In this document: in pieces, positions 1-56,556 of the stretch
Layout: every line of letters begins with the position of its first letter
Numbering within the stretch: the first letter of the stretch is position 1
DNA from: an uncultured Desulfosporosinus sp.
GTDB lineage: Bacteria; Bacillota; Desulfitobacteriia; Desulfitobacteriales; Desulfitobacteriaceae
Direction of reading: 5' to 3'
NCBI GenBank assembly: GCA_927405585.1
Contig: CAKMJS010000099.1
Location: 1 to 56,556 of the forward strand
Length of the DNA: 56,556 nucleotides
Translations under genes and position numbers: made by a program
Notes under the pieces: generated by a model
Database searches by the model: none
The model's input: the letters and a program-made list of their open reading frames with translations, nothing else
Told to the model about the DNA's origin: nothing

Positions 1-118
1 TGTAGCAGGGGATGTGGTTTATATTCCGAAGGGAAGCAAGGTAGTCTTTTCTTCTCCAACCTTTTGCAAGGTGTTTTATGCAACCTATCCTGCCAACTGG
101 GCGGATTTTTGCGAGTAA
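1..118 (+). CDS. C-terminal end of an EutQ-like cupin (partial)
   Basis: Only the last 38 codons are present, in frame from base 2 to the TAA at 116-118. The translation reads GDVVYIPKGSKVVFSS followed by a short tail ending in PANWADFCE. The GD-x-x-YIPKGS strand turn and the final PANW resemble the end of EutQ-type cupins, a family linked to ethanolamine catabolism and recently to acetate kinase activity. The gene lies 30 bases upstream of eutB, so it is probably in the same operon. The identity rests on a short tail plus context; another small cupin of the eut locus is possible. Confidence 0.6.
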   Translation, partial: VAGDVVYIPKGSKVVFSSPTFCKVFYATYPANWADFCE

Positions 119-148
119 GATCAATAAGTCGGATAGGGAGAGTGTGAG

Positions 149-1513
149 ATGATTTTAAAAGCGAAGGTTTACAACAAGGTTTTTGCCTTCAAAAGCCTCA
201 AGGAAGTTATGTCCAAGGCCAATGAAGAAAAATCTGGTGATGAATTGGTTGGAATCGCTGCTACATCTGCCTCCGAGCGGGTTGCAGCGAAGTTGATCCT
301 CAGTAATCTAACCCTTGAGGATATTTATAATAACCCCGTAATTCCTTATGAAGAGGACGAAGTCACACGGGCCATCTATGACGGTCTTAATTTGAGAATT
401 TACCAAGAGATTAAGAGCTGGACAGTTGGCTACCTGCGCGAATATATTTTAGAGCACAAGACGTCCGGCGATGCCTTGTTGCATATCAGTAGAGGGCTTA
501 CGAGCGAAATGATTGCTGCAGTAGCTAAGCTGATGTCTACGATGGACCTTGTTTGCGGAGCCAAGAAAATGCGTATTCAATCCCACTGCAATACCACGCT
601 AGGTGTGCCTGGAACTTTGGCCTTTCGATGCCAACCAAACCACCCGACAGACAACGTGGAAGGCATTATGGCAGCCCTCAAGGAAGGGTTATCTTATGGT
701 TCTGGGGATGCTGTGATCGGGATTAATCCAGTGGAAGACAATGTAGAAACAGTCACCCGCCTCCTGGAAACGGTTAAGAATTTCATGACGAAATGGGAAA
801 TCCCTACTCAAAACTGCGTCTTGGCCCATGTGACGACCCAAATGAAAGCGATTGAAAAGGGTGCACCAGTTGACCTTGTCTTTCAAAGCATTGCTGGGAC
901 TCAAAAAGCAAACGACGCGTTTGGCGTTAATAAAGAAATTCTTGATGAAGCGTTTGCTTTGGTACAGCGTAAAGGCACGGCGACAGGCCCAAATCTTTTA
1001 TACTTTGAAACAGGTCAAGGGTCGGAAGTCTCTCTAGACGCCCACCTCGGAGTTGATATGATGACCTTAGAAGCTAGAACTTACGGGTATGCACGCAACT
1101 ATCGCCCATTTATGACTAACAACGTCTCAGGATTTATTGGACCGGAGACTATTTATTCTGGTCGTGAAGTGCTCAGGGCAGACCTAGAGGATTTGTTCAT
1201 GGGTAAGTTACATGGATTGCCAATGGGAATTGCGCCCTGTTATACCAACCATATGAAAATGGATCAAAATGATCAGGAAATGGGAACCCTCCTTTGCGCA
1301 ATGGCTGGATCGAACTTCTTTATGGGAGTTGCTGGTGGAGACGATGTAATGCTAAGTTATCAAGACACAAGTTTCCATGATGATGCCAGCACTCGGGAAA
1401 TCTTAGGGCTTCGTCCACTTCCTGAATTTGAAAAGTGGTTGGAGAAAATGGGTATTATGGAGAACGGCTTACTGACAGAGCGAGCTGGAGACCCATCTAT
1501 TTTTGATAAATAA
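149..1513 (+). CDS. eutB: Ethanolamine ammonia-lyase large subunit
   Basis: 454 residues, the usual length for EutB. With EutC and adenosylcobalamin it converts ethanolamine to acetaldehyde and ammonia. Family motifs are intact: RIQ at about 142-144 followed by SHCNTTLG, then CQPNHPTDN, a FETGQGSE block carrying the expected catalytic Glu, and CYTNHMKMDQND carrying the expected Asp. The ATG is preceded by GGGAGAGTG. It is followed after 14 bases by eutC and then eutA, so the lyase and its reactivase are co-transcribed. No microcompartment shell genes are seen in the window, but the upstream part of the operon is cut off. Confidence 0.97.
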   Translation: MILKAKVYNKVFAFKSLKEVMSKANEEKSGDELVGIAATSASERVAAKLILSNLTLEDIYNNPVIPYEEDEVTRAIYDGLNLRIYQEIKSWTVGYLREYILEHKTSGDALLHISRGLTSEMIAAVAKLMSTMDLVCGAKKMRIQSHCNTTLGVPGTLAFRCQPNHPTDNVEGIMAALKEGLSYGSGDAVIGINPVEDNVETVTRLLETVKNFMTKWEIPTQNCVLAHVTTQMKAIEKGAPVDLVFQSIAGTQKANDAFGVNKEILDEAFALVQRKGTATGPNLLYFETGQGSEVSLDAHLGVDMMTLEARTYGYARNYRPFMTNNVSGFIGPETIYSGREVLRADLEDLFMGKLHGLPMGIAPCYTNHMKMDQNDQEMGTLLCAMAGSNFFMGVAGGDDVMLSYQDTSFHDDASTREILGLRPLPEFEKWLEKMGIMENGLLTERAGDPSIFDK

Positions 1514-1527
1514 GGAGGCGAATCGAT

Positions 1528-2436
1528 GTGGCAGTCGCGAACAACGAATTAGAGAAAGTTATCATTCAAAGTGTTTTGGAAGAACTAGCCAAGAAAGGGT
1601 TGCTTTCAACTAAAAGCAAAGATCATGTGATGTCGGCAGCGATGATGGGTACGCCTCTACACTCTGATGATTCATCGGATGATATGGTTACATTTCCTTC
1701 ACTAGATGAAATGCAAATTTCAAATCCAATTAACGCAGATGCAGTCAAGGCCATGAAAAAATCAACGCCAGCTAGGATTGGGATCGGAAGGGCAGGAACG
1801 CGTCCCAAAACGATGTCGTGGTTAAGATTTTTAGCGGATCATGCCGTGGCTCAGGATGCTGTTTTCTTAGATGTGTCGGAGGAATTCCTTAATAACAATC
1901 AGTTAATGTCTGTTCAAAGTGCAGCGACTACTAAAGATGAGTTCCTAACACGACCGGATTTAGGACGGCGTTTATCGGAAGAAGCAGTAAAAATCATCTC
2001 CGAAAAGTGTGAGAAAAACGTTCAAGTTCAGATTCTGATCGTGGATGGCTTGAGTTCCAGTGCCATTGAGGCCAATATCCCCGACCTGCTACCCTCGCTT
2101 ATGCAAGGCCTGAAATCATCAGGGATTAAAGTGGGAGCACCCTTTTATGTCAAATATGGACGGGTTTGGGTTCAGGATCACGTTGCTGCTTTAGTTAAGG
2201 CTGAGGTGATCGTTTCCCTGATTGGAGAGCGACCAGGCTTGGGGACAGCAGAAAGCCTCAGCGCATATATGATATACCGGCCTGATGAAAAAACGGTGGA
2301 AGCGGATCGTACGGTTATCTCCAATATTCACAAAGGTGGAATACCGCCCGTAGAAGCAGGGGCTCACCTAGCAGATGTAGTCAAACAAATCCTCGCTGCT
2401 AAAGCTAGTGGCGTTAAATTTAACCAGCAAAAATAG
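1528..2436 (+). CDS. eutC: Ethanolamine ammonia-lyase small subunit
   Basis: 302 residues, full length for EutC, the light chain that completes the adenosylcobalamin-binding site with EutB. The conserved middle and end are recognisable: RIGIGRAGTRP, ILIVDGLSSSAIEAN, VGAPFYVKYGRVWVQDHV, LIGERPGLGTAESLSAY and a final HKGGIPPVEAG. The start is GTG behind a strong AAGGAGGCG. The ATG three bases upstream is out of frame and hits a stop after eight codons, so it is not the start. The gene ends in TAG. eutA follows after 13 bases. Confidence 0.96.
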   Translation: MAVANNELEKVIIQSVLEELAKKGLLSTKSKDHVMSAAMMGTPLHSDDSSDDMVTFPSLDEMQISNPINADAVKAMKKSTPARIGIGRAGTRPKTMSWLRFLADHAVAQDAVFLDVSEEFLNNNQLMSVQSAATTKDEFLTRPDLGRRLSEEAVKIISEKCEKNVQVQILIVDGLSSSAIEANIPDLLPSLMQGLKSSGIKVGAPFYVKYGRVWVQDHVAALVKAEVIVSLIGERPGLGTAESLSAYMIYRPDEKTVEADRTVISNIHKGGIPPVEAGAHLADVVKQILAAKASGVKFNQQK

Positions 2437-2449
2437 AGGTGGTGATTAA

Positions 2450-3907
2450 ATGCCCGAATCGAGTAGTCAAACAATCACGAGTGTGGGCATTGATATTGGC
2501 ACCACAACTACCCAGCTGGTGATTAGCCGTCTGACTATAGAAAATACAGCTTCAGGGACACTTGTTCCTCACGTGGAGATCACTGAAAAAGAGGTCATTC
2601 ACCGAAGTCAGATCTATTTCACTCCACTTTTGGACCGCGATTTGATTAATGCAGTCGCGGTCTCGAAGATCGTAGAACAAGAATATTTGGCTGCCGGCTT
2701 AACGCCTGATAAAATTGACACAGGGGCGGTGATTATTACCGGGGAAACGGCCAAAAAAGAGAACGCTAAAGCGATTATTGATGCTTTGGCTGGATTCGCT
2801 GGGGACTTTGTGGTTGCAACCGCTGGAGCAAATTTAGAGGGTATTTTCGCTGGCAAAGGTTCAGGGGCTGCATTGTTCTCGGCGCAAAGGCATCAAGTGG
2901 TGATCAATATCGACGTAGGTGGAGGAACCTCCAATTATGCCATGTTTCATGAGGGAAAGGCCGTTGAATCAACCTGTTTGAATGTCGGAGGCCACCTTAT
3001 AGAATTCGAACCTCAGGGAGATCGAATTACCTACATTTCGGAACCAGCAAAGATGGCCCTGCATATCTCCGGACAAAGGCTTCAGGTAGGAGAAAGAGTG
3101 ACGCTTGCACAACTGCGTCCGGTCGTCAAGGCGATGGCTGATTGTGTAGTTGAGGTCCTCAAAACCACATTGTTATCCGAATTAACTAGAAAACTACTCA
3201 TGACGCCCTCCTTACGGTTAGAACATCCCATCCGAAAAGTTATGATTTCCGGTGGCGTGGCAGACTATGTATATTCCCAACAGGGTCCAACTACGATGTC
3301 TGAAGTGACTGCTTACGGGGATTTCGGACCTCTTCTAGGCTGGGAACTTAAGAATTGCCTTGAGACAGCAGGCTTTGTCTTGGAAAAGCCAAATGAAACA
3401 GTTCGAGCAACCGTCATCGGGACTGGAACTCAGTCAGTGAATTTAAGTGGAAGTACCATCCATCTTCAAGAAAAGACATTACCTATGCGTAATGTCATGG
3501 TCATTTCTCCATTTATTTCGATAATTCCTGAGTCGGCACAAGAAATCGCCGCAATGATCAAGAAAGAGATGCTACGCCTTCAAATTGATCATTCTGAGAG
3601 CTCAGTGGCATTAGCCATGAAAGAACCTCGATCCATGTCCTTCGTCAATATCAATCTATTAGCCCAAGGGGTGCTGCTGGGAATGGATGACTATCTGTCA
3701 CAGAATAAACCACTTATTCTCGTCATTGAAGCAGACTGCGGAAAAGTCTTAGGACAGTGTATCAACGCCAATACCAATCGGCCTCTTGAAATGGTTTGTA
3801 TTGACCAACTTGAGGTAAACGATTGTGACTATATTGATATTGGAAAACCTCTAATGGGTGGAAGAGTTGTCCCAGTGGTCTTAAAAACGCTGGTATTCAA
3901 TCGCTAA
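2450..3907 (+). CDS. eutA: Ethanolamine ammonia-lyase reactivating factor
   Basis: 485 residues of an ASKHA-fold ATPase. EutA releases damaged cobalamin from EutBC so that fresh adenosylcobalamin can bind. The N terminus has the phosphate-1 loop GIDIGTTTTQLV. The middle has a second phosphate motif, INIDVGGGTSNYAMF, and an adenosine-type motif, VMISGGVADYVY. It is the third gene of the eutBCA run, 13 bases after eutC, with the RBS GAGGTGG. A 65-base gap with no strong terminator separates it from the regulator downstream. Confidence 0.95.
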   Translation: MPESSSQTITSVGIDIGTTTTQLVISRLTIENTASGTLVPHVEITEKEVIHRSQIYFTPLLDRDLINAVAVSKIVEQEYLAAGLTPDKIDTGAVIITGETAKKENAKAIIDALAGFAGDFVVATAGANLEGIFAGKGSGAALFSAQRHQVVINIDVGGGTSNYAMFHEGKAVESTCLNVGGHLIEFEPQGDRITYISEPAKMALHISGQRLQVGERVTLAQLRPVVKAMADCVVEVLKTTLLSELTRKLLMTPSLRLEHPIRKVMISGGVADYVYSQQGPTTMSEVTAYGDFGPLLGWELKNCLETAGFVLEKPNETVRATVIGTGTQSVNLSGSTIHLQEKTLPMRNVMVISPFISIIPESAQEIAAMIKKEMLRLQIDHSESSVALAMKEPRSMSFVNINLLAQGVLLGMDDYLSQNKPLILVIEADCGKVLGQCINANTNRPLEMVCIDQLEVNDCDYIDIGKPLMGGRVVPVVLKTLVFNR

Positions 3908-3981
3908 TAGGAGCTAAAGCTATTGTGAAAAGCGATTTTTCTTAAGATCTTAAGAGTTTATCTTACGGAAGGGTGAGTTCG

Positions 3982-5253
3982 ATGCACAAAACATTAGATT
4001 CAAACCTTCTTGATCCAAACTACCTGGAAGAAACCTTAGGTAGTTTTCATAATGCGACAGGGTTACATATTGAGGCTATAACCAACGAGGGTATTACCTT
4101 TTCAGTCCCTGGAAATTTTGAACGGAGCGAGTTTTGTCGCTATATACGATGCCAGCCCAATGGAGAGAGAAAATGTCAGGATTCCTATAAACGCGCAAGT
4201 TTAGAGGCTGCAAAATGGGAGGAACCTTACTTCTTTCGTTGTCACGCAGGTTTAGTGATCTGGGCTGTCCCAATCATGATCCAAGGCATTTCGCTGGGTA
4301 GTATTATCTGTGGCCAAGTTTTGATGTGGGAACCAGACGACTTCTTTTTTCAGGAACTTGAGAAGCTTAATGTTGGAGTTGACATCAACGTATTAAAGAT
4401 CAAAGCGCGCATGTTGGAGGTTATTTCTCCGGCGCGGTCTCAAGCTGCAGCGGATATGCTTTTTGTCGTCGTGAACCATATTATCAAACGTAAGATAAAT
4501 AGTTTAGAAGAAATTGATGCAACGCGAGTACAACAACAGCAGATTCGTCAGGAAATTGAAGAGAGAAAGCGAAATCCCTTACCAGAACTCAGTGATTATG
4601 ACTCGTATCTAAAAAAAGAACGAAAGTTCTTACGCTATATTCGACTTGGAGATAGAACTAGGGCGAACCAAACCCTGCAGAGTTTATTAACTGATCTTTA
4701 TACTAAAACGGTGGGAGACCTTGAGACAGTAAAAGTTCGAATTCTTGAATTGTCAACCTTAACATCAAGGGCGGCCATAGAAGGCGGAGCTAATGCTGAG
4801 CGGATAATGAGATTGCTCAAGGAATTTAATAAGGAGATCGAAGGCATTGAGAGGGTCGAAAAATTCTTTTACAAAATACAACGCATTGTAGAAACTTTTT
4901 TAGAGGGAATTTTTACGTTAGCGAATAGAAAACACCTGGCAATAGTTAAACAAGCTCGGGATTTCATGATGGAGAATTATGCGCTGCCCCTTACGGTAAC
5001 GGATGTAGCCCAACATTTATTTATCAGCCCTTCACACCTATCCAGGCTGTTCAGAGAAGAACTGGACTGCACGATCAATGACTATTTAACCCGAGTCAGG
5101 GTGGAGCAAGCAGTAGAAATCATGAAGAGACCTGAATTCAGTGTGGCTCAGGTGTCGATCGCTGTGGGCTTTCAGAACCAAAGCTATTTTGCTAAGGTAT
5201 TTCGTAAATATATCGGAGTGACACCTCTTATTTATAAAAACAGCTTGTATTAG
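3982..5253 (+). CDS. AraC-family regulator with PocR sensory domain
   Basis: About 423 residues from the ATG at 3982, which has GGTGA five bases upstream; a GTG at 3973 is an in-frame alternative. Roughly residues 8-170 form a PocR-type ligand domain with cysteines in the pattern FCRYIRCQPNGERKC and FFRCHAGL. A helical linker follows, then a C-terminal AraC/XylS HTH pair with TVTDVAQHLFISPSHLSRLFRE and the closing VAQVSIAVGFQNQSYFAKVFRK. PocR domains occur in regulators of cobalamin-dependent catabolism such as propanediol use. It starts 65 bases after eutA and 11 bases before a corrinoid protein, so it likely controls B12-dependent genes on one or both sides. The ligand is unknown. It ends in TAG. 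Confidence 0.9.
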   Translation: MHKTLDSNLLDPNYLEETLGSFHNATGLHIEAITNEGITFSVPGNFERSEFCRYIRCQPNGERKCQDSYKRASLEAAKWEEPYFFRCHAGLVIWAVPIMIQGISLGSIICGQVLMWEPDDFFFQELEKLNVGVDINVLKIKARMLEVISPARSQAAADMLFVVVNHIIKRKINSLEEIDATRVQQQQIRQEIEERKRNPLPELSDYDSYLKKERKFLRYIRLGDRTRANQTLQSLLTDLYTKTVGDLETVKVRILELSTLTSRAAIEGGANAERIMRLLKEFNKEIEGIERVEKFFYKIQRIVETFLEGIFTLANRKHLAIVKQARDFMMENYALPLTVTDVAQHLFISPSHLSRLFREELDCTINDYLTRVRVEQAVEIMKRPEFSVAQVSIAVGFQNQSYFAKVFRKYIGVTPLIYKNSLY

Positions 5254-5264
5254 AAGGTGATGAA

Positions 5265-5915
5265 ATGGTTTTTCAAGGAATCATGAAATCTATTGCTGCA
5301 GGAGATGCAGAAGAAAGCTTGGCCTTAACTAAACGGGCGTTAGCGCAAGGGTTTTCAGCTGAGGTTGTTTTAGAAAAAGGTTTAATTGCAGGAATGGATC
5401 GAGTGGCTGAGAAGTTTCGTGATCAAAGGGTTATGGTTCCAGAGGTACTCATGGCATCGAGGGCCATGCATGCGGGGTTAAGTCTTGTAGAGCCATGTTT
5501 GAAGGGTATAACTAAGAAAACCACAGGTAAAATCGTGATGGGAACGGTGGCAGGGGATCTACATGATATAGGCTTAAGCTTAGTGAAGATGATGGTCATG
5601 ACCACTGGGGTACAGATTATTAATTTGGGAGTGGACGTAACTCCTAAAAAGTTCGCTAGTGTGGTGCATAAAGAAAAACCTCATATCCTGATGATGTCCG
5701 CGTTGCTAACAACCACTATGACGGTCATGAAAGATGTCATTGATGAATTAGAGCTTTTAGGGATTCGGAAAAATCTGATTGTGATCGTGGGAGGAGCACC
5801 AGTTGACTCTGGTTTTGCCAAGAGAATCGGAGCGGATTATTATTTCGAAGATGCCTTTGAAGTACGAACTTTTATCGAAGAAAACTTGTCTAAGATCGTT
5901 AAGAAAAGTCGTTAA
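5265..5915 (+). CDS. Corrinoid methyltransferase carrier protein (MtbC/MttC-like)
   Basis: 216 residues in the usual two-part layout: an N-terminal helical cap (about 1-88, with GMDRVAEKFRDQRVMVPEVLMASRAM) and a C-terminal B12-binding Rossmann domain. The cobalt-ligating DxHxxG motif is present as GDLHDIGLS, followed by NLGVDV and VGGAPV. Such proteins carry a methyl group on cobalt between two methyltransferases. It begins 11 bases after the PocR regulator stop and is followed at once by a terminator. It therefore has no methyltransferase in its own unit; the nearest is at 7.5 kb. Its C-terminal half is less like the other two carriers here than they are like each other. Confidence 0.93.
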   Translation: MVFQGIMKSIAAGDAEESLALTKRALAQGFSAEVVLEKGLIAGMDRVAEKFRDQRVMVPEVLMASRAMHAGLSLVEPCLKGITKKTTGKIVMGTVAGDLHDIGLSLVKMMVMTTGVQIINLGVDVTPKKFASVVHKEKPHILMMSALLTTTMTVMKDVIDELELLGIRKNLIVIVGGAPVDSGFAKRIGADYYFEDAFEVRTFIEENLSKIVKKSR

Positions 5916-5928
5916 TACGGCTTTTTTT
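5904..5928 (+). terminator. Rho-independent terminator after the PocR/corrinoid pair
   Basis: The stem AAAAGTCG / CGGCTTTT (one G-U pair) has the loop TTAATA and runs into a T tract. It overlaps the TAA of the corrinoid gene. This suggests that the regulator and corrinoid gene end here and that the kinase/MttB genes start a new unit. The 253 bases from here to the next gene show no clear promoter. Confidence 0.75.
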
Positions 5929-6181
5929 AATATGGAATTATAAATATCGACATAAAGTAACAATTTATATTAATTAATAGAATATTCTTTTGATTGTAAT
6001 GCGTCAAAACGAGCAGGATTGAGTTAAACAGAAGGCGTTTCTGAAATGTTATGATGGTTATGTCCTAAATTACTACTTCATTCGAAATAATAAAATGGAG
6101 TAGGGTTAGTATTAACATAGTGGTAGTAATTGATCTTTATGAGACACACCATTATTTAAGGGATGAAATGAGGAGGATCGG

Positions 6182-7384
6182 ATGAATACAAGTAAAATGA
6201 GACGCCTCGAAGAACAGAATGTTAATCATACCTTCGATTTGTTTGCCCATAGCATAGAACTAAAAAAAATTGCAGCGAGTATCTTCGAATCATTGGAAAC
6301 AGATCTTATCCGAAATCAGGTAGTCGATGCGTTAAAGGGCTATGACCTGGGTGTAGTTACTGATGTTTACGAAATTTTCGGTGGCTATACCAACCGAAGC
6401 TTCGGAATACTTACGGAGAAAGACGGAACGCAGCATGAGTATTTCGTTCGTAAGTACAAATACGGGATAGCAGAGACCGAAATCTTGTTAGAGCACACCA
6501 TGATCGATTACTCAATTGCCCATGGCCTAGACATCGCTGCTGGACTGATTCGTACCAAGGATGGTAAAACCTTCGTCAAAAAGACAGAGGGTGCGTTTGG
6601 CAAGACGACTGATATCTATTTTGCGGTCTATCAATTTTTGCAAGGGGACGATTTATACACTTGGGATAACCCCACCTTAAATGATGAAGAGTATGCAAGC
6701 GCAGCAGAAGTTCTGGCAATGTTTCATAATGCGGCCAGGGATTTTAATCCATACGGTTTAGAACGAGTCGAACCTAGGATTATGGAGTTGCTACCGACTT
6801 TGCCTGAAAAATATAAAGCGTTAGCTCAAAGAGATATTGACTCAAAGTTCCATCGATATTATCAGCAAAAACTAGACTCGATTATCGAGGTTATAAATAA
6901 TTCACAACTACCCAAGGATGTACTGGAGAAGATGCCGCTTACCCCCTGTCACAATGATTTTCATCCAGGAAACTTGAAATATATTGATAATAAGGTTGTC
7001 GGAATCTTTGACTTTGATTGGTCCAAGATTGATTGTCGTCTTTTTGATGTTTCACTAGCTATAACGTACTGTTGTAGCTCATGGATAGATGGACAAGATG
7101 GGGTGTTGCTGCTTGATAAATACTCTATCTTCTTGAAATCTTATCAACAAAAACTAATTCAATTAGCAGGACTTGAACCTCTAAATGCAGTCGAAATCGA
7201 GCACCTGCCAATGATGATCGCTGCAGCAAATATCTACCTCATTAACTGGGACGTAACTGCTTATTATTCAGGAACGAATTTAAATGAGTATGAGTACATC
7301 GCCTATTTACAACATAATATACGCTTGATGAATTGGATTGAAACCCATAAAAAAGAGATCGAAAACATCGCAAAATCCCTCTAA
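6182..7384 (+). CDS. Phosphotransferase of the choline kinase/APH fold
   Basis: 400 residues. The C-terminal lobe carries the kinase signature HNDFHPGNL with the catalytic Asp (about residues 258-266), then GIFDFDWSKIDCRLFD, the DFDW metal-binding site. The N-terminal lobe has GGYTNRSFG, like the glycine loop of choline, ethanolamine or homoserine type II kinases. Substrate cannot be read from sequence. Choline or another amino-alcohol is plausible because the gene lies between the eut genes and an MttB homologue. The start has a strong RBS (AGGAGG), and 68 bases separate it from the MttB gene. A kinase in a demethylation cluster is unusual; a sugar or amino-acid kinase role remains possible. 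Confidence 0.8.
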   Translation: MNTSKMRRLEEQNVNHTFDLFAHSIELKKIAASIFESLETDLIRNQVVDALKGYDLGVVTDVYEIFGGYTNRSFGILTEKDGTQHEYFVRKYKYGIAETEILLEHTMIDYSIAHGLDIAAGLIRTKDGKTFVKKTEGAFGKTTDIYFAVYQFLQGDDLYTWDNPTLNDEEYASAAEVLAMFHNAARDFNPYGLERVEPRIMELLPTLPEKYKALAQRDIDSKFHRYYQQKLDSIIEVINNSQLPKDVLEKMPLTPCHNDFHPGNLKYIDNKVVGIFDFDWSKIDCRLFDVSLAITYCCSSWIDGQDGVLLLDKYSIFLKSYQQKLIQLAGLEPLNAVEIEHLPMMIAAANIYLINWDVTAYYSGTNLNEYEYIAYLQHNIRLMNWIETHKKEIENIAKSL

Positions 7385-7452
7385 GGAACTCTGTCACATG
7401 GTTATTGAGATGAGTTATTAAAATTACGAGGTATGAGAAAGGGGTCCATAAC

Positions 7453-8895
7453 GTGGAGTTCACCAAGTTATTTACTCAAACAGAAGTCGAACGCGTTCAT
7501 GAAGCTTCATTAGAAATCCTTGAGAACGTGGGGATGTTGGTACGTAATGAAAAAGCCCTCGATATTTTTGCTAAAAATGGTTGTCAAGTTGACATGGAGA
7601 CCATGATGGTAAAATTTCCTCGTCAAGTGGTAGAAAAGGCACGACAGACTTTTGTGCCCTCGTATACCTTTACTGCCCAAGACCCAAAATTTGATGTAAC
7701 GATGCCTGGCGATCGTCCAATTGTCGTGACAGGAAGTTCTGCTCCCAATATTATTGATCCAAAAACTGGAGAAGAACGAAGAGCTACCTCTAGTGATATC
7801 GCAAATATTGCCTATTTAATTAATGAATTGCCTGGCTTTGATGTCTTTTCGATCTCAACTTTGGCGGACGATGCTCCTGAAGGTCAGTTCAGCATGTCTC
7901 GATTTTATCCTGCCTTGAAAAATTGTAAGAAACCGGTACGCAGTAACACCCCGAACATGGATGACCTTAAAACGGTTTTGGAGTTAGGTGCCTTAATTGC
8001 AGGGAGTGAAGAAGCTTATCGTCAACGTCCATTTATTAATCATCATTACTGCCCAGTTGTTTCACCCTTAACCTTCGATGTGGAGTCGACAGAAGCAGTT
8101 ATTTATCTGATTGAACAAGGATTACCAGTGTACGGAACGATTGTTCCAAACGCGGGTATGACTTCTCCACTTAGCTTGATGGGGACATTGACGCTCGGTA
8201 ATGCAGAGTTCCTAGGCCTGGCAACCTTAATTCAGATGATTCGTCCCGGAGCCCCCATGATTTATGCAGTACTGTCCACTGTGGCTGATATGCGTACGGG
8301 AGCTTATGCACCAGGCGCCATCGAGACAGGGATGATGCAAATGGCACATACTGAGATGGCAAGATTCTATAATGTACCGTCCGGCGGCTATATTGGCTTG
8401 ACAAATGCTCATTCCAACGATGCGCAATCAGGTTATGAGACCGGAATGAACACGACAGGCGCCTTGCTTGCTGGTGCAGATTTGTTCAATATGGGTGGGC
8501 TTTTAGGAAGTCTGATGGCCTTTGACTTCGGTAAAGCCGTGATCGATAATGAAATCGCTTTAATGCTCAAACGCATGAAAAAAGGGTATGAATACAGCGA
8601 AGAAAACTTGTGCTTAGATCTAATTGCCAAAATTGGACCTGGCGGTAGTTACATGGACACAGACCATACAATGAAAAATATGCGTTCCATCGCTGTTCTT
8701 CCGAAAGTTGCGACGAGGGAAATGCGCCGTCGTTGGGAAGATCAAGGAAAACCGGACGCTCATAGTCGCGCCATGAAAGAAGCTAACAAAATTTTAAGTA
8801 AGCCTAACAAATCCCGCTTCACAGAGGAATTGGATACAAAAGTACGTGGACACTTCCCAGGGCTGGTCGCTGGAGATGTGGATTGGAGTCTGTAG
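7453..8895 (+). CDS. MttB-superfamily methyltransferase without pyrrolysine
   Basis: 480 residues with the full trimethylamine methyltransferase fold and no amber codon. The pyrrolysine position of true MttB is occupied by Leu in the segment IGLTNAHSNDAQSGYE. Non-pyrrolysine members characterised elsewhere demethylate quaternary amines such as glycine betaine (MtgB of Desulfitobacterium), proline betaine or carnitine. A quaternary amine is therefore the likely substrate, with glycine betaine favoured by the MtgA-like gene two positions downstream. The start is GTG with GAAAGGGG upstream. The partner corrinoid protein follows after about 120 bases. It ends in TAG. The exact substrate cannot be called from sequence. 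Confidence 0.93.
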   Translation: MEFTKLFTQTEVERVHEASLEILENVGMLVRNEKALDIFAKNGCQVDMETMMVKFPRQVVEKARQTFVPSYTFTAQDPKFDVTMPGDRPIVVTGSSAPNIIDPKTGEERRATSSDIANIAYLINELPGFDVFSISTLADDAPEGQFSMSRFYPALKNCKKPVRSNTPNMDDLKTVLELGALIAGSEEAYRQRPFINHHYCPVVSPLTFDVESTEAVIYLIEQGLPVYGTIVPNAGMTSPLSLMGTLTLGNAEFLGLATLIQMIRPGAPMIYAVLSTVADMRTGAYAPGAIETGMMQMAHTEMARFYNVPSGGYIGLTNAHSNDAQSGYETGMNTTGALLAGADLFNMGGLLGSLMAFDFGKAVIDNEIALMLKRMKKGYEYSEENLCLDLIAKIGPGGSYMDTDHTMKNMRSIAVLPKVATREMRRRWEDQGKPDAHSRAMKEANKILSKPNKSRFTEELDTKVRGHFPGLVAGDVDWSL

Positions 8896-8914
8896 AGACT
8901 TATTCAACTAATAG

Positions 8915-8933
8915 AAGTGTGAGTTACACACTT
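8915..8933 (+). other. Short inverted repeat after the MttB homologue
   Basis: AAGTGTG / CACACTT with a five-base loop lies 20 bases after the MttB-like stop. It has no T tract, so it could be an mRNA 3'-end stabiliser or processing site rather than a terminator. The downstream corrinoid gene is probably still co-transcribed. Confidence 0.4.
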
Positions 8934-8974
8934 GGATCAAGTATATTTAGTAAAAATGTTTCAATAGTTATCTG

Positions 8975-8992
8975 GTTGACGGTCAACTGACC
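8975..8992. promoter_or_regulatory. Two overlapping palindromes upstream of the corrinoid gene
   Basis: GTTGACGGTCAAC (8975-8987, two 6-base arms around one base) overlaps GGTCA-AC-TGACC (8981-8992). They sit 23 bases before the corrinoid ATG, so they look like an operator or an RNA switch near the ribosome binding site. No other copy was noticed in the window. Confidence 0.35.
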
Positions 8993-9014
8993 GATAGGAA
9001 AGGAAGAAGAGAAA

Positions 9015-9641
9015 ATGAGCGTGCAAGCAATTTATGATGCAGTGGTTGAATTTGATATTGAGAAAGTTGTAACTCTTGTCAAAGCAGAGATTGAGAATGG
9101 AACGAATGTTTCCGTAATATTATCCGACGGTCTGATTGGAGCCATGGACGAAGTTGGTCAACGCTACACAGAAGGAGAGTTTTTTGTTCCTGAAATGTTG
9201 ATGGCGGCTAAAGCTATGAAAGCCGGACTGGAGGTTTTAAAGCCATTATTATCCCAAGGTGAGAGCGAGAAAAAAGGGACGATTATCATTGGAACTGTCA
9301 AAGGCGACTTGCATGATATCGGTAAGAACCTCGTTTCCATGATGATGGAAGGGGCTGGGTTTGAGGTCGTTGACCTCGGTGTCGATGTGGATACTGAAAA
9401 GTTCTTGACCACAGCCAAAGAGAAAAACGCAGATATCATATGCATGTCTGCTCTGTTAACTACTACCATGCCTTTTATGGAAGTTACAGTCAAAGCTATT
9501 CGTGAACAAGGATTAAGTTATAAAACTATGGTCGGAGGCGCTCCTGTTTCGGAAGATTTCGCAATTAAAATTGGTGCAGATGGTTGGAGTACGGACGCTC
9601 CTGGCGCGGTAGAAACTGCTCGTCGTCTTACAGCTAAATGA
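9015..9641 (+). CDS. Corrinoid methyl carrier protein (MttC-like)
   Basis: 208 residues. The N-terminal cap contains GAMDEVGQRYTEGEFFVPEMLMAAKAM. The B12 domain contains GDLHDIGKNLV, the DxHxxG motif whose His ligates cobalt, plus DLGVDV and VGGAPVS. It should receive a methyl group from the MttB homologue just upstream and pass it to the MtgA-like enzyme downstream. A GGAAAGGAAGAAG RBS precedes the ATG. After its stop come 232 bases holding a putative sigma-54 promoter for the next gene, so mtgA can be expressed separately. Confidence 0.95.
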   Translation: MSVQAIYDAVVEFDIEKVVTLVKAEIENGTNVSVILSDGLIGAMDEVGQRYTEGEFFVPEMLMAAKAMKAGLEVLKPLLSQGESEKKGTIIIGTVKGDLHDIGKNLVSMMMEGAGFEVVDLGVDVDTEKFLTTAKEKNADIICMSALLTTTMPFMEVTVKAIREQGLSYKTMVGGAPVSEDFAIKIGADGWSTDAPGAVETARRLTAK

Positions 9642-9691
9642 TGGCCATTTAAACAGAGCGAGGAATCCAACTAATATAAATTTGACTTACT

Positions 9692-9708
9692 TAAGTCATT
9701 GTGACTTA
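9692..9708. promoter_or_regulatory. Putative activator-binding site (UAS) for mtgA
   Basis: A perfect inverted repeat, TAAGTCA-TTG-TGACTTA (7+3+7). The same architecture occurs upstream of the BCCT gene (43285-43322) and the second MttB gene (47390-47425). It lies about 60 bases upstream of a -24/-12 promoter. The extra half-site TGACTTA at 9683-9689 hints at a second, degenerate site. Binding by the sigma-54 activator at 45.5-46.9 kb is inferred. Confidence 0.6.
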
Positions 9709-9768
9709 TAGGTTGGACAGATTACCCCGATAATTAGTCCAAATGAGTTGATTTTTTAAGCTATTACC

Positions 9769-9784
9769 TGGTATGGATTTTGCA
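9769..9784 (+). promoter_or_regulatory. Putative sigma-54 (-24/-12) promoter for mtgA
   Basis: TGGTATGGATTTTGCA has the GG and GC dinucleotides exactly ten bases apart and a perfect TTGCA -12 element. Initiation would fall near 9796, giving a leader of about 80 bases before mtgA. It closely resembles the element at 47180-47195. Confidence 0.65.
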
Positions 9785-9873
9785 TAAGTAATTACTTAAC
9801 TGTGTTGAAGGGATTCTAATAGAGTCCAACAATATAATCTAAAAATAATCGAAAAACAGGAGGAATAATAATA

Positions 9874-10671
9874 ATGATTATTGTCGGAGAATTAATCAAT
9901 GCAAGCCGTAAGGCTATTGGAGAGGCCATTAGGGCACAAGATGTTGAATACATTCAAAAGGTAGCCAAAGATGAGTTTGAGGCTGGTGCAAATTATATTG
10001 ATGTCAATGCCGGTATCTTTGTTGGCAAGGAGCCTGAATACCTGAGATGGCTAGTCAAAACGGTTCAGGAAGCCGTTGATTGCCCTTGCTGTATTGATAG
10101 CCCAGACCCAAAGGCAATAGAAGAGGCCTTGTCCGTGCACAAAGGAATTGCCATGATTAACTCCATCTCCCTAGAAAAAGCCCGCTATGATGCGTTGATT
10201 CCTGTTGTTGCTGGCACAGATCTAAAAGTTGTGGCCTTATGCATGAGTGATGACGGAATGCCTGAAACCATGGATGATCGGTTAAAAATTGCCGACAAGC
10301 TCATCAATGGATTGGTTCAAAATAATGTGCCCCTGGATAACATTTATGTTGATCCACTAGTACAACCAATTTCTACAAACAGCACGTTTGCTGTCGAATT
10401 CATTAACTCTGTAGAAGCCATTATGACTCGATTTAAAGGGGTTCATACGATGTGTGGACTGTCTAACATATCCTATGGACTACCTGAGAGGAAATTTATG
10501 AATCATGCTTTTGCAATTATGGCTATTGGCAAGGGGTTAGATGGCCTGATTATTAACCCTTTGGACAAGATGATGATGGCAAGTTTGATTACGGCAGAGA
10601 CACTGGCTGGTCGAGATGACTATTGTGTCAAATATCTTAAGGCTTATCGCAACAAGACGTTCGAGTTTTAA
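9874..10671 (+). CDS. mtgA: Methyltetrahydrofolate:corrinoid methyltransferase, MtgA-like
   Basis: 265 residues of the pterin-binding TIM-barrel family (AcsE/MtgA/MetH pterin domain). The N terminus MIIVGELINASRKAI, the GANYIDVNAG strand, CIDSPDP, the NSIS strand, YVDPLVQPIS and GLSNISYGLP are the family landmarks. In Desulfitobacterium, MtgA moves the methyl group from a methylated corrinoid protein to tetrahydrofolate during glycine betaine use. That role fits the flanking MttB homologue, corrinoid carrier, activator and MetF. A perfect AGGAGG precedes the ATG. A strong terminator follows, so it may be transcribed alone from the sigma-54-type promoter at 9769. AcsE-type function in the Wood-Ljungdahl pathway is the alternative. 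Confidence 0.88.
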   Translation: MIIVGELINASRKAIGEAIRAQDVEYIQKVAKDEFEAGANYIDVNAGIFVGKEPEYLRWLVKTVQEAVDCPCCIDSPDPKAIEEALSVHKGIAMINSISLEKARYDALIPVVAGTDLKVVALCMSDDGMPETMDDRLKIADKLINGLVQNNVPLDNIYVDPLVQPISTNSTFAVEFINSVEAIMTRFKGVHTMCGLSNISYGLPERKFMNHAFAIMAIGKGLDGLIINPLDKMMMASLITAETLAGRDDYCVKYLKAYRNKTFEF

Positions 10672-10685
10672 AAATAAAATATAGT

Positions 10686-10725
10686 AGAGCATCCCCTTCT
10701 CAGATTAGAGAGGGGGATGCTCTTT
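10686..10725 (+). terminator. Terminator after mtgA
   Basis: A 16-base stem (AGAGCATCCCCTTCTC pairing with GAGAGGGGGATGCTCT, one G-U pair) with a six-base loop is followed by only a short TTT. It is strong by stem length and separates mtgA from the HAD/RACE/metF genes. Confidence 0.8.
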
Positions 10726-10734
10726 AGGTGGACT

Positions 10735-10865
10735 CATTAGAATGGGGACGTACTAGTGAACTCGTTCAACTAAAGTTGAACATTGAGTCTTCGGTGGACT
10801 CTACCCCCACCGAAGCGGAGCCCAGGGTACCACTCCCACTTGTAGAAGTGGGAGTCTCACGATTG
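10735..10865. repeat. Three-hairpin repeat, probable IS200/IS605-type end remnant
   Basis: Three perfect hairpins in a row: GTTCAACT/AGTTGAAC (10764-10781), CTTCGGTGG/CCACCGAAG (10789-10815) and ACTCCCACTT/AAGTGGGAGT (10832-10855). Hairpins like the last recur at 35.1, 38.2 and 43.4 kb. Subterminal hairpins of this kind mark ends of IS200/IS605-family elements and their deletion derivatives. No transposase is attached. The short ORF through it looks like a readthrough artefact. Confidence 0.6.
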
Positions 10866-10926
10866 GATGACAAAAATGGAGTTATACATTGGGTATCATT
10901 GAAACGTAAATTAGGAGGAAGAAAAT

Positions 10927-11547
10927 TTGGCACTCGTTATGTTTGATTATGATGGTGTTATTGTGGATTCCCTTGATGTTTTTACGTCCCGTTTTACACA
11001 GGCCTGTCGTGAGAATGGATTTATAGAGGTTAATGCACCGAACGATGTCCTTTCCCTCTTTGAAGGGAATGTTTACGAAACTATGATGAAACGTGGTTTA
11101 GACCCATCAACCATAGACAACATCCTGAAGAGGTATGAAATTTTACAGGGCGACCAATTGGCTGGACTTAAAATATTTAGTGGCATTCGAAAAGCTTTAC
11201 TACACATTTCAGGAAAGCATCAGATCTATGTTATTACTTCAAATCTATCAAGTGCTACGATTCAAGTTTTGAAGCAAAATGGTATTGAATGCTTTATAGA
11301 TGTTATTGGGGCTGAAAAAGAAAAGAGCAAAATTAAAAAGATCTCTAACACAATCCTTTTGCACCCCGGTGTGCCTGCCTATTATGTCGGGGATACAAAA
11401 GGAGACATGATTGAGGGTGAGAAGGCGGGAGCAAAAACCATTGGCGTCACTTGGGGATGGCATACTGCTCAGAAAATTATGGAAGGTTCTCCAAATTATT
11501 TAATTAATACTCCAGAAGAGCTGACGGATTTACTGATAAAGCTATAA
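10927..11547 (+). CDS. HAD-superfamily phosphatase (phosphoglycolate phosphatase-like)
   Basis: 206 residues. HAD motif I is MFDYDGVIVDS at the N terminus (nucleophile Asp and the general acid two residues on). Motif II is the Ser/Thr in YVITSNLS, and motif IV is YYVGDTKGDMIEGEKAGAKTIGVTWGWH. A helical cap lies between motifs I and II, as in class I beta-phosphoglucomutase/Gph-type enzymes. The start is TTG behind AGGAGGAAG. It lies upstream of the RACE protein in the same direction. Substrate is unknown; repair of a phosphorylated by-product of the nearby kinase is only a guess. Confidence 0.85.
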   Translation: MALVMFDYDGVIVDSLDVFTSRFTQACRENGFIEVNAPNDVLSLFEGNVYETMMKRGLDPSTIDNILKRYEILQGDQLAGLKIFSGIRKALLHISGKHQIYVITSNLSSATIQVLKQNGIECFIDVIGAEKEKSKIKKISNTILLHPGVPAYYVGDTKGDMIEGEKAGAKTIGVTWGWHTAQKIMEGSPNYLINTPEELTDLLIKL

Positions 11548-11644
11548 TATTGAAGAAATTCTCGGAAAAATTAGGGATTAGGAGGGAATTCGAAGGAATA
11601 ACGCGAATGTAAAGGTAATAGTGAAAACGGATTGAGGTGTTAAT

Positions 11645-13477
11645 TTGCAAATTACAATACTCCCAAATCGTATCATAATTCCAAAAGATCAAGAAACCTT
11701 AATGGAAGCGTTGATACGACATCATCTTCCCGTGCAGAACATCTGTAATGGCAAAGGAACGTGCGGTAAATGCAAAGTCCGGATGACAGGATATGTCTCT
11801 CCTCCAAGTGAAGGAGATAAAAAGCATCTTAATAACATTGAATTACAGGCCGGATTTCGACTTGCTTGTACAGTTCTGCCCGTAGACGGAATGGTCGTCG
11901 AGCTAAATTTTGTGGAGAGTCAAGATCGTAAGGTGAGTGCTCTCCAAGAAATGAAAACTTCCACATTAAATCCAGGCCTTGAAAAGGTGTATATTCAGTC
12001 TAGCAAACCGACACTAGAGGACGAGCGGGGAGATTGGGACCGTGTCGTAGATGCTCTGAGCACATTCACAGGTAGGAGTTACGAAAAAACAAGTCTCTAT
12101 ATCTTAGGCAAGGTTCCTGACATTTTGCGAGAGGATAAATACACCTTAACTGCTACGGTCTTTGAAGAGAAGATCTTGGAAATTGAGTCTGGTGATACTA
12201 CGAAAAAGCTATACGGTGTTGCGGTTGATGTGGGAACAACTAGTGTTGCTATTGCCTTAATCGATTTGAATCAAGGAGATATCCTCAAGGTTGTCTCTAC
12301 TGAAAATGAACAGACAGCCTATGGTGCCGATGTGATTTCTCGTATTTCTTTTGCAATGGAAAACCAGGAAAGCGCCATAGCCTTACGTATTGCTATCAGA
12401 AGGACGATTAATCACTTGCTAGATGAACTCGAACGACAAACCAAGGTGGGTAAGAACGAGATTTTCAAGATGACGATTGTTGGGAATACCACGATGCACC
12501 ATTTATTACTCGGTCTTGATGTATCCCATCTAGCAGTTTCACCGTTCGTCTCTGTTTGCAACAGACCGTTAGAATTCTCGGCGACTGAATTAGGACTAGA
12601 AATTAATCCCCAAGCGGTCATCTTGCTGTTACCGAATATCGGAAGTTTTGTTGGGGGCGACACTATAGGGGCCATTGTAGGGGCGCCTGCAGTGTTAGAA
12701 CAGGGTAATCATTTACTCATAGACTTAGGGACTAACTGTGAACTATTTTTAAAGACAGATCAAACGATGTTGGCTTGCTCTACAGCAGCGGGTCCAGCCT
12801 TTGAGGGTGCAGGCATTGCCCATGGTATGAGGGCAAAAAAAGGTGCCATAGAAAGTGTGACGATCACCAATGGGGGAGTAGTATGTCAGGTGATTGGAGA
12901 TCAGGAACCTATCGGAATTTGCGGATCTGGCCTTATTGAGGCGATTGATGAGATGCTACAATCGGGAGTCATTAACAAGCAAGGGAAGATTGTCGATCCT
13001 AGTATATCAGAAACGCTAGCGGACGAGCTTCGAAAACGAATTCGACCCGTTGAAAAGGGGAGCGAATTTGTCTTGGCTTATGGATCAGATCAAGGGCAGG
13101 ATATAACCATAGGTCAAAAAGATATTGGAGAATTGCAATTGGCCAAAGGGGCTGTCTGTGCGGGCATTAAAACGTTGGTTGAAATGGCAGGTATAACAGT
13201 GACTGAGCTTGATTCGGTGACTTTATCAGGAACCTTTGCCTCTTATCTCAAGGCCAGCAACATTTTGAATATTGGTCTCGTTCCAAACATTTCAGAAGAC
13301 AGAATTAAGACAGTTGGAAATGCAGCACACGTTGGCGCAATACTTGCTTTGTTAAACCTTCAAGAAGTGGCAATGGCGGGGGAATTGTATAAAAAAATTA
13401 ACCATATTGAACTGGGCGGGAGTACCACCTTCTCCAACTATTTCATGGATAGTATGTATCTCGAACGCTTGAGCTGA
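11645..13477 (+). CDS. Reductive activator of corrinoid enzymes (RACE/RamA-like)
   Basis: 610 residues. Residues about 1-85 form a 2Fe-2S ferredoxin domain with Cys34, Cys40, Cys43 and Cys75 (CNGKGTCGKC). The rest is the large ASKHA-type ATPase domain (DUF4445 group), with GVAVDVGTTSVAIALIDL, IVGNTTMHHLLLG, LIDLGTNCELFL and GICGSGLIEAID. These proteins reduce inactive Co(II) corrinoid to Co(I) at the cost of ATP, supporting methyltransferases that use corrinoid carriers. The start is TTG with GAGGTG upstream. It sits between the HAD protein and metF, and probably serves all three carriers in this window. Confidence 0.93.
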   Translation: MQITILPNRIIIPKDQETLMEALIRHHLPVQNICNGKGTCGKCKVRMTGYVSPPSEGDKKHLNNIELQAGFRLACTVLPVDGMVVELNFVESQDRKVSALQEMKTSTLNPGLEKVYIQSSKPTLEDERGDWDRVVDALSTFTGRSYEKTSLYILGKVPDILREDKYTLTATVFEEKILEIESGDTTKKLYGVAVDVGTTSVAIALIDLNQGDILKVVSTENEQTAYGADVISRISFAMENQESAIALRIAIRRTINHLLDELERQTKVGKNEIFKMTIVGNTTMHHLLLGLDVSHLAVSPFVSVCNRPLEFSATELGLEINPQAVILLLPNIGSFVGGDTIGAIVGAPAVLEQGNHLLIDLGTNCELFLKTDQTMLACSTAAGPAFEGAGIAHGMRAKKGAIESVTITNGGVVCQVIGDQEPIGICGSGLIEAIDEMLQSGVINKQGKIVDPSISETLADELRKRIRPVEKGSEFVLAYGSDQGQDITIGQKDIGELQLAKGAVCAGIKTLVEMAGITVTELDSVTLSGTFASYLKASNILNIGLVPNISEDRIKTVGNAAHVGAILALLNLQEVAMAGELYKKINHIELGGSTTFSNYFMDSMYLERLS

Positions 13478-13596
13478 TTGAATGTTGCGCCAAAACAGAA
13501 AATTTCCTTTAAATTATTGTCCAAAAAGAGTTATAATGATAAAAGAGTAAAAAATAAAGTCCACAGAGAAAGTGGAAAAGGGAGAGGAACTAGAGG

Positions 13597-15171
13597 ATGC
13601 AAAACAAGTTCAAGGAGTCATTACTCGACAAAAATACTCTATCGGTGACGTGGGAGCTCGTACCGGGGAGAGGGGCAAACGAAAAAGCCCAACAAACCGC
13701 TATTGCCTCTGCAGAACAGGCAGCTCAAGGTGGTAGAGTCCACGCACTCACCATCACGGATAACCCTGGGGGTAATCCTGCAATTTTAGCAGACTATCTG
13801 GGAATGGAGATCCTCAAAATGGGGATTGAACCGTTAGTACATTTTACATGTAAAGATAAGAATCGCAATCAGATGGAAAGTCAATTGTATGCGTTAGATC
13901 GTGCAAAAGTTCGTAATCTATTAGTGATGACGGGAGACTATACCTATTCTGGTTTTAAAGGACGTCCTAAACCAGTCTTTGATCTTGATCCTTCCAATAC
14001 ATTACAATTAATTGCCGAGATGAATAAAGGCTTAGAAGTACCAGGCATGAAGGGCCCGACCTATCACGCGCCCAGTGATTTTTTTGCTGGAGCAGCTGTT
14101 TCCCCGTTTAAATCGACAGAGGCTGAATTGATGGTTCAGTACTATAAGCTGAAAAAGAAAATTGAGGGTGGCGCCCAATTTGTTGTGACACAGCTCGGAT
14201 ACGACGTTCGGAAATGCCATGAAGTTTTGCAGTTCTTGAAAGTTAATAACCTTGATATACCGGTTGTTGGAAATATTTATGTTCTCCCTTATGGAGCAGC
14301 CAATGTAATGAATCAAAACAAATTACCTGGTTGTGTTGTTACAAACAAACTTTTAGCCGAACTCAATGAAGAAAAAGGTGCTGCCGATAAAGGGGTAGGT
14401 CAGCGAATGCTGAGAGCAGCCAAATTGTACGCGATCTTGAAAGGCATTGGCATGGCCGGAGTTCATATTGGTGGGCATAACCTTAAATACGAACAATTAG
14501 AATACATCCTTGATAAGGGAGAAGAGCTTAGCCCGAATTGGCAAGATCTTGTCAAGGAATTCGATTATCCTCAAACGAATGGCTTCTACTACTTTGAGAA
14601 AGACGAAAAGACTGGATTAAATACGGACCAACCAACCAAACGTGCCAATCTCCCCTTAGATGCACCAGCTGGAGCAATGTATTCAATGATGAGGGGGATG
14701 CATAGTCTCTTATTCACGCCCGATAAAAAACTATTCCCAATGATGCGCGGCATGTATCGTGCGGCAGAAGGTAAGAAAAAGACTGAAAAGGGTCTGCATG
14801 CAGTAGAGCATCTGGCCAAAGTCGTAATGCTTGATTGCAAGGATTGCGGAGACTGCGCCATGTTAGATTTAGCGTATCTTTGCCCTATGTCTCAATGTCC
14901 GAAGAATCAGCGTAATGGGGCTTGTGGCGGTAGTTTAGACGGTTGGTGTGAGGTTTATCCTAAAGAGAAGAAATGTGTCTGGGTCAGGGCTTATGCGAGG
15001 CTCAAAAAGTATGGAGAAGAAGCTTCGTTAGATGTACCCCCAGTACCTCCTGCCAACTGGGATTTCTATCAGACTTCATCTTGGTCAAATTTCTTCTTAG
15101 GAAAAGACCATTCTGCACCTATATTAGGCATCAAGCGACCTGAGAGTAAGCTCCAGGAGACAAAAAAATAA
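13597..15171 (+). CDS. metF: Methylenetetrahydrofolate reductase fused to a MetV-type domain
   Basis: 524 residues. The first ~320 form a MetF TIM barrel: SVTWELVPGRG, HALTITDNPGG, VHFTCKDKNRN, LLVMTGDY and FVVTQLGYDV. The last ~200 are a Cys-rich MetV-like zinc/Fe-S domain with LDCKDCGDC, CPMSQCPKNQRNGACGG and WCEVYPKEKKCVW. Acetogens usually carry metF and metV as separate genes; here they are one chain. In this pathway it would oxidise methyl-THF from demethylation to methylene-THF. A strong RBS (GGGAGAGGAAC) precedes the ATG, and a small partner gene follows after 64 bases. The electron acceptor cannot be inferred from sequence. Confidence 0.93.
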   Translation: MQNKFKESLLDKNTLSVTWELVPGRGANEKAQQTAIASAEQAAQGGRVHALTITDNPGGNPAILADYLGMEILKMGIEPLVHFTCKDKNRNQMESQLYALDRAKVRNLLVMTGDYTYSGFKGRPKPVFDLDPSNTLQLIAEMNKGLEVPGMKGPTYHAPSDFFAGAAVSPFKSTEAELMVQYYKLKKKIEGGAQFVVTQLGYDVRKCHEVLQFLKVNNLDIPVVGNIYVLPYGAANVMNQNKLPGCVVTNKLLAELNEEKGAADKGVGQRMLRAAKLYAILKGIGMAGVHIGGHNLKYEQLEYILDKGEELSPNWQDLVKEFDYPQTNGFYYFEKDEKTGLNTDQPTKRANLPLDAPAGAMYSMMRGMHSLLFTPDKKLFPMMRGMYRAAEGKKKTEKGLHAVEHLAKVVMLDCKDCGDCAMLDLAYLCPMSQCPKNQRNGACGGSLDGWCEVYPKEKKCVWVRAYARLKKYGEEASLDVPPVPPANWDFYQTSSWSNFFLGKDHSAPILGIKRPESKLQETKK

Positions 15172-15235
15172 TCGAACTCGTTTTGCTAAACTTAAAAAAC
15201 TGGAATAAACCTCGTAATAAGGTTTAGGAGGCTAT

Positions 15236-15556
15236 ATGATGGCTACTGGGATTATACACGCTGGGGTCTGCGGTTTTACAATTAATGTAAAAGCGGTGAG
15301 CGATGAGGACCATAAAGTACAATTAGAGATTGTTAGTGATTGTCCGAATTACCAAAAAATCGCTCTCGAGTTAAAAGAAGTGGATGCTTACAAAGAAATC
15401 TTCAATAAACTCCATATGGGGCAAGTGTATGAAGTGTTTGCAAAATATAGCCCACATCCCAGTTGCCCTGGCGTTTCAGGAATTTTAAAAACGGTGGAAG
15501 TTGCAGCAGGTTTGGCATTAGCACAGAACGCTACTATTAGTGTAACGAAGGAATAG
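15236..15556 (+). CDS. Small conserved protein linked to metF (DUF6951-like)
   Basis: 106 residues with several cysteines: GVCGFTINV near the N terminus, SDCPNY, and HPSCPGVSG near residue 80. I recognise the type as a small conserved protein often near MetF-MetV or corrinoid genes, but its function is not known to me. The cysteines suggest metal or cluster binding. A good RBS (AGGAGG) precedes ATGATG, so either Met could start. It ends in TAG and is closed by a strong terminator, making it the last gene of the C1 unit. Confidence 0.75.
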   Translation: MMATGIIHAGVCGFTINVKAVSDEDHKVQLEIVSDCPNYQKIALELKEVDAYKEIFNKLHMGQVYEVFAKYSPHPSCPGVSGILKTVEVAAGLALAQNATISVTKE

Positions 15557-15577
15557 CAATAGAAACTCAAGCAAACG

Positions 15578-15622
15578 AAAGAGACCCATTAATGATCAAA
15601 AGTCATTAATGGGTCTCTTTTT
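15578..15622 (+). terminator. Terminator between metF unit and glnN
   Basis: AAAGAGACCCATTAATGA pairs perfectly with TCATTAATGGGTCTCTTT across an eight-base loop and is followed by more T. The A tract on the 5' side makes it usable in both directions, so it can also stop glnN transcription arriving from the minus strand. Confidence 0.92.
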
Positions 15623-15665
15623 GAAATTGTAGTTAATTAAAGTCAAGTGGAGTTAAAGCAAATCA

Positions 15666-17759
15666 TTAAAGCATAAATAACATTTGTGTATAGGTCGGAA
15701 GCGGCCAAAGGTCAGCGTCAATGATTGTTTCCAGCTGATCGCCGTCAATACGGAGAGCTTCCATAGCTTTGAAAACGACATCGCGATAGTATACGCCGTG
15801 CCCGTAGGAGTCGGTAGTCATAGCATGGGCTTCTCGAACGGCTTTCTCAAGATTAGTTGAATTTCCTTTGAAGGAATGCAAGGTCGAGCAGAGATTATTT
15901 AGAAGGTCTTCTTGAACGGAAACATCGGCACCGCTAGAAGCAGATCTAATTGTATTAATAGAATTGGCGAGCTGGGTAGAGTATTTGATAGCTGCAGGGA
16001 TAATCTGATGTTGCGCCATGTCAAGCATGGTTAAGGCCTCAATGTTTATTTGCTTACAATATTGCTCTAAGTTAATTTCATAACGAGATTCTACTTCGGT
16101 TCGGTTCATTACTTTATGCTTTTCGTACAAGTCGATTGTTGATTCGCGAAGGAGAACTAGAGCAGCGTCAACTGTAGAGGAGATATTAGGGAGTCCTCGT
16201 CTAGCGGCTTCTTCAACCCACTCTGTAGAGTACCCGTTGCCGTCAAAGAGGATTCGTTTGTGATTTGTCGCAGTTTCCCTTAAGAGTTCTTGAAGGGCTT
16301 GATCGAAGTCAGAGGCTTGTTCTAGACGATCAGCAAATTGAGAGAGGACCTCTGCAATGATTAAATTAAGCACTACGTTGGGACCGGATATGGATTGAGA
16401 AGAGGCAACCATCCTGAATTCGAATTTATTACCCGTAAAAGCGAAAGGAGAGGTGCGATTGCGATCCGTCGAATCTTTACTGAAAGCGGGCAATGTTGAC
16501 ACGCCACTGGCTAATTTTTCTCCTTGGAGGGAGCGATTAAGTCCTCCGTTTTGCAGTTGTGCAAAAATATCTGTGAGCTGGTCACCAAGGAAAATGGAGA
16601 TAATTGCGGGAGGGGCTTCGTTGGCACCAAGACGGTGATCATTACCTGCGTTCGAGGCGGACACTCGTAATAACTCAGCATAATCATCAACAGCCTTAAT
16701 CACTGCACAAATGATTGTTAGGAATTGTAAATTTTCGTGGGGGGTATTGCCGGGGTCGAGGAGGTTACGTCCATCGTCTGTTGACATAGACCAGTTGTTA
16801 TGTTTACCAGAGCCGTTAACTCCGGCGAAGGGCTTTTCGTGAAGTAAACAAACCATACCATGTCGGAGGGCAACTTTCTTCATACTGTCCATTACAAGTT
16901 GGTTGTGGTCGGCAGCAATATTGGTTGTTCCAAATATCGGTGCTAACTCAAACTGCCCAGGTGCAACTTCGTTATGCTGGGTCTTAGCAAGAACACCGAG
17001 TTTCCACAAGTCTAAATTTAAGTCATGCATAAAGGCAGCGACACGAGTTTTCAGGCTACCAAAGTAATGGTCATCAAGTTCTTGACCCTTAGGAGGCATG
17101 GCTCCAAACAAGGTTCGACCGGTGAGCATGAGGTCCATTCGTCTGTCGAAGAATTTTTTGTCGACCAGAAAATACTCTTGCTCAGCTCCAACTGTGCTAG
17201 TGACTTGAGTAGTTGTTGTATTACCGAAAAGTCGCAAGAGGCGCAAGGCTTGTTTGGAGAGCGTCTGCATAGAGCGAAGTAAAGGAGTTTTTTTGTCTAA
17301 CGCTTCTCCGGTATAGGAGCAGAATGCCGTGGGAATACATAGTGTTAGGGAATTAGCATCTTCTTTTAAAAACGCTGGCGAGGTGCAGTCCCAAGCGGTA
17401 TACCCTCTCGCTTCAAAGGTTGCTCGGATTCCGCCACTGGGGAAAGAGGAAGCATCGGGTTCGCCTTGAATCAGTTCCTTACCCGAAAAATCCATAAAGA
17501 CAAGGCCATGTTTCGTTGGTGAGATAAAGGAATCATGCTTTTCAGCGGTGATGCCGGTCAGTGGTTGGAACCAATGTGTAAAATGTGTCGCTCCCTTTTC
17601 GATAGCCCAATCCTTCATGGCGCTGGCTACGATTTCAGCGACATCGGGATCAAGCGCGAGGCCTTGTTCGATCGTCTTACGTAAGGATTTGTAAGTTGCT
17701 TTCGGAAGTCTTTCTCTCATTACAGCGTCATTAAAAACGTTTTCTCCAAAATTTTTCAT
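15666..17759 (-). CDS. glnN: Glutamine synthetase type III
   Basis: 697 residues from the ATG at 17759, which has GAGGGG upstream; a longer frame upstream lacks support. This is the ~700-residue GSIII length, far longer than GSI. Family blocks are visible: [55 protein letters not shown] with metal ligands, [34 protein letters not shown] and [17 protein letters not shown]. It condenses glutamate and ammonia using ATP. It is monocistronic and opposed to the metF unit. Its promoter lies in the ~300-base gap shared with the divergent response regulator, which could plausibly control it. Confidence 0.96.
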
Positions 17760-18065
17760 TATTTTACTACCCCTCTCATGACTTCTCATTAATTTCACTC
17801 AAAGAAACAAAAAGACCCCCCTCAAAGATTATACCCAATCTTCAAGAAGCGCCATTGCTTCATTACAATATAGTAGTAATCTATCACTTTATAAGCCAAA
17901 TGACAAGAACATTTTTTATAAGTATACAGTATTAAATGAAATGGATCAATTATGATACAATCATTAAAATCGGGAAATTGAAGGAACCTCAATTGAAGGA
18001 ATTGTCAATCAACTGGCGAATGTGGTAATATATTGTTCTGATAGTTAAAAAGGAGTATGCAAATT

Positions 18066-18794
18066 ATGCAATATGCTTCATCAATCGAGGAAAAACGAAC
18101 AAATCCTATTGACATGGTACTGGTTGAGGATGATCCGATGGTCATGGCGGTCAATGAAGGATTCATTAAGCGAATCAAGGGATTTAGTATTATAAGTACA
18201 GCAAGAACGGGCCAAGACGCTGTAAAACTAATCCAGTCCTTAAGGCCTCGATTAGTTATCCTCGATATTTATCTACCGGATCTAGACGGAATTCAAGTTC
18301 TCAAGGAGATTCGACGCCAAGGCATTCCCTCCGATGTAATTATGATCACTGCAGCTCAAGATGTGTCAACTGTACAAGATGTTTTGAGATTTGGAGTTGT
18401 TGATTATATAATTAAACCCTTTAAATTTGAGAGAATTCAGGCAGCGTTGAATAATTACCAATCCTACTCTGATCAGTTGCAAGATCGAGGAGAAATGAAT
18501 CAGGAAGATTTAGACCGTCTGATTAAGATTCAGACAATGGGTGAAGTCGAATCAAACCGTAGCCGCGATGGATTACCAAAGGGGTTACGTGAAATTACGT
18601 TGCAAAAAGTATTCCATTTGCTTAAGGAAAAGCAGATAAGTCTTTCAGCGGAGGAAGTGGCCGAAGGGGTAGGGCTAGCTAGGGTAACAGCGCGCCGATA
18701 CCTAGAATATCTCGAGAAAAATGGCAAGATATATTTAGAAACCCAATATGGTTCAGTTGGCAGACCTATTAATAAATACACGGTTAGTATCTAG
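18066..18794 (+). CDS. Orphan response regulator, CitB/DcuR type
   Basis: About 242 residues. The receiver domain begins VLVEDDPMVM (acidic pocket), has the phospho-acceptor Asp in VILDIYLPDLDG and the conserved Lys in IIKPFKFERI. The output domain is a winged HTH of the DcuR/CitB kind (SAEEVAEGVGLARVTARRYLEYL...GSVGRPINKY). Relatives control C4-dicarboxylate or citrate metabolism. No histidine kinase lies next to it. The ATG at 18066 has AAAAAGGAG at workable spacing; the ATG at 18057 is too close to it. It ends in tandem TAG TAA. Divergent to glnN and upstream of the sdh activator, so nitrogen or dicarboxylate control are both open. Confidence 0.9.
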   Translation: MQYASSIEEKRTNPIDMVLVEDDPMVMAVNEGFIKRIKGFSIISTARTGQDAVKLIQSLRPRLVILDIYLPDLDGIQVLKEIRRQGIPSDVIMITAAQDVSTVQDVLRFGVVDYIIKPFKFERIQAALNNYQSYSDQLQDRGEMNQEDLDRLIKIQTMGEVESNRSRDGLPKGLREITLQKVFHLLKEKQISLSAEEVAEGVGLARVTARRYLEYLEKNGKIYLETQYGSVGRPINKYTVSI

Positions 18795-18864
18795 TAAATC
18801 AATCCGCTGTGAGAAAGGATTCCTTCCTCTTGTCAAAAAAACCAGAAGCTCCTGTGAATTGAAT

Positions 18865-18936
18865 GATTTATGCCCTCGACCGTCCTCATGGTGATAAATC
18901 TTTGGATAAACCACGATGCGACAGTCGGGGGTTTTT
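18865..18936 (+). terminator. Structured terminator or attenuator after the response regulator
   Basis: CCCTCGACCGTC (18873-18884) pairs with GACAGTCGGGGG (18920-18931), with one mismatch and one G-U pair, followed by TTTTT. The 35-base loop contains a second weak stem. GATTTAT (18865-18871) can also pair with ATAAATC (18894-18900), which crosses the terminator stem and so forms either an alternative fold or a pseudoknot. It probably ends the response regulator transcript, but the architecture would also suit a regulated terminator for the gene at 19071. Confidence 0.6.
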
Positions 18937-19070
18937 GATACTAAGGTTATTAATATTTCTAAAACTTATATTATTAAAAAGGAAAACAACTGACTAACAG
19001 CGAATATTCTAATAATTAGAGAAATACTGAGGATTGGAGATTGGTAATTCCGCTATAAGGAGGTTAAATT

Positions 19071-20768
19071 TTGGAGCATAAGGTACGAGTTGGTATCGTG
19101 GGTATGGGACAAGGGGGGGCGACAGTCTATAAAACACTACGAAGTATTGACCATATTGAGATCAGCGTTGTCTGTGATCTCTTGGAAAACAATCCTGGGA
19201 TGGAGATGGCAAGGTTGGACGGTGTGGAGACCTGCCTGACCCTGGAGGCTTTTCTAATGGTTCCAAACCTCGATGTAATTATCGAAGCGACAGGTAACCC
19301 TGAAGTACAAGAACAATTAGAACGAAAAAAAGCAAAGTCCAGCGCAATGGTTGAAGCCCAAGGCGCGAATCTTATGATGTATATCATCGAAGAAAAGGAA
19401 AAGTTGGCAGATATTAAACGCTTAAAAGGAGAACTCGATACTGTTTTAAATTCTGTTCAAGAGGCTATTGAAGTAGCGGGGATTGATGGAGAAATTAAGT
19501 ATGTTAATCCGTCATTTAGTCGGGTTACTTCAATTCCTGCCAGTCAGCGGATAGGACTCAATATCTTTGATGTTTCTCCGAATGGTGCACTAGCAAGGTC
19601 TCTTCGCACACATGAACCTGTGTTTGCTCATCGGGCGTTGGTTGGAGGTACGAGTGTCGAGGTAATCTCAAATGCATCCCCTATTGTCGTTGACGGGAAA
19701 ATGGATGGAGCAGTCGTGGTATTTCAGCCACTCACCGACATTTATAAGCTGATGGAACAGTTGAAAGCATCAAATCAAGTGATTGATGATTTGCAAAGTC
19801 GTATCAATCAAATCTCCACGAGTTCTTATACCTTTGATGACCTAATCGGAAGCCATCCTGAATTTGAAAGTGCTTTGGATTTAGCCCGTAAGGCAGCGAA
19901 GAGTAACTCCACTATTCTTATAACCGGAGAATCAGGTACTGGTAAGGAATTATTTGCTCATGCTATCCATGGAGCAAGTTTGCGTTTTGATAAGCCTTTT
20001 ATTAAAGTAAACTGTGCAGCTATTCCTGAGACTCTACTCGAAAGCGAATTTTTTGGTCATGAAAAAGGAGCCTTCACTGGTGCATTGAAAACAAAGCATG
20101 GAAAAATGGAGTTGGCAAATGGTGGAACAATTTTTTTAGATGAGATAGGAGATATGAACCCCTATTTGCAGGCCAAGCTTTTGAGGGTTCTACAAGAAAT
20201 GGAATTCGAACGAGTTGGCGGGACACAGACCATCAAAGTAGATGTTCGCGTAATTGCCGCCACCAACCGTAATTTACTGGAGATGTCCAAATTAGGCGAT
20301 TTTCGTGAAGATCTTTATTATCGGCTCAATGTTCTAGAATTGCGATTGCCACCTCTGCGCAGCCACAAAGAAGACATTCCGGCCCATGTCCATTCCCTCA
20401 TCCTTAAATTTAATCGGAAATTTGGAAAACACGTCATGGGCTTAACAAGCCAAGCAGAACAATTATTAATGAATTATGATTGGCCAGGCAACATACGAGA
20501 ACTTCAAAATGTCCTAGAACGTGCTATGGTCACAGTGGAAGAGGAAATAATTAACCATAAATCAATGCTTAATCTCGTCGATGCTCAGACAACCATTCCA
20601 CAAGAACAGGTGATAGACGAAATTAGGCCTATTGAACAAATGGAAAAACAAATGATTCGTTTAGCCTTAGACCGTTACGGTGATTCAGTCGTTGGAAAGA
20701 GGCAGGCCGCGAAGGCCTTAAAGATATCCCTAGCGACGCTTTATAATAAACTACGGACAATGTCCTAG
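19071..20768 (+). CDS. Sigma-54 activator with N-terminal NAD(P)-binding-like domain and PAS
   Basis: 565 residues. Residues about 1-110 resemble the Rossmann domain of homoserine dehydrogenase/GFO oxidoreductases: VRVGIVGMGQGGATVYKTL, then VVCDLLENNPG and IEATGNPEVQEQL. A PAS domain follows (about 120-235). Then comes an AAA+ sigma-54 domain with Walker A GESGTGKE, the sigma-54-contacting GAFTGA, Walker B GTIFLDEIGD, the VRVIAATNR strand and DWPGNIRELQN. The C-terminal Fis-type HTH ends KRQAAKALKISLATLYNKL. The start is TTG behind AAGGAGG. It lies directly upstream of sdhCAB, which has a consensus sigma-54 promoter, so it very likely controls that operon. A redox role through NAD(H) is inferred. 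Confidence 0.92.
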   Translation: MEHKVRVGIVGMGQGGATVYKTLRSIDHIEISVVCDLLENNPGMEMARLDGVETCLTLEAFLMVPNLDVIIEATGNPEVQEQLERKKAKSSAMVEAQGANLMMYIIEEKEKLADIKRLKGELDTVLNSVQEAIEVAGIDGEIKYVNPSFSRVTSIPASQRIGLNIFDVSPNGALARSLRTHEPVFAHRALVGGTSVEVISNASPIVVDGKMDGAVVVFQPLTDIYKLMEQLKASNQVIDDLQSRINQISTSSYTFDDLIGSHPEFESALDLARKAAKSNSTILITGESGTGKELFAHAIHGASLRFDKPFIKVNCAAIPETLLESEFFGHEKGAFTGALKTKHGKMELANGGTIFLDEIGDMNPYLQAKLLRVLQEMEFERVGGTQTIKVDVRVIAATNRNLLEMSKLGDFREDLYYRLNVLELRLPPLRSHKEDIPAHVHSLILKFNRKFGKHVMGLTSQAEQLLMNYDWPGNIRELQNVLERAMVTVEEEIINHKSMLNLVDAQTTIPQEQVIDEIRPIEQMEKQMIRLALDRYGDSVVGKRQAAKALKISLATLYNKLRTMS

Positions 20769-20984
20769 ATGAGAAAGGAAAACAATAAAATTCTATTAAT
20801 TAGAAGATTTAACTTACTAAATTCTATAAATTATAAAGGAGAAACTCGTTCAAAGGATAAAACTTAGGGATTTGACTAATGTAGTTGTTATATTTAAGTA
20901 ATATTTAGTAGCCTGATACAGACAACTAACGGGAATACGCTGCAAATCACTTAATGTCTGAAAATACTGTTAATAATACTTCAC

Positions 20985-21000
20985 TGGCACATATCTTGCA
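20985..21000 (+). promoter_or_regulatory. Consensus sigma-54 promoter for sdhCAB
   Basis: TGGCACATATCTTGCA matches the -24/-12 consensus in both blocks (TGGCAC and TTGCA) with GG and GC ten bases apart. Initiation would be near 21012, about 85 bases before sdhC. The gap 20769-20984 is AT-rich. It contains a TAGTTGT...ACAACTA inverted repeat (about 20882-20927) that could be the activator site, but I cannot confirm it. Confidence 0.8.
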
Positions 21001-21095
21001 TATTTCCTATTTGACTAAGCCGTCTAGAAGCCGAATATAAGACAGTTATTCCGTGTTAGCCAAAAAGAGGTTTGAGAGGAGAGGACCCGAGATTT

Positions 21096-21698
21096 ATGAG
21101 TACGACACAAAAGCCTTATCACTTTTTGATTCGTAGAGCCCATTCTTTATTAGGACTAGTGCCTATCGGTCTATTTTTGACCTTTCACATGTTTCTTAAT
21201 TTAACCGCCCATGGAGGGGCAGAGTTTTATGACAAAGTTATTGGTACTATGCAAAGTGTTCCAGGGATTTTTATCATTGAACTTGTCGTCATATTTATCC
21301 CTATTGCAATTCATGCCATTTATGGAACTTGGGTAGTTTATACTGGGCAAAGCAACGTTCTCAGATATAAATACGCCCGGAACTGGTTCTATATCATCCA
21401 ACGAATATCAGGACTGTATACCGTGGTCTTTATCATTATTCACGTTTATCTTATGCGTTTTGTTGAAGCCAATTTTTCTGCTCTTTCAGCATTCCTGAGC
21501 CAACCGCTGGGGTTGATTCTCTATGCTTTGGGTATATTGTTTGCGATTTTCCATTTCGTCAACGGCTTATGGGCTTTTGCCATCACCTGGGGTCTCACGA
21601 TTGGGCCACATTCCCAAAAGATTTGGATGTATGCCATGGTGCTAGTTTTCATATTCCTATCGGCGATTGGTTTAGCAAATATTGCTGCCTTCCTATAA
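21096..21698 (+). CDS. sdhC: Succinate dehydrogenase/fumarate reductase cytochrome b558 subunit
   Basis: 200 residues from the ATG at 21096 with a GAGGAGAGGA stretch upstream. Five hydrophobic helices are visible. Histidines positioned for two b hemes occur in FHMFLNLTAH, IHAIYGTWV, IHVYLMRF and FHFVNGLWAF, as in the Bacillus/Wolinella-type single-anchor subunit. It anchors SdhAB to the membrane and exchanges electrons with menaquinone. sdhA follows after 93 bases. An upstream TTG would add nine residues but is not needed. Confidence 0.93.
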   Translation: MSTTQKPYHFLIRRAHSLLGLVPIGLFLTFHMFLNLTAHGGAEFYDKVIGTMQSVPGIFIIELVVIFIPIAIHAIYGTWVVYTGQSNVLRYKYARNWFYIIQRISGLYTVVFIIIHVYLMRFVEANFSALSAFLSQPLGLILYALGILFAIFHFVNGLWAFAITWGLTIGPHSQKIWMYAMVLVFIFLSAIGLANIAAFL

Positions 21699-21791
21699 TA
21701 AAAGGAGAAGCACATATTTCAGGCTAAGAACTAGAAAGTAACTTAAAACAATCTTTAAAATAAGAACAAAGAGTTTAGGAGGGTCACGGAG

Positions 21792-23516
21792 ATGAGTAAA
21801 GTCATCGTAGTAGGAGGCGGACTTGCAGGGCTGATGGCAACGATCAAGATGGCCGAAGCCGGTACGCACGTCGACTTATTTTCTTTAGTACCAGTAAAAC
21901 GGTCACACTCGGTATGTGCTCAAGGAGGCATTAACGGAGCCGTTAATACCAAGGGAGAAGGGGACTCTACCTGGTTACACTTTGATGATACAGTGTATGG
22001 TGGAGATTTCTTGGCTAATCAACCACCCGTCAAAGCCATGTGTGATGAAGCACCAGGGATTATTCACTTAATGGATCGGATGGGCGTTATGTTTAGCCGT
22101 ACGCCGGAAGGACTGCTCGATTTCCGTCGATTTGGAGGGACCAAATTTTGTAGAACTGCCTTTGCCGGGGCCACAACTGGCCAGCAACTTCTCTATGCAC
22201 TCGACGAGCAGGTTAGGCGTTATGAAGTTGAAGGCTTGGTCCAAAAATACGAACAGTGGGAACTTCTCTCGACCGTCGTTGATGAAGGAACGTGCAAAGG
22301 GATTATTGCACAAGACCTAAGGAGCATGAGCATTCAATCGTTTGCAGGGGATGCAGTAATTATTGCAACAGGAGGACCAGGCGCGGTCTTTGGCAAAAGC
22401 ACCAACTCAACGATTTGTACCGGGAGCGCGGTATCAGCGCTTTATCAACAAGGCGTAAAATATGCCAATGGAGAGTTTATCCAGATCCACCCCACAGCCA
22501 TACCCGGCGATGATAAGCTCAGACTGATGTCTGAATCCGCACGCGGAGAAGGTGGACGAATCTGGACCTATAGGGATGGAAAACCTTGGTATTTCCTTGA
22601 AGAAATGTTTCCGGACTATGGAAACCTAGTTCCTCGAGATATAGCGACTCGTGCAATTTATGAAGTTGTCTTTGACCAAGGCCTAGGGCTTAATGGAGAA
22701 AACATGGTTTACCTCGATCTGTCGCATATAGATCCGGAGGTCTTACAACGTAAACTCGGTGGAATCATAGAAATCTATGAAAAGTTCGTCGGCGATGATC
22801 CGAAGAAAGTCCCAATGAGGATTTTCCCTTCGGTGCACTATTCGATGGGTGGACTGTGGGTTGATTACGACCAGATGACGAATATACCAGGGCTTTTTGC
22901 AGCAGGGGAATGTGAATACCAATACCACGGAGCAAACCGTCTGGGAGCGAACTCGTTGCTTTCTGCTATCTATGGTGGAATGGTTGCTGGTCCGAAAGTG
23001 ATAGAGTACATTAAGAAAAACAAACTTCAAACCCCTAGCGGTAATGAGCCAGCTTTTATGAAAGAGAAGAAACTTCAAGATGAGCAGTGGAAGAAGATCC
23101 TGGCTATGAAAGGGGCAGAAAACGTCTACCATCTCCATAAAGAACTTGGCGATATTATGACATTGAATGTGACCGTCATACGCTACAACGATAAACTGGC
23201 GGAAACTGACCTAGTTCTTCAGGACCTAATGAAACGCTGGCAGAACATTGGCAGAAGTGATAACGTTGAATGGGGAACTCAGGAAGGTACATTCATCCGA
23301 CAACTCTGGAATATGCTTGAACTGGCAAGGGTCGTCACCTTAGGCGCCTTACGCCGCAACGAGAGCCGGGGTGGACACTACAAGCCTGAGTATCCGGAGC
23401 GTGATGATGTAAATTTCCTGAAAACAACCATTGCCGATTGGACTCCCACTGGACCAGAACTCAGTTATGAAGACGTCGACGTATCGTTAATTCCACCGCG
23501 TCCGCGCCATTATTAA
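21792..23516 (+). CDS. sdhA: Succinate dehydrogenase/fumarate reductase flavoprotein subunit
   Basis: 574 residues. The N-terminal dinucleotide fold is VIVVGGGLAGLMATIKMAEAG. The His expected to carry covalent FAD is His39 in KRSHSVCAQGGING. Other landmarks are the substrate-binding HPTAIPG, ARGEGGRIW, FPSVHYSMGGLWVDYDQMT, FAAGECEYQYHGANRLGANSLL and a C-terminal R-N-E-S-R-G-x-H-Y. It interconverts succinate and fumarate. Direction cannot be decided from sequence; both occur in this type of anaerobe. It is the central gene of sdhCAB, with sdhB 28 bases on and the RBS AGGAGGG. Confidence 0.96.
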   Translation: MSKVIVVGGGLAGLMATIKMAEAGTHVDLFSLVPVKRSHSVCAQGGINGAVNTKGEGDSTWLHFDDTVYGGDFLANQPPVKAMCDEAPGIIHLMDRMGVMFSRTPEGLLDFRRFGGTKFCRTAFAGATTGQQLLYALDEQVRRYEVEGLVQKYEQWELLSTVVDEGTCKGIIAQDLRSMSIQSFAGDAVIIATGGPGAVFGKSTNSTICTGSAVSALYQQGVKYANGEFIQIHPTAIPGDDKLRLMSESARGEGGRIWTYRDGKPWYFLEEMFPDYGNLVPRDIATRAIYEVVFDQGLGLNGENMVYLDLSHIDPEVLQRKLGGIIEIYEKFVGDDPKKVPMRIFPSVHYSMGGLWVDYDQMTNIPGLFAAGECEYQYHGANRLGANSLLSAIYGGMVAGPKVIEYIKKNKLQTPSGNEPAFMKEKKLQDEQWKKILAMKGAENVYHLHKELGDIMTLNVTVIRYNDKLAETDLVLQDLMKRWQNIGRSDNVEWGTQEGTFIRQLWNMLELARVVTLGALRRNESRGGHYKPEYPERDDVNFLKTTIADWTPTGPELSYEDVDVSLIPPRPRHY

Positions 23517-23544
23517 TAGAGAGAAGTAGGAGGTGTGTTAAAAA

Positions 23545-24297
23545 ATGGCTGAACAAAAAACAATTCGCTTTAAAATTCGTCGTCAAGACGGCCCAGATAA
23601 ACCAAGTCGATGGGAAGAGTTTGATATCCCTTACCGAGAAAAGTTAAATGTTATTTCATGTTTAATGGAGATACAGAAAAACCCAATCACCGCAGCAGGT
23701 GCGAAGACAACCCCCGTCGTTTGGGAATGTAACTGTCTCGAGGAAGTTTGTGGAGCATGTGCCATGCAAATTAATGGGCAAGGGAAACAAGCTTGCTCTG
23801 CCCTGATCGACAAACTAACCCAACCAATAGTCCTAGAACCCCTGACGAAATTCCCATTAGTACGGGATCTGATGGTTGACCGTCAAATTATGTTCGATCA
23901 CTTGAAAACAGTCCATGCTTGGATTCCGATTGATGGGACTTACAACTTAGGATCAGGACCTCGTATGCCAGAAGTAACGCGGCAGTGGGCCTACGAATTA
24001 TCGAAATGTATGACCTGTGGATGCTGTATGGAGGCATGCCCTCAGGTGAATGCACGCTCCAAATTTATGGGACCGTCCGCCATAAATCAAGTCCGCCTCT
24101 TTAATGCCCATCCGACTGGGGCAATGAACAAACACGAACGCTTGGCACCATTGCTGGATGAGGGCGGGATTGCAGATTGTGGTAATTCCCAAAACTGTGT
24201 TCGCGCCTGTCCAAAGGACATTCCTTTGACCACTAGCCTTGCTGACTTAAACCGTGAAACTAATAAATTTGCTCTGGATCGTTGGCTCCGAAAATAA
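23545..24297 (+). CDS. sdhB: Succinate dehydrogenase/fumarate reductase iron-sulfur subunit
   Basis: 250 residues. The N-terminal ferredoxin domain has a 2Fe-2S site at Cys64, Cys69, Cys72 and Cys84. The C-terminal domain has CMTCGCCMEACP and CVRACPKDIP for the 4Fe-4S and 3Fe-4S clusters. It relays electrons between the SdhA flavin and the SdhC hemes/quinone. It is the last gene of the operon and is followed by a strong terminator at 24351. RBS GTAGGAGGTG. Confidence 0.96.
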   Translation: MAEQKTIRFKIRRQDGPDKPSRWEEFDIPYREKLNVISCLMEIQKNPITAAGAKTTPVVWECNCLEEVCGACAMQINGQGKQACSALIDKLTQPIVLEPLTKFPLVRDLMVDRQIMFDHLKTVHAWIPIDGTYNLGSGPRMPEVTRQWAYELSKCMTCGCCMEACPQVNARSKFMGPSAINQVRLFNAHPTGAMNKHERLAPLLDEGGIADCGNSQNCVRACPKDIPLTTSLADLNRETNKFALDRWLRK

Positions 24298-24350
24298 TAT
24301 TGAACCATTCGCTCGGAATAGTGGTATAATTAAATACTAATATGTATATC

Positions 24351-24376
24351 AGGGATTAGCTAGCTAATCCCTTTTT
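24351..24376 (+). terminator. Terminator of sdhCAB
   Basis: AGGGATTAGC-TA-GCTAATCCCT is a perfect 10-base stem followed by TTTT. It lies 54 bases after the sdhB stop. Confidence 0.93.
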
Positions 24377-24423
24377 AAAGTCGTTATTATTAGCTAGATA
24401 ATTAGGGAGAAAGGAGTAACTGT

Positions 24424-24579
24424 ATGAGCAGAAAATCAAATATTGGTGCAGGTATTGGTATTGGCAATATTATTGCAATTGTCATATCATGGTCGGTAAA
24501 TCACTCTATTATATGGGCACTAATTCACGGGTTATTAAGTTGGATATACATCGTTTATTATATTCTATTAGTTAGGTAG
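24424..24579 (+). CDS. Small glycine-rich membrane protein
   Basis: 51 residues from an ATG with GAAAGGAG nine bases upstream, ending at TAG. The protein starts MSRKSN, then has the Gly/Ile repeat IGAGIGIGNIIA, a first hydrophobic segment, a polar turn (SWSVNHS) and a second hydrophobic segment ending LLVR. Similar 50-residue membrane proteins are common and uncharacterised in Firmicutes. It is flanked by terminators on both sides and so is probably a single-gene unit. The good RBS and family resemblance support a real gene; the function is unknown. Confidence 0.75.
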   Translation: MSRKSNIGAGIGIGNIIAIVISWSVNHSIIWALIHGLLSWIYIVYYILLVR

Positions 24580-24655
24580 CCTCAAAGGATTTTGGTGAAG
24601 AACCTACCCCTACTTAATATGAGTGGTTAGAAAATTGGATAAAGGTCTGTATGTG

Positions 24656-24690
24656 AACCGCCATTATACATAAGGCGGTTTTGTTTTGTT
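24656..24690 (+). terminator. Terminator after the small membrane protein
   Basis: AACCGCC pairs with GGCGGTT over an 11-base loop and runs into TTGTTTTGTTTG. It lies 76 bases after the small ORF. Confidence 0.85.
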
Positions 24691-24825
24691 TGTTTTAGTC
24701 AAAACTACGTTAATAGTTTGCCATAACTTTACTCAAGTATATAATGATATAACAACAGATAAGCATGGATTTCGTAATCACTGGTAAGCCTATAACTAAG
24801 ACATTTATGAAAGGAGTTCTTTTAC

Positions 24826-25701
24826 ATGATTGAGATAGGGAAAGTTCAAACCCTCAAAGTTGCAAATTTCACCTCATTTGGCGCTTATTTAGATGCAGGT
24901 ACTGGTAGCCGACACGACAATATCCTTTTGCCAGTAAAACAATTACCGGAAGGGGCTAAAGAAGGGGACGAGTTAGAGGTTTTTATCTATCGAGATTCCC
25001 AGGAACGGTTAATTGCCACGAGGAAAAAACCATTGGCTGAATTAGGAGATTTAGCTTATCTAAAAGTTACAGCAAAGACTCAAATTGGAGCATTTTTGGA
25101 TATAGGTTTAGAGAGAGGTTTATTATTACCTTTTCATGAACAAAAATTTCCGATTAAACTTGGAAAAGGGTATTTAGTAAAGGTCTACTTAGATAAGAGT
25201 CAGAGGTTAAGCGCCACGACAGAAATCTATGAATATCTCAAAGCCGAGACTCCTTATCAGAAGAACGACAAAGTAACAGGAACGGTATACTCTGTGAATC
25301 CTGAGATTGGGGTTTTTGTTGCTGTTGATAATAAATACATGGGACTTATTCCTGTCAACGAGTTTTTTAGTGAGTTGCAAGAGGGCGATCAAGTTGAAGC
25401 GCGGGTTATCAGAGTCAGAGAAGATGGAAAGCTTGATTTATCGCCGAGGGATCTATCCCATATACAAATGGTTAAGGACACGTTAGTAATCCTAGAAGGA
25501 ATTAAGAACCATGCAGGATTCCTGGCGCTTAATGATAAAAGTAGTCCACTTGAAATTGAAAGCCGCTTACATATGAGCAAAGCTGCCTTTAAAAGAGCAT
25601 TGGGAAAACTACTTAAAGAGAAAAAAGTGACCCAAACTGAGGGTGGGTTGCGTGCTACGGCGGCAGAGGAAGAATCAAACGAAGGACAATTCTCTACTTA
25701 A
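24826..25701 (+). CDS. cvfB: S1-domain RNA-binding protein, CvfB family
   Basis: 291 residues. Several S1-like OB folds are visible, starting [22 protein letters not shown], then [25 protein letters not shown], then [32 protein letters not shown]-terminal winged helix (about 225-280) ends [13 protein letters not shown]. CvfB proteins bind RNA and affect virulence or stress gene expression in Gram-positives. The ATG has AAAGGAG upstream. The DUF188 gene starts 43 bases after it in the same direction, so the two may be co-transcribed. Confidence 0.88.
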
Positions 25702-25744
25702 TTTCCTCCCGCTTGCCAATGACACGGAAAATGAGGTTTGGAAT

Positions 25745-26179
25745 ATGAAACTAATTGTAGATGCTGATGCATGCCCTAAGACAGTCTTGTTGATTTGTAA
25801 GAGGGAGGCCTTGAAATATGCTATACCCGTTTGGACAGTGGCCAGTTTTAACCATAATATTGAGTCGGACCATCACGTCGTAGTCGGAAATGCTTCGCAA
25901 GAAGCGGATATTCGGGTCATGAATCTTGCTTTGGCTGGAGATGTAGTAGTGACTCAGGATTGGGGTCTGGCGGCCATGTTATTGGGTAAAGGGGTTAGGT
26001 GTATAAATCCAGATGGACGAGAGTTTAGTACTAAAAATATTGAATTTTTATTGGAGGAGCGGGAGGCCAAAGCAAAATTCCGTCGGGGGGGTGGCAGAAC
26101 AAAAGGGCCTAAAAAGAGAGTGATAGCAGATGATCGTAAATTTGAAGACTGTCTTCAAAATATACTTACAAGCGGATAA
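25745..26179 (+). CDS. YaiI/YqxD family protein (DUF188)
   Basis: 144 residues from the ATG at 25745 with GAGGT upstream. A longer frame from 25643 would overlap cvfB and lacks family similarity. Landmarks are the N-terminal VDADACPK, the [30 protein letters not shown] block and the C-terminal [13 protein letters not shown]. The acidic residues and fold resemble PIN/Toprim-type nucleases, but no activity is established for the family to my knowledge. It follows cvfB closely. Confidence 0.9.
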
Positions 26180-26314
26180 GCGGGGGCACAATGCATCCTA
26201 CTATTAAATGTTGTTTTGTTTGCACTTTTGACAAAATTTTATTAAACTAAGTATTGTGGACTCGATTAAGTCCGTGTCCAAACTAATACTTTAGATAGAA
26301 GATGGAGGTTCATA

Positions 26315-28159
26315 ATGAGTACAACAGTAGAAACAAAAGAATTTCAAACTGAGATTCGGCAATTGTTGGACATAGTAATCCACTCTCTCTATACTGATCG
26401 TGAGATTTTTTTGAGAGAACTTATTTCAAATGCAGCGGATGCTATGGAGAAACTACGTTACATGCAACTCACAGGTCCAGAGGTTAAAGACAAAGATTTA
26501 CCTTTAGAAATTCGTATTGATACAGATGATACCGCCCATACCTTAACCATCTCGGATTCGGGTTTAGGGATGACGAAAGAAGAGCTGATCGAGAATATCG
26601 GGACCATCGCCCATTCGGGCTCCAAAGAATTTATTAAACATTTGAGTGCCAAAGGTGATCAAAAGGATCTTAGCCTGATTGGACAATTTGGGGTTGGGTT
26701 TTACTCTGCCTTTATGGTCGCGGATAAAGTAACGTTACATACCCGTTCCTATCAGATGGAGGGTGAAAGCCTTGTATGGGAATCAGATGGTGTAGGGAGT
26801 TATACAATCAGTGAAGGCGAAGACTTTAGCAGGGGTACGAAGATGGTACTCCATTTAAAAGAGGATGCCTATGATTTCGCCAAGGAAGAAACCGTCCAAC
26901 GAGTGATTAAACAATATTCTAGTTTTGTACCCTACCCTATTTTCGTCAATGGGCAGAAAGTAAACACAGTTGATGCCCTTTGGATTAAAAACAAAAACGA
27001 AATCTTGGATGAAGAGTATAATGAGTTTTATAAGTTCATTGCTAATGCTCATGATGAACCGCTTTTCCGTCTCCATTTCTCATCAGATGCCCCAATCAAT
27101 ATTAATACTTTACTATTTGTTCCCAAGGAGAACCTCGAACAATTTGGGTTTGGCCGAACAGAGCCAGGGGTCAACCTTTATTGTAAAAAGGTATTAATCC
27201 AAGAAAAATCCCCGATTGTATTGCCGGAGTGGTTACGCTTTTTAAGAGGCGTAATAGACAGTGAGGAGCTTCCCCTTAATATTTCTAGGGAAACCATGCA
27301 GGATAGTGCTTTGGTGAGCAAGCTGAACAAAGTGGTCACAAGTCGTTTTCTTAAATTCCTAGATACTCAAGCGACTTCAGAACCTGAGAAGTATAAAGAG
27401 TTCTGGGAAAAGTTTAACTTCTTTATTAAAGAGGGAGCAGCTAATGACTATACACATCGTAAAGAACTTATTAAACTTTTGCGGTTCGAATCGTCTAATA
27501 CCGTGTCAGGTGAAACAGTTTCTTTAGCAGATTATGTAGGTCGTATGAAGGAAGAACAAACAGCAATCTATTTTGTCAACGGTCCAACACGGGAAGGAAT
27601 AGAGTCTGGTCCATATCTAGAGGTATTTCAGGATAAAGGCTTTGAAGTGATTTACACCTATGCAGCCATAGACGACTACATCTTTGGAGCGATCGGGGAA
27701 TATGAAGGTAAGAAACTGATTTCTGCCGATCAAGCTGATTTGGATTTAGGAAATGAACAGAAAGATAGAAGTGAACTTGCCTTGTCCGAAGAAGAAGTTA
27801 AGGACTTAACGGGTTGGCTTAAAGAGGTTTTAGGTAGTAAAGTTACGGAAGTACGAGAATCTAAGCGCTTGGTTGATAGTCCGGCAGTTGTGCTCAGCCC
27901 GTATGGAACAAATAGTATGCAGCGGATGATGCAACTCATGAATAAAGATTCAAATGACGCTGGACCCAGTGTTCTGGAAATAAACGCAACACACCAAATG
28001 ATTAAACGTTTGGATGAAGCTCGCAAAAGTGAAGACACCTTTGCGAAGATTGCAGCTGAACAAATATTCGAGAACGCACAAATTGCTGCTGGGCTTATCG
28101 TGGATCCAAGAGGTATGGTCAAACGCCTTAATGAAATTTTGGAGCGTGCTTTGGGGTAG
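26315..28159 (+). CDS. htpG: Chaperone HtpG (Hsp90 family)
   Basis: 614 residues, typical of bacterial Hsp90. The ATP-binding domain has FLRELISNAADAMEKLRY, DSGLGMTKEELIENIGTIAHSGSKEF and GQFGVGFYSAFMVAD. The middle domain has the catalytic Arg in LPLNISRETMQ. The C-terminal dimerisation segment includes VLSPYGTNSMQRMMQL. It acts as a dimeric ATP-driven chaperone in the cytoplasm. It has its own unit: a TTGACA-like box at 26228 upstream, an AGATGGAGG RBS and a strong terminator downstream. It ends in TAG. Confidence 0.97.
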   Translation: MSTTVETKEFQTEIRQLLDIVIHSLYTDREIFLRELISNAADAMEKLRYMQLTGPEVKDKDLPLEIRIDTDDTAHTLTISDSGLGMTKEELIENIGTIAHSGSKEFIKHLSAKGDQKDLSLIGQFGVGFYSAFMVADKVTLHTRSYQMEGESLVWESDGVGSYTISEGEDFSRGTKMVLHLKEDAYDFAKEETVQRVIKQYSSFVPYPIFVNGQKVNTVDALWIKNKNEILDEEYNEFYKFIANAHDEPLFRLHFSSDAPININTLLFVPKENLEQFGFGRTEPGVNLYCKKVLIQEKSPIVLPEWLRFLRGVIDSEELPLNISRETMQDSALVSKLNKVVTSRFLKFLDTQATSEPEKYKEFWEKFNFFIKEGAANDYTHRKELIKLLRFESSNTVSGETVSLADYVGRMKEEQTAIYFVNGPTREGIESGPYLEVFQDKGFEVIYTYAAIDDYIFGAIGEYEGKKLISADQADLDLGNEQKDRSELALSEEEVKDLTGWLKEVLGSKVTEVRESKRLVDSPAVVLSPYGTNSMQRMMQLMNKDSNDAGPSVLEINATHQMIKRLDEARKSEDTFAKIAAEQIFENAQIAAGLIVDPRGMVKRLNEILERALG

Positions 28160-28180
28160 TAAATAGTCAATTTAAATTAA

Positions 28181-28213
28181 TCAAAGAGGATGGATTTCCA
28201 TCCTCTTTGATTG
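28181..28213 (+). terminator. Terminator after htpG
   Basis: A perfect 14-base inverted repeat, TCAAAGAGGATGGA / TCCATCCTCTTTGA, with a two-base loop, followed by TTG. It lies 22 bases after the htpG stop. Confidence 0.88.
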
Positions 28214-28647
28214 TGTTATGATTCATATATTGCTAGAAGAGACATTCGGCTATAATATTTGTCCATTCCAGAGTAATTTCCAAACTTAGTCATTGACTAA
28301 TTCTCTACAAATGTGATATTTTAAACATAAGAAACTTAGTTCCAATTTGCACAAATACTTTAATCTGAACGGTTAAAAGTTAGGTTTTACAAGATATTCA
28401 GTCCATAAGTTATTGTTACTATGTGATTATCTAATTGTGACAATAAGGAATATGAATTTTACAAGCAAGTCGAAATTCCTTAAACTGATAGTGATAATAA
28501 GAACAAACAATATTCTGTTACTTTGTTATATGTTAAGCCCTATATAATCAGAGAAAAGATAGTTAGTGGATGATTTCACTTTTTAATTTAACGTATTGCT
28601 ACTCTTAGCTTGAATCGCTCAATAATTTAAAACATGTTATGGCAAAG

Positions 28648-28690
28648 GTCGGTGTTGGATGGAGGGGGATTTTCGCCATTCAGCATCGAC
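28648..28690 (+). ncRNA. Strong hairpin in the leader of the dsr cluster
   Basis: GTCGGTGTTGGATGG (28648-28662) pairs along its full 15 bases with CCATTCAGCATCGAC (28676-28690) using three G-U pairs. The loop AGGGGGATTTTCG displays a G-rich, anti-SD-like AGGGGG. A TTTTCTTC stretch follows. It lies 104 bases upstream of the first gene of the dsr cluster, in an otherwise gene-free 28211-28793 gap where I see nothing else. G-U pairs work in RNA only on this strand, which favours an RNA element (attenuator or leader switch) over a DNA operator. The function is inferred. Confidence 0.5.
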
Positions 28691-28793
28691 TCAATTTTCT
28701 TCAACGAAAAACTTTATGAACGTATGGATTGCATGGTCACAGTAGGTTTATCATAAGGTTTTTTGCTTAGCAAACAACAAGGAGTGATCAATA

Positions 28794-29348
28794 ATGGACA
28801 AGAGCTTGAAAGGCTTACTAAAAGAAAAGAAAGCAACTATTTTGTCAAGGTGGTTCGGAGCGATAATGGAGTCTTATCCCATTGATATAACTGGATTTTT
28901 TCAAAAGCAAGAAGATATGTTTGCAAATCCAGTGGGTCATGCATTTAAGCTGGGGCTAGAGAGTATATTTGAGGCACTCATTGAAGAGAAAGATCTTAGC
29001 GAGGGGTTACCCCTGTTAGACGATATTATCAAGGTCAGGGCAGTGCAAGATTTCACTCCCGCAAAAGCTTTGAGCTTCATTTTCATTCTTAAAAAAATGG
29101 TTAGAGAGGAACTCGAGAAGGAAATCAGGCAGGACCAGATTAGTGATGAGCTATTGAGCTTCGAATCTAAAATTGATGATCTGGCGCTTTTTGCCTTTAA
29201 CATATATGTGAAATGTCGAGAACAAATTAATCAACTTAAAGTCGATGAACTAAAAAGAATGACTTTTACACTCCTAAAAAAAGCCAATCTAATGTATGAA
29301 ATTCCGATGGAAGAAGTTAAACCCAGTGACCAAGAAACTAGTATTTAA
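28794..29348 (+). CDS. RsbRD N-terminal-like domain protein preceding dsrM
   Basis: 184 residues, all-helical, with no catalytic motif. The start KGLLKEKKATILSRWFGAIMESYP and the helices around FFQKQEDMFANPVGHAF and LLDDIIKVRAVQDFTPAKAL resemble the RsbRD_N domain, a globin-like sensor fold found in stressosome proteins. Stand-alone copies often precede dsrMKJOP in sulfate reducers. It lies 17 bases upstream of dsrM and is co-directional, so it is probably an operon member. A regulatory or redox-sensing role is inferred. RBS AAGGAG. Confidence 0.8.
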   Translation: MDKSLKGLLKEKKATILSRWFGAIMESYPIDITGFFQKQEDMFANPVGHAFKLGLESIFEALIEEKDLSEGLPLLDDIIKVRAVQDFTPAKALSFIFILKKMVREELEKEIRQDQISDELLSFESKIDDLALFAFNIYVKCREQINQLKVDELKRMTFTLLKKANLMYEIPMEEVKPSDQETSI

Positions 29349-29365
29349 GGGAAGGAGGTCGTAGA

Positions 29366-30367
29366 GTGAAAGTCTTGTTTTCTCTCCTCGCAGTAATTGT
29401 ACTCATTCTAGTCGCCATCATGGGAGCATATACAACTAGTTTGCATTACACTTTTGGTATCATCATACCTTATTTAGCTCTTACTTTGTTTGTAGGTGGA
29501 TTCATTTACCGAGTTGTTAAATGGGGGCGGTCTCCTGTTCCTTTCCGTATTCCGACAACCATTGGACAGCAGAAGTCACTTCCTTGGATTAAGCAAAATA
29601 AAATTGAAAACCCTACAAGTACTCTCGGTGTTATCGTCAGAATGGCATTAGAGATATTATTCTTCCGCTCGCTTTTCAGGAACACTAAGACGGAATTATC
29701 TCAGGGACCAAAGGGTCCTATACTAGCCTATGGCTCTGCTAAATGGCTTTGGTTAGGTAGTTTGTTCTTTCACTGGTCGTTCCTCATAATTCTGATCCGA
29801 CATCTTAGGTATTTCTTAGATCCCATACCTTTTTCCATTCAAATACTGGAGAGTATTGATGGGATTTTACAAATTGGATTACCTGCAGTTTACTTAACAG
29901 ATGCATTCTTTTTAATAGCAGTAACGTATCTGTTCCTGAGAAGAATTTTTATTCCACAGCTGAAGTACATTTCTTTAGCAGCCGATTTCTTTCCGCTCTT
30001 TTTGATAATGAGCATAGCTTCCACAGGTGTTCTAATGCGTTATTTCTATAAAGTTGATCTGGTTGCCGTCAAACAATTAGCGATTGGATTAGCAACTTTC
30101 CAGCCTGTTCTCCCATCAGGAATTGGGGCTATGTTTTTTGTTCACATTTTCCTAGTCAGTTCTCTTTTCGCCTATTTCCCATTGAGTAAGTTAATGCATA
30201 TGGGGGGCATTTTCATGAGCCCCACTCGTAATATGATTAGTAACAATCGTATGGTTCGACACATTAATCCTTGGAACCAGGAAGTGAAGTATCATACCTA
30301 CGAGCAGTATGAAGATGAATACAGGGATAAAATGAAAAAAGCTGGTATACCGGTAGAAAAGGAGTGA
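29366..30367 (+). CDS. dsrM: DsrM, membrane cytochrome b of the sulfite reduction complex
   Basis: 333 residues. It has an N-terminal hydrophobic helix, then a NarI-like membrane domain of about five helices with His residues suited to heme b (FFHWSFLIILIRHLRYFLDP and FFVHIFLVSSLF...LMHMGG). DsrM takes electrons from menaquinol and passes them to DsrK in the DsrMKJOP complex. The start is GTG with GGGAAGGAGG upstream. dsrK begins six bases after its stop, so translation is probably coupled. Confidence 0.93.
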   Translation: MKVLFSLLAVIVLILVAIMGAYTTSLHYTFGIIIPYLALTLFVGGFIYRVVKWGRSPVPFRIPTTIGQQKSLPWIKQNKIENPTSTLGVIVRMALEILFFRSLFRNTKTELSQGPKGPILAYGSAKWLWLGSLFFHWSFLIILIRHLRYFLDPIPFSIQILESIDGILQIGLPAVYLTDAFFLIAVTYLFLRRIFIPQLKYISLAADFFPLFLIMSIASTGVLMRYFYKVDLVAVKQLAIGLATFQPVLPSGIGAMFFVHIFLVSSLFAYFPLSKLMHMGGIFMSPTRNMISNNRMVRHINPWNQEVKYHTYEQYEDEYRDKMKKAGIPVEKE

Positions 30368-30373
30368 TCCTGG

Positions 30374-31999
30374 ATGGCGAAAGTAGAGAAAGTTAAAACT
30401 CCAAAGCCACAAGAACTATCTCAGATAGATTTCAAACCACCCACAACTGACTGGATGGATACTCCGACAGTCATTAAACCAGGTAACTTTTGTTGGGGAG
30501 GAAAGGAAAAAGACCTTCTGACCCTAGGGTTACCTAATCCTAGACAGTGGTCGCCAGCCGATGAGGATTGGAAGTTGCCAGAGGGCTGGGAATCAACCAT
30601 CTTAGAGGGAATGGCAGAAAGGCTTGCAAAGTATCGCTCTTTCAAAATATTCATGGATATATGTGTACGATGCGGTGCCTGTGCTGATAAATGCCACTTC
30701 TATATTGCCACGGGTGATCCTAAAAACATGCCAGTTCTGAGAGCGGAATTGATTCGGTCAGTCTATAAAAAATATTTCACGACGTCTGGCAAATTTCTCG
30801 GGAAATTAGCAGGGGCGAGAGAACTTAATGAAGATGTGTTAAAGGAATGGTGGTCTTACTTCTTTCAGTGTACTGAGTGCCGTCGCTGTTCTGTCTTCTG
30901 TCCATATGGTATCGATCAAGCAGAGGTAACGATCATTGGCAGGGAACTTCTTAACTTAGTCGGCTTGAACATTGATTGGATCTCAGGACCTGCAGCAAAT
31001 TGCTATATGAAGGGTAATCACCTTGGACTGGAACCACATGCAATAACGGGTAACATTGAAACTATGTGCGATGATATTGAGGATATTACCGGAATTAGGG
31101 TAAACCCAACCTTTAACAGAAAAGGTGCTGAGATATTATTTATCACTCCCTCAGGAGATCTTTTAGGTGAACCAGGAATTCAAACCTGCATGGGATATCT
31201 CATGCTTTTCCATGAACTAGGTCTTGACTACACATGGAGTACGTACGCTTCCGAGGGAGGAAACTTCGGTTTCTTTACTTCGAATGACATGGCCAAGAGG
31301 CTTAATTACAAAATTTATGCAGAGGCCAAACGATTAGGGGTTAAATGGATTCTTGGTGGAGAGTGCGGTCACATGTGGAGAGTCCTGAGTCAATACATGG
31401 ATACTTGGCACGGACCAGCTGATTTCCTAGAAGTTCCAAAGTCCCCGATTACCGGTACGGTCTTTGAAAATGCAAGTTCTACTAAGATGATTCATATCTC
31501 CGAGTTTACGGCTGACTTAATTAAACACAAAAAGTTAAACCTAGACCCCAGTCGCAACGATCACCTGAAGGTAACCTATCATGATTCATGTAACCCTTCC
31601 AGGGGTATGGGACTTCTGGATGAGCCGCGAGAAGTCATTAAGGCTGTTTGTAATAATTTCTACGAGATGCCTGAGAGCACAATTCGAGAAAAGACATTCT
31701 GTTGTGGAAGTGGATCTGGACTCAACGCATCGGAAAATATGGAACAGCGGATGAGAGGCGGATTTCCACGAGCCAATGCAGTTAAGTATGTTAAAGAAAA
31801 GCATGGGGTTAATATGCTTGCTAACATTTGTGCTGTTGACAGGGCAGCACTTCCAGCTCTAATGGACTACTGGAATCCTGGTGTAGGGGTTACAGGGGTG
31901 ACCGAGTTAGTGGCTAATGCTTTAGTGATGAAAGGTGAAAAAGAGAGAACTACTAATTTACGCTTTGAAGATTTACCTGGAAAAGGGGGAGATGAGTAA
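30374..31999 (+). CDS. dsrK: DsrK, HdrD-like iron-sulfur catalytic subunit
   Basis: 541 residues, cytoplasmic. Two ferredoxin-type sites appear in the first third: CVRCGACADKC and CTECRRCSVFC followed by PYG. Two CCG-type domains follow, with GGECGHMWRV, HDSCNPSRGMG and TFCCGSGSG, as in heterodisulfide reductase HdrD. DsrK is thought to reduce the DsrC trisulfide formed during sulfite reduction. It shares a base with dsrJ (TAATG overlap), a sign of coupled translation. Confidence 0.95.
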   Translation: MAKVEKVKTPKPQELSQIDFKPPTTDWMDTPTVIKPGNFCWGGKEKDLLTLGLPNPRQWSPADEDWKLPEGWESTILEGMAERLAKYRSFKIFMDICVRCGACADKCHFYIATGDPKNMPVLRAELIRSVYKKYFTTSGKFLGKLAGARELNEDVLKEWWSYFFQCTECRRCSVFCPYGIDQAEVTIIGRELLNLVGLNIDWISGPAANCYMKGNHLGLEPHAITGNIETMCDDIEDITGIRVNPTFNRKGAEILFITPSGDLLGEPGIQTCMGYLMLFHELGLDYTWSTYASEGGNFGFFTSNDMAKRLNYKIYAEAKRLGVKWILGGECGHMWRVLSQYMDTWHGPADFLEVPKSPITGTVFENASSTKMIHISEFTADLIKHKKLNLDPSRNDHLKVTYHDSCNPSRGMGLLDEPREVIKAVCNNFYEMPESTIREKTFCCGSGSGLNASENMEQRMRGGFPRANAVKYVKEKHGVNMLANICAVDRAALPALMDYWNPGVGVTGVTELVANALVMKGEKERTTNLRFEDLPGKGGDE

Positions 32000-32454
32000 T
32001 GTATAAAGGTGGAAAAATAATTGCATCACTCATTATCTTTGTTGGACTTCTCACTATACCCTTCTTCTATAATATGGGAAAAGTCAATGCTGGTCCGGAA
32101 ATTAATCTAGACACTCCGGCCATCTTGGCGCTAGCGCCTGCTGATCAGCAGTGTGTTGAGTCTCCAGAGGTTATGAAGGCTAATCATATGCAACTGCTCA
32201 ATCAATGGCGCGAAGCAGCTGTTCGCGATGGTCAGTCTGTATATATCAATAGTCAAGGTAAGTCCTTTGAAATTAGTCTTCAAAATACGTGTTTAAACTG
32301 TCATTCAACCGAGGCTGAAAAAGCATCAGTTACTGGAGGAATGAGTAACCCAGCGTTTGGTTCTACTCAATTTTGTGCTTCGTGTCATGATTATAACGCT
32401 GTCCAGCCATTATGTTATACCTGCCATATAGGGTCAAAGGAGGCAGCGAAATGA
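31999..32454 (+). CDS. dsrJ: DsrJ, triheme cytochrome c
   Basis: 151 residues. An uncleaved-looking N-terminal hydrophobic segment (about 6-25) directs the rest outside the membrane. Three CxxCH heme sites are present: CLNCH at 98-102, CASCH at 126-130 and CYTCH at 139-143. Cys52 (QQCVES) could be the unusual distal cysteine ligand reported for DsrJ elsewhere. It starts inside the dsrK stop (TAATG) and ends inside the dsrO start (ATGA), so the genes are tightly coupled. Confidence 0.95.
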   Translation: MYKGGKIIASLIIFVGLLTIPFFYNMGKVNAGPEINLDTPAILALAPADQQCVESPEVMKANHMQLLNQWREAAVRDGQSVYINSQGKSFEISLQNTCLNCHSTEAEKASVTGGMSNPAFGSTQFCASCHDYNAVQPLCYTCHIGSKEAAK

Positions 32455-33251
32455 GCATTAATCGACGACAATTTCTAAGAAGAGCTGGTATGCTCACTGC
32501 ATTAGGATTTGGGGGCGCCGTTGCTTTTACTGGGTTTCGAAAAAAAGAAGTTGCGGAAGCAGCAGAATATTCCCTTAAGCAAAAGGCAGTATTAGCAACC
32601 CGCTGGGCGATGGTTGTTGATATGAGCAAATTTAAAACTGAAGATGACTTTAACCGAGTGACAGAAGCGTGTCACAGACTCCATAATGTCCCAGATTTCA
32701 AAAATACTAAGGATGAAATCAAATGGATCTGGAAAGATGACTACCATCATTCTTTTGCTGGTGGACATAATCAATATTTGGATGAGCATATTGTTCATAG
32801 TCCTTTTATGGTATTATGTAATCATTGCGAAAATCCTCCTTGCGTCAAGGCTTGTCCCACTCAAGCAACGTTTAAGAGGAGAGACGGAATCGTAGCAATG
32901 GATTTTCATCGCTGTATCGGATGTCGATTCTGCATGGCAGCCTGTCCCTTCGGTGCCAGAAGCTTTAATTTCAAAGATCCAAGACCCTTTATCAATGAGG
33001 TATCTCCAGAATATCCAACTAGGACTGCAGGGGTTGTGGAGAAATGCAATTTTTGCTATGAACGTTTGGCAAAAGGTGAACAGCCTGCATGTGTGGAGAA
33101 GTCCAATGGGGGGTTGATTTTTGGAGATCTGGATAACCCCAATTCAGAAGTAAGGAAAATTGTCAGTACAAAATTCACTATTCGGCGTAAACCCGAGCTC
33201 GGCACCCAGCCATGCGTTTACTACCTAGTAGGGGGTGACGATCATGCTTGA
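32451..33251 (+). CDS. dsrO: DsrO, Tat-exported ferredoxin-like subunit
   Basis: 266 residues from the ATG at 32451, which overlaps the dsrJ stop by four bases. A frame extending upstream to 32412 lacks a signal peptide start. The N terminus is a Tat signal, NRRQFLRRAGMLTALGFGGA. Three or more 4Fe-4S sites follow: CNHCENPPCVKACPTQA, CIGCRFCMAACPFGA and the later CNFCYERL. DsrO relays electrons between DsrP and DsrJ on the outer face. AAGGAGG RBS inside dsrJ. Confidence 0.94.
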   Translation: MSINRRQFLRRAGMLTALGFGGAVAFTGFRKKEVAEAAEYSLKQKAVLATRWAMVVDMSKFKTEDDFNRVTEACHRLHNVPDFKNTKDEIKWIWKDDYHHSFAGGHNQYLDEHIVHSPFMVLCNHCENPPCVKACPTQATFKRRDGIVAMDFHRCIGCRFCMAACPFGARSFNFKDPRPFINEVSPEYPTRTAGVVEKCNFCYERLAKGEQPACVEKSNGGLIFGDLDNPNSEVRKIVSTKFTIRRKPELGTQPCVYYLVGGDDHA

Positions 33252-34407
33252 AAAAGCTCTGACTGGTAGTAAAAAGTATTGGGCATGGATCTGCCTTTTA
33301 CTGGCCGTAATTGCTGTAGGCTTCTACGCATATCTCAATCAGTTTAATAATGGTCTTGGCGTAACTGGCATGAGCAGAGATGTTTCCTGGGGTTTGTACA
33401 TCGCACAGTTTACGTTTCTAGTCGGAGTTGCTGCTTCCGCCGTTATGCTTGTCTTACCTTATTATCTACATGATTTTAAGAAGTTTGGTAAAATGGTCAT
33501 TCTTGGTGAGTTTCTAGCAATACCAGCTGTGATCATGTGTATGTTATTCATCGTGGTAGATTTAGGACAACCAATGCGGATTATGAATGTTATTCTGTAT
33601 CCGAGTCCACGTTCGGTCATGTTTTATGATATGTGCGTCTTGATCGGTTACCTCTGTATTAACTTGGTCGTCGGCTGGACGACACTTGGAGCAGAACGCA
33701 AAGGAACTCCACCGCCAGCTTGGGTTAAACCCATAATATATCTCTCGATCCCTTGGGCTGTTAGTATTCACACTGTGACCGCCTTCTTATATGCTGGACT
33801 TCCCGGTCACCACCTTTGGTTATCAGCTATTATGGCAGCTCGCTTTCTGGCATCCGCCTTTGCAGCAGGTCCCGCCATTCTGATACTCCTGTGCTTGATC
33901 GTCAGACAGGTCAGTAAATTTAACCCAGACCCAGAGGGTGGAGCTATCCAATCACTGGTTAAAATCGTAAGGTATGCCATGATTGCGAATGTCTTCTTCT
34001 TCGTTTTAGAGTTGTTCACTGCCTTCTATAGTAATATTCCTGAATACAGTGCTTCCTTAAGGTATATCTTTTTTGGATTGGATGGACATTCAAACCTAGT
34101 TCCCTTTATGTGGACAGCCGTTTTTCTTGCCTTTGCAGGGATTTTGTTGCTGGTTTTCCCACAAACACGGAAGAATGGCAAGATCTTACCCTTTGCCCTA
34201 CTAGCAATTATCATAGCTAACTGGATTGACAAAGGAATGATCCTCATTGTTGCAGGATTTGTGCCAAATTCCTTTGAAAGAGTCGTAGAGTATACACCAA
34301 CCTTGAATGAGATTTTAGTCACTCTGGGTGTATATGGAATCGGTCTCCTGCTAATTACCGTTCTCTATAAAGTGGCTATCTCTGTTCGGGAAGAGAAAGA
34401 TAGCTAG
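33244..34407 (+). CDS. dsrP: DsrP, NrfD-like quinone-interacting membrane subunit
   Basis: About 387 residues from the ATG at 33244, with GGGGGTGA six bases upstream; a GTG at 33235 is possible. About ten membrane helices are visible, with the NrfD/PsrC features VSWGLYIAQFTFLVGVAASAVML near the N terminus and WTAVFLAFAGILLLVFP later. It overlaps the dsrO stop. It exchanges electrons with menaquinone and DsrO. It ends in TAG. A 90-base gap then separates it from dsrC. Confidence 0.94.
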   Translation: MLEKALTGSKKYWAWICLLLAVIAVGFYAYLNQFNNGLGVTGMSRDVSWGLYIAQFTFLVGVAASAVMLVLPYYLHDFKKFGKMVILGEFLAIPAVIMCMLFIVVDLGQPMRIMNVILYPSPRSVMFYDMCVLIGYLCINLVVGWTTLGAERKGTPPPAWVKPIIYLSIPWAVSIHTVTAFLYAGLPGHHLWLSAIMAARFLASAFAAGPAILILLCLIVRQVSKFNPDPEGGAIQSLVKIVRYAMIANVFFFVLELFTAFYSNIPEYSASLRYIFFGLDGHSNLVPFMWTAVFLAFAGILLLVFPQTRKNGKILPFALLAIIIANWIDKGMILIVAGFVPNSFERVVEYTPTLNEILVTLGVYGIGLLLITVLYKVAISVREEKDS

Positions 34408-34497
34408 ACGTAGCTACGTTTTGATACTTGTTTAGGGAAAAGTGATGAACTCAAACAAGATCAATTTTAATAAACTCACTATAAGGAGGAAAATAAA

Positions 34498-34815
34498 ATG
34501 GCTCAACTTAAAGTCGGAGATTTAGTTATTGAATTGGATGAAGATGGATTTCTCGAGGATCATTCAGCTTGGACTGAAGAAGTGGCACTTGCCCTCGCTG
34601 CTACTGAGGAAGTCGAAGAACTTACCGAAGAACACTGGAAGATGATCAATTACCTCAGAGACTATTATGATCAATTTGGTGTTGCACCAATGGTTCGTAA
34701 AATGTGTAAAGACACTGGTTTCGATCAAAAGAAAATTTACGTACTATTTCCTGCAGGTCCAGGGAAGGGCGCATGCAAAATCGCCGGACTTCCTAAACCA
34801 ACTGGTTGCGTCTAA
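34498..34815 (+). CDS. dsrC: DsrC/TusE-family sulfur carrier protein
   Basis: 105 residues. Both functional cysteines are present near the flexible C terminus: Cys93 and the penultimate Cys104 in GACKIAGLPKPTGCV, which marks true DsrC able to form the intramolecular trisulfide. It carries sulfite-derived sulfur from DsrAB to DsrK. dsrAB are not in this window. It follows dsrP and ends at a strong terminator, consistent with being the last gene of the cluster. RBS AAGGAGGAAA. Confidence 0.96.
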   Translation: MAQLKVGDLVIELDEDGFLEDHSAWTEEVALALAATEEVEELTEEHWKMINYLRDYYDQFGVAPMVRKMCKDTGFDQKKIYVLFPAGPGKGACKIAGLPKPTGCV

Positions 34816-34825
34816 TTTACAATAA

Positions 34826-34853
34826 GGGGGGCTTGAATGCCCCCCGTTTTTTT
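34826..34853 (+). terminator. Terminator after dsrC
   Basis: GGGGGGC-TTGAAT-GCCCCCC is a perfect seven-base stem followed by G and seven T. It lies 11 bases after the dsrC stop. Confidence 0.95.
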
Positions 34854-34927
34854 ATTTAATATGTTTATCTGATAAATATGGCACAGTGAGTGAATAAGAG
34901 CTGCTTTCAAGGCATTTATTTGTCTAG

Positions 34928-34955
34928 CCTAGGCCTGATTTTGGCTTAGGTTTTT
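34928..34955 (+). terminator. Second, weaker terminator-like hairpin downstream of dsrC
   Basis: CCTAGGCC pairs with GGCTTAGG (one G-U pair) over TGATTTT and is followed by TTTTT. It is either a backup terminator for dsrC or the terminator of a lost gene. The remainder of the gap 34956-35100 shows nothing clear. Confidence 0.6.
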
Positions 34956-35085
34956 GTCGAGTTTAAAAGCTTATTCCTGATAAATACTAATCCAATTTTT
35001 CAATCAGCATTGTAGATTTAAAGAGAGAAGTATAATCCTTATTGTGTTTGCTTATTGGTCAGATTTTGACTATGATAATATCTGA

Positions 35086-35130
35086 ACTCGTTCATCACAA
35101 AAACCCCACTTATTGAAATGGGGGTCTTAA
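35086..35130. repeat. Degraded copy of the CCCACTT/AAGTGGG hairpin repeat
   Basis: GAACTCGTTCA (35086 region) followed by ACCCCACTT...AAATGGGGGTCTT matches the order seen at 10.76-10.85 kb, with internal sequence deleted. It lies just upstream of the aldolase. The ORF start at 35118 inside it is unlikely to be the real one. Confidence 0.5.
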
Positions 35131-35222
35131 TAATGGATACGTATAAGGTGATAGATGGTCTTATATCTTCATTAAGTAATATTAACAGCGAAGCTAGAAG
35201 TATAAGGGGGAACATCAACATC

Positions 35223-35873
35223 ATGAATCAGATACTAGATACCTGCCAGAAAGTTGTCGAGAAGGGGATCGAAATGCTGGCAACGAACCTCACGGTTGGG
35301 ACCTGGGGGAATATTAGTTGCCGGGTACCTGGAGAAGACTATATTGCTATCACCCCGACGGGAATGAGTTACGACTCGTTGCTGCCTGAAGATATTGTTG
35401 TTTTGGATCTGAGAGGAAAAATTATCATCGGATCCCGTAAACCTTCTGTTGAAGTACCCTTACATTTGGCGATTTATAATGCTCGTGAGGACGTAATGGC
35501 AATAGTGCATACTCATAGTGCTTATGCAACCGCAATGGCTGTGGCGAGGAGAGGAATTCCTGGATCCGTTGAAGATTTGGTACAGATTGTCGGTGGGAAT
35601 GTACGTGTTAATGAATACGCACTGCCTGGAACAGTGCAACTTGGTATCAATACAGTCAAGGCAATGGAAGGGCGAAATGCAGTCTTACTAGCGAACCACG
35701 GGATGCTAGGCGCAGGTCGGAACTTAGATGAAGCCTTTCGAGTTTGCCAAGTCGTTGAAAAATCGGCGCAAGTAACACTTCTGGCACAACTATTGGGCGG
35801 TGTGGTCGAATTATCTCAAGACGATATTGATGGAATGCGAAGTTATTATATTAAGGGATATGGTCAAGAATAG
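35223..35873 (+). CDS. Class II aldolase/adducin family protein (fuculose-phosphate aldolase-like)
   Basis: 216 residues from the ATG at 35223 with AAGGGGGAAC upstream; the longer frame from 35118 begins in a repeat. Landmarks are the N-terminal GTWGNISCR, the zinc-ligand HTHSAYATAMA block and the later NHGMLGAG. Family members cleave sugar 1-phosphates or related aldols using Zn. The gene after it is S-adenosylhomocysteine hydrolase. Some family members cleave 5-deoxy-pentulose 1-phosphates from SAM by-products, so a role in salvage of 5'-deoxyadenosine or methylthioadenosine carbon is plausible but not shown. It ends in TAG. Confidence 0.85.
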   Translation: MNQILDTCQKVVEKGIEMLATNLTVGTWGNISCRVPGEDYIAITPTGMSYDSLLPEDIVVLDLRGKIIIGSRKPSVEVPLHLAIYNAREDVMAIVHTHSAYATAMAVARRGIPGSVEDLVQIVGGNVRVNEYALPGTVQLGINTVKAMEGRNAVLLANHGMLGAGRNLDEAFRVCQVVEKSAQVTLLAQLLGGVVELSQDDIDGMRSYYIKGYGQE

Positions 35874-36055
35874 TAAAGAGAAACAGAAAGATGAGTAGAA
35901 TATAATATACTAAACAATATAATTTTCCTTATATTGAAGAATTAATGGTCGTTTCAGAGTATAATAAGGACATACAAGGACTTAGACTTGATCCTCACGA
36001 AATAGTAATGAGTGGATCGATTTCTAAGCTAGTGATCAAAGAAAGTAGGTATATT

Positions 36056-37312
36056 ATGAAATCAACAATACGAGACATAGCGTTAGCTCCGCTGGGGCAG
36101 CGAAAAATTGATTGGGTGGCTCCGCGCATGCAAGTGCTCAATATGATACGTCAGGAATTTGTGGATCAATTGCCCTTTGCAGGTAAGAAAGTCGTTATTT
36201 GCTTACATTTAGAGGCCAAAACGGCTTATCTTGCGCATGTTATTAGAGCAGGTGGCGCCGAGGTAACTGTGGTTGCTAGCAACCCACTTTCTACTCAGGA
36301 CGACGTAGTCGCTGCCTTAGTCCAACAAGGAATCGGAGCTCACGCTTGGCACAATGCAACTGAAGAAGAATTTAATCATCATCTCCAATTAGCTCTCGAT
36401 ACTGAACCTGACTTTATTATTGATGACGGTGGAGATCTAGTTTCGACAATGCATACAACTCGTCCTGAACTTCTTCAGAAAGTTAAGGGAGGCGCAGAAG
36501 AGACGACGACGGGTGTTCTTCGCTTACATTCAATGGAGCGAGATGGAGTTCTGAAGTTTCCGATGATTGCGGTTAATGATGCACAATGTAAGTACTTGTT
36601 TGATAATAGATATGGTACTGGGCAATCCGTTTGGGATGGGATCATGCGAACGACGAATTTGGTAGTGGCAGGTAAAACAGCTGTCGTTGCCGGGTATGGA
36701 TGGTGTGGTAAAGGCGTAGCACTTCGTGCCAAAGGATTAGGCGCACGAGCCATCATATGTGAAATTAACCCCATTAAAGCCAATGAAGCCTTGATGGATG
36801 GCTTTGAAGTCATGCCGATGGGTGAGGCAGCTAAGTATGGAGATTTCTTCATAACGGTAACGGGTAACACAGACGTTATTAACAAGGAACACTTTGTGTT
36901 AATGAAGTCAGGTGCAATTATGTGTAATGCTGGACACTTCGATGTGGAGGTCAACGTAAATCAGCTCAAAAAAATCGCAGTCTCTGAACGAATTGCACGG
37001 TCTAACATCACAGAATACACTCTTCCAGGTGGGCAACAATTGTACCTGTTGGCTGAGGGACGATTAGTCAACCTAGCTGCAGGAGATGGTCATCCTGCCG
37101 AGGTTATGGACATGACATTTGCTTTACAGGCACTGTCACTTCAATACGTTGCTAAGAATTATGAGAAACTAACCGCTTCTGTTTACCAAGTGAATACTGA
37201 AATTGATGAGAGAGTTGCAATGCTTAAACTTCAGTCGCTAGGGTTATCGATTGATAAATTAACGGAGGAGCAAGTAGGATATCTCGCATCTTGGAGTTCT
37301 GAAGAGGGCTGA
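36056..37312 (+). CDS. ahcY: S-adenosylhomocysteine hydrolase
   Basis: About 418 residues from the ATG at 36056 (MKSTIRDIALAPLGQRKIDW), the family-typical start; an upstream in-frame ATG at 35945 would add 37 atypical residues. Substrate domain: HLEAKTAYLAHVI, ASNPLSTQDDVVAAL and DDGGDLV. NAD domain: VVAGYGWCGKGVALRAKGLGA and the C-terminal NLAAGDGHPAEVMD. It splits S-adenosylhomocysteine to adenosine and homocysteine, clearing the product of SAM methylation. It lies 182 bases after the aldolase and is closed by a terminator. Some anaerobes use S-inosylhomocysteine instead, which cannot be excluded. Confidence 0.93.
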   Translation: MKSTIRDIALAPLGQRKIDWVAPRMQVLNMIRQEFVDQLPFAGKKVVICLHLEAKTAYLAHVIRAGGAEVTVVASNPLSTQDDVVAALVQQGIGAHAWHNATEEEFNHHLQLALDTEPDFIIDDGGDLVSTMHTTRPELLQKVKGGAEETTTGVLRLHSMERDGVLKFPMIAVNDAQCKYLFDNRYGTGQSVWDGIMRTTNLVVAGKTAVVAGYGWCGKGVALRAKGLGARAIICEINPIKANEALMDGFEVMPMGEAAKYGDFFITVTGNTDVINKEHFVLMKSGAIMCNAGHFDVEVNVNQLKKIAVSERIARSNITEYTLPGGQQLYLLAEGRLVNLAAGDGHPAEVMDMTFALQALSLQYVAKNYEKLTASVYQVNTEIDERVAMLKLQSLGLSIDKLTEEQVGYLASWSSEEG

Positions 37313-37347
37313 ACTCCCATCTTTCCGTTAAGGAATTGATGGATTTG

Positions 37348-37375
37348 AAAACACCGTTTCACACGGTGTTTTTTC
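37348..37375 (+). terminator. Terminator after ahcY
   Basis: AAAACACCGT-TTCAC-ACGGTGTTTT followed by TT is a clean hairpin 35 bases after the stop. Confidence 0.9.
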
Positions 37376-37379
37376 AGTT

Positions 37380-38221
37380 CCCTAGTTTAGAGATTACAAG
37401 AATCCTGATACTTTTATTGTTTACAGGTTTATCAAGTAAAAAGACTTGCACGGTATTGATTGCTAGAATTCTATACTTAATTCTTCGACAGGGTGTCAAG
37501 CCAGAGAGTATTCTGGCTTTGACGTTTAGCAAGGCGGCTGCCAGAGAAATGGACGTGCGTTTTGAACAACTATATGGGCAAGAAAAAGGAATCTTTAAGT
37601 CAGACGGCGTTGCTATATCGTAATAACGTTTCTGCCATAAATTTAAGGATATTCTAAATTTTATGCGTTTCTCTTATAGTGACAAAAATGTAGGAATTTT
37701 CGAAACTATCTACACTAAATTCAATTCCTATATTTCTAAACAGCAAGTCGAATATTTAAAAACTCAAGACCTAACGAAGTCTGTCTTTGATCAGGTTAGC
37801 AGCTCTTCCAAATCTGCCTGCATTTCGCAAGAAAAGCTTTCAGGAACTGAAAAGACAGTTTAGAAAGTTAAATGGGATGAACCCCCTAGACGCAATACGT
37901 TTCATACGTTCTGAACTAGGTTATGAAAAGAAACTAGAAGACTTTTCCGAACGGTTAGGGCTTTCCATAGAAGCCTTGCGTGGGATTCTGGCTACCTTAG
38001 AAAATATCGCTCAAGGCATCAAAACGCTCAAAGATTTTGCCGACAGATTGAAACACCTTGAACAATTAATGCAAGAATCAGGTGTGGCGTTCGGAATTGG
38101 ACGAATCACAATCGCAGACGTGGAAGGTGATTTGCTCGAGGTGAACTTCAGAAAACTTGGTATTAAGCAATTTTCTCTCAAAGTTTGTTTGGAAGGCAAA
38201 CTGGTAAGTTCGGTGTTATAG
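37380..38221 (+). pseudogene. Decayed UvrD/PcrA-type DNA helicase
   Basis: Pieces of one helicase are spread over different frames. The first (about 37393-37620) has VLIARILYLILRQGVKPESILALTFSKAAAREM, the UvrD motif Ia region, but its Walker A is ruined (GLSSKKTCT where GPGSGKTT is expected). The last (37787-38221) has NPLDAIRFIRSELGY and a C-terminal tail, GRITIADVEGDLLEVNF, typical of the helicase C terminus. A middle of roughly 450 residues is missing. It is non-functional, and represents old gene loss rather than a recent frameshift. Confidence 0.85.
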
Positions 38222-38235
38222 CACTTAGTGAGCTC

Positions 38236-38259
38236 ACCCTCACTTATAGAAGTGGAGGT
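38236..38259. repeat. CCCACTT/AAGTGGG-type hairpin repeat, third copy
   Basis: ACCCTCACTT-ATAG-AAGTGGAGGT is a near-perfect hairpin with the same ATAG-like loop and spacing as the copies at 10832 and 43441. It lies at the end of the helicase pseudogene, so mobile-element activity could be linked to its decay. Confidence 0.5.
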
Positions 38260-38336
38260 CTATATAACTTAATAGTCGATAGAGTGTTCACTTACCTATA
38301 AAATGTCGACTGGTTAAGCTATAATGATGCTGGACG

Positions 38337-39266
38337 TTACTGTAACCGTCCGTTAAATGTGTTGAGAAGTCTGAGATAATGATTTGCTTCCCTGAGTACA
38401 TGATCTGCTAACAATGGCACGGCCAATGCTCTAATTTTACATTGGAGTAAGCCTTCGGTAGCCGCTGTTTTAAAATCCCTGAGACTTACAGTGGCTTTGT
38501 AGGTTTTACTACTGAGTTGCGGTAATATAGTTGTCTGTTCTGTCATTGTCATGGCCTGTTCCGTGAGAGCATCGAACACTTTACCATAACGATTAGCTGT
38601 GTCAAAGAGTGCAACTTCCGTGGGGTCTAACAAACCTCGGATAAATTTAGCGTGCTCTGCCATAATACGATCCCAAAATTTCTGTTGATCAATAATATCC
38701 TCTAGAAGGTTAATAACTTGGCGGTTCTGTAATTGATACAGTATTTTTAAGTAGAAACGTGCTTCACGCAGTATGTGGTCGATCAACAAGGGGTAATTAA
38801 ACGTAAAAACTTTACAACTTAATATGTCTTGAAGGAGCTTAGATTTATAGTCGGCCAAGACTGTGGTAACTGTGATTGCCTTTTGGTTTAGGGCAGAGAC
38901 CTGATCAACTAACAGGGTGGCTAAGACAGGATTTTGCTTCCTATCCAAGGAGAGTTCCATACGGGTCAGTTCCGTATCAAGCTGGATACCAGAATAGAAT
39001 TCTGTCGCTCGCTCAGCATCAAAAGTGAACTTAGTTACTAGTTCTCCTGAGCAGAGAACTTCAGGACTGATAACCCCATCGGCGAGCATAATTGTTTCTG
39101 CGAGTAATGTAGTCAACTCGCATTTTAGGGTATCGGCTTGTTGGGCTAGGGATTGTTCCTTGGCACCAAAGGCGGCTTCCATGAAAAAAGCATGTTCTTT
39201 AAGAATTCTGAGAAAAAATAGGTTTAATTCAAGTGATTGTTGAATGAACGCCTCATTAGATAGCAT
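38337..39266 (-). CDS. DUF2935 protein (helical, metal-binding-like)
   Basis: 309 residues from the ATG at 39266, preceded by AAGGGGG; a longer frame upstream lacks an RBS. The protein is all-helical and built of two similar halves. LNLFFLRILKEHAFFMEAA near the start matches KFWDRIMAEHAKFIRGLLDP in the second half, and ADHVLREANHYLRLL near the end matches IDHILREARFYLKIL earlier. The repeated H/E helices resemble ferritin-like or hemerythrin-like metal sites. Such proteins are common in Clostridia and Bacilli; the function is unknown. Monocistronic. Confidence 0.85.
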   Translation of the reverse strand: MLSNEAFIQQSLELNLFFLRILKEHAFFMEAAFGAKEQSLAQQADTLKCELTTLLAETIMLADGVISPEVLCSGELVTKFTFDAERATEFYSGIQLDTELTRMELSLDRKQNPVLATLLVDQVSALNQKAITVTTVLADYKSKLLQDILSCKVFTFNYPLLIDHILREARFYLKILYQLQNRQVINLLEDIIDQQKFWDRIMAEHAKFIRGLLDPTEVALFDTANRYGKVFDALTEQAMTMTEQTTILPQLSSKTYKATVSLRDFKTAATEGLLQCKIRALAVPLLADHVLREANHYLRLLNTFNGRLQ

Positions 39267-39415
39267 ATATAATACCCCCTTATTAAAATTATGGTATTCA
39301 TATATATGCAAACTATTATTGAAATATCGTATAAAAGTTCGGTTTATGGTTTTATTCCCTAAGAAGAAAACCTGAGAAGGTACCAGTTAAATAGAAAAAA
39401 AAGTGAGGCCTAGGC

Positions 39416-41809
39416 ATGGGAAAGATCCTTATAGTAGCTGAAAAACCGTCTCAAGCTCGTGAATATGCCACTGCCCTAAGAGTGCGGGGCAAAGAGGACG
39501 GGTACATAGAAAATGAAGAATATGTGATCACGTGGTGTTACGGTCATCTTTTAGAGCTAGAGCGCCCTGAGGCATATATGGATCTTGAACGGGTGGGGAA
39601 ACGCTGGAGCTTAAACCGTTTGCCCGTTCTCCCCAACCTTAATGCTTTTCGGAGAGTGGTTAAGTCTGGGGCGGTCAAACAATATCAAGTGATCCAACGA
39701 TTGCTAAAGTCAACGGATATCGAAGAAGTTATATGTGGAACGGACGCTGATCGGGAAGGCCAGTTACTTTTTCAAGAAGTTTGGGATGCCTCTAAGTGTA
39801 CTAAACCCTTGTCTAGGCTATGGATTTCCTCGCTGACCACTGCGGCCATTAAGGACGGCTTGAAACGCCTTCGTACGGCTGAATCAGTAGCTGGACTCGT
39901 GGCAGCAGGTCACGGGCGTGCGTTTGCTGACTGGGATTTTGGCATGAATCTGACTGAAGGATTTACCGCCTTGTTTGGGAGCTTTGATCCTGTGCGAAAG
40001 AAACCAAATGTCATTTCAATTGGGAGGGTACAGACTCCAACATTGGCCTTGATAGTTGAGCGAGAATGGGAAATTGAAGGCTTTGTGGCCCAGCCCTACT
40101 TCGAAGTGCGGGCTGAATTCGCGACAAATCAGGGAGAATACCCTGGTAAGTGGTTTGATTATAGTGAGGAATCGAAACGGATTACAAGTCGCCAAGATGC
40201 CGAAGCTATCGTGACAAAAACCCAGGGTAAACCTGGAAAAATCACGAAAATGGAGCAAAAGGATGTTCAAGAACCAGCCCCTCTATTGTTTGATCTGACA
40301 TCTCTGACGATAGCAGCCTCCAAAAAGCATGCGTTTAGTGCAGAAAAGGTGTTGCAGGTGGCGCAGTCTCTTTATGAAAAAAAGGCGATCACCTATCCAC
40401 GGACGGACTGTGCCTATTTATCGGAGGATCTTTTACCGAAATTACCTGAACATCTACAGGCAGTCCATCAAGAACCCTACACGAATCTTGTCGATGAGGC
40501 AGGGCATTATGGGGTCCCAAAAAGTAAACGTGTGATTAATACAATCACTGCCCATCATGCCATTATCCCGACCACTGAGAAAATTGCCATGGAGAGATTC
40601 AACTTTGAAGAGCAGAAATTATATGACATGGTCGTACGTCGTTTCCTAGCCGTTTGGTTCCCTTCGGCACGGTATCACCAGACTGACGTGGTAACCGAGG
40701 TGGCGGGTGAACCCTTTCGCACGAAAGGGAAGGTTCTACTGAGCCAAGGATGGAAGAAGATTTACGGCCCGGACGAAATAGAGGATGGGGTTAAACCGAA
40801 GACTAAGAAAAAGGACGATCGTGATCAGGTAGAAGATGAGAATGCCACAATTCCACCCTTGATTAAGGGAGAGGATGTGCGCACGAAACGTGTTTTTAGC
40901 GAAGAAAAGACCACCAAACCACCCAAACGCTTTACCCAGGGTGATCTATTGAAAGCCATGGAGGGCGCAGGTAAACAGATTGATGATGAGGTATTACGCC
41001 AACAAATGAAAGGGAAAGGCTTGGGAACAGTGGCGACCCGCCCAGCCATTATGGAGAATCTTATCGATAGGGGGTATATTGTTCAGGAGCAGAAGTCTTT
41101 AAAACCAACACAAAAAGGGTCAGAGCTCATACGTCTGATCAAGGAGCGACTTCCTCATGCCCAACTTTTAGTGAGCGCAGAAATGACGGGACAAATGGAG
41201 TTTAATCTTTCAAAAGTAGAAAAAGGAGAATTGACAATCCAACAATATATGGCGGACGTGGAGGAAGCCATTGGTCGAATAATCGAGGAACTTCGATCCT
41301 TTGAACACAAACATGGTAAAACCCCACTAGCTCTTGCACCCACAGCACAACCTTCTGGCGGAAGAAAAGGGGAAGGGACCAAAGCTGTTCGCAATAAGCC
41401 TAGTAAGTCATCTAAGACGGGTGGAGAGCAAACGGTCGAAAGACAAGTCGGTGCGCGTGACATCCTATCACAGGGTACTGTATCTAAGGAACTCGTCAAG
41501 CTTAAGGCAGAAACAGACAAAAGCCAGGCAGAATCGTTGGGTACTTGTCCGAAGTGTCGTGGAGAGGTAATCGAAGGACAGAAGGGGTTTGGGTGCGCTA
41601 ATTGGCGAGACGGATGTCACTTTGTGTTATGGAAGACTCCGATCTGTGGTAAAGTACTTACATCAAGTCAAATAATAAGCCTTCTGAACAAGGGAAAAAC
41701 TCCACTGATTAAAGGCTTTAAATCGAAATCAGGTAAATCGTTCGCGGCGTATCTGGTTTTGGAAGATCCTGCTGAAGCAAAACTAAAATTTGAGTTTGAG
41801 AAAGAATGA
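39416..41809 (+). CDS. topB: DNA topoisomerase III
   Basis: 797 residues. The N-terminal TOPRIM domain has ILIVAEKPSQAREYA and CGTDADREGQLLFQEV. The type IA core follows, with the active-site Tyr in AITYPRTDCAYL, TAHHAIIPT and LGTVATRPAIMENLIDRGYI. The long basic/polar linker after about residue 640 leads to a zinc-ribbon-like end, CPKCRGEVIEGQKGFGC...GCHFVLW. It relaxes negatively supercoiled DNA and decatenates single-stranded links. The presence of an extended C-terminal domain is typical of Gram-positive chromosomal TopB. It may be co-transcribed with the MATE gene. Confidence 0.94.
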   Translation: MGKILIVAEKPSQAREYATALRVRGKEDGYIENEEYVITWCYGHLLELERPEAYMDLERVGKRWSLNRLPVLPNLNAFRRVVKSGAVKQYQVIQRLLKSTDIEEVICGTDADREGQLLFQEVWDASKCTKPLSRLWISSLTTAAIKDGLKRLRTAESVAGLVAAGHGRAFADWDFGMNLTEGFTALFGSFDPVRKKPNVISIGRVQTPTLALIVEREWEIEGFVAQPYFEVRAEFATNQGEYPGKWFDYSEESKRITSRQDAEAIVTKTQGKPGKITKMEQKDVQEPAPLLFDLTSLTIAASKKHAFSAEKVLQVAQSLYEKKAITYPRTDCAYLSEDLLPKLPEHLQAVHQEPYTNLVDEAGHYGVPKSKRVINTITAHHAIIPTTEKIAMERFNFEEQKLYDMVVRRFLAVWFPSARYHQTDVVTEVAGEPFRTKGKVLLSQGWKKIYGPDEIEDGVKPKTKKKDDRDQVEDENATIPPLIKGEDVRTKRVFSEEKTTKPPKRFTQGDLLKAMEGAGKQIDDEVLRQQMKGKGLGTVATRPAIMENLIDRGYIVQEQKSLKPTQKGSELIRLIKERLPHAQLLVSAEMTGQMEFNLSKVEKGELTIQQYMADVEEAIGRIIEELRSFEHKHGKTPLALAPTAQPSGGRKGEGTKAVRNKPSKSSKTGGEQTVERQVGARDILSQGTVSKELVKLKAETDKSQAESLGTCPKCRGEVIEGQKGFGCANWRDGCHFVLWKTPICGKVLTSSQIISLLNKGKTPLIKGFKSKSGKSFAAYLVLEDPAEAKLKFEFEKE

Positions 41810-41852
41810 GTCACGAGGAAGTGATTCACGAGAAAGAATGAGTTTGAGAAAA
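41798..41852 (+). repeat. Short direct repeat at the topB end / MATE start junction
   Basis: GAGAAAGAATGAGT occurs at 41798-41811, spanning the topB stop, and again at 41830-41843 just before the MATE ATG. GAGTTTGAGAAA is likewise doubled (41792 and 41840). This local duplication carries the only purine-rich ribosome-binding sequence for MATE, so it may have created its translation start. Confidence 0.6.
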
Positions 41853-43204
41853 TGAAACAAACATTGACGATACCTCTAAAGATAAGGCAGTTACTGGTTA
41901 TTTTAGTCCCGATACTAGTCGCTCAGGTTACCATGTTTTCTATGAGTTTTTTCGATACTGTAATGTCAGGGCAAGCCAGTACTCAAGACTTGGCAGGGGT
42001 GGCAATCGGTTCGAGTATTTGGGTACCTATTGGTGCAGGGTTAGGTGGAATTTTAGTGGCCTTGACTCCAATTGTGGCTCAATTAATTGGGGCAAGGCGT
42101 AAAGATGAGATTGCCTTTAAGGTCGTGCAGGGGATATATTTAGCCCTAGTTATTTCTGGCCTAGTAATTACCGTGGGTGCGATAAGCTTGGACGCAATTT
42201 TAGATCTAATGGGTTTGGAGGATACAGTCCGTCGTATTTCACGCAGTTACCTCTTGGCACTAGCCTTCGGAATTCCAGCCTTGTTCATCTATCAGGTTCT
42301 GCGTTCATTTATCGATGCTTTAGGGAAAACTCGTGTAACCATGATGATCGCTTTGCTTTCATTACCGATTAATATATTACTCAATTATATTCTGATCTTT
42401 GGAAAATTTGGTTTTCCAGCGTTAGGCGGCGTTGGTGCGGGTGTTGCATCGGCATGCACCTATTGGTGTCTGGTTATTATTGCCTTGACTCTCATTCTGC
42501 GTCAGGAATCGTTCAGATCATATTGTGTGTTGGAACGTTTTTTTGGCGTATCGTTTAAAGAATGGAAGGAACAACTTACAATTGGCTTGCCGATTGGATT
42601 TGCAATATTCGTGGAGACCAGTATTTTTGCGGTCGTCGCCTTACTGATGAGTAATTTTAATACCGTAACCATCGCTGCTCATCAGGTGGCTATGAATTTC
42701 GCTACCTTGCTTTATATGGTCCCGTTAAGTATATCTTCAGCTTTAACGATTTTAGTCGGGTTTGAAGTTGGTGCTGGAAGGCACAAAGATGCTCGACAAT
42801 ACAGTTATCTAGGTATGGGCATGTCCGTTGGGATGGCTGGTGTATGTGCTATTATTCTATTGCTCTTTAGTGAGCAAGTGGCTACTTTGTATTCCCGGGA
42901 AGTCGCGGTTATTCAAATGGCCCAACAGTTTCTCATTTTTGCGTTGTTCTTTCAATTATCAGATGCCATCGCCGCGCCAATTCAGGGTGCTTTACGTGGT
43001 TATAAAGATGTTAATGTAACGTTTATTACGGCGTTCGTCTCTTATTGGATTGTCGGATTGCCGGCAGGGTATTATATGGCTAGTTTTACTTCACTAGGAG
43101 CAATGGGCTACTGGATTGGCTTAATTTTAGGAATTGCGGTTAGCGCTGTTGGTCTGTCGGGGAGACTTCTTGTTGTACAACGTCGATATAGGGCTTTAGG
43201 ATAG
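41852..43204 (+). CDS. MATE-family multidrug/Na+ efflux protein
   Basis: 450 residues with about twelve membrane helices in two similar halves. The family features are MSFFDTVMSGQASTQDLAGVAIGSS near the N terminus, LGGILVALTPIVAQLIGA, and the second-half counterpart NTVTIAAHQVAMNFATLLYMVPLS. It likely exports cationic compounds in exchange for Na+ or H+; the substrate is unknown. The start is close to topB (42 bases). The RBS is weak and lies inside a small duplication. It ends in TAG. Confidence 0.93.
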   Translation: MKQTLTIPLKIRQLLVILVPILVAQVTMFSMSFFDTVMSGQASTQDLAGVAIGSSIWVPIGAGLGGILVALTPIVAQLIGARRKDEIAFKVVQGIYLALVISGLVITVGAISLDAILDLMGLEDTVRRISRSYLLALAFGIPALFIYQVLRSFIDALGKTRVTMMIALLSLPINILLNYILIFGKFGFPALGGVGAGVASACTYWCLVIIALTLILRQESFRSYCVLERFFGVSFKEWKEQLTIGLPIGFAIFVETSIFAVVALLMSNFNTVTIAAHQVAMNFATLLYMVPLSISSALTILVGFEVGAGRHKDARQYSYLGMGMSVGMAGVCAIILLLFSEQVATLYSREVAVIQMAQQFLIFALFFQLSDAIAAPIQGALRGYKDVNVTFITAFVSYWIVGLPAGYYMASFTSLGAMGYWIGLILGIAVSAVGLSGRLLVVQRRYRALG

Positions 43205-43284
43205 TACTATTTTTGTAAAGACAGGGTATCCCATGAACACGAGCAAAGGGCGAAAGTTTATACTTGAGTTTGGAAAATGGGAAT

Positions 43285-43322
43285 TAAGTCTAACTGACTT
43301 TTATTTAAGTCTATTAGACTTA
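43285..43322. promoter_or_regulatory. Tandem activator-binding sites (UAS) upstream of the BCCT gene
   Basis: Two inverted repeats of the same type lie in tandem: TAAGTCT-AAC-TGACTTT (43285-43301) and TAAGTCT-ATT-AGACTTA (43306-43322, perfect). Their centres are 21 bases apart, about two helical turns, so a bound dimer pair would sit on one face of the DNA. They are about 230-270 bases upstream of the sigma-54 promoter at 43554. Confidence 0.65.
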
Positions 43323-43327
43323 GTTTG

Positions 43328-43469
43328 GACTCCTCTGGAGGAGTCTACCTCCTTGTTATTGAAGAAAAGCGAAACAAGGAAAGCTCCAATCGATGGTTGC
43401 TAACCGAAGACTATAAGTCATAATAAGAAAACATGGTAAGACTCCCACTTATAGAAAAGTGGGGGTCTT
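43328..43469. repeat. Fourth copy of the multi-hairpin repeat
   Basis: GACTCCTC/GAGGAGTC (43328-43345), a TCCTTGTT...AAACAAGGA stem (about 43350-43380) and AAGACTCCCACTT / AAGTGGGGGTCTT (43438-43469) repeat the three-hairpin layout of the 10.7-kb copy with different middle stems. It lies between the UAS pair and the sigma-54 promoter, so the insertion lengthened the spacing between them. Confidence 0.55.
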
Positions 43470-43553
43470 ATGAATTAATCATTTAAGAAGTAATAAGGCT
43501 GACTAAAAATATATTTGGCTTTATCTAATACAAAGTCAATTTATAGAATATTA

Positions 43554-43569
43554 TGGCAACAAAATTGCA
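43554..43569 (+). promoter_or_regulatory. Putative sigma-54 promoter for the BCCT gene
   Basis: TGGCAACAAAATTGCA has GG and GC ten bases apart and perfect TGGCA and TTGCA blocks. The leader of about 140 bases contains an AAAGGAGG followed by a six-codon ORF (43627-43647), and ends at the BCCT RBS AGGAGGAG. It is partnered with the tandem UAS at 43285-43322. Confidence 0.75.
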
Positions 43570-43723
43570 TTTATGGAAGTTTAGTAGAAAATATAAAAGT
43601 TAAAGATAAAGGAGGTTTTCTTATAGATGTCTGGATTAATGCATTGAGTCTTGATTTTTCAGATGTGTTAATTCATGGAAGGAAGGATTTCTTGACATTA
43701 TATTTAGAAAAGGAGGAGTATTA

Positions 43724-45352
43724 GTGGCTCAACAGAAGGAAATAGAATCAGAAATTGCGAAAATTAATCCTGTTGTTTTTTGGGGTAGTGTACTTTGTTG
43801 TTTAGTGTTTTATGTACCTTTGGTTATCTTTCAACAAGATGCTCAAGCAGTCATTGCAGTGGCAATGCATGCGATCACTTATAGTCTGGACTGGCTTTGG
43901 GAAGGTATTGCCTTCGGTGGAATAATCTTCTTGGCATGGTTGGCCTTTGGGCGTTATGGTAACGTTAAATTGGGTGGACCGGATGAAAAACCGGAGTTTT
44001 CGACTTTTACATGGATTGCCATGTTCGTCTGCGGTGGAATCGGCGCCGGCCTAGTTTACTGGACCATGGTAGAACCAATATTTTACCTCAAATTTCCTCC
44101 TTTCTGGGCGGAACCATTTTCTCCTCAAGCAGCTCAATGGGCATTATCCTATGGAATCTTTCACTGGGGTTTTCTAGCGTGGGGTACGTTTGCTATTCCC
44201 GCTGTCGCGTTTTCTTATATGTATTATGTTAGGAAAAAACCATATCTGTATCCTAGCTACGCCTGCCGCGGAGTATTGGGTGACAGAGTGGATGGATGGC
44301 TCGGTAAAGCCATTGATTTGGTGGTCATCGTCGGTTTAGTTGGTGGCGTAGGGACCTCGTTGGGCTTTACCGTACCCCTTCTTTCAGCAATTATTGCCGA
44401 TATGTTAGGTGTTGCTGATTCGATGGCAGTCAAGGCGGGAGTCGCTGTCGTCTGGGCGATGATTTTTGGCTATAGCGCCTACAAAGGATTGTATTCGGGA
44501 ATTGCGAAACTCTCGACCTTTACTGCCTATGCTTGTTTTGTATTATTAGCTTTCGTACTCGTTGTGGGTCCTACTTCGTTCCTTTTATCCTTCTATTTTG
44601 ACAATCTAGGAATGCTGTTTCAAAACTTTTTCCGAATGAGTCTTTATACTGACCCCATCACCAAATCTGGTTTTCCCCAGGATTGGACAGTTTTTTATTG
44701 GGCTTGGTGGTATGCTTGGGCAATCTATATCGGTCTTTTTGCGACAAGGATTTCCCGTGGACGTAGCATTAAGGAATTGATATTGGCGATGGTCCTTGTA
44801 GGAACCTTTGGTTCTTCTCTATTCTACCTGGCTTTTGGTGGATATGCTTCCCATCTGCAACTGATCGTAGGGGTTCCTTTAGATATGATTCTTAAAGAAT
44901 CTGGTGGACCTGCTATGATCTTAGCAGTTCTAAAAACTCTTCCACTCCAATGGTTATTCATGCCTTTCTTTGTAATAGTTATGTTTATATTCCAAGGTAC
45001 GAGTATTGATTCTAATGCTTATACGATGGCGATGATCGGTTGCAAAGAAATTCGCGCTGGTCAAGAGCCTCCAAAGTGGTCCAGAATCTTTTGGTCAGTT
45101 CTGATACTCTTCGTAACCTTAGCGTTGCTTTTGGTAGGAGGAATGGAAGTAGTTAAGTTATCCTCCGTACTAACCAGTGTGCCGATTTTGTTTATCGTTG
45201 TTATATTGGCCCTTTCTACGGTTAGATGGCTTCGTGAAGATTTTGGGGTCGGTCAAATGATGACAACAACTAAATATGATGATGTTAATGCGAATCCTGC
45301 ACACGTTGATCCATCAATAAGCTCACAGAAGAACATAAATAGTAATGTGTAA
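43724..45352 (+). CDS. BCCT-family transporter (betaine/carnitine/choline type)
   Basis: 542 residues with about twelve helices. The family signature is intact: the glycine-rich GGIGAGLVYWTMVEP of helix 3, and DWTVFYWAWWYAWAIYIGLFATRISRGRS with its aromatic box for quaternary ammonium groups, followed by FGSSLFYLAFGG. It imports quaternary amines such as glycine betaine, carnitine or choline; the precise substrate is not readable. The start is GTG behind AGGAGGAG. It is convergent with the sigma-54 activator and shares UAS elements with two methyltransferase genes, so it probably feeds their substrate. Confidence 0.94.
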   Translation: MAQQKEIESEIAKINPVVFWGSVLCCLVFYVPLVIFQQDAQAVIAVAMHAITYSLDWLWEGIAFGGIIFLAWLAFGRYGNVKLGGPDEKPEFSTFTWIAMFVCGGIGAGLVYWTMVEPIFYLKFPPFWAEPFSPQAAQWALSYGIFHWGFLAWGTFAIPAVAFSYMYYVRKKPYLYPSYACRGVLGDRVDGWLGKAIDLVVIVGLVGGVGTSLGFTVPLLSAIIADMLGVADSMAVKAGVAVVWAMIFGYSAYKGLYSGIAKLSTFTAYACFVLLAFVLVVGPTSFLLSFYFDNLGMLFQNFFRMSLYTDPITKSGFPQDWTVFYWAWWYAWAIYIGLFATRISRGRSIKELILAMVLVGTFGSSLFYLAFGGYASHLQLIVGVPLDMILKESGGPAMILAVLKTLPLQWLFMPFFVIVMFIFQGTSIDSNAYTMAMIGCKEIRAGQEPPKWSRIFWSVLILFVTLALLLVGGMEVVKLSSVLTSVPILFIVVILALSTVRWLREDFGVGQMMTTTKYDDVNANPAHVDPSISSQKNINSNV

Positions 45353-45409
45353 AAAGTCAATTATTGAAGTGAATTTTCAAGACTGAATGAGCCAATAGAT
45401 AGTAAAATT

Positions 45410-45450
45410 AACAGGTGATAACATTTGCAAGGTTATCACCTGTTTTTTTG
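45410..45450. terminator. Bidirectional terminator between BCCT and the activator gene
   Basis: AACAGGTGATAAC pairs perfectly with GTTATCACCTGTT over a nine-base loop and is followed by T7. The two convergent genes on either side could both use it. Confidence 0.9.
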
Positions 45451-45469
45451 TCTAACAGAATATTGATAT

Positions 45470-46888
45470 TTAAGATTCTTGACGGGCAGTATTATTTTGT
45501 TTATAAGAGCGTACAATTCGGGTTACTCTACTTTGGCTGATATTAAGTGTGTTTGCCACTTTATAAGAGCTTCTCAACTCATTATACAACCGAATAATAA
45601 TAACCTCTTCATCACTAACTTTCAGGAGATTTTTCCATTTAGATAGCTCATCCTCTATAAGATTGGTATTGGAGAGAGGCTGAAGTTTGAAAATCTTGCT
45701 AGGCAAATGTTCAGGTAGTATTTTTCCTTCTGGAATGGTTACGACTATCCGTTCCGCTAAGTGATCCATTTCTCGAATATTGCCCGGCCAAGAATAATTC
45801 TTGAGAATTTCTAGACATCGAGGATCGAATTTATGAGTGTATTTATAATGGGAGTCATGTTTATTTAAAAAGTATTCTAACAAGGGTATAATATCTTCGT
45901 TTCTTTCTCTTAATGGTGGAGGTTCTATCTCAACAACACTTAGCCGATAATATAGATCTTCTCGGAACTTACCTTCTTTAATCAGTTGAGGTAAATCTCG
46001 ATTGGTAGCGGCAATAATTCGAATGTCGATTGTTTTATGCTCTTTTCCACCCACTGGAAGGAAGCGGTGCTCCTGAATAAGCTCAAGCAATTTGGCTTGG
46101 ATTCCTAAAGGGATCTCGCCGACTTCATCGAGAAAGAGGGTTCCACCATTAGCTAATTCCACTAAACCCACTTTGCCGTATTTATCGGCTCCAGTGAAGG
46201 CACCCCGACAATAACCGAATAGTTCTGATTCTAAGAGGTGTTCTGGAATAGTTGCCCCATTGATACAGATAAAGGGTCCTTCTTTTCGAGGACTCATTTT
46301 GTGAATGTCCATAGCCATAACGTTTTTTCCTGTACCGGACTCTCCGAGGATTAATACCGTTGAATTAACCAAAGCCACCCTTTGTAACATTGCCAAACAT
46401 GATTTCATTTTATTGTTGGTAAACGAGTAGCCACTAAAATAGCTGACTTGTTGAACCAATTCAGCAACTTTATTTTTATAAAGGTTGACAAGTTTTTTTG
46501 TTTTATCTAAATCATGTTTAAGTTGCTCGATTTGAGTAATGTCTCGACTGTTCATAACTATGAATTCTATTTCACCTTCACTATCAAAGACAGGCGTAGC
46601 GGTTACAACGAGATTAATTCCTAACCTTGTTTTTTGTTCTAAGGTGACAACTTTTTTTGCTTTAAATACTACTGGAGCAAGGACAGGGGAGTAATAACCT
46701 TCGCTGGTTAATTCATAAACAGTTTTTCCAATTACCTCGGTAGGATTTAGACCATAATTCTTGAAACAGGCCTCATTAACGTAAATTACAATACAGTTGC
46801 GGTCAACGACAAAAATTTCATCAAAGGAATTGTCCAATATCTTTTTAAAGTCATTTTGTTTTAAACTGCGTTTATCAATATTTGGCAT
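45470..46888 (-). CDS. PAS-domain sigma-54-dependent transcriptional activator
   Basis: 472 residues. The N-terminal PAS domain (about 12-115) has IFVVDRNCIVIYVNEACFKNYG. A short helical linker follows. The AAA+ domain has Walker A GESGTGKN, GAFTGA (sigma-54 contact), Walker B GTLFLDEVGE, IRIIAATNRDLP and SWPGNIREMDH. The C-terminal HTH (about 430-465, YKVANTLNISQSRVTRIVRSY) is more like a TyrR-type than a classic Fis end. It lies between the BCCT transporter and the MttB cluster, both of which carry putative sigma-54 promoters and a shared inverted repeat. It is therefore the best candidate to recognise TAAGTCW-N3-WGACTTA. PAS may sense the amine or redox state. Confidence 0.93.
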   Translation of the reverse strand: MPNIDKRSLKQNDFKKILDNSFDEIFVVDRNCIVIYVNEACFKNYGLNPTEVIGKTVYELTSEGYYSPVLAPVVFKAKKVVTLEQKTRLGINLVVTATPVFDSEGEIEFIVMNSRDITQIEQLKHDLDKTKKLVNLYKNKVAELVQQVSYFSGYSFTNNKMKSCLAMLQRVALVNSTVLILGESGTGKNVMAMDIHKMSPRKEGPFICINGATIPEHLLESELFGYCRGAFTGADKYGKVGLVELANGGTLFLDEVGEIPLGIQAKLLELIQEHRFLPVGGKEHKTIDIRIIAATNRDLPQLIKEGKFREDLYYRLSVVEIEPPPLRERNEDIIPLLEYFLNKHDSHYKYTHKFDPRCLEILKNYSWPGNIREMDHLAERIVVTIPEGKILPEHLPSKIFKLQPLSNTNLIEDELSKWKNLLKVSDEEVIIIRLYNELRSSYKVANTLNISQSRVTRIVRSYKQNNTARQES

Positions 46889-47179
46889 TAAACTTCTCCT
46901 TTGCAGGTGCTCAAAGCTAAGGTGTATTCATATGTAAGACCACTATTCTACAAATATACCTCAGTAATCGATGATTATTAGAATCCAAATACAAGTCAAT
47001 GTGCGCACTAAGTCACTTAAAATTCTTATTCGATAAAATCATTAGAAATCCCTGCAACTATAAAACTTAAAAATATTAGAATGGGTGTTTCAATAACTTA
47101 CAGAGCATTGAAGTTCATTGAAAAGCTTAAACCCTCTCTTTAAGAAGTTGGATTCTTACTAGTGGATCAACTTTCAATG

Positions 47180-47195
47180 TGGTATGAAAATTGCA
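47180..47195 (+). promoter_or_regulatory. Putative sigma-54 promoter for the MttB/pyl-MttB operon
   Basis: TGGTATGAAAATTGCA has GG and GC ten bases apart and a perfect TTGCA; it nearly copies the mtgA promoter. The leader would be about 310 bases and include a 19-base hairpin. A second TGGCAC at 47452 has a poor -12 region and is closer to the UAS, so the actual start is uncertain. Confidence 0.5.
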
Positions 47196-47220
47196 ATATA
47201 GATATTTATCCAACGTCATA

Positions 47221-47265
47221 ACTATTGAGGATTGGAAGGTCGATACCCTTCCAATCCTCAATAGT
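47221..47265 (+). ncRNA. Perfect 19-base hairpin in the MttB leader
   Basis: ACTATTGAGGATTGGAAGG (47221-47239) and its exact complement CCTTCCAATCCTCAATAGT (47247-47265) enclose a seven-base loop. There is no T tract, so it is not a simple terminator. It lies about 15 bases downstream of the expected start of the 47180 promoter, at the very 5' end of that transcript, or it may be an insertion remnant. Confidence 0.5.
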
Positions 47266-47389
47266 GAACTGAAGCAATTTAAGTGAAGATCGAAACTTCG
47301 GTGGGGGTGTCAGAAAAGATCGATGAGACCATTACTAGACTGAATCACATTAATTTGACAAATTTTACAACTAATCAAAGGTGATGTAG

Positions 47390-47425
47390 TGAGTCGAATG
47401 GACTTAGATGAGTCATAATGACTTA
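47390..47425. promoter_or_regulatory. Tandem activator-binding sites upstream of the MttB operon
   Basis: TGAGTCG-AAT-GGACTTA (47390-47406) and TGAGTCA-TAA-TGACTTA (47409-47425) are two imperfect copies of the inverted repeat found at 9692 and 43285-43322, with centres 19 bases apart. They lie about 95 bases before the MttB ATG. The remaining part of the 46889-47518 gap shows only isolated TAAGTCA half-sites near 47008. Confidence 0.6.
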
Positions 47426-47518
47426 TCTCGGCTATGAAAGAGCAATCATTATGGCACATAGTTAAGTTAAGTGAAGTTATGTACTGCATAACAAGATCAA
47501 ACGGGAGGTCACTACAAT

Positions 47519-48952
47519 ATGGGTTTAAAAACGAAGTTAGAAGTTCTGAACAAAGCTGATTTATTTAGAGTCCATGATGCCACCCTGAAAATCCTACGTG
47601 AAACAGGCGTTGTCTTTCATAGTGAGGAAGCGCTTGATTTGTTCAAAAAACATGGAGCTAAAGTAGAAAACAAAACGGTATTTATCTCTCGAGAAATGGT
47701 GGATCAGGCTTTGAGTACTGCGCCTAAAACCTTTCGAATGCGAGCCCGCAACGATAAGTACTCTGTGACGGTAGGAGAAGGATTCCTAGTACAACCGAAT
47801 GTGGGTCCAGTCTATATTCAAGACATCGAGCGGGGTCGGCGTGAAGCTACCTTGGAGGATTATGCCAATATTCAAAAATTGTGTCAAGCTAGTGATGTTG
47901 TTGACTTGGTGGGTACCATTCCTGTTGACCCAAGCGATGTAAATAGAGATGACAAGTTTTTGATGATGATGTATGAGTCACTCAAGAACTCAGATAAACC
48001 TGTCATTGGTTTCTGTGCTCACACTCATCAAGTACGTGAACAGTTAGATATGGTTGAGCTTGCCATGGGCAAGCCTGGTTTTCTCAGGGAAAATCACTGT
48101 ACAGCTGTTTTGGTTAATTCGCTAAGTCCTTTGGCGTATGCGCCTGATACCCTAGAAACTATGATTGAATATGCAAGGCGCAATCAGGTGATCATGCTTG
48201 CTCCCTGCATCATGGCCGGAGTGAGTGGACCTATCTCCCTATTGGGGACAGCAGTTCTCCAGAACACAGAAACGATTGCAGGGTTAGTTCTGGTGCAGTT
48301 GATCAATCCAGGTGCTCCACTTGTCTATGCAACAGCTTCAACCTCGGGTTATATGAAGGAGGCGACGTTCGCAGCTGGGACGCCAGAAGCGATGTTGATC
48401 AATACTGCCAGTTTACAAATGGGATTGGACTTCTATCACTTACCAGTAAGAACCATGTCTGGAATTACTCATTCTAAAATAGTGGATTGTCAAGCAGGGT
48501 ATGAAACCATGCAAAGTTTGATGATGGGTATGATGAGTGGGGCGCATATGTCAGTCCAGAGTCTTGGAGTTTTGGATGCAATCATGACGACCTCTTATGA
48601 GAAGTTCATAATCGATGAAGAACTTGTCAGAAGAGTAAGGCGGATTTCTCAAGGGATTGATACTTCAGATGAAGCCTTAGCCGTCGATATTATTCAAGAA
48701 GTGGGTCATACGGGGAACTATTTATCTCATATGAGTACCTTTGAAAAGTTCCGAACCTTATGGACACCCTCCGTATCAGATTGGGGAAATTATACAGACT
48801 GGAAGCACGCTGGCTCAGAAGATGTCACATTCAAGGCAAACCGCAAGTATAAACAGATTCTGCAAAATGCGCCTGATACCTTACTCGATTCCGAAACGGA
48901 CAAAGAACTCCATGACTACATTGCAAAGGTCAGCTCCAGTCGCTCGTCATAG
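47519..48952 (+). CDS. MttB-superfamily methyltransferase without pyrrolysine (second copy)
   Basis: 477 residues, full length and with no amber codon. The pyrrolysine position is Ile in TMSGITHSKIVDCQAGYE. The N terminus LEVLNKADLFRVHDATLKILRETG is the family dimer segment, and the barrel includes NSLSPLAYAPDTLETMIEYARR and PLVYATASTSGYM. It should demethylate a quaternary amine or another methylated substrate and pass the methyl to the corrinoid protein at 49058. It differs clearly from the copy at 7453, so a different substrate is likely. It follows the UAS/sigma-54 region and heads an operon that includes the pyrrolysine-type MttB. Confidence 0.93.
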   Translation: MGLKTKLEVLNKADLFRVHDATLKILRETGVVFHSEEALDLFKKHGAKVENKTVFISREMVDQALSTAPKTFRMRARNDKYSVTVGEGFLVQPNVGPVYIQDIERGRREATLEDYANIQKLCQASDVVDLVGTIPVDPSDVNRDDKFLMMMYESLKNSDKPVIGFCAHTHQVREQLDMVELAMGKPGFLRENHCTAVLVNSLSPLAYAPDTLETMIEYARRNQVIMLAPCIMAGVSGPISLLGTAVLQNTETIAGLVLVQLINPGAPLVYATASTSGYMKEATFAAGTPEAMLINTASLQMGLDFYHLPVRTMSGITHSKIVDCQAGYETMQSLMMGMMSGAHMSVQSLGVLDAIMTTSYEKFIIDEELVRRVRRISQGIDTSDEALAVDIIQEVGHTGNYLSHMSTFEKFRTLWTPSVSDWGNYTDWKHAGSEDVTFKANRKYKQILQNAPDTLLDSETDKELHDYIAKVSSSRSS

Positions 48953-49057
48953 TTATCGTTGTTATACCCGAAAGCGGGTTAATAAATGGAAGTCTATCTA
49001 ATTATGTTCCTGGATAATTTACTAAAATTTGAGCTAAAGCATAAGGAGGATCTTAAA

Positions 49058-49690
49058 ATGAGTGATTTTGATCAATTGGCAGATTATGTTTTCAAAGGGA
49101 ATGCCGCTGCGGTAAAAGACTTGACCCGGAAAATGGTGGATGCAGGTGGCAACCCAATGGAGATTATCTCAAAGGGTCTGCTAGTAGGGATGGATATTGT
49201 TACTCCAAAATTCAAAGCAGGCGATATGTATGTACCAGAGGTCATGATGTCTGCTCGAGCTTTAGCAGAGGGTATGAATATTGTGAAACCACTCCTTACA
49301 GGAGCAGAAATCGCCGTTAACAAGACCATTATTATTGGGACTGTCTCAGGAGACCTTCACGATATCGGAAAGAATCTTGTTGTCTTAATTATGGAAAGCG
49401 GTGGCTTTAATGTCATTGACCTGGGAGTCGATGTATCTCCGGAGAAATTTGTGGCAGCGATTAAAGAGCATAATGCCAAGATAGTTGGTTTGTCAGCTTT
49501 GCTGACGACAACAATGCTTAATATGAAAGCGACAATCGAATTAATTACTGAAGAAGGATTACGTGATAGCGTAAAGATTTTAGTTGGAGGCGCACCTGTT
49601 TCCCAAAGTTTTGCTAATGAAATTGGTGCCGATGGTTACTGTGCTGATGCCATGTCTGCGAAAGAAATGGCCTCCACACTATTAAACTAA
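49058..49690 (+). CDS. mttC: Corrinoid methyl carrier protein (MttC-like)
   Basis: 210 residues from the ATG at 49058, preceded by AAGGAGGATC; a longer in-frame start at 48986 has no RBS. The cap domain has GMDIVTPKFKAGDMYVPEVMMSARAL, and the B12 domain has GDLHDIGKNLV (cobalt-ligating His), DLGVDVS and VGGAPVS. It lies between the two MttB genes, so it may accept methyl groups from both. It is closest in sequence to the carrier at 9015. Confidence 0.94.
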   Translation: MSDFDQLADYVFKGNAAAVKDLTRKMVDAGGNPMEIISKGLLVGMDIVTPKFKAGDMYVPEVMMSARALAEGMNIVKPLLTGAEIAVNKTIIIGTVSGDLHDIGKNLVVLIMESGGFNVIDLGVDVSPEKFVAAIKEHNAKIVGLSALLTTTMLNMKATIELITEEGLRDSVKILVGGAPVSQSFANEIGADGYCADAMSAKEMASTLLN

Positions 49691-49763
49691 TTCGGCGAAA
49701 ATCATTTCCACTCCCTATCTAAGGTTCCAGATAGATAACAAATAATAAGTAGAGGTGAGTAAT

Positions 49764-51236
49764 TTGAGGACAGATGTTCAAGCAGGAGTGTCGAAATTAG
49801 AGGGCTTCGGACTTAATGTATTTTCGGAGGATGAACTCTATGACATCCACAGTGGAACACTAGAGGTCTTAGAGAAAACAGGGATTAAAGTAGAATCCAA
49901 AGAAGCCCTAGAAATTTATGCTACAGGAGGAGCTATTGTTGACTTCAAAACGGGTGTAGTAAAGATTCCAGGCTATATCGTGGAAGATGCGATACGTTCC
50001 GCCCCAAATACAGTGTTGTTGGCCGGGCGAAATCCGAAACATGATATTGTTCTAGGTGGCAAAAGAGTTCATTTCATTAATTTCGGTGAAGGAGTCTCAA
50101 TTATCGACCCATATACCAAAGAGTATCGGAAAACTACTAAGCAGGATGTCGCTAATATTGCACGCTTCTGTGATGCTATGGAAGAGATGGATGCGGTTTT
50201 ACGTCCTGTAGCACCTCAGGATGTGCCTCCTGAGACTGCAGTAGTTTATAACGCTGAGGCACTTTTCAATAATACTTCAAAGCATGTTTTTATTGGCACT
50301 GACGGTGGAAAGAATTTCAAAAAAGTTTTAAGAATGGCTGCAGCGATCGTTGGTGGGGAAGATAAGCTTCGAGAACGACCCATCTTCTCATGTAACGTAT
50401 GTCCAACAAGTCCGTTGCAATTGATCGGACATTGTACCGATGTTATCATCGAAGGCGCACGAGCTGGTATTGCGGTTAACATATTATCCATGGCTATGGC
50501 GGGTGCTACATCTCCGATTACACTAGCGGGTAGTCTTGTCACTCACAATGCGGAAGTCTTGAGTGGTATTGTCTTGAGCCAACTCACCTGCAAAGGGGCA
50601 CCTGTAATATATGGTAGTTCCACAACAATTATGGATTTACGGTTTGCCACAGCCCCAGTTGGTTCTCCTGAATTGGGTATGATCAATGCAGGCGTAGCAA
50701 AGCTAGCCCAATTCTATTTACTGCCTAGCTGGGTAGCTGGTGGCTAGGTAGATAGTAAAGTTCCAGACGCCCAAGCATCTCATGAGTTTACGATTACCGC
50801 TTTGCTGACAGCGTTGGCAGGTGCCAATCTGATTTATGGAGCAGGTATGTTAGAACTCGGTCTCACCTATGACTATGCTCAAATGGTGATGGATAATGAG
50901 ATGGCTAAGATGATTAAAAAATCGGTTTGCGGGATCAGTGTGTCTGATGAGACATTAGCTATCGATGTTATTAAGCAGGTAGGAACCGCTGGTAACTTTA
51001 TTAGCGAAGAGCACACCTTCAAACATATGCGATCACAATCCAAGAGCAAGGTTATCGACCGTCGAATGAGAGAGGTTTGGCTGGCAGATGGAGGTAAGGA
51101 CTTTACAGAAAGAGCCTATGAAGTAGCTCGGTCCATTTTAGAAGACTATCAACCTGAGTCTTTGCCAGAAAGTGTTCAAGCTGAATTGCGTGCGATTGTC
51201 GAAGAGATAGAAAAAGAGTATGGTGTCAATAGTTAA
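49764..51236 (+). CDS. mttB: Trimethylamine methyltransferase with in-frame amber (pyrrolysine) codon
   Basis: Two open segments in one frame are separated by a single TAG at 50745-50747. Reading TAG as pyrrolysine gives one protein of about 490 residues, the MttB length. The codon falls in [21 protein letters not shown], the site where methanogen and Desulfitobacterium MttB carry pyrrolysine. At the aligned position, the two non-pyrrolysine homologues here have Leu and Ile. The TTG start has GAGGTGA five bases upstream; a GTG at 49755 is possible. Pyrrolysine is the catalytic residue that binds methylamine, so trimethylamine is the likely substrate. pylT and pylSBCD are not in the window. 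A nonsense mutation is the alternative, but the exact placement argues against it. Confidence 0.92.
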
Positions 51237-51323
51237 GTTAACGACCGAATAACTAAATATTAATGATAGTAGTGAGGAGAACGAGCTAACAAATTTAGTT
51301 CTTCTCATTACTAAAAAAATTTT

Positions 51324-51780
51324 ACTTGAAAAATAACTCTGTCGTCCAATGAACGTTGTAAATCTCCATCATGCTTAGGAATCCAAGGGAGATATTTGTT
51401 GAGAGAAACAATCGCCACTTCTTTTGATAAGGAAAACGTCAGTAGTAAAGTTTGACTTTACCGATCCCTTCGTAATCAACTATGACTTCAAAATAACGGC
51501 TATTCCGTTTACGGCAACGTTTTTCTTCTCTTTAGTTTTCATAACTTTAGTCAATTCACGGGCGTTAAGAGATTGCCCATTGTAAGTATAGTTCCGTGAA
51601 TCTTGTCGCACTCCGCAGATCAGGTGCATAGGCTCTTTACCTAAGCCCCGGACCTTTTCAATAAACTCATGACTGCTGAACTAACTATCGACAAGCACAT
51701 AGTTCGGCCGACGAAGAAGGACGTATGTTCTTTCCTGAATCATACCCCACACCCATTCGAAACGTCGGCACAGGGTTTAT
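51324..51780 (-). pseudogene. Decayed IS4-type DDE transposase remnant
   Basis: On the minus strand the reading recovers VWGMIQER, RRPNYVLVDS (catalytic Asp), FSSHEFIEKVRGLGKEPMH, TYNGQSLNARELTKVMKTKEK, RFPYQKKWRLFLSTN and the final YNVHWTTELFFK, which holds the last catalytic Glu. TAG and TGA replace expected Trp-like codons (at LVDS-stop-FSS and in LYY-stop-RF), and frames shift once or more. No intact terminal repeats were found. The rest of the gap (51237-51323 and 51781-51996) holds nothing I can assign. It is non-functional. Confidence 0.82.
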
Positions 51781-51996
51781 ATACAGTACTGGTAGACTTC
51801 TAACAGCTGTAGCTATGGCTGTTGTACCCATGATATACTGAAATTTTAGTTATTCATCATCATTGGTGCGATCTTCCTTTTAGCAGCAATCTCCACTGGG
51901 TTCTGGGGAGAGAGGACTGCGGTGGTTCTCTGATGAAATTGAAGTAAAAATTTTGTATCTCAAGATGATATCCTAAGCAAAACCATTTGAGGAGTT

Positions 51997-54054
51997 GTGA
52001 TTTCAATAATGAAAAGAGAAGCATTAACTCAGAAATTATTGGTATTAGGGGTAGACGGGATGGATCCCAAATTATCCCGGAAGTTCATGGACGAAGGAAT
52101 AATGCCAAACTTACAAAAACTTCTTGCAAAAGGCTCAGCCAGAGAAGACCTGGGCCATTTAGGTGTCTTGCCAACGATTACACCTGCAGCCTGGACTACC
52201 TTAGCAACGGGTGCTTATCCTGGAACACACGGTATTACCTGCTTTTGGCGACAGTCACCACATAGCTTAGACGCAGTAGTATATAATATGGATTCCAGAA
52301 ACTGTGAAGCTGAACAGTTATGGAATGTAACTGCTGATGCCGGTCTGAAAACTTTAGTATGGCATTGGCCTGGTTCTGCTTGGCCTCCGACCAGTGATAA
52401 CCCAAATCTAAGCGTTGTTGATGGAACACAGCCTGGTTCTGTTAACATGGGTGTGGCACAACTTGATTGGGAAAAAATTATCTTTGCTAGTGAGGAAATC
52501 AAAGAAATACAATATGCTCCAAAACTTGAACGTCCTGCTGGTACTGGCTGCATGATTTCCGATCTGAGTGCTATTACTGAAGAAAAAGAACCAACTACTG
52601 ATATGATGGAATTATGGTATGGTGAAGCTGCCATGACAGGCAGTGAAATTCGTGAATATATCATGGGACCAGAAAATATGGAAATGGTCATTGAATCTAT
52701 TCCTCATTATGATGTAGTCAATTCCCCGTTGAAAAATGCAGAAGGATGGGTAGCTGCACCGGCAGATGCCAAAGAATTTACTATTTTAACGTCTGATGGT
52801 ATTGTAAGACGACCCACCCTGATTTTAAAGAATGCTGATGGCATCTATGACCGCATAGCAATTTATAAAAATAAGAAGGCTGAGAGTCCAATTGTAGTGC
52901 TGGAAGTCGGGAAAATGGTTTCCGGTATTGTGGATGACATTAATAAAGAAGGTGTATTAAAACCTGCATGTCGTACTATGAAAGTCTTAGAACTTTCGAC
53001 CGATGGTACATCGGTGAAAATGTGGATCAGTAATGCATTGGATATTGCCCAGGATAAATTATGGCATCCCAAAGAATTGTTAAAAGATATCGTAGAAAAT
53101 GTTGGACCGGTTCAGCCTGTTAGCTTGGTTGGGGGAGAAGATGCTTACCTGGTTGAGAAGGTTTATGAACCAGCCTGGGATTCGTATAGTCAATGGCAAG
53201 CAAAGGCTTTAAATCATTTAATTAAAACACGTGATTTCCAGGTAGTATTTACTCATTTGCATAATGTTGACTGTGCAGGTCATATGTTTTGGCATTTAGC
53301 TAAAAATCTGGAGCGCTGGAGCCATTGTGACGCTGAAGTAAATCAGAACTTTATCCGGAAATTTTACATTCAGACAGACAAATATATAGGTGAATTCTTA
53401 CACCTTTTAGATGAAGGATGGACAGTGCTGCTTTTAGCTGACCATGGTTTACTAGTAGGGGAAGAATTTCCACCACAAATTGGTGAATATGGCGGTATGA
53501 ATGTACAAGTAATGCAGGAACTAGGTTATACCGTTATGAAACAAGATGAAAACGGTAAAAATCTCAAAGAAGTAGATTGGGAAAAGACAACAGCTGTTCA
53601 GTCTCGAAGTAACTATATTTATATCAACTTAAAAGGTCGTGATGCCCATGGCATTGTTGACCCAGCGGACAAATATGAACTGGAAAGAAGAATTATGTCT
53701 GACCTGTACTCATATAGATATAAAGGACAGCGTATTATCGGGCTTGCCATGCGGAATAAAGACGCTGTTGTATTAGGAACAAACGGTCCGCAGTGTGGTG
53801 ATATCTTCTTCACTGTTGATGAGGGATTCAGCCGTCTTCATGGTGATGGGTTATCCACTACAGATGGTGCTTTCGATACTACTGTTACCCCAATTTTTAT
53901 AGCAGCAGGCACAGGAATTAAAGAAAACTTTACAACAACTAGGACAATTAGACAAGTTGATATTGCACCGACTATTGCAACATTAGTTGGTGTCAGAATG
54001 CCTGCCCAGTGCGAAGGTGCACCAATCTATCAAATTTTAGACGAAGAATTTTAA
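51997..54054 (+). CDS. Large alkaline-phosphatase-fold phosphodiesterase/nucleotide pyrophosphatase
   Basis: 685 residues, cytoplasmic-looking with no signal peptide. The first metal Asp is in LLVLGVDGMDPKL. The nucleophile Thr region is TITPAAWTTLATGAYPGTHG, the family hallmark of AP-superfamily phosphodiesterases. Later metal ligands appear in FTHLHNVDCAGHMFWH and LLADHGLL, and a final APTIATLVGV block follows. Substrate is unknown. It lies just after an IS remnant and has its own terminator. The GTG start at 51997 is very close to GAGGAG; the in-frame ATG at 52009 is an alternative. Confidence 0.87.
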   Translation: MISIMKREALTQKLLVLGVDGMDPKLSRKFMDEGIMPNLQKLLAKGSAREDLGHLGVLPTITPAAWTTLATGAYPGTHGITCFWRQSPHSLDAVVYNMDSRNCEAEQLWNVTADAGLKTLVWHWPGSAWPPTSDNPNLSVVDGTQPGSVNMGVAQLDWEKIIFASEEIKEIQYAPKLERPAGTGCMISDLSAITEEKEPTTDMMELWYGEAAMTGSEIREYIMGPENMEMVIESIPHYDVVNSPLKNAEGWVAAPADAKEFTILTSDGIVRRPTLILKNADGIYDRIAIYKNKKAESPIVVLEVGKMVSGIVDDINKEGVLKPACRTMKVLELSTDGTSVKMWISNALDIAQDKLWHPKELLKDIVENVGPVQPVSLVGGEDAYLVEKVYEPAWDSYSQWQAKALNHLIKTRDFQVVFTHLHNVDCAGHMFWHLAKNLERWSHCDAEVNQNFIRKFYIQTDKYIGEFLHLLDEGWTVLLLADHGLLVGEEFPPQIGEYGGMNVQVMQELGYTVMKQDENGKNLKEVDWEKTTAVQSRSNYIYINLKGRDAHGIVDPADKYELERRIMSDLYSYRYKGQRIIGLAMRNKDAVVLGTNGPQCGDIFFTVDEGFSRLHGDGLSTTDGAFDTTVTPIFIAAGTGIKENFTTTRTIRQVDIAPTIATLVGVRMPAQCEGAPIYQILDEEF

Positions 54055-54058
54055 TATA

Positions 54059-54114
54059 AAAAGGCAGGCTAATTCACATAAACTTGACTTCGTGGAATAG
54101 CCTGCCTTTTATTC
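54059..54114 (+). terminator. Terminator after the phosphodiesterase
   Basis: AAAAGGCAGGCTA pairs with TAGCCTGCCTTTT. The stem extends with TTCAC/GTGGA after a one-base mismatch (A72/A97) and ends in T-rich sequence. It lies close behind the stop codon. Confidence 0.9.
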
Positions 54115-54130
54115 TTTTATTTATAAAGGA

Positions 54131-54466
54131 GTGGAAAGTGTGTCCTTAGAACAATTAAATGCAATTAAGTTCGAAGAAATTATCTATGATAATCTGGAAT
54201 CCTGTCTCGTTATTTTCTCAAGAAAAGACTGTCACGTTTGTAAAGAAGTCGTTCCTCTTTTGGAGGAACTTCAACCGAACTACTTAGGCAAGTTTGGATT
54301 TTATTACGTGGATGTAGAAGAAGATAAAAACTTGTATCAAAGATTCTCTTTAAAAGGAGTCCCTCAGATTCTTTTCTTTAAGGAGGGCGAATATCAAGCA
54401 AAACTAGTCGGTGCTGTTGACGAAGACAAAGTCATAGATAAAATTGACGAAGTTCTAGAATCGTAA
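54131..54466 (+). CDS. Atypical thioredoxin with CHVC active site
   Basis: 111 residues with a thioredoxin fold. The active site reads SRKDCHVCKEV instead of the usual WCGPC, and the cis-Pro motif is KGVPQILFF. The CHVC motif indicates a redox potential or partner different from standard thioredoxin. The start is GTG behind AAGGAGTGG (55 bases after the upstream terminator). The paired reductase starts 39 bases after its stop, so the two form an electron-transfer unit. Confidence 0.9.
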   Translation: MESVSLEQLNAIKFEEIIYDNLESCLVIFSRKDCHVCKEVVPLLEELQPNYLGKFGFYYVDVEEDKNLYQRFSLKGVPQILFFKEGEYQAKLVGAVDEDKVIDKIDEVLES

Positions 54467-54505
54467 TTACTAAAACATTCTACAGAGAGGAAGTAATTTA
54501 AGAAA

Positions 54506-55723
54506 ATGGGAGATCTGAAGTACGATCTAATCATTATCGGTGGGGGCCCAGCAGGACTCACGGCAGCTATTTATGGGGGAAGAGCGAAGCTGAGAACTTT
54601 GGTTATCAACAAAGGGACTGTTGGCGGTTTGGTCAATACTACGCGAGAAATTGTCAATTATCCGGGCTATGCCCAAATTAGTGGCCCCGATCTTATGAAA
54701 GACTTTAAAAAGCATGCCGATTCCTTCGGTGTAGAGTTTTCCCGAGATGAAGTTGTGAGTGTTAATTTTTCTCAAGAAGATAAAATCATCTGCACCAAAA
54801 AAAGGAAAGAATATATGGCCAAGGCGGTTATCATTGCTTGTGGCAGTGAGCCAAGGCTATTAAATATTCCTGGCGAAAAGCGGCTTCAGGGCAGTGGGGT
54901 TGCGTATTGTGCAACCTGTGATGCCGAGTTTTTTGAAGGCGAAGACGTTGTTGTCGTTGGCAGCGGGGATCAAGCTATTGAAGAAGGCATGTACATTACC
55001 AAGTTCGCTCGCAAAGTCACCGTGATTGTACTCCACGATGAAGGCGTTCTCGATTGCAATAAAGTGAGTGCGGAAAGGGCCTTCCAAAATGAAAAGATGG
55101 AGTTTGTATGGAACTCCACGCTTGAAGAAGTCCTGGGTGAGTCTAATGTCGAGGGGGTTAAAATCAAGAACTTAAAAACGGGCCGTTCAAGCGAACTTGC
55201 TTGCCAGGGTGTTTTTTTCTTCGTTGGGATGATTCCCTCGACCCATTTTCTTAAGGAAAGTGGTATTGGGATGGACAGTAGAGGTTATATTCCCGCTAAT
55301 GACTTGATGAAAACGGATCTCGAAGGGGTATATGCGGTGGGAGACAATCGAGTTAAATATTTAAGGCAAGTGGTTTCAGCTGCAGGGGATGGGGCAACGG
55401 CCGCAGTCGCTGCCGAGCGCTATATTGAGGAACTGAATGCGTTTAATACGAGTGTACTGAAAAATGACAAACAAGTTCTCTTACTTTTCTTCAATGCCTT
55501 AAATAATGAAAGCTTGGAGTTTAGCACTTTAATAGAAGAGGCAAATCAAGAACTATCGGAACCCTACAAAGTGGTGAAAATCGATACGGCTACTAAGAAA
55601 AATCTTGCCCAAAAGTATGATGTCAAAATCGTGCCATCAGTTGTTGTATTGGACAGAGGGCAAGAGATCAAGCGATTGGACTATTCGATGGATAAAGAAA
55701 AACTAAAAGCTCAATTAAGATAA
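54506..55723 (+). CDS. Thioredoxin-reductase-like flavoprotein with a C-terminal thioredoxin fold
   Basis: 405 residues. The FAD motif is LIIIGGGPAGLTAAIYGGRA. The redox CxxC is CATCDAEFF. The second dinucleotide motif is VVVGSGDQAIEEG, but the stretch that normally carries the NADPH 2'-phosphate-binding HRR motif reads LHDEGVLDCNKVSAERAF. NADPH may therefore not be the donor; a ferredoxin- or other-donor enzyme is possible. After about residue 310 it has an extra thioredoxin-like domain with VKIVPSVVVLDRG but without any CxxC. The C-terminal FAD motif GVYAVGDNRVKYLRQVVSAAGDG is intact. Confidence 0.88.
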   Translation: MGDLKYDLIIIGGGPAGLTAAIYGGRAKLRTLVINKGTVGGLVNTTREIVNYPGYAQISGPDLMKDFKKHADSFGVEFSRDEVVSVNFSQEDKIICTKKRKEYMAKAVIIACGSEPRLLNIPGEKRLQGSGVAYCATCDAEFFEGEDVVVVGSGDQAIEEGMYITKFARKVTVIVLHDEGVLDCNKVSAERAFQNEKMEFVWNSTLEEVLGESNVEGVKIKNLKTGRSSELACQGVFFFVGMIPSTHFLKESGIGMDSRGYIPANDLMKTDLEGVYAVGDNRVKYLRQVVSAAGDGATAAVAAERYIEELNAFNTSVLKNDKQVLLLFFNALNNESLEFSTLIEEANQELSEPYKVVKIDTATKKNLAQKYDVKIVPSVVVLDRGQEIKRLDYSMDKEKLKAQLR

Positions 55724-55750
55724 GACAAATCATTATTAGTAATTAGTAAA

Positions 55751-55870
55751 GCATTAGAAGAGCATATTACTGGCGTGTATGCCGCAGGTGATACCCGCGT
55801 AAAATGCTTACGTCAGGTTGTCACTACTACCAATGATGGGGCTATTACTGCAGTATCGGCAGAGAAATAA
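55751..55870 (+). pseudogene. Remnant of a second thioredoxin reductase C terminus
   Basis: The in-frame 39 codons HITGVYAAGDTRVKCLRQVV followed by TTTNDGAITAVSAEK and TAA match the FAD-binding C-terminal segment of TrxB and parallel residues in the gene just upstream, but differ in many codons. It lacks the rest of the enzyme. It is either a truncated duplicate or the last piece of a deleted trxB. Confidence 0.85.
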
Positions 55871-55872
55871 AT

Positions 55873-55902
55873 GAAACCTAATCTTAGATTGGGTTTCTTT
55901 TA
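55873..55902 (+). terminator. Terminator after the trxB remnant
   Basis: GAAACCTAATC-TTA-GATTGGGTTTC (one G-U pair) is followed by TTTTATTTATT. It probably served the original reductase gene and may now end the trx pair. Confidence 0.85.
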
Positions 55903-56323
55903 TTTATTGGCATCTTCAGATTACATCTTCTTCGTCTAGAAAACTGCTTCTTGAAATGTATTTTAGAAAAGCTAACTCCTAATTGACTGTGAATTCTGAA
56001 TTTAACAATAAAATCTCAAAATGTAAAAAATATATGATATTTTTTATTAACTGATAGCATTATTTTAATATTTAGGATATATTATATATGAAATAAGAAA
56101 TATCATATTTCATATTTCAGAATTCATATCCATATACATTTAGATATCTTTAATAGTCCTAGTCTAGTGATTCCTTAGCTTTAAGATAAGCTCCGATTCA
56201 GGGTTCTGGACATATGAGTATCTAATTGTGTAAAAGTTCATTTATAGGGGAGGTGAATTAACGACTGCTTTCAAAAGAAATTGGAATAAAGATATTACAT
56301 GAGTAAAAGGGGAGGGTGTTTTA
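55903..56323. other. AT-rich gene-free stretch
   Basis: No gene is seen. The middle (about 56020-56150) is very AT-rich with repeated ATATCATATTTCATATTTC-like words that can pair with each other. I see no -24/-12 or strong sigma-70 promoter that I would name. It probably holds the promoter of the aminotransferase gene. Confidence 0.5.
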
Positions 56324-56556
56324 ATGAGTAAGATAGAGATACCCAATGCTGATGAATTAGTCAGATTGGATCGAAAGCATTCATTTCATCATCTGGTACA
56401 ACATAAAGTGTTTGAAACCCAAGAACCAATCATTATGGTAGAGGGAAAAGGGTGTACGCTTAAAGATATCCGAGGCAGAGAGTTTCTTGACGGCGTTTCA
56501 GGCGGTGTATGGTGCGTAAATGTAGGCTACGGTCAAGATTCAATTGCCGAAGCAGT
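56324..56556 (+). CDS. Class III aminotransferase, N-terminal part (partial)
   Basis: About 77 residues are present before the window ends. The start is an ATG with GGGGAGGG upstream. Residues include LVRLDRKHSFHHLVQHKVF, IIMVEGKGCTLKDIRGREFLDG and GGVWCVNVGYGQDSIAEA, the N-terminal arm of class III PLP aminotransferases. The opening HxFHHL and GVWCVNVGYG resemble taurine:pyruvate aminotransferases, which would supply sulfite for Dsr. That is a guess from a short N-terminal stretch; other omega-aminotransferases fit too. The PLP lysine lies outside the window. Confidence 0.8.
   Translation, partial: MSKIEIPNADELVRLDRKHSFHHLVQHKVFETQEPIIMVEGKGCTLKDIRGREFLDGVSGGVWCVNVGYGQDSIAEA

Follow-up and report, generated by a model that had tools for sequence, protein, structure and literature searches.

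The in-frame TAG of mttB

The gene for the trimethylamine:corrinoid methyltransferase MttB of an uncultured Desulfosporosinus sp. is interrupted by an in-frame TAG, in a genome in which UAG still ends ordinary genes. The locus raises the question whether this codon is read as pyrrolysine (Pyl) and, if so, what sets its meaning. The Pyl-type mttB lies on the forward strand at positions 49755-51236 of the window, the 56,556-nt stretch of DNA that was analysed. With GTG as the listed start, it yields 493 residues via the TAG at 50745-50747, the only internal stop of the frame. An earlier note on this DNA had joined the two halves in one frame across the codon, and the read-through product indeed matched TIGR02369 from end to end (model positions 1-469 of 469) with 760.6 bits, passing the curated cut-off of 525. 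The note had also seen the known pyrrolysine site in the surroundings, PSWVAGG-[TAG]-VDSKVPDAQ. The best PDB relatives were 7xcm (432 bits) and 7xcl (429.4 bits), the MttB of Methanosarcina barkeri; the homology extends over the full length, although that host is an archaeon. In the alignment, the window TAG falls on the modified residue of 7xcl (shown as X). This residue is named Pyl334 in the available part of the structure paper (PMC9842639). The two MttB paralogues of the window carry Ile (47519-48952) and Leu (7453-8895) in the Pyl column, as the note had read them.

Among the window gene and 79 related loci, the codon in this column was TAG in 79 and TGG in one; since the related loci were the top 79 among 415 matches, found with patterns built from three TAG genes, the sample is tilted to Pyl-type genes. 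The single TGG copy stands in tandem with a TAG copy, and this pair, in Candidatus Acetocimmeria pyornia (L052), presents a natural Pyl/Trp difference. Closest among the named relatives were Desulfosporosinus genes with 88-92 % identity. The dN was 0.049 before and 0.049 after the TAG in comparison to L034, and 0.043 and 0.040 in comparison to L044. Purifying selection is thus strong on both halves, and the second half has to be seen as working protein. Sense codons in relatives together with decay elsewhere in the gene, a pattern that the note had named as contrary to recoding, were not seen: 78 of the 79 related loci have TAG and the gene is intact.

The distant pyl locus and further TAG genes

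The note had placed the pyl genes outside the window, and a search of the window for tRNA genes indeed found none; PylSc is not on its contig. In the assembly (4.48 Mb in 181 contigs, 98.6 % complete), the search that it proposed for pylT, a split pylS and pylBCD recovered all of them on one other contig (C81). Next to a tRNA-Pyl(CUA), this contig has profile matches to PylSc (370 bits), PylB (519.5), PylC (462.2), PylD (295.7) and PylSn (131), each above the NCBIfam cut-off. The pyl genes adjoin a corrinoid protein gene and another TAG-containing mttB. PylSc matches that of Desulfitobacterium hafniense (3dsq/2zni) with 405 bits over residues 4-277 of 277, and a split PylS with pylBCD is described for that species, too, in the accessible text of PMC2933860. 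The present locus differs from the D. hafniense one by separate sigma-54-type sites for pylT-pylSc and pylBCD-pylSn, with kinase-like genes in between. Two such genes (L024:3473-4429 and L024:4550-5506) sit between pylSc and pylB; the one that was searched reached 149.7 bits with NCBIfam GntI, under the cut-off. Similar kinase-like genes were present in 14 of 15 loci with a long pylSc-pylB gap.

The genome has 18 full-length MttB-family genes. Three of them contain one TAG, always in the column of the window gene, which bears out the note's view that a random nonsense mutation was unlikely to land there; in the remaining 15, the Pyl column shows V, I, L, M, Q, C or Y. The dimethylamine methyltransferase gene mtbB also has one TAG, so that four methylamine methyltransferase genes are TAG-interrupted (the window mttB, two more mttB and one mtbB). 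A search of the genome for mtmB (PF05369) found none. That the window TAG is a nonsense mutation, leaving a pseudogene or a protein of 330 residues only, can practically be dismissed: it is suggested by the mechanical ORF list, which shows two separate ORFs, but opposed by the conserved column, the equal dN on both sides of the TAG, the full pyl machinery and the three sister genes with an in-frame TAG. Insertion of an ordinary amino acid by near-cognate or generic amber suppression is hardly more credible, since the genome encodes a dedicated tRNA-Pyl with its synthetase and the conserved codon is TAG, not a sense codon; nothing specific speaks for suppression beyond the one relative with TGG (Trp) in one of its two tandem copies. 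The intact gene, the conserved TAG and the pyl machinery support the note's reading of a recoded codon. The TAG at 50745-50747 is very probably the pyrrolysine codon of a working trimethylamine methyltransferase, as far as genes can indicate an incorporation. In itself this finding is of a known kind, because pyrrolysine in Desulfosporosinus has been published: D. orientis and D. meridiei are listed for it in the available part of PMC3639795, and the window mttB is one more case.

In 45 genomes of the same family, PylSc was above the cut-off in 27 and a Pyl-type MttB in 26. Both PylSc and a TAG-containing mttB were present in 23 genomes and neither in 15, while four had PylSc alone and three MttB alone. 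The three MttB-alone genomes are 76-85 % complete; two of the four PylSc-alone genomes are 91-100 % complete. One TAG was present in 50 of the 56 MttB matches above the cut-off in these genomes, and the six without TAG have V, I or Q at the Pyl site. Four genomes (G024, G030, G036, G037) with PylSc above the cut-off had no Pyl-type MttB (E <= 1e-140) and no MtbB (E <= 1e-50). Five others, G016, G010, G020, G028 and G040 (L126-L127, L132-L134, L138-L139, L143-L144, L152-L153), have two or three PylSc genes above the cut-off; their pyl cassettes vary in make-up, and the tRNA-Pyl sequences are clearly distinct.

The mttB operon and its neighbours

The first gene of the window operon (47519-48952, forward strand) encodes a non-Pyl methyltransferase of the MttB superfamily (PF06253, 419.9 bits) with 2qne as closest solved chain. 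Its product scored 348.5 bits against TIGR02369, that of the other window MttB (7453-8895) 375.9 bits, both below the cut-off of 525. The gene at 47519-48952 itself uses TAG as true stop, nine codons ahead of the next in-frame stop, and with this TAG stop it would offer a natural readthrough reporter. It is followed by an mttC-like corrinoid protein gene (48986-49690, forward strand), of which the family is clear although the scores are under every curated cut-off listed (TIGR02370: 200.1 bits, cut-off 215.3; MtgC_2: 210.8 bits, cut-off 370). Divergent to the operon, a PAS-domain sigma-54 activator (Sigma54_activat, 218.5 bits) is encoded on the reverse strand at 45470-46888. A transporter gene of the BCCT family (betaine/carnitine/choline; PF02028, 479.5 bits) lies at 43724-45352 on the forward strand and has a sigma-54-like site, by motif, at 43554-43568. 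Downstream of mttB follows a gap of 760 nt (51237-51996); in eight Desulfosporosinus relatives, the aligned ends are about 130-330 nt apart. The window gap has short frames only and may be a decayed insertion.

Synonymous constraint downstream of the TAG

Substitution rates on both sides of the TAG were not alike at silent sites. In those five of eight comparisons that were unsaturated, dS after the TAG was about half of that before, or less, while dN was not reduced; synonymous constraint was therefore analysed. It is strong in about 90 codons 3' of the TAG (50748-51017, forward strand), where the mismatch at 4-fold sites among eight orthologues was 0.193 compared to 0.478 in the rest of the gene. 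Column permutation gave no value as low in 5000 trials, for the window-type and the C81-type group alike. Along the gene, the eight window-type orthologues had a mismatch of 0.464 before the TAG, 0.187, 0.233 and 0.220 in successive parts up to codon 100, and 0.488 beyond; the 14 C81-type orthologues had 0.529, then 0.240, 0.291 and 0.225, and 0.459 beyond. No drop appeared in the non-Pyl MttB that is encoded in the same operon of these eight strains (0.531; 0.551, 0.469, 0.538; 0.592). In more distant mttB pairs the dip was small. The mtbB genes belong to a non-homologous family; in 36 of them the mismatch was 0.19-0.42 in codons 20-30 after the TAG versus 0.54-0.75 upstream, as ranges over four identity classes, with a weaker drop in codons 0-20. 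This set comprises 36 loci. L204 was excluded because its match does not extend past the TAG; L033 repeats the gene of L025, and L203 is partial. In alignment A2, L036 begins 3 nt late.

An overlapping gene and recombination were considered as causes of the constraint, and neither found support. Low synonymous divergence could still reflect codon bias, amino-acid composition, recombination or an overlapping gene, and no RNA element at all. In favour of this explanation are the relatedness of close orthologues, which are no independent samples, an antisense frame that runs without a stop in three of the eight window-type sequences, and the lack of generality of the long-range fold signal treated below; it is nevertheless unlikely in view of the sense frames with 5-13 stops, the lack of an antisense frame open in all sequences, the undiminished dN at halved dS, the partner gene without a drop, the drop in the unrelated mtbB within 30 codons after its own TAG, and the covariation between two wobble positions described in the next section. 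The synonymous constraint is present in two groups of Pyl-type mttB and absent from the non-Pyl partner gene; no earlier description of it was found.

A conserved hairpin in the constrained region

Within the constrained stretch, a conserved and covarying RNA hairpin occupies positions 50813-50828 on the forward strand, corresponding to nt 69-84 when the U of UAG is nt 1. Its stem RUURG/CYAAY forms five base pairs around the loop CAGGNG, which an additional C-G pair can reduce to a tetraloop. A piece of 26 nt with the hairpin folds with -10 kcal/mol, a value reached by six of 200 shuffles; for the first 100 nt starting at the UAG, folding was only moderately better than that of shuffles (15 of 200 as low). 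Of 74 Pyl mttB sequences in which the amino-acid motif is right, 57 have the four inner pairs; of 14 non-Pyl homologues with that motif, only one does (Fisher 1.1e-6, with related sequences counted). The remaining 17 of the 74 lack the hairpin. The leucine codon of the stem is TTR in 66 of the 74 Pyl sequences versus 779 of 2323 leucine codons around, and in the non-Pyl set in 8 of 14 versus 217 of 461.

Many of the mttB sequences in these tests are related and not independent. In the 67 sequences outside the two Desulfosporosinus-type groups, four pairs formed in 39 versus 30.2 expected, a count reached in none of 2000 shuffles of synonymous codons by column. For 66 distinct rows, 80.0 % of the cells pair versus 76.4 % after shuffling (0 of 500 as high), and the covariation score was 0.141 versus 0.094 (0 of 500). 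In the same rows, two of the five measures gave no signal, the number of pairs with a change on both sides (two; 359 of 500 shuffles as high) and that of pair types (five; 413 of 500). With the pairing slid by +3, the covariation score was similar (0.146), with 28.2 % paired. In the outer pair, the third positions of an alanine and an asparagine codon (Ala3 x Asn3) face each other, both free to vary; the combinations were G-C 22, G-T 4, A-C 1 and A-T 15 (Fisher 5.4e-7). After thinning to below 85 % identity the counts were 11, 2, 1 and 7 (p = 0.002), and for ten other third positions p was at least 0.013. The table holds 42 of the 50 rows with a TTR leucine codon, 19 of 69 rows being without this codon; eight rows with C or T at Ala3 stand outside the table, and none of them is paired there. 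Alignment A3 comprises 73 of 80 sequences; L042, L044, L045, L056, L087 and L092 are not included, and L052 is without TAG.

The hairpin differs from the Rfam structure of mttB. The window mttB matches the Rfam family PYLIS_3 (RF02510; pyrrolysine insertion sequence of mttB) at 50745-50844 on the forward strand with 89.3 bits, above the gathering score of 38, but the hairpin is outside the base pairs of PYLIS_3, and three of its five pairs fail in the PYLIS_3 consensus. Bacterial mttB support the hairpin and not the pairs of the family: in 90 distinct sequences the PYLIS_3 pairs had a paired fraction of 0.757 versus 0.761 shuffled (156 of 200 shuffles as high) and no excess of covariation (140 of 200 as high), whereas nt 69-84 in the same sequences reached 0.824 versus 0.788. 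The mtbB of this genome matches PYLIS_2 (RF02509) above the gathering score. The hairpin of the mtbB set starts at nt 74, with 91 % of the cells paired versus 84 % shuffled (0 of 300 as high), and the pairs agree with PYLIS_2. In the mtbB genes (L025:9821-9838; loci L198-L203, L205-L233), GGAGATCTGGT begins at nt 79, with the first letter of the TAG as nt 1, in 29 of the 35 sequences that are long enough, by our count; it is conserved beyond the requirement of the protein.

The alifold consensus of 11 orthologues over 127 columns contained no pair changed on both sides. A long fold signal over 285 nt, with a mean z of -2.66 and -2.03, was seen in the two Desulfosporosinus groups; since it was unconfirmed in 72 further mttB (273 nt, 15 shuffles each; -1.07 versus -0.72 upstream, p = 0.13), a long-range fold is not claimed. 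Two side tracks were discarded: RF02957 proved not to be a Pyl RNA family, and the best MttB match (L001), with a 'TAA inside', has its TAA as normal C-terminal stop, not as internal codon.

Judged by its base pairing, the hairpin at nt 69-84 is quite probably a real RNA element. A role in decoding may be proposed tentatively. With the UAG in its A site, a ribosome should not yet reach a hairpin at this distance. Because of this distance, factor binding or protection of the mRNA is the more likely action, rather than a direct contact of the SECIS type. In Methanosarcina mtmB, PYLIS was not essential, yet the full-length product fell without it (passages of PMC2933860). A prediction study saw no sign of a common structure in mttB, as stated in the available part of PMC3639795. 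In the available passages of PMC3639795 and PMC2933860, no description of an mttB hairpin at nt 69-84 was found.

Sigma-54 sites at the pyl and methyltransferase genes

A sigma-54-type -24/-12 site, TGGTATGAAAATTGC, precedes the mttB operon at 47180-47194 on the forward strand. A GGYATGRAAATTGCA block was aligned in all eight regions compared upstream of mttB operons; C replaces the first T in six, leaving the strict motif, defined as TGGN8TTGC, in two. The strict motif is also present 38 nt upstream of the own pylT and, besides the window operon, 5' of the own pylB, of two genes in a cluster on another contig (C64), mtbB included, and of a C81 transporter gene named by eye. Single sites prove little, because the window has 17 such motifs versus 7.89 expected (L025: 5 versus 2.56; L023: 4 versus 2.17). 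The motif lies 18-49 nt upstream in 17 of 34 pylT genes, the own included, on a background of 0.0195 per 150 nt. The other 17 lack a strict motif within 60 nt; in one of them it is 117 nt away, and in 16 there is none within 200 nt. In relatives with several PylSc genes, where tRNA-Pyl starts with GGAGGG, the 200 nt before pylT contain no sigma-54 motif. Aligned over 230 nt, the 17 motif-bearing upstream regions, which were chosen for holding the motif, are diverged except for the sigma-54 element, which extends slightly past the letters that the motif requires. Inspection of these 17 regions by eye revealed no shared activator-binding site 5' of the sigma-54 sites.

Where pylSc is followed by pylB, a site is located between the genes in 15 of 21 loci, the own included; it is present in all 15 with a gap above 300 nt and in none of the six with a gap below 170 nt (L124, L141, L145, L148, L150, L151). 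In L142, L145 and L148, which have no close pylT site, a site precedes the mttB that heads what looks like one operon. The genome encodes RpoN (201 bits), and sigma-54 activators are encoded in the window and at the pyl locus, one each; the PAS-type activator of the C64 cluster was assigned by reading of the sequence only.

UAG terminates 105 of 374 ORFs (28 %) in 559 kb of the own genome; for a pyl-negative relative the count was 33 of 138, for a pyl-positive one 37 of 120 (ORFs of at least 150 aa from a simple greedy caller, with the stops including the few Pyl genes split by TAG). If UAG were always decoded, many proteins would therefore be extended, and the sampled ORFs had no clear excess of back-up stops after UAG. 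As TAG is still an ordinary stop and sigma-54 sites accompany the pyl genes, the reading of UAG is probably conditional. It appears likely that a sigma-54 switch controls the pyl and methyltransferase genes, with methylated amines as the presumed inducing signal. Decoding could instead be always on, the hairpin or codon context alone separating Pyl-UAG from stop-UAG and the sigma-54 sites being incidental. This is quite unlikely: the covarying hairpin near the Pyl codon, the half of the pylT genes without a close motif and the frequency of the motif in window DNA are in accordance with it, but the motif at a narrow distance in the other half exceeds an expectation of about 0.02 per 150 nt, the site recurs between pylSc and pylB, and the expression of the pyl genes in Acetohalobium depends on trimethylamine (TMA), as the available part of PMC11467909 reports.

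For Acetohalobium arabaticum, the accessible text of that paper describes a TMA-dependent, conditional reading of UAG as pyrrolysine, like the one proposed here; the promoter type is unnamed in it, and the sigma-54-type sites are a candidate mechanism. A sigma-54 survey of Clostridia has MttB among the regulated genes, and the word 'pyrrolysine' is absent from its main text as far as available (PMC12316311); the main text of an earlier survey of Clostridiales contains neither pyrrolysine nor trimethylamine (PMC6615313). No paper linking pyrrolysine, sigma-54 and trimethylamine was found in the open literature and the accessible part of broader listings, and no earlier description of sigma-54 sites at pyl genes.

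Two possible layers in the meaning of UAG

In the mechanism that we propose, a split PylRS of PylSc and PylSn would charge tRNA-Pyl(CUA) with the pyrrolysine made by PylBCD, all parts encoded at the distant locus. The pylT, pylB and methyltransferase operons would be transcribed from sigma-54 promoters and would therefore need activators, for which the PAS-type proteins are candidates, probably responding to methylated amines. With methylamines present, tRNA-Pyl, PylSc/PylSn and pyrrolysine would appear together with the methyltransferases that need them. UAG would mean pyrrolysine mainly under these conditions and, without methylamines, a stop after 330 residues. The hairpin at nt 69-84, in a longer constrained stretch, would most likely be a cis element favouring the full-length product. 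We tentatively suggest that two layers set the meaning of UAG, a sigma-54 switch on pylT and pyrrolysine synthesis and the hairpin as true cis element on the mttB mRNA, with a different hairpin at similar distance in mtbB, in a genome in which UAG still ends about a quarter of the ordinary genes.

Mechanical ORF calling splits mttB and mtbB of this genome in two. The hairpin bears on the question whether bacterial pyrrolysine insertion has a cis signal, and it predicts which synonymous changes would lower the yield. If true, the reading of two layers would mean a functional PYLIS in bacterial mttB, for which the available part of PMC3639795 reports no common structure. Were the tRNA gene directly under a sigma-54 promoter, the genetic code would become inducible, and this bears on how the ORFs stopped by UAG, 28 % of the sample, escape extension by tRNA-Pyl.
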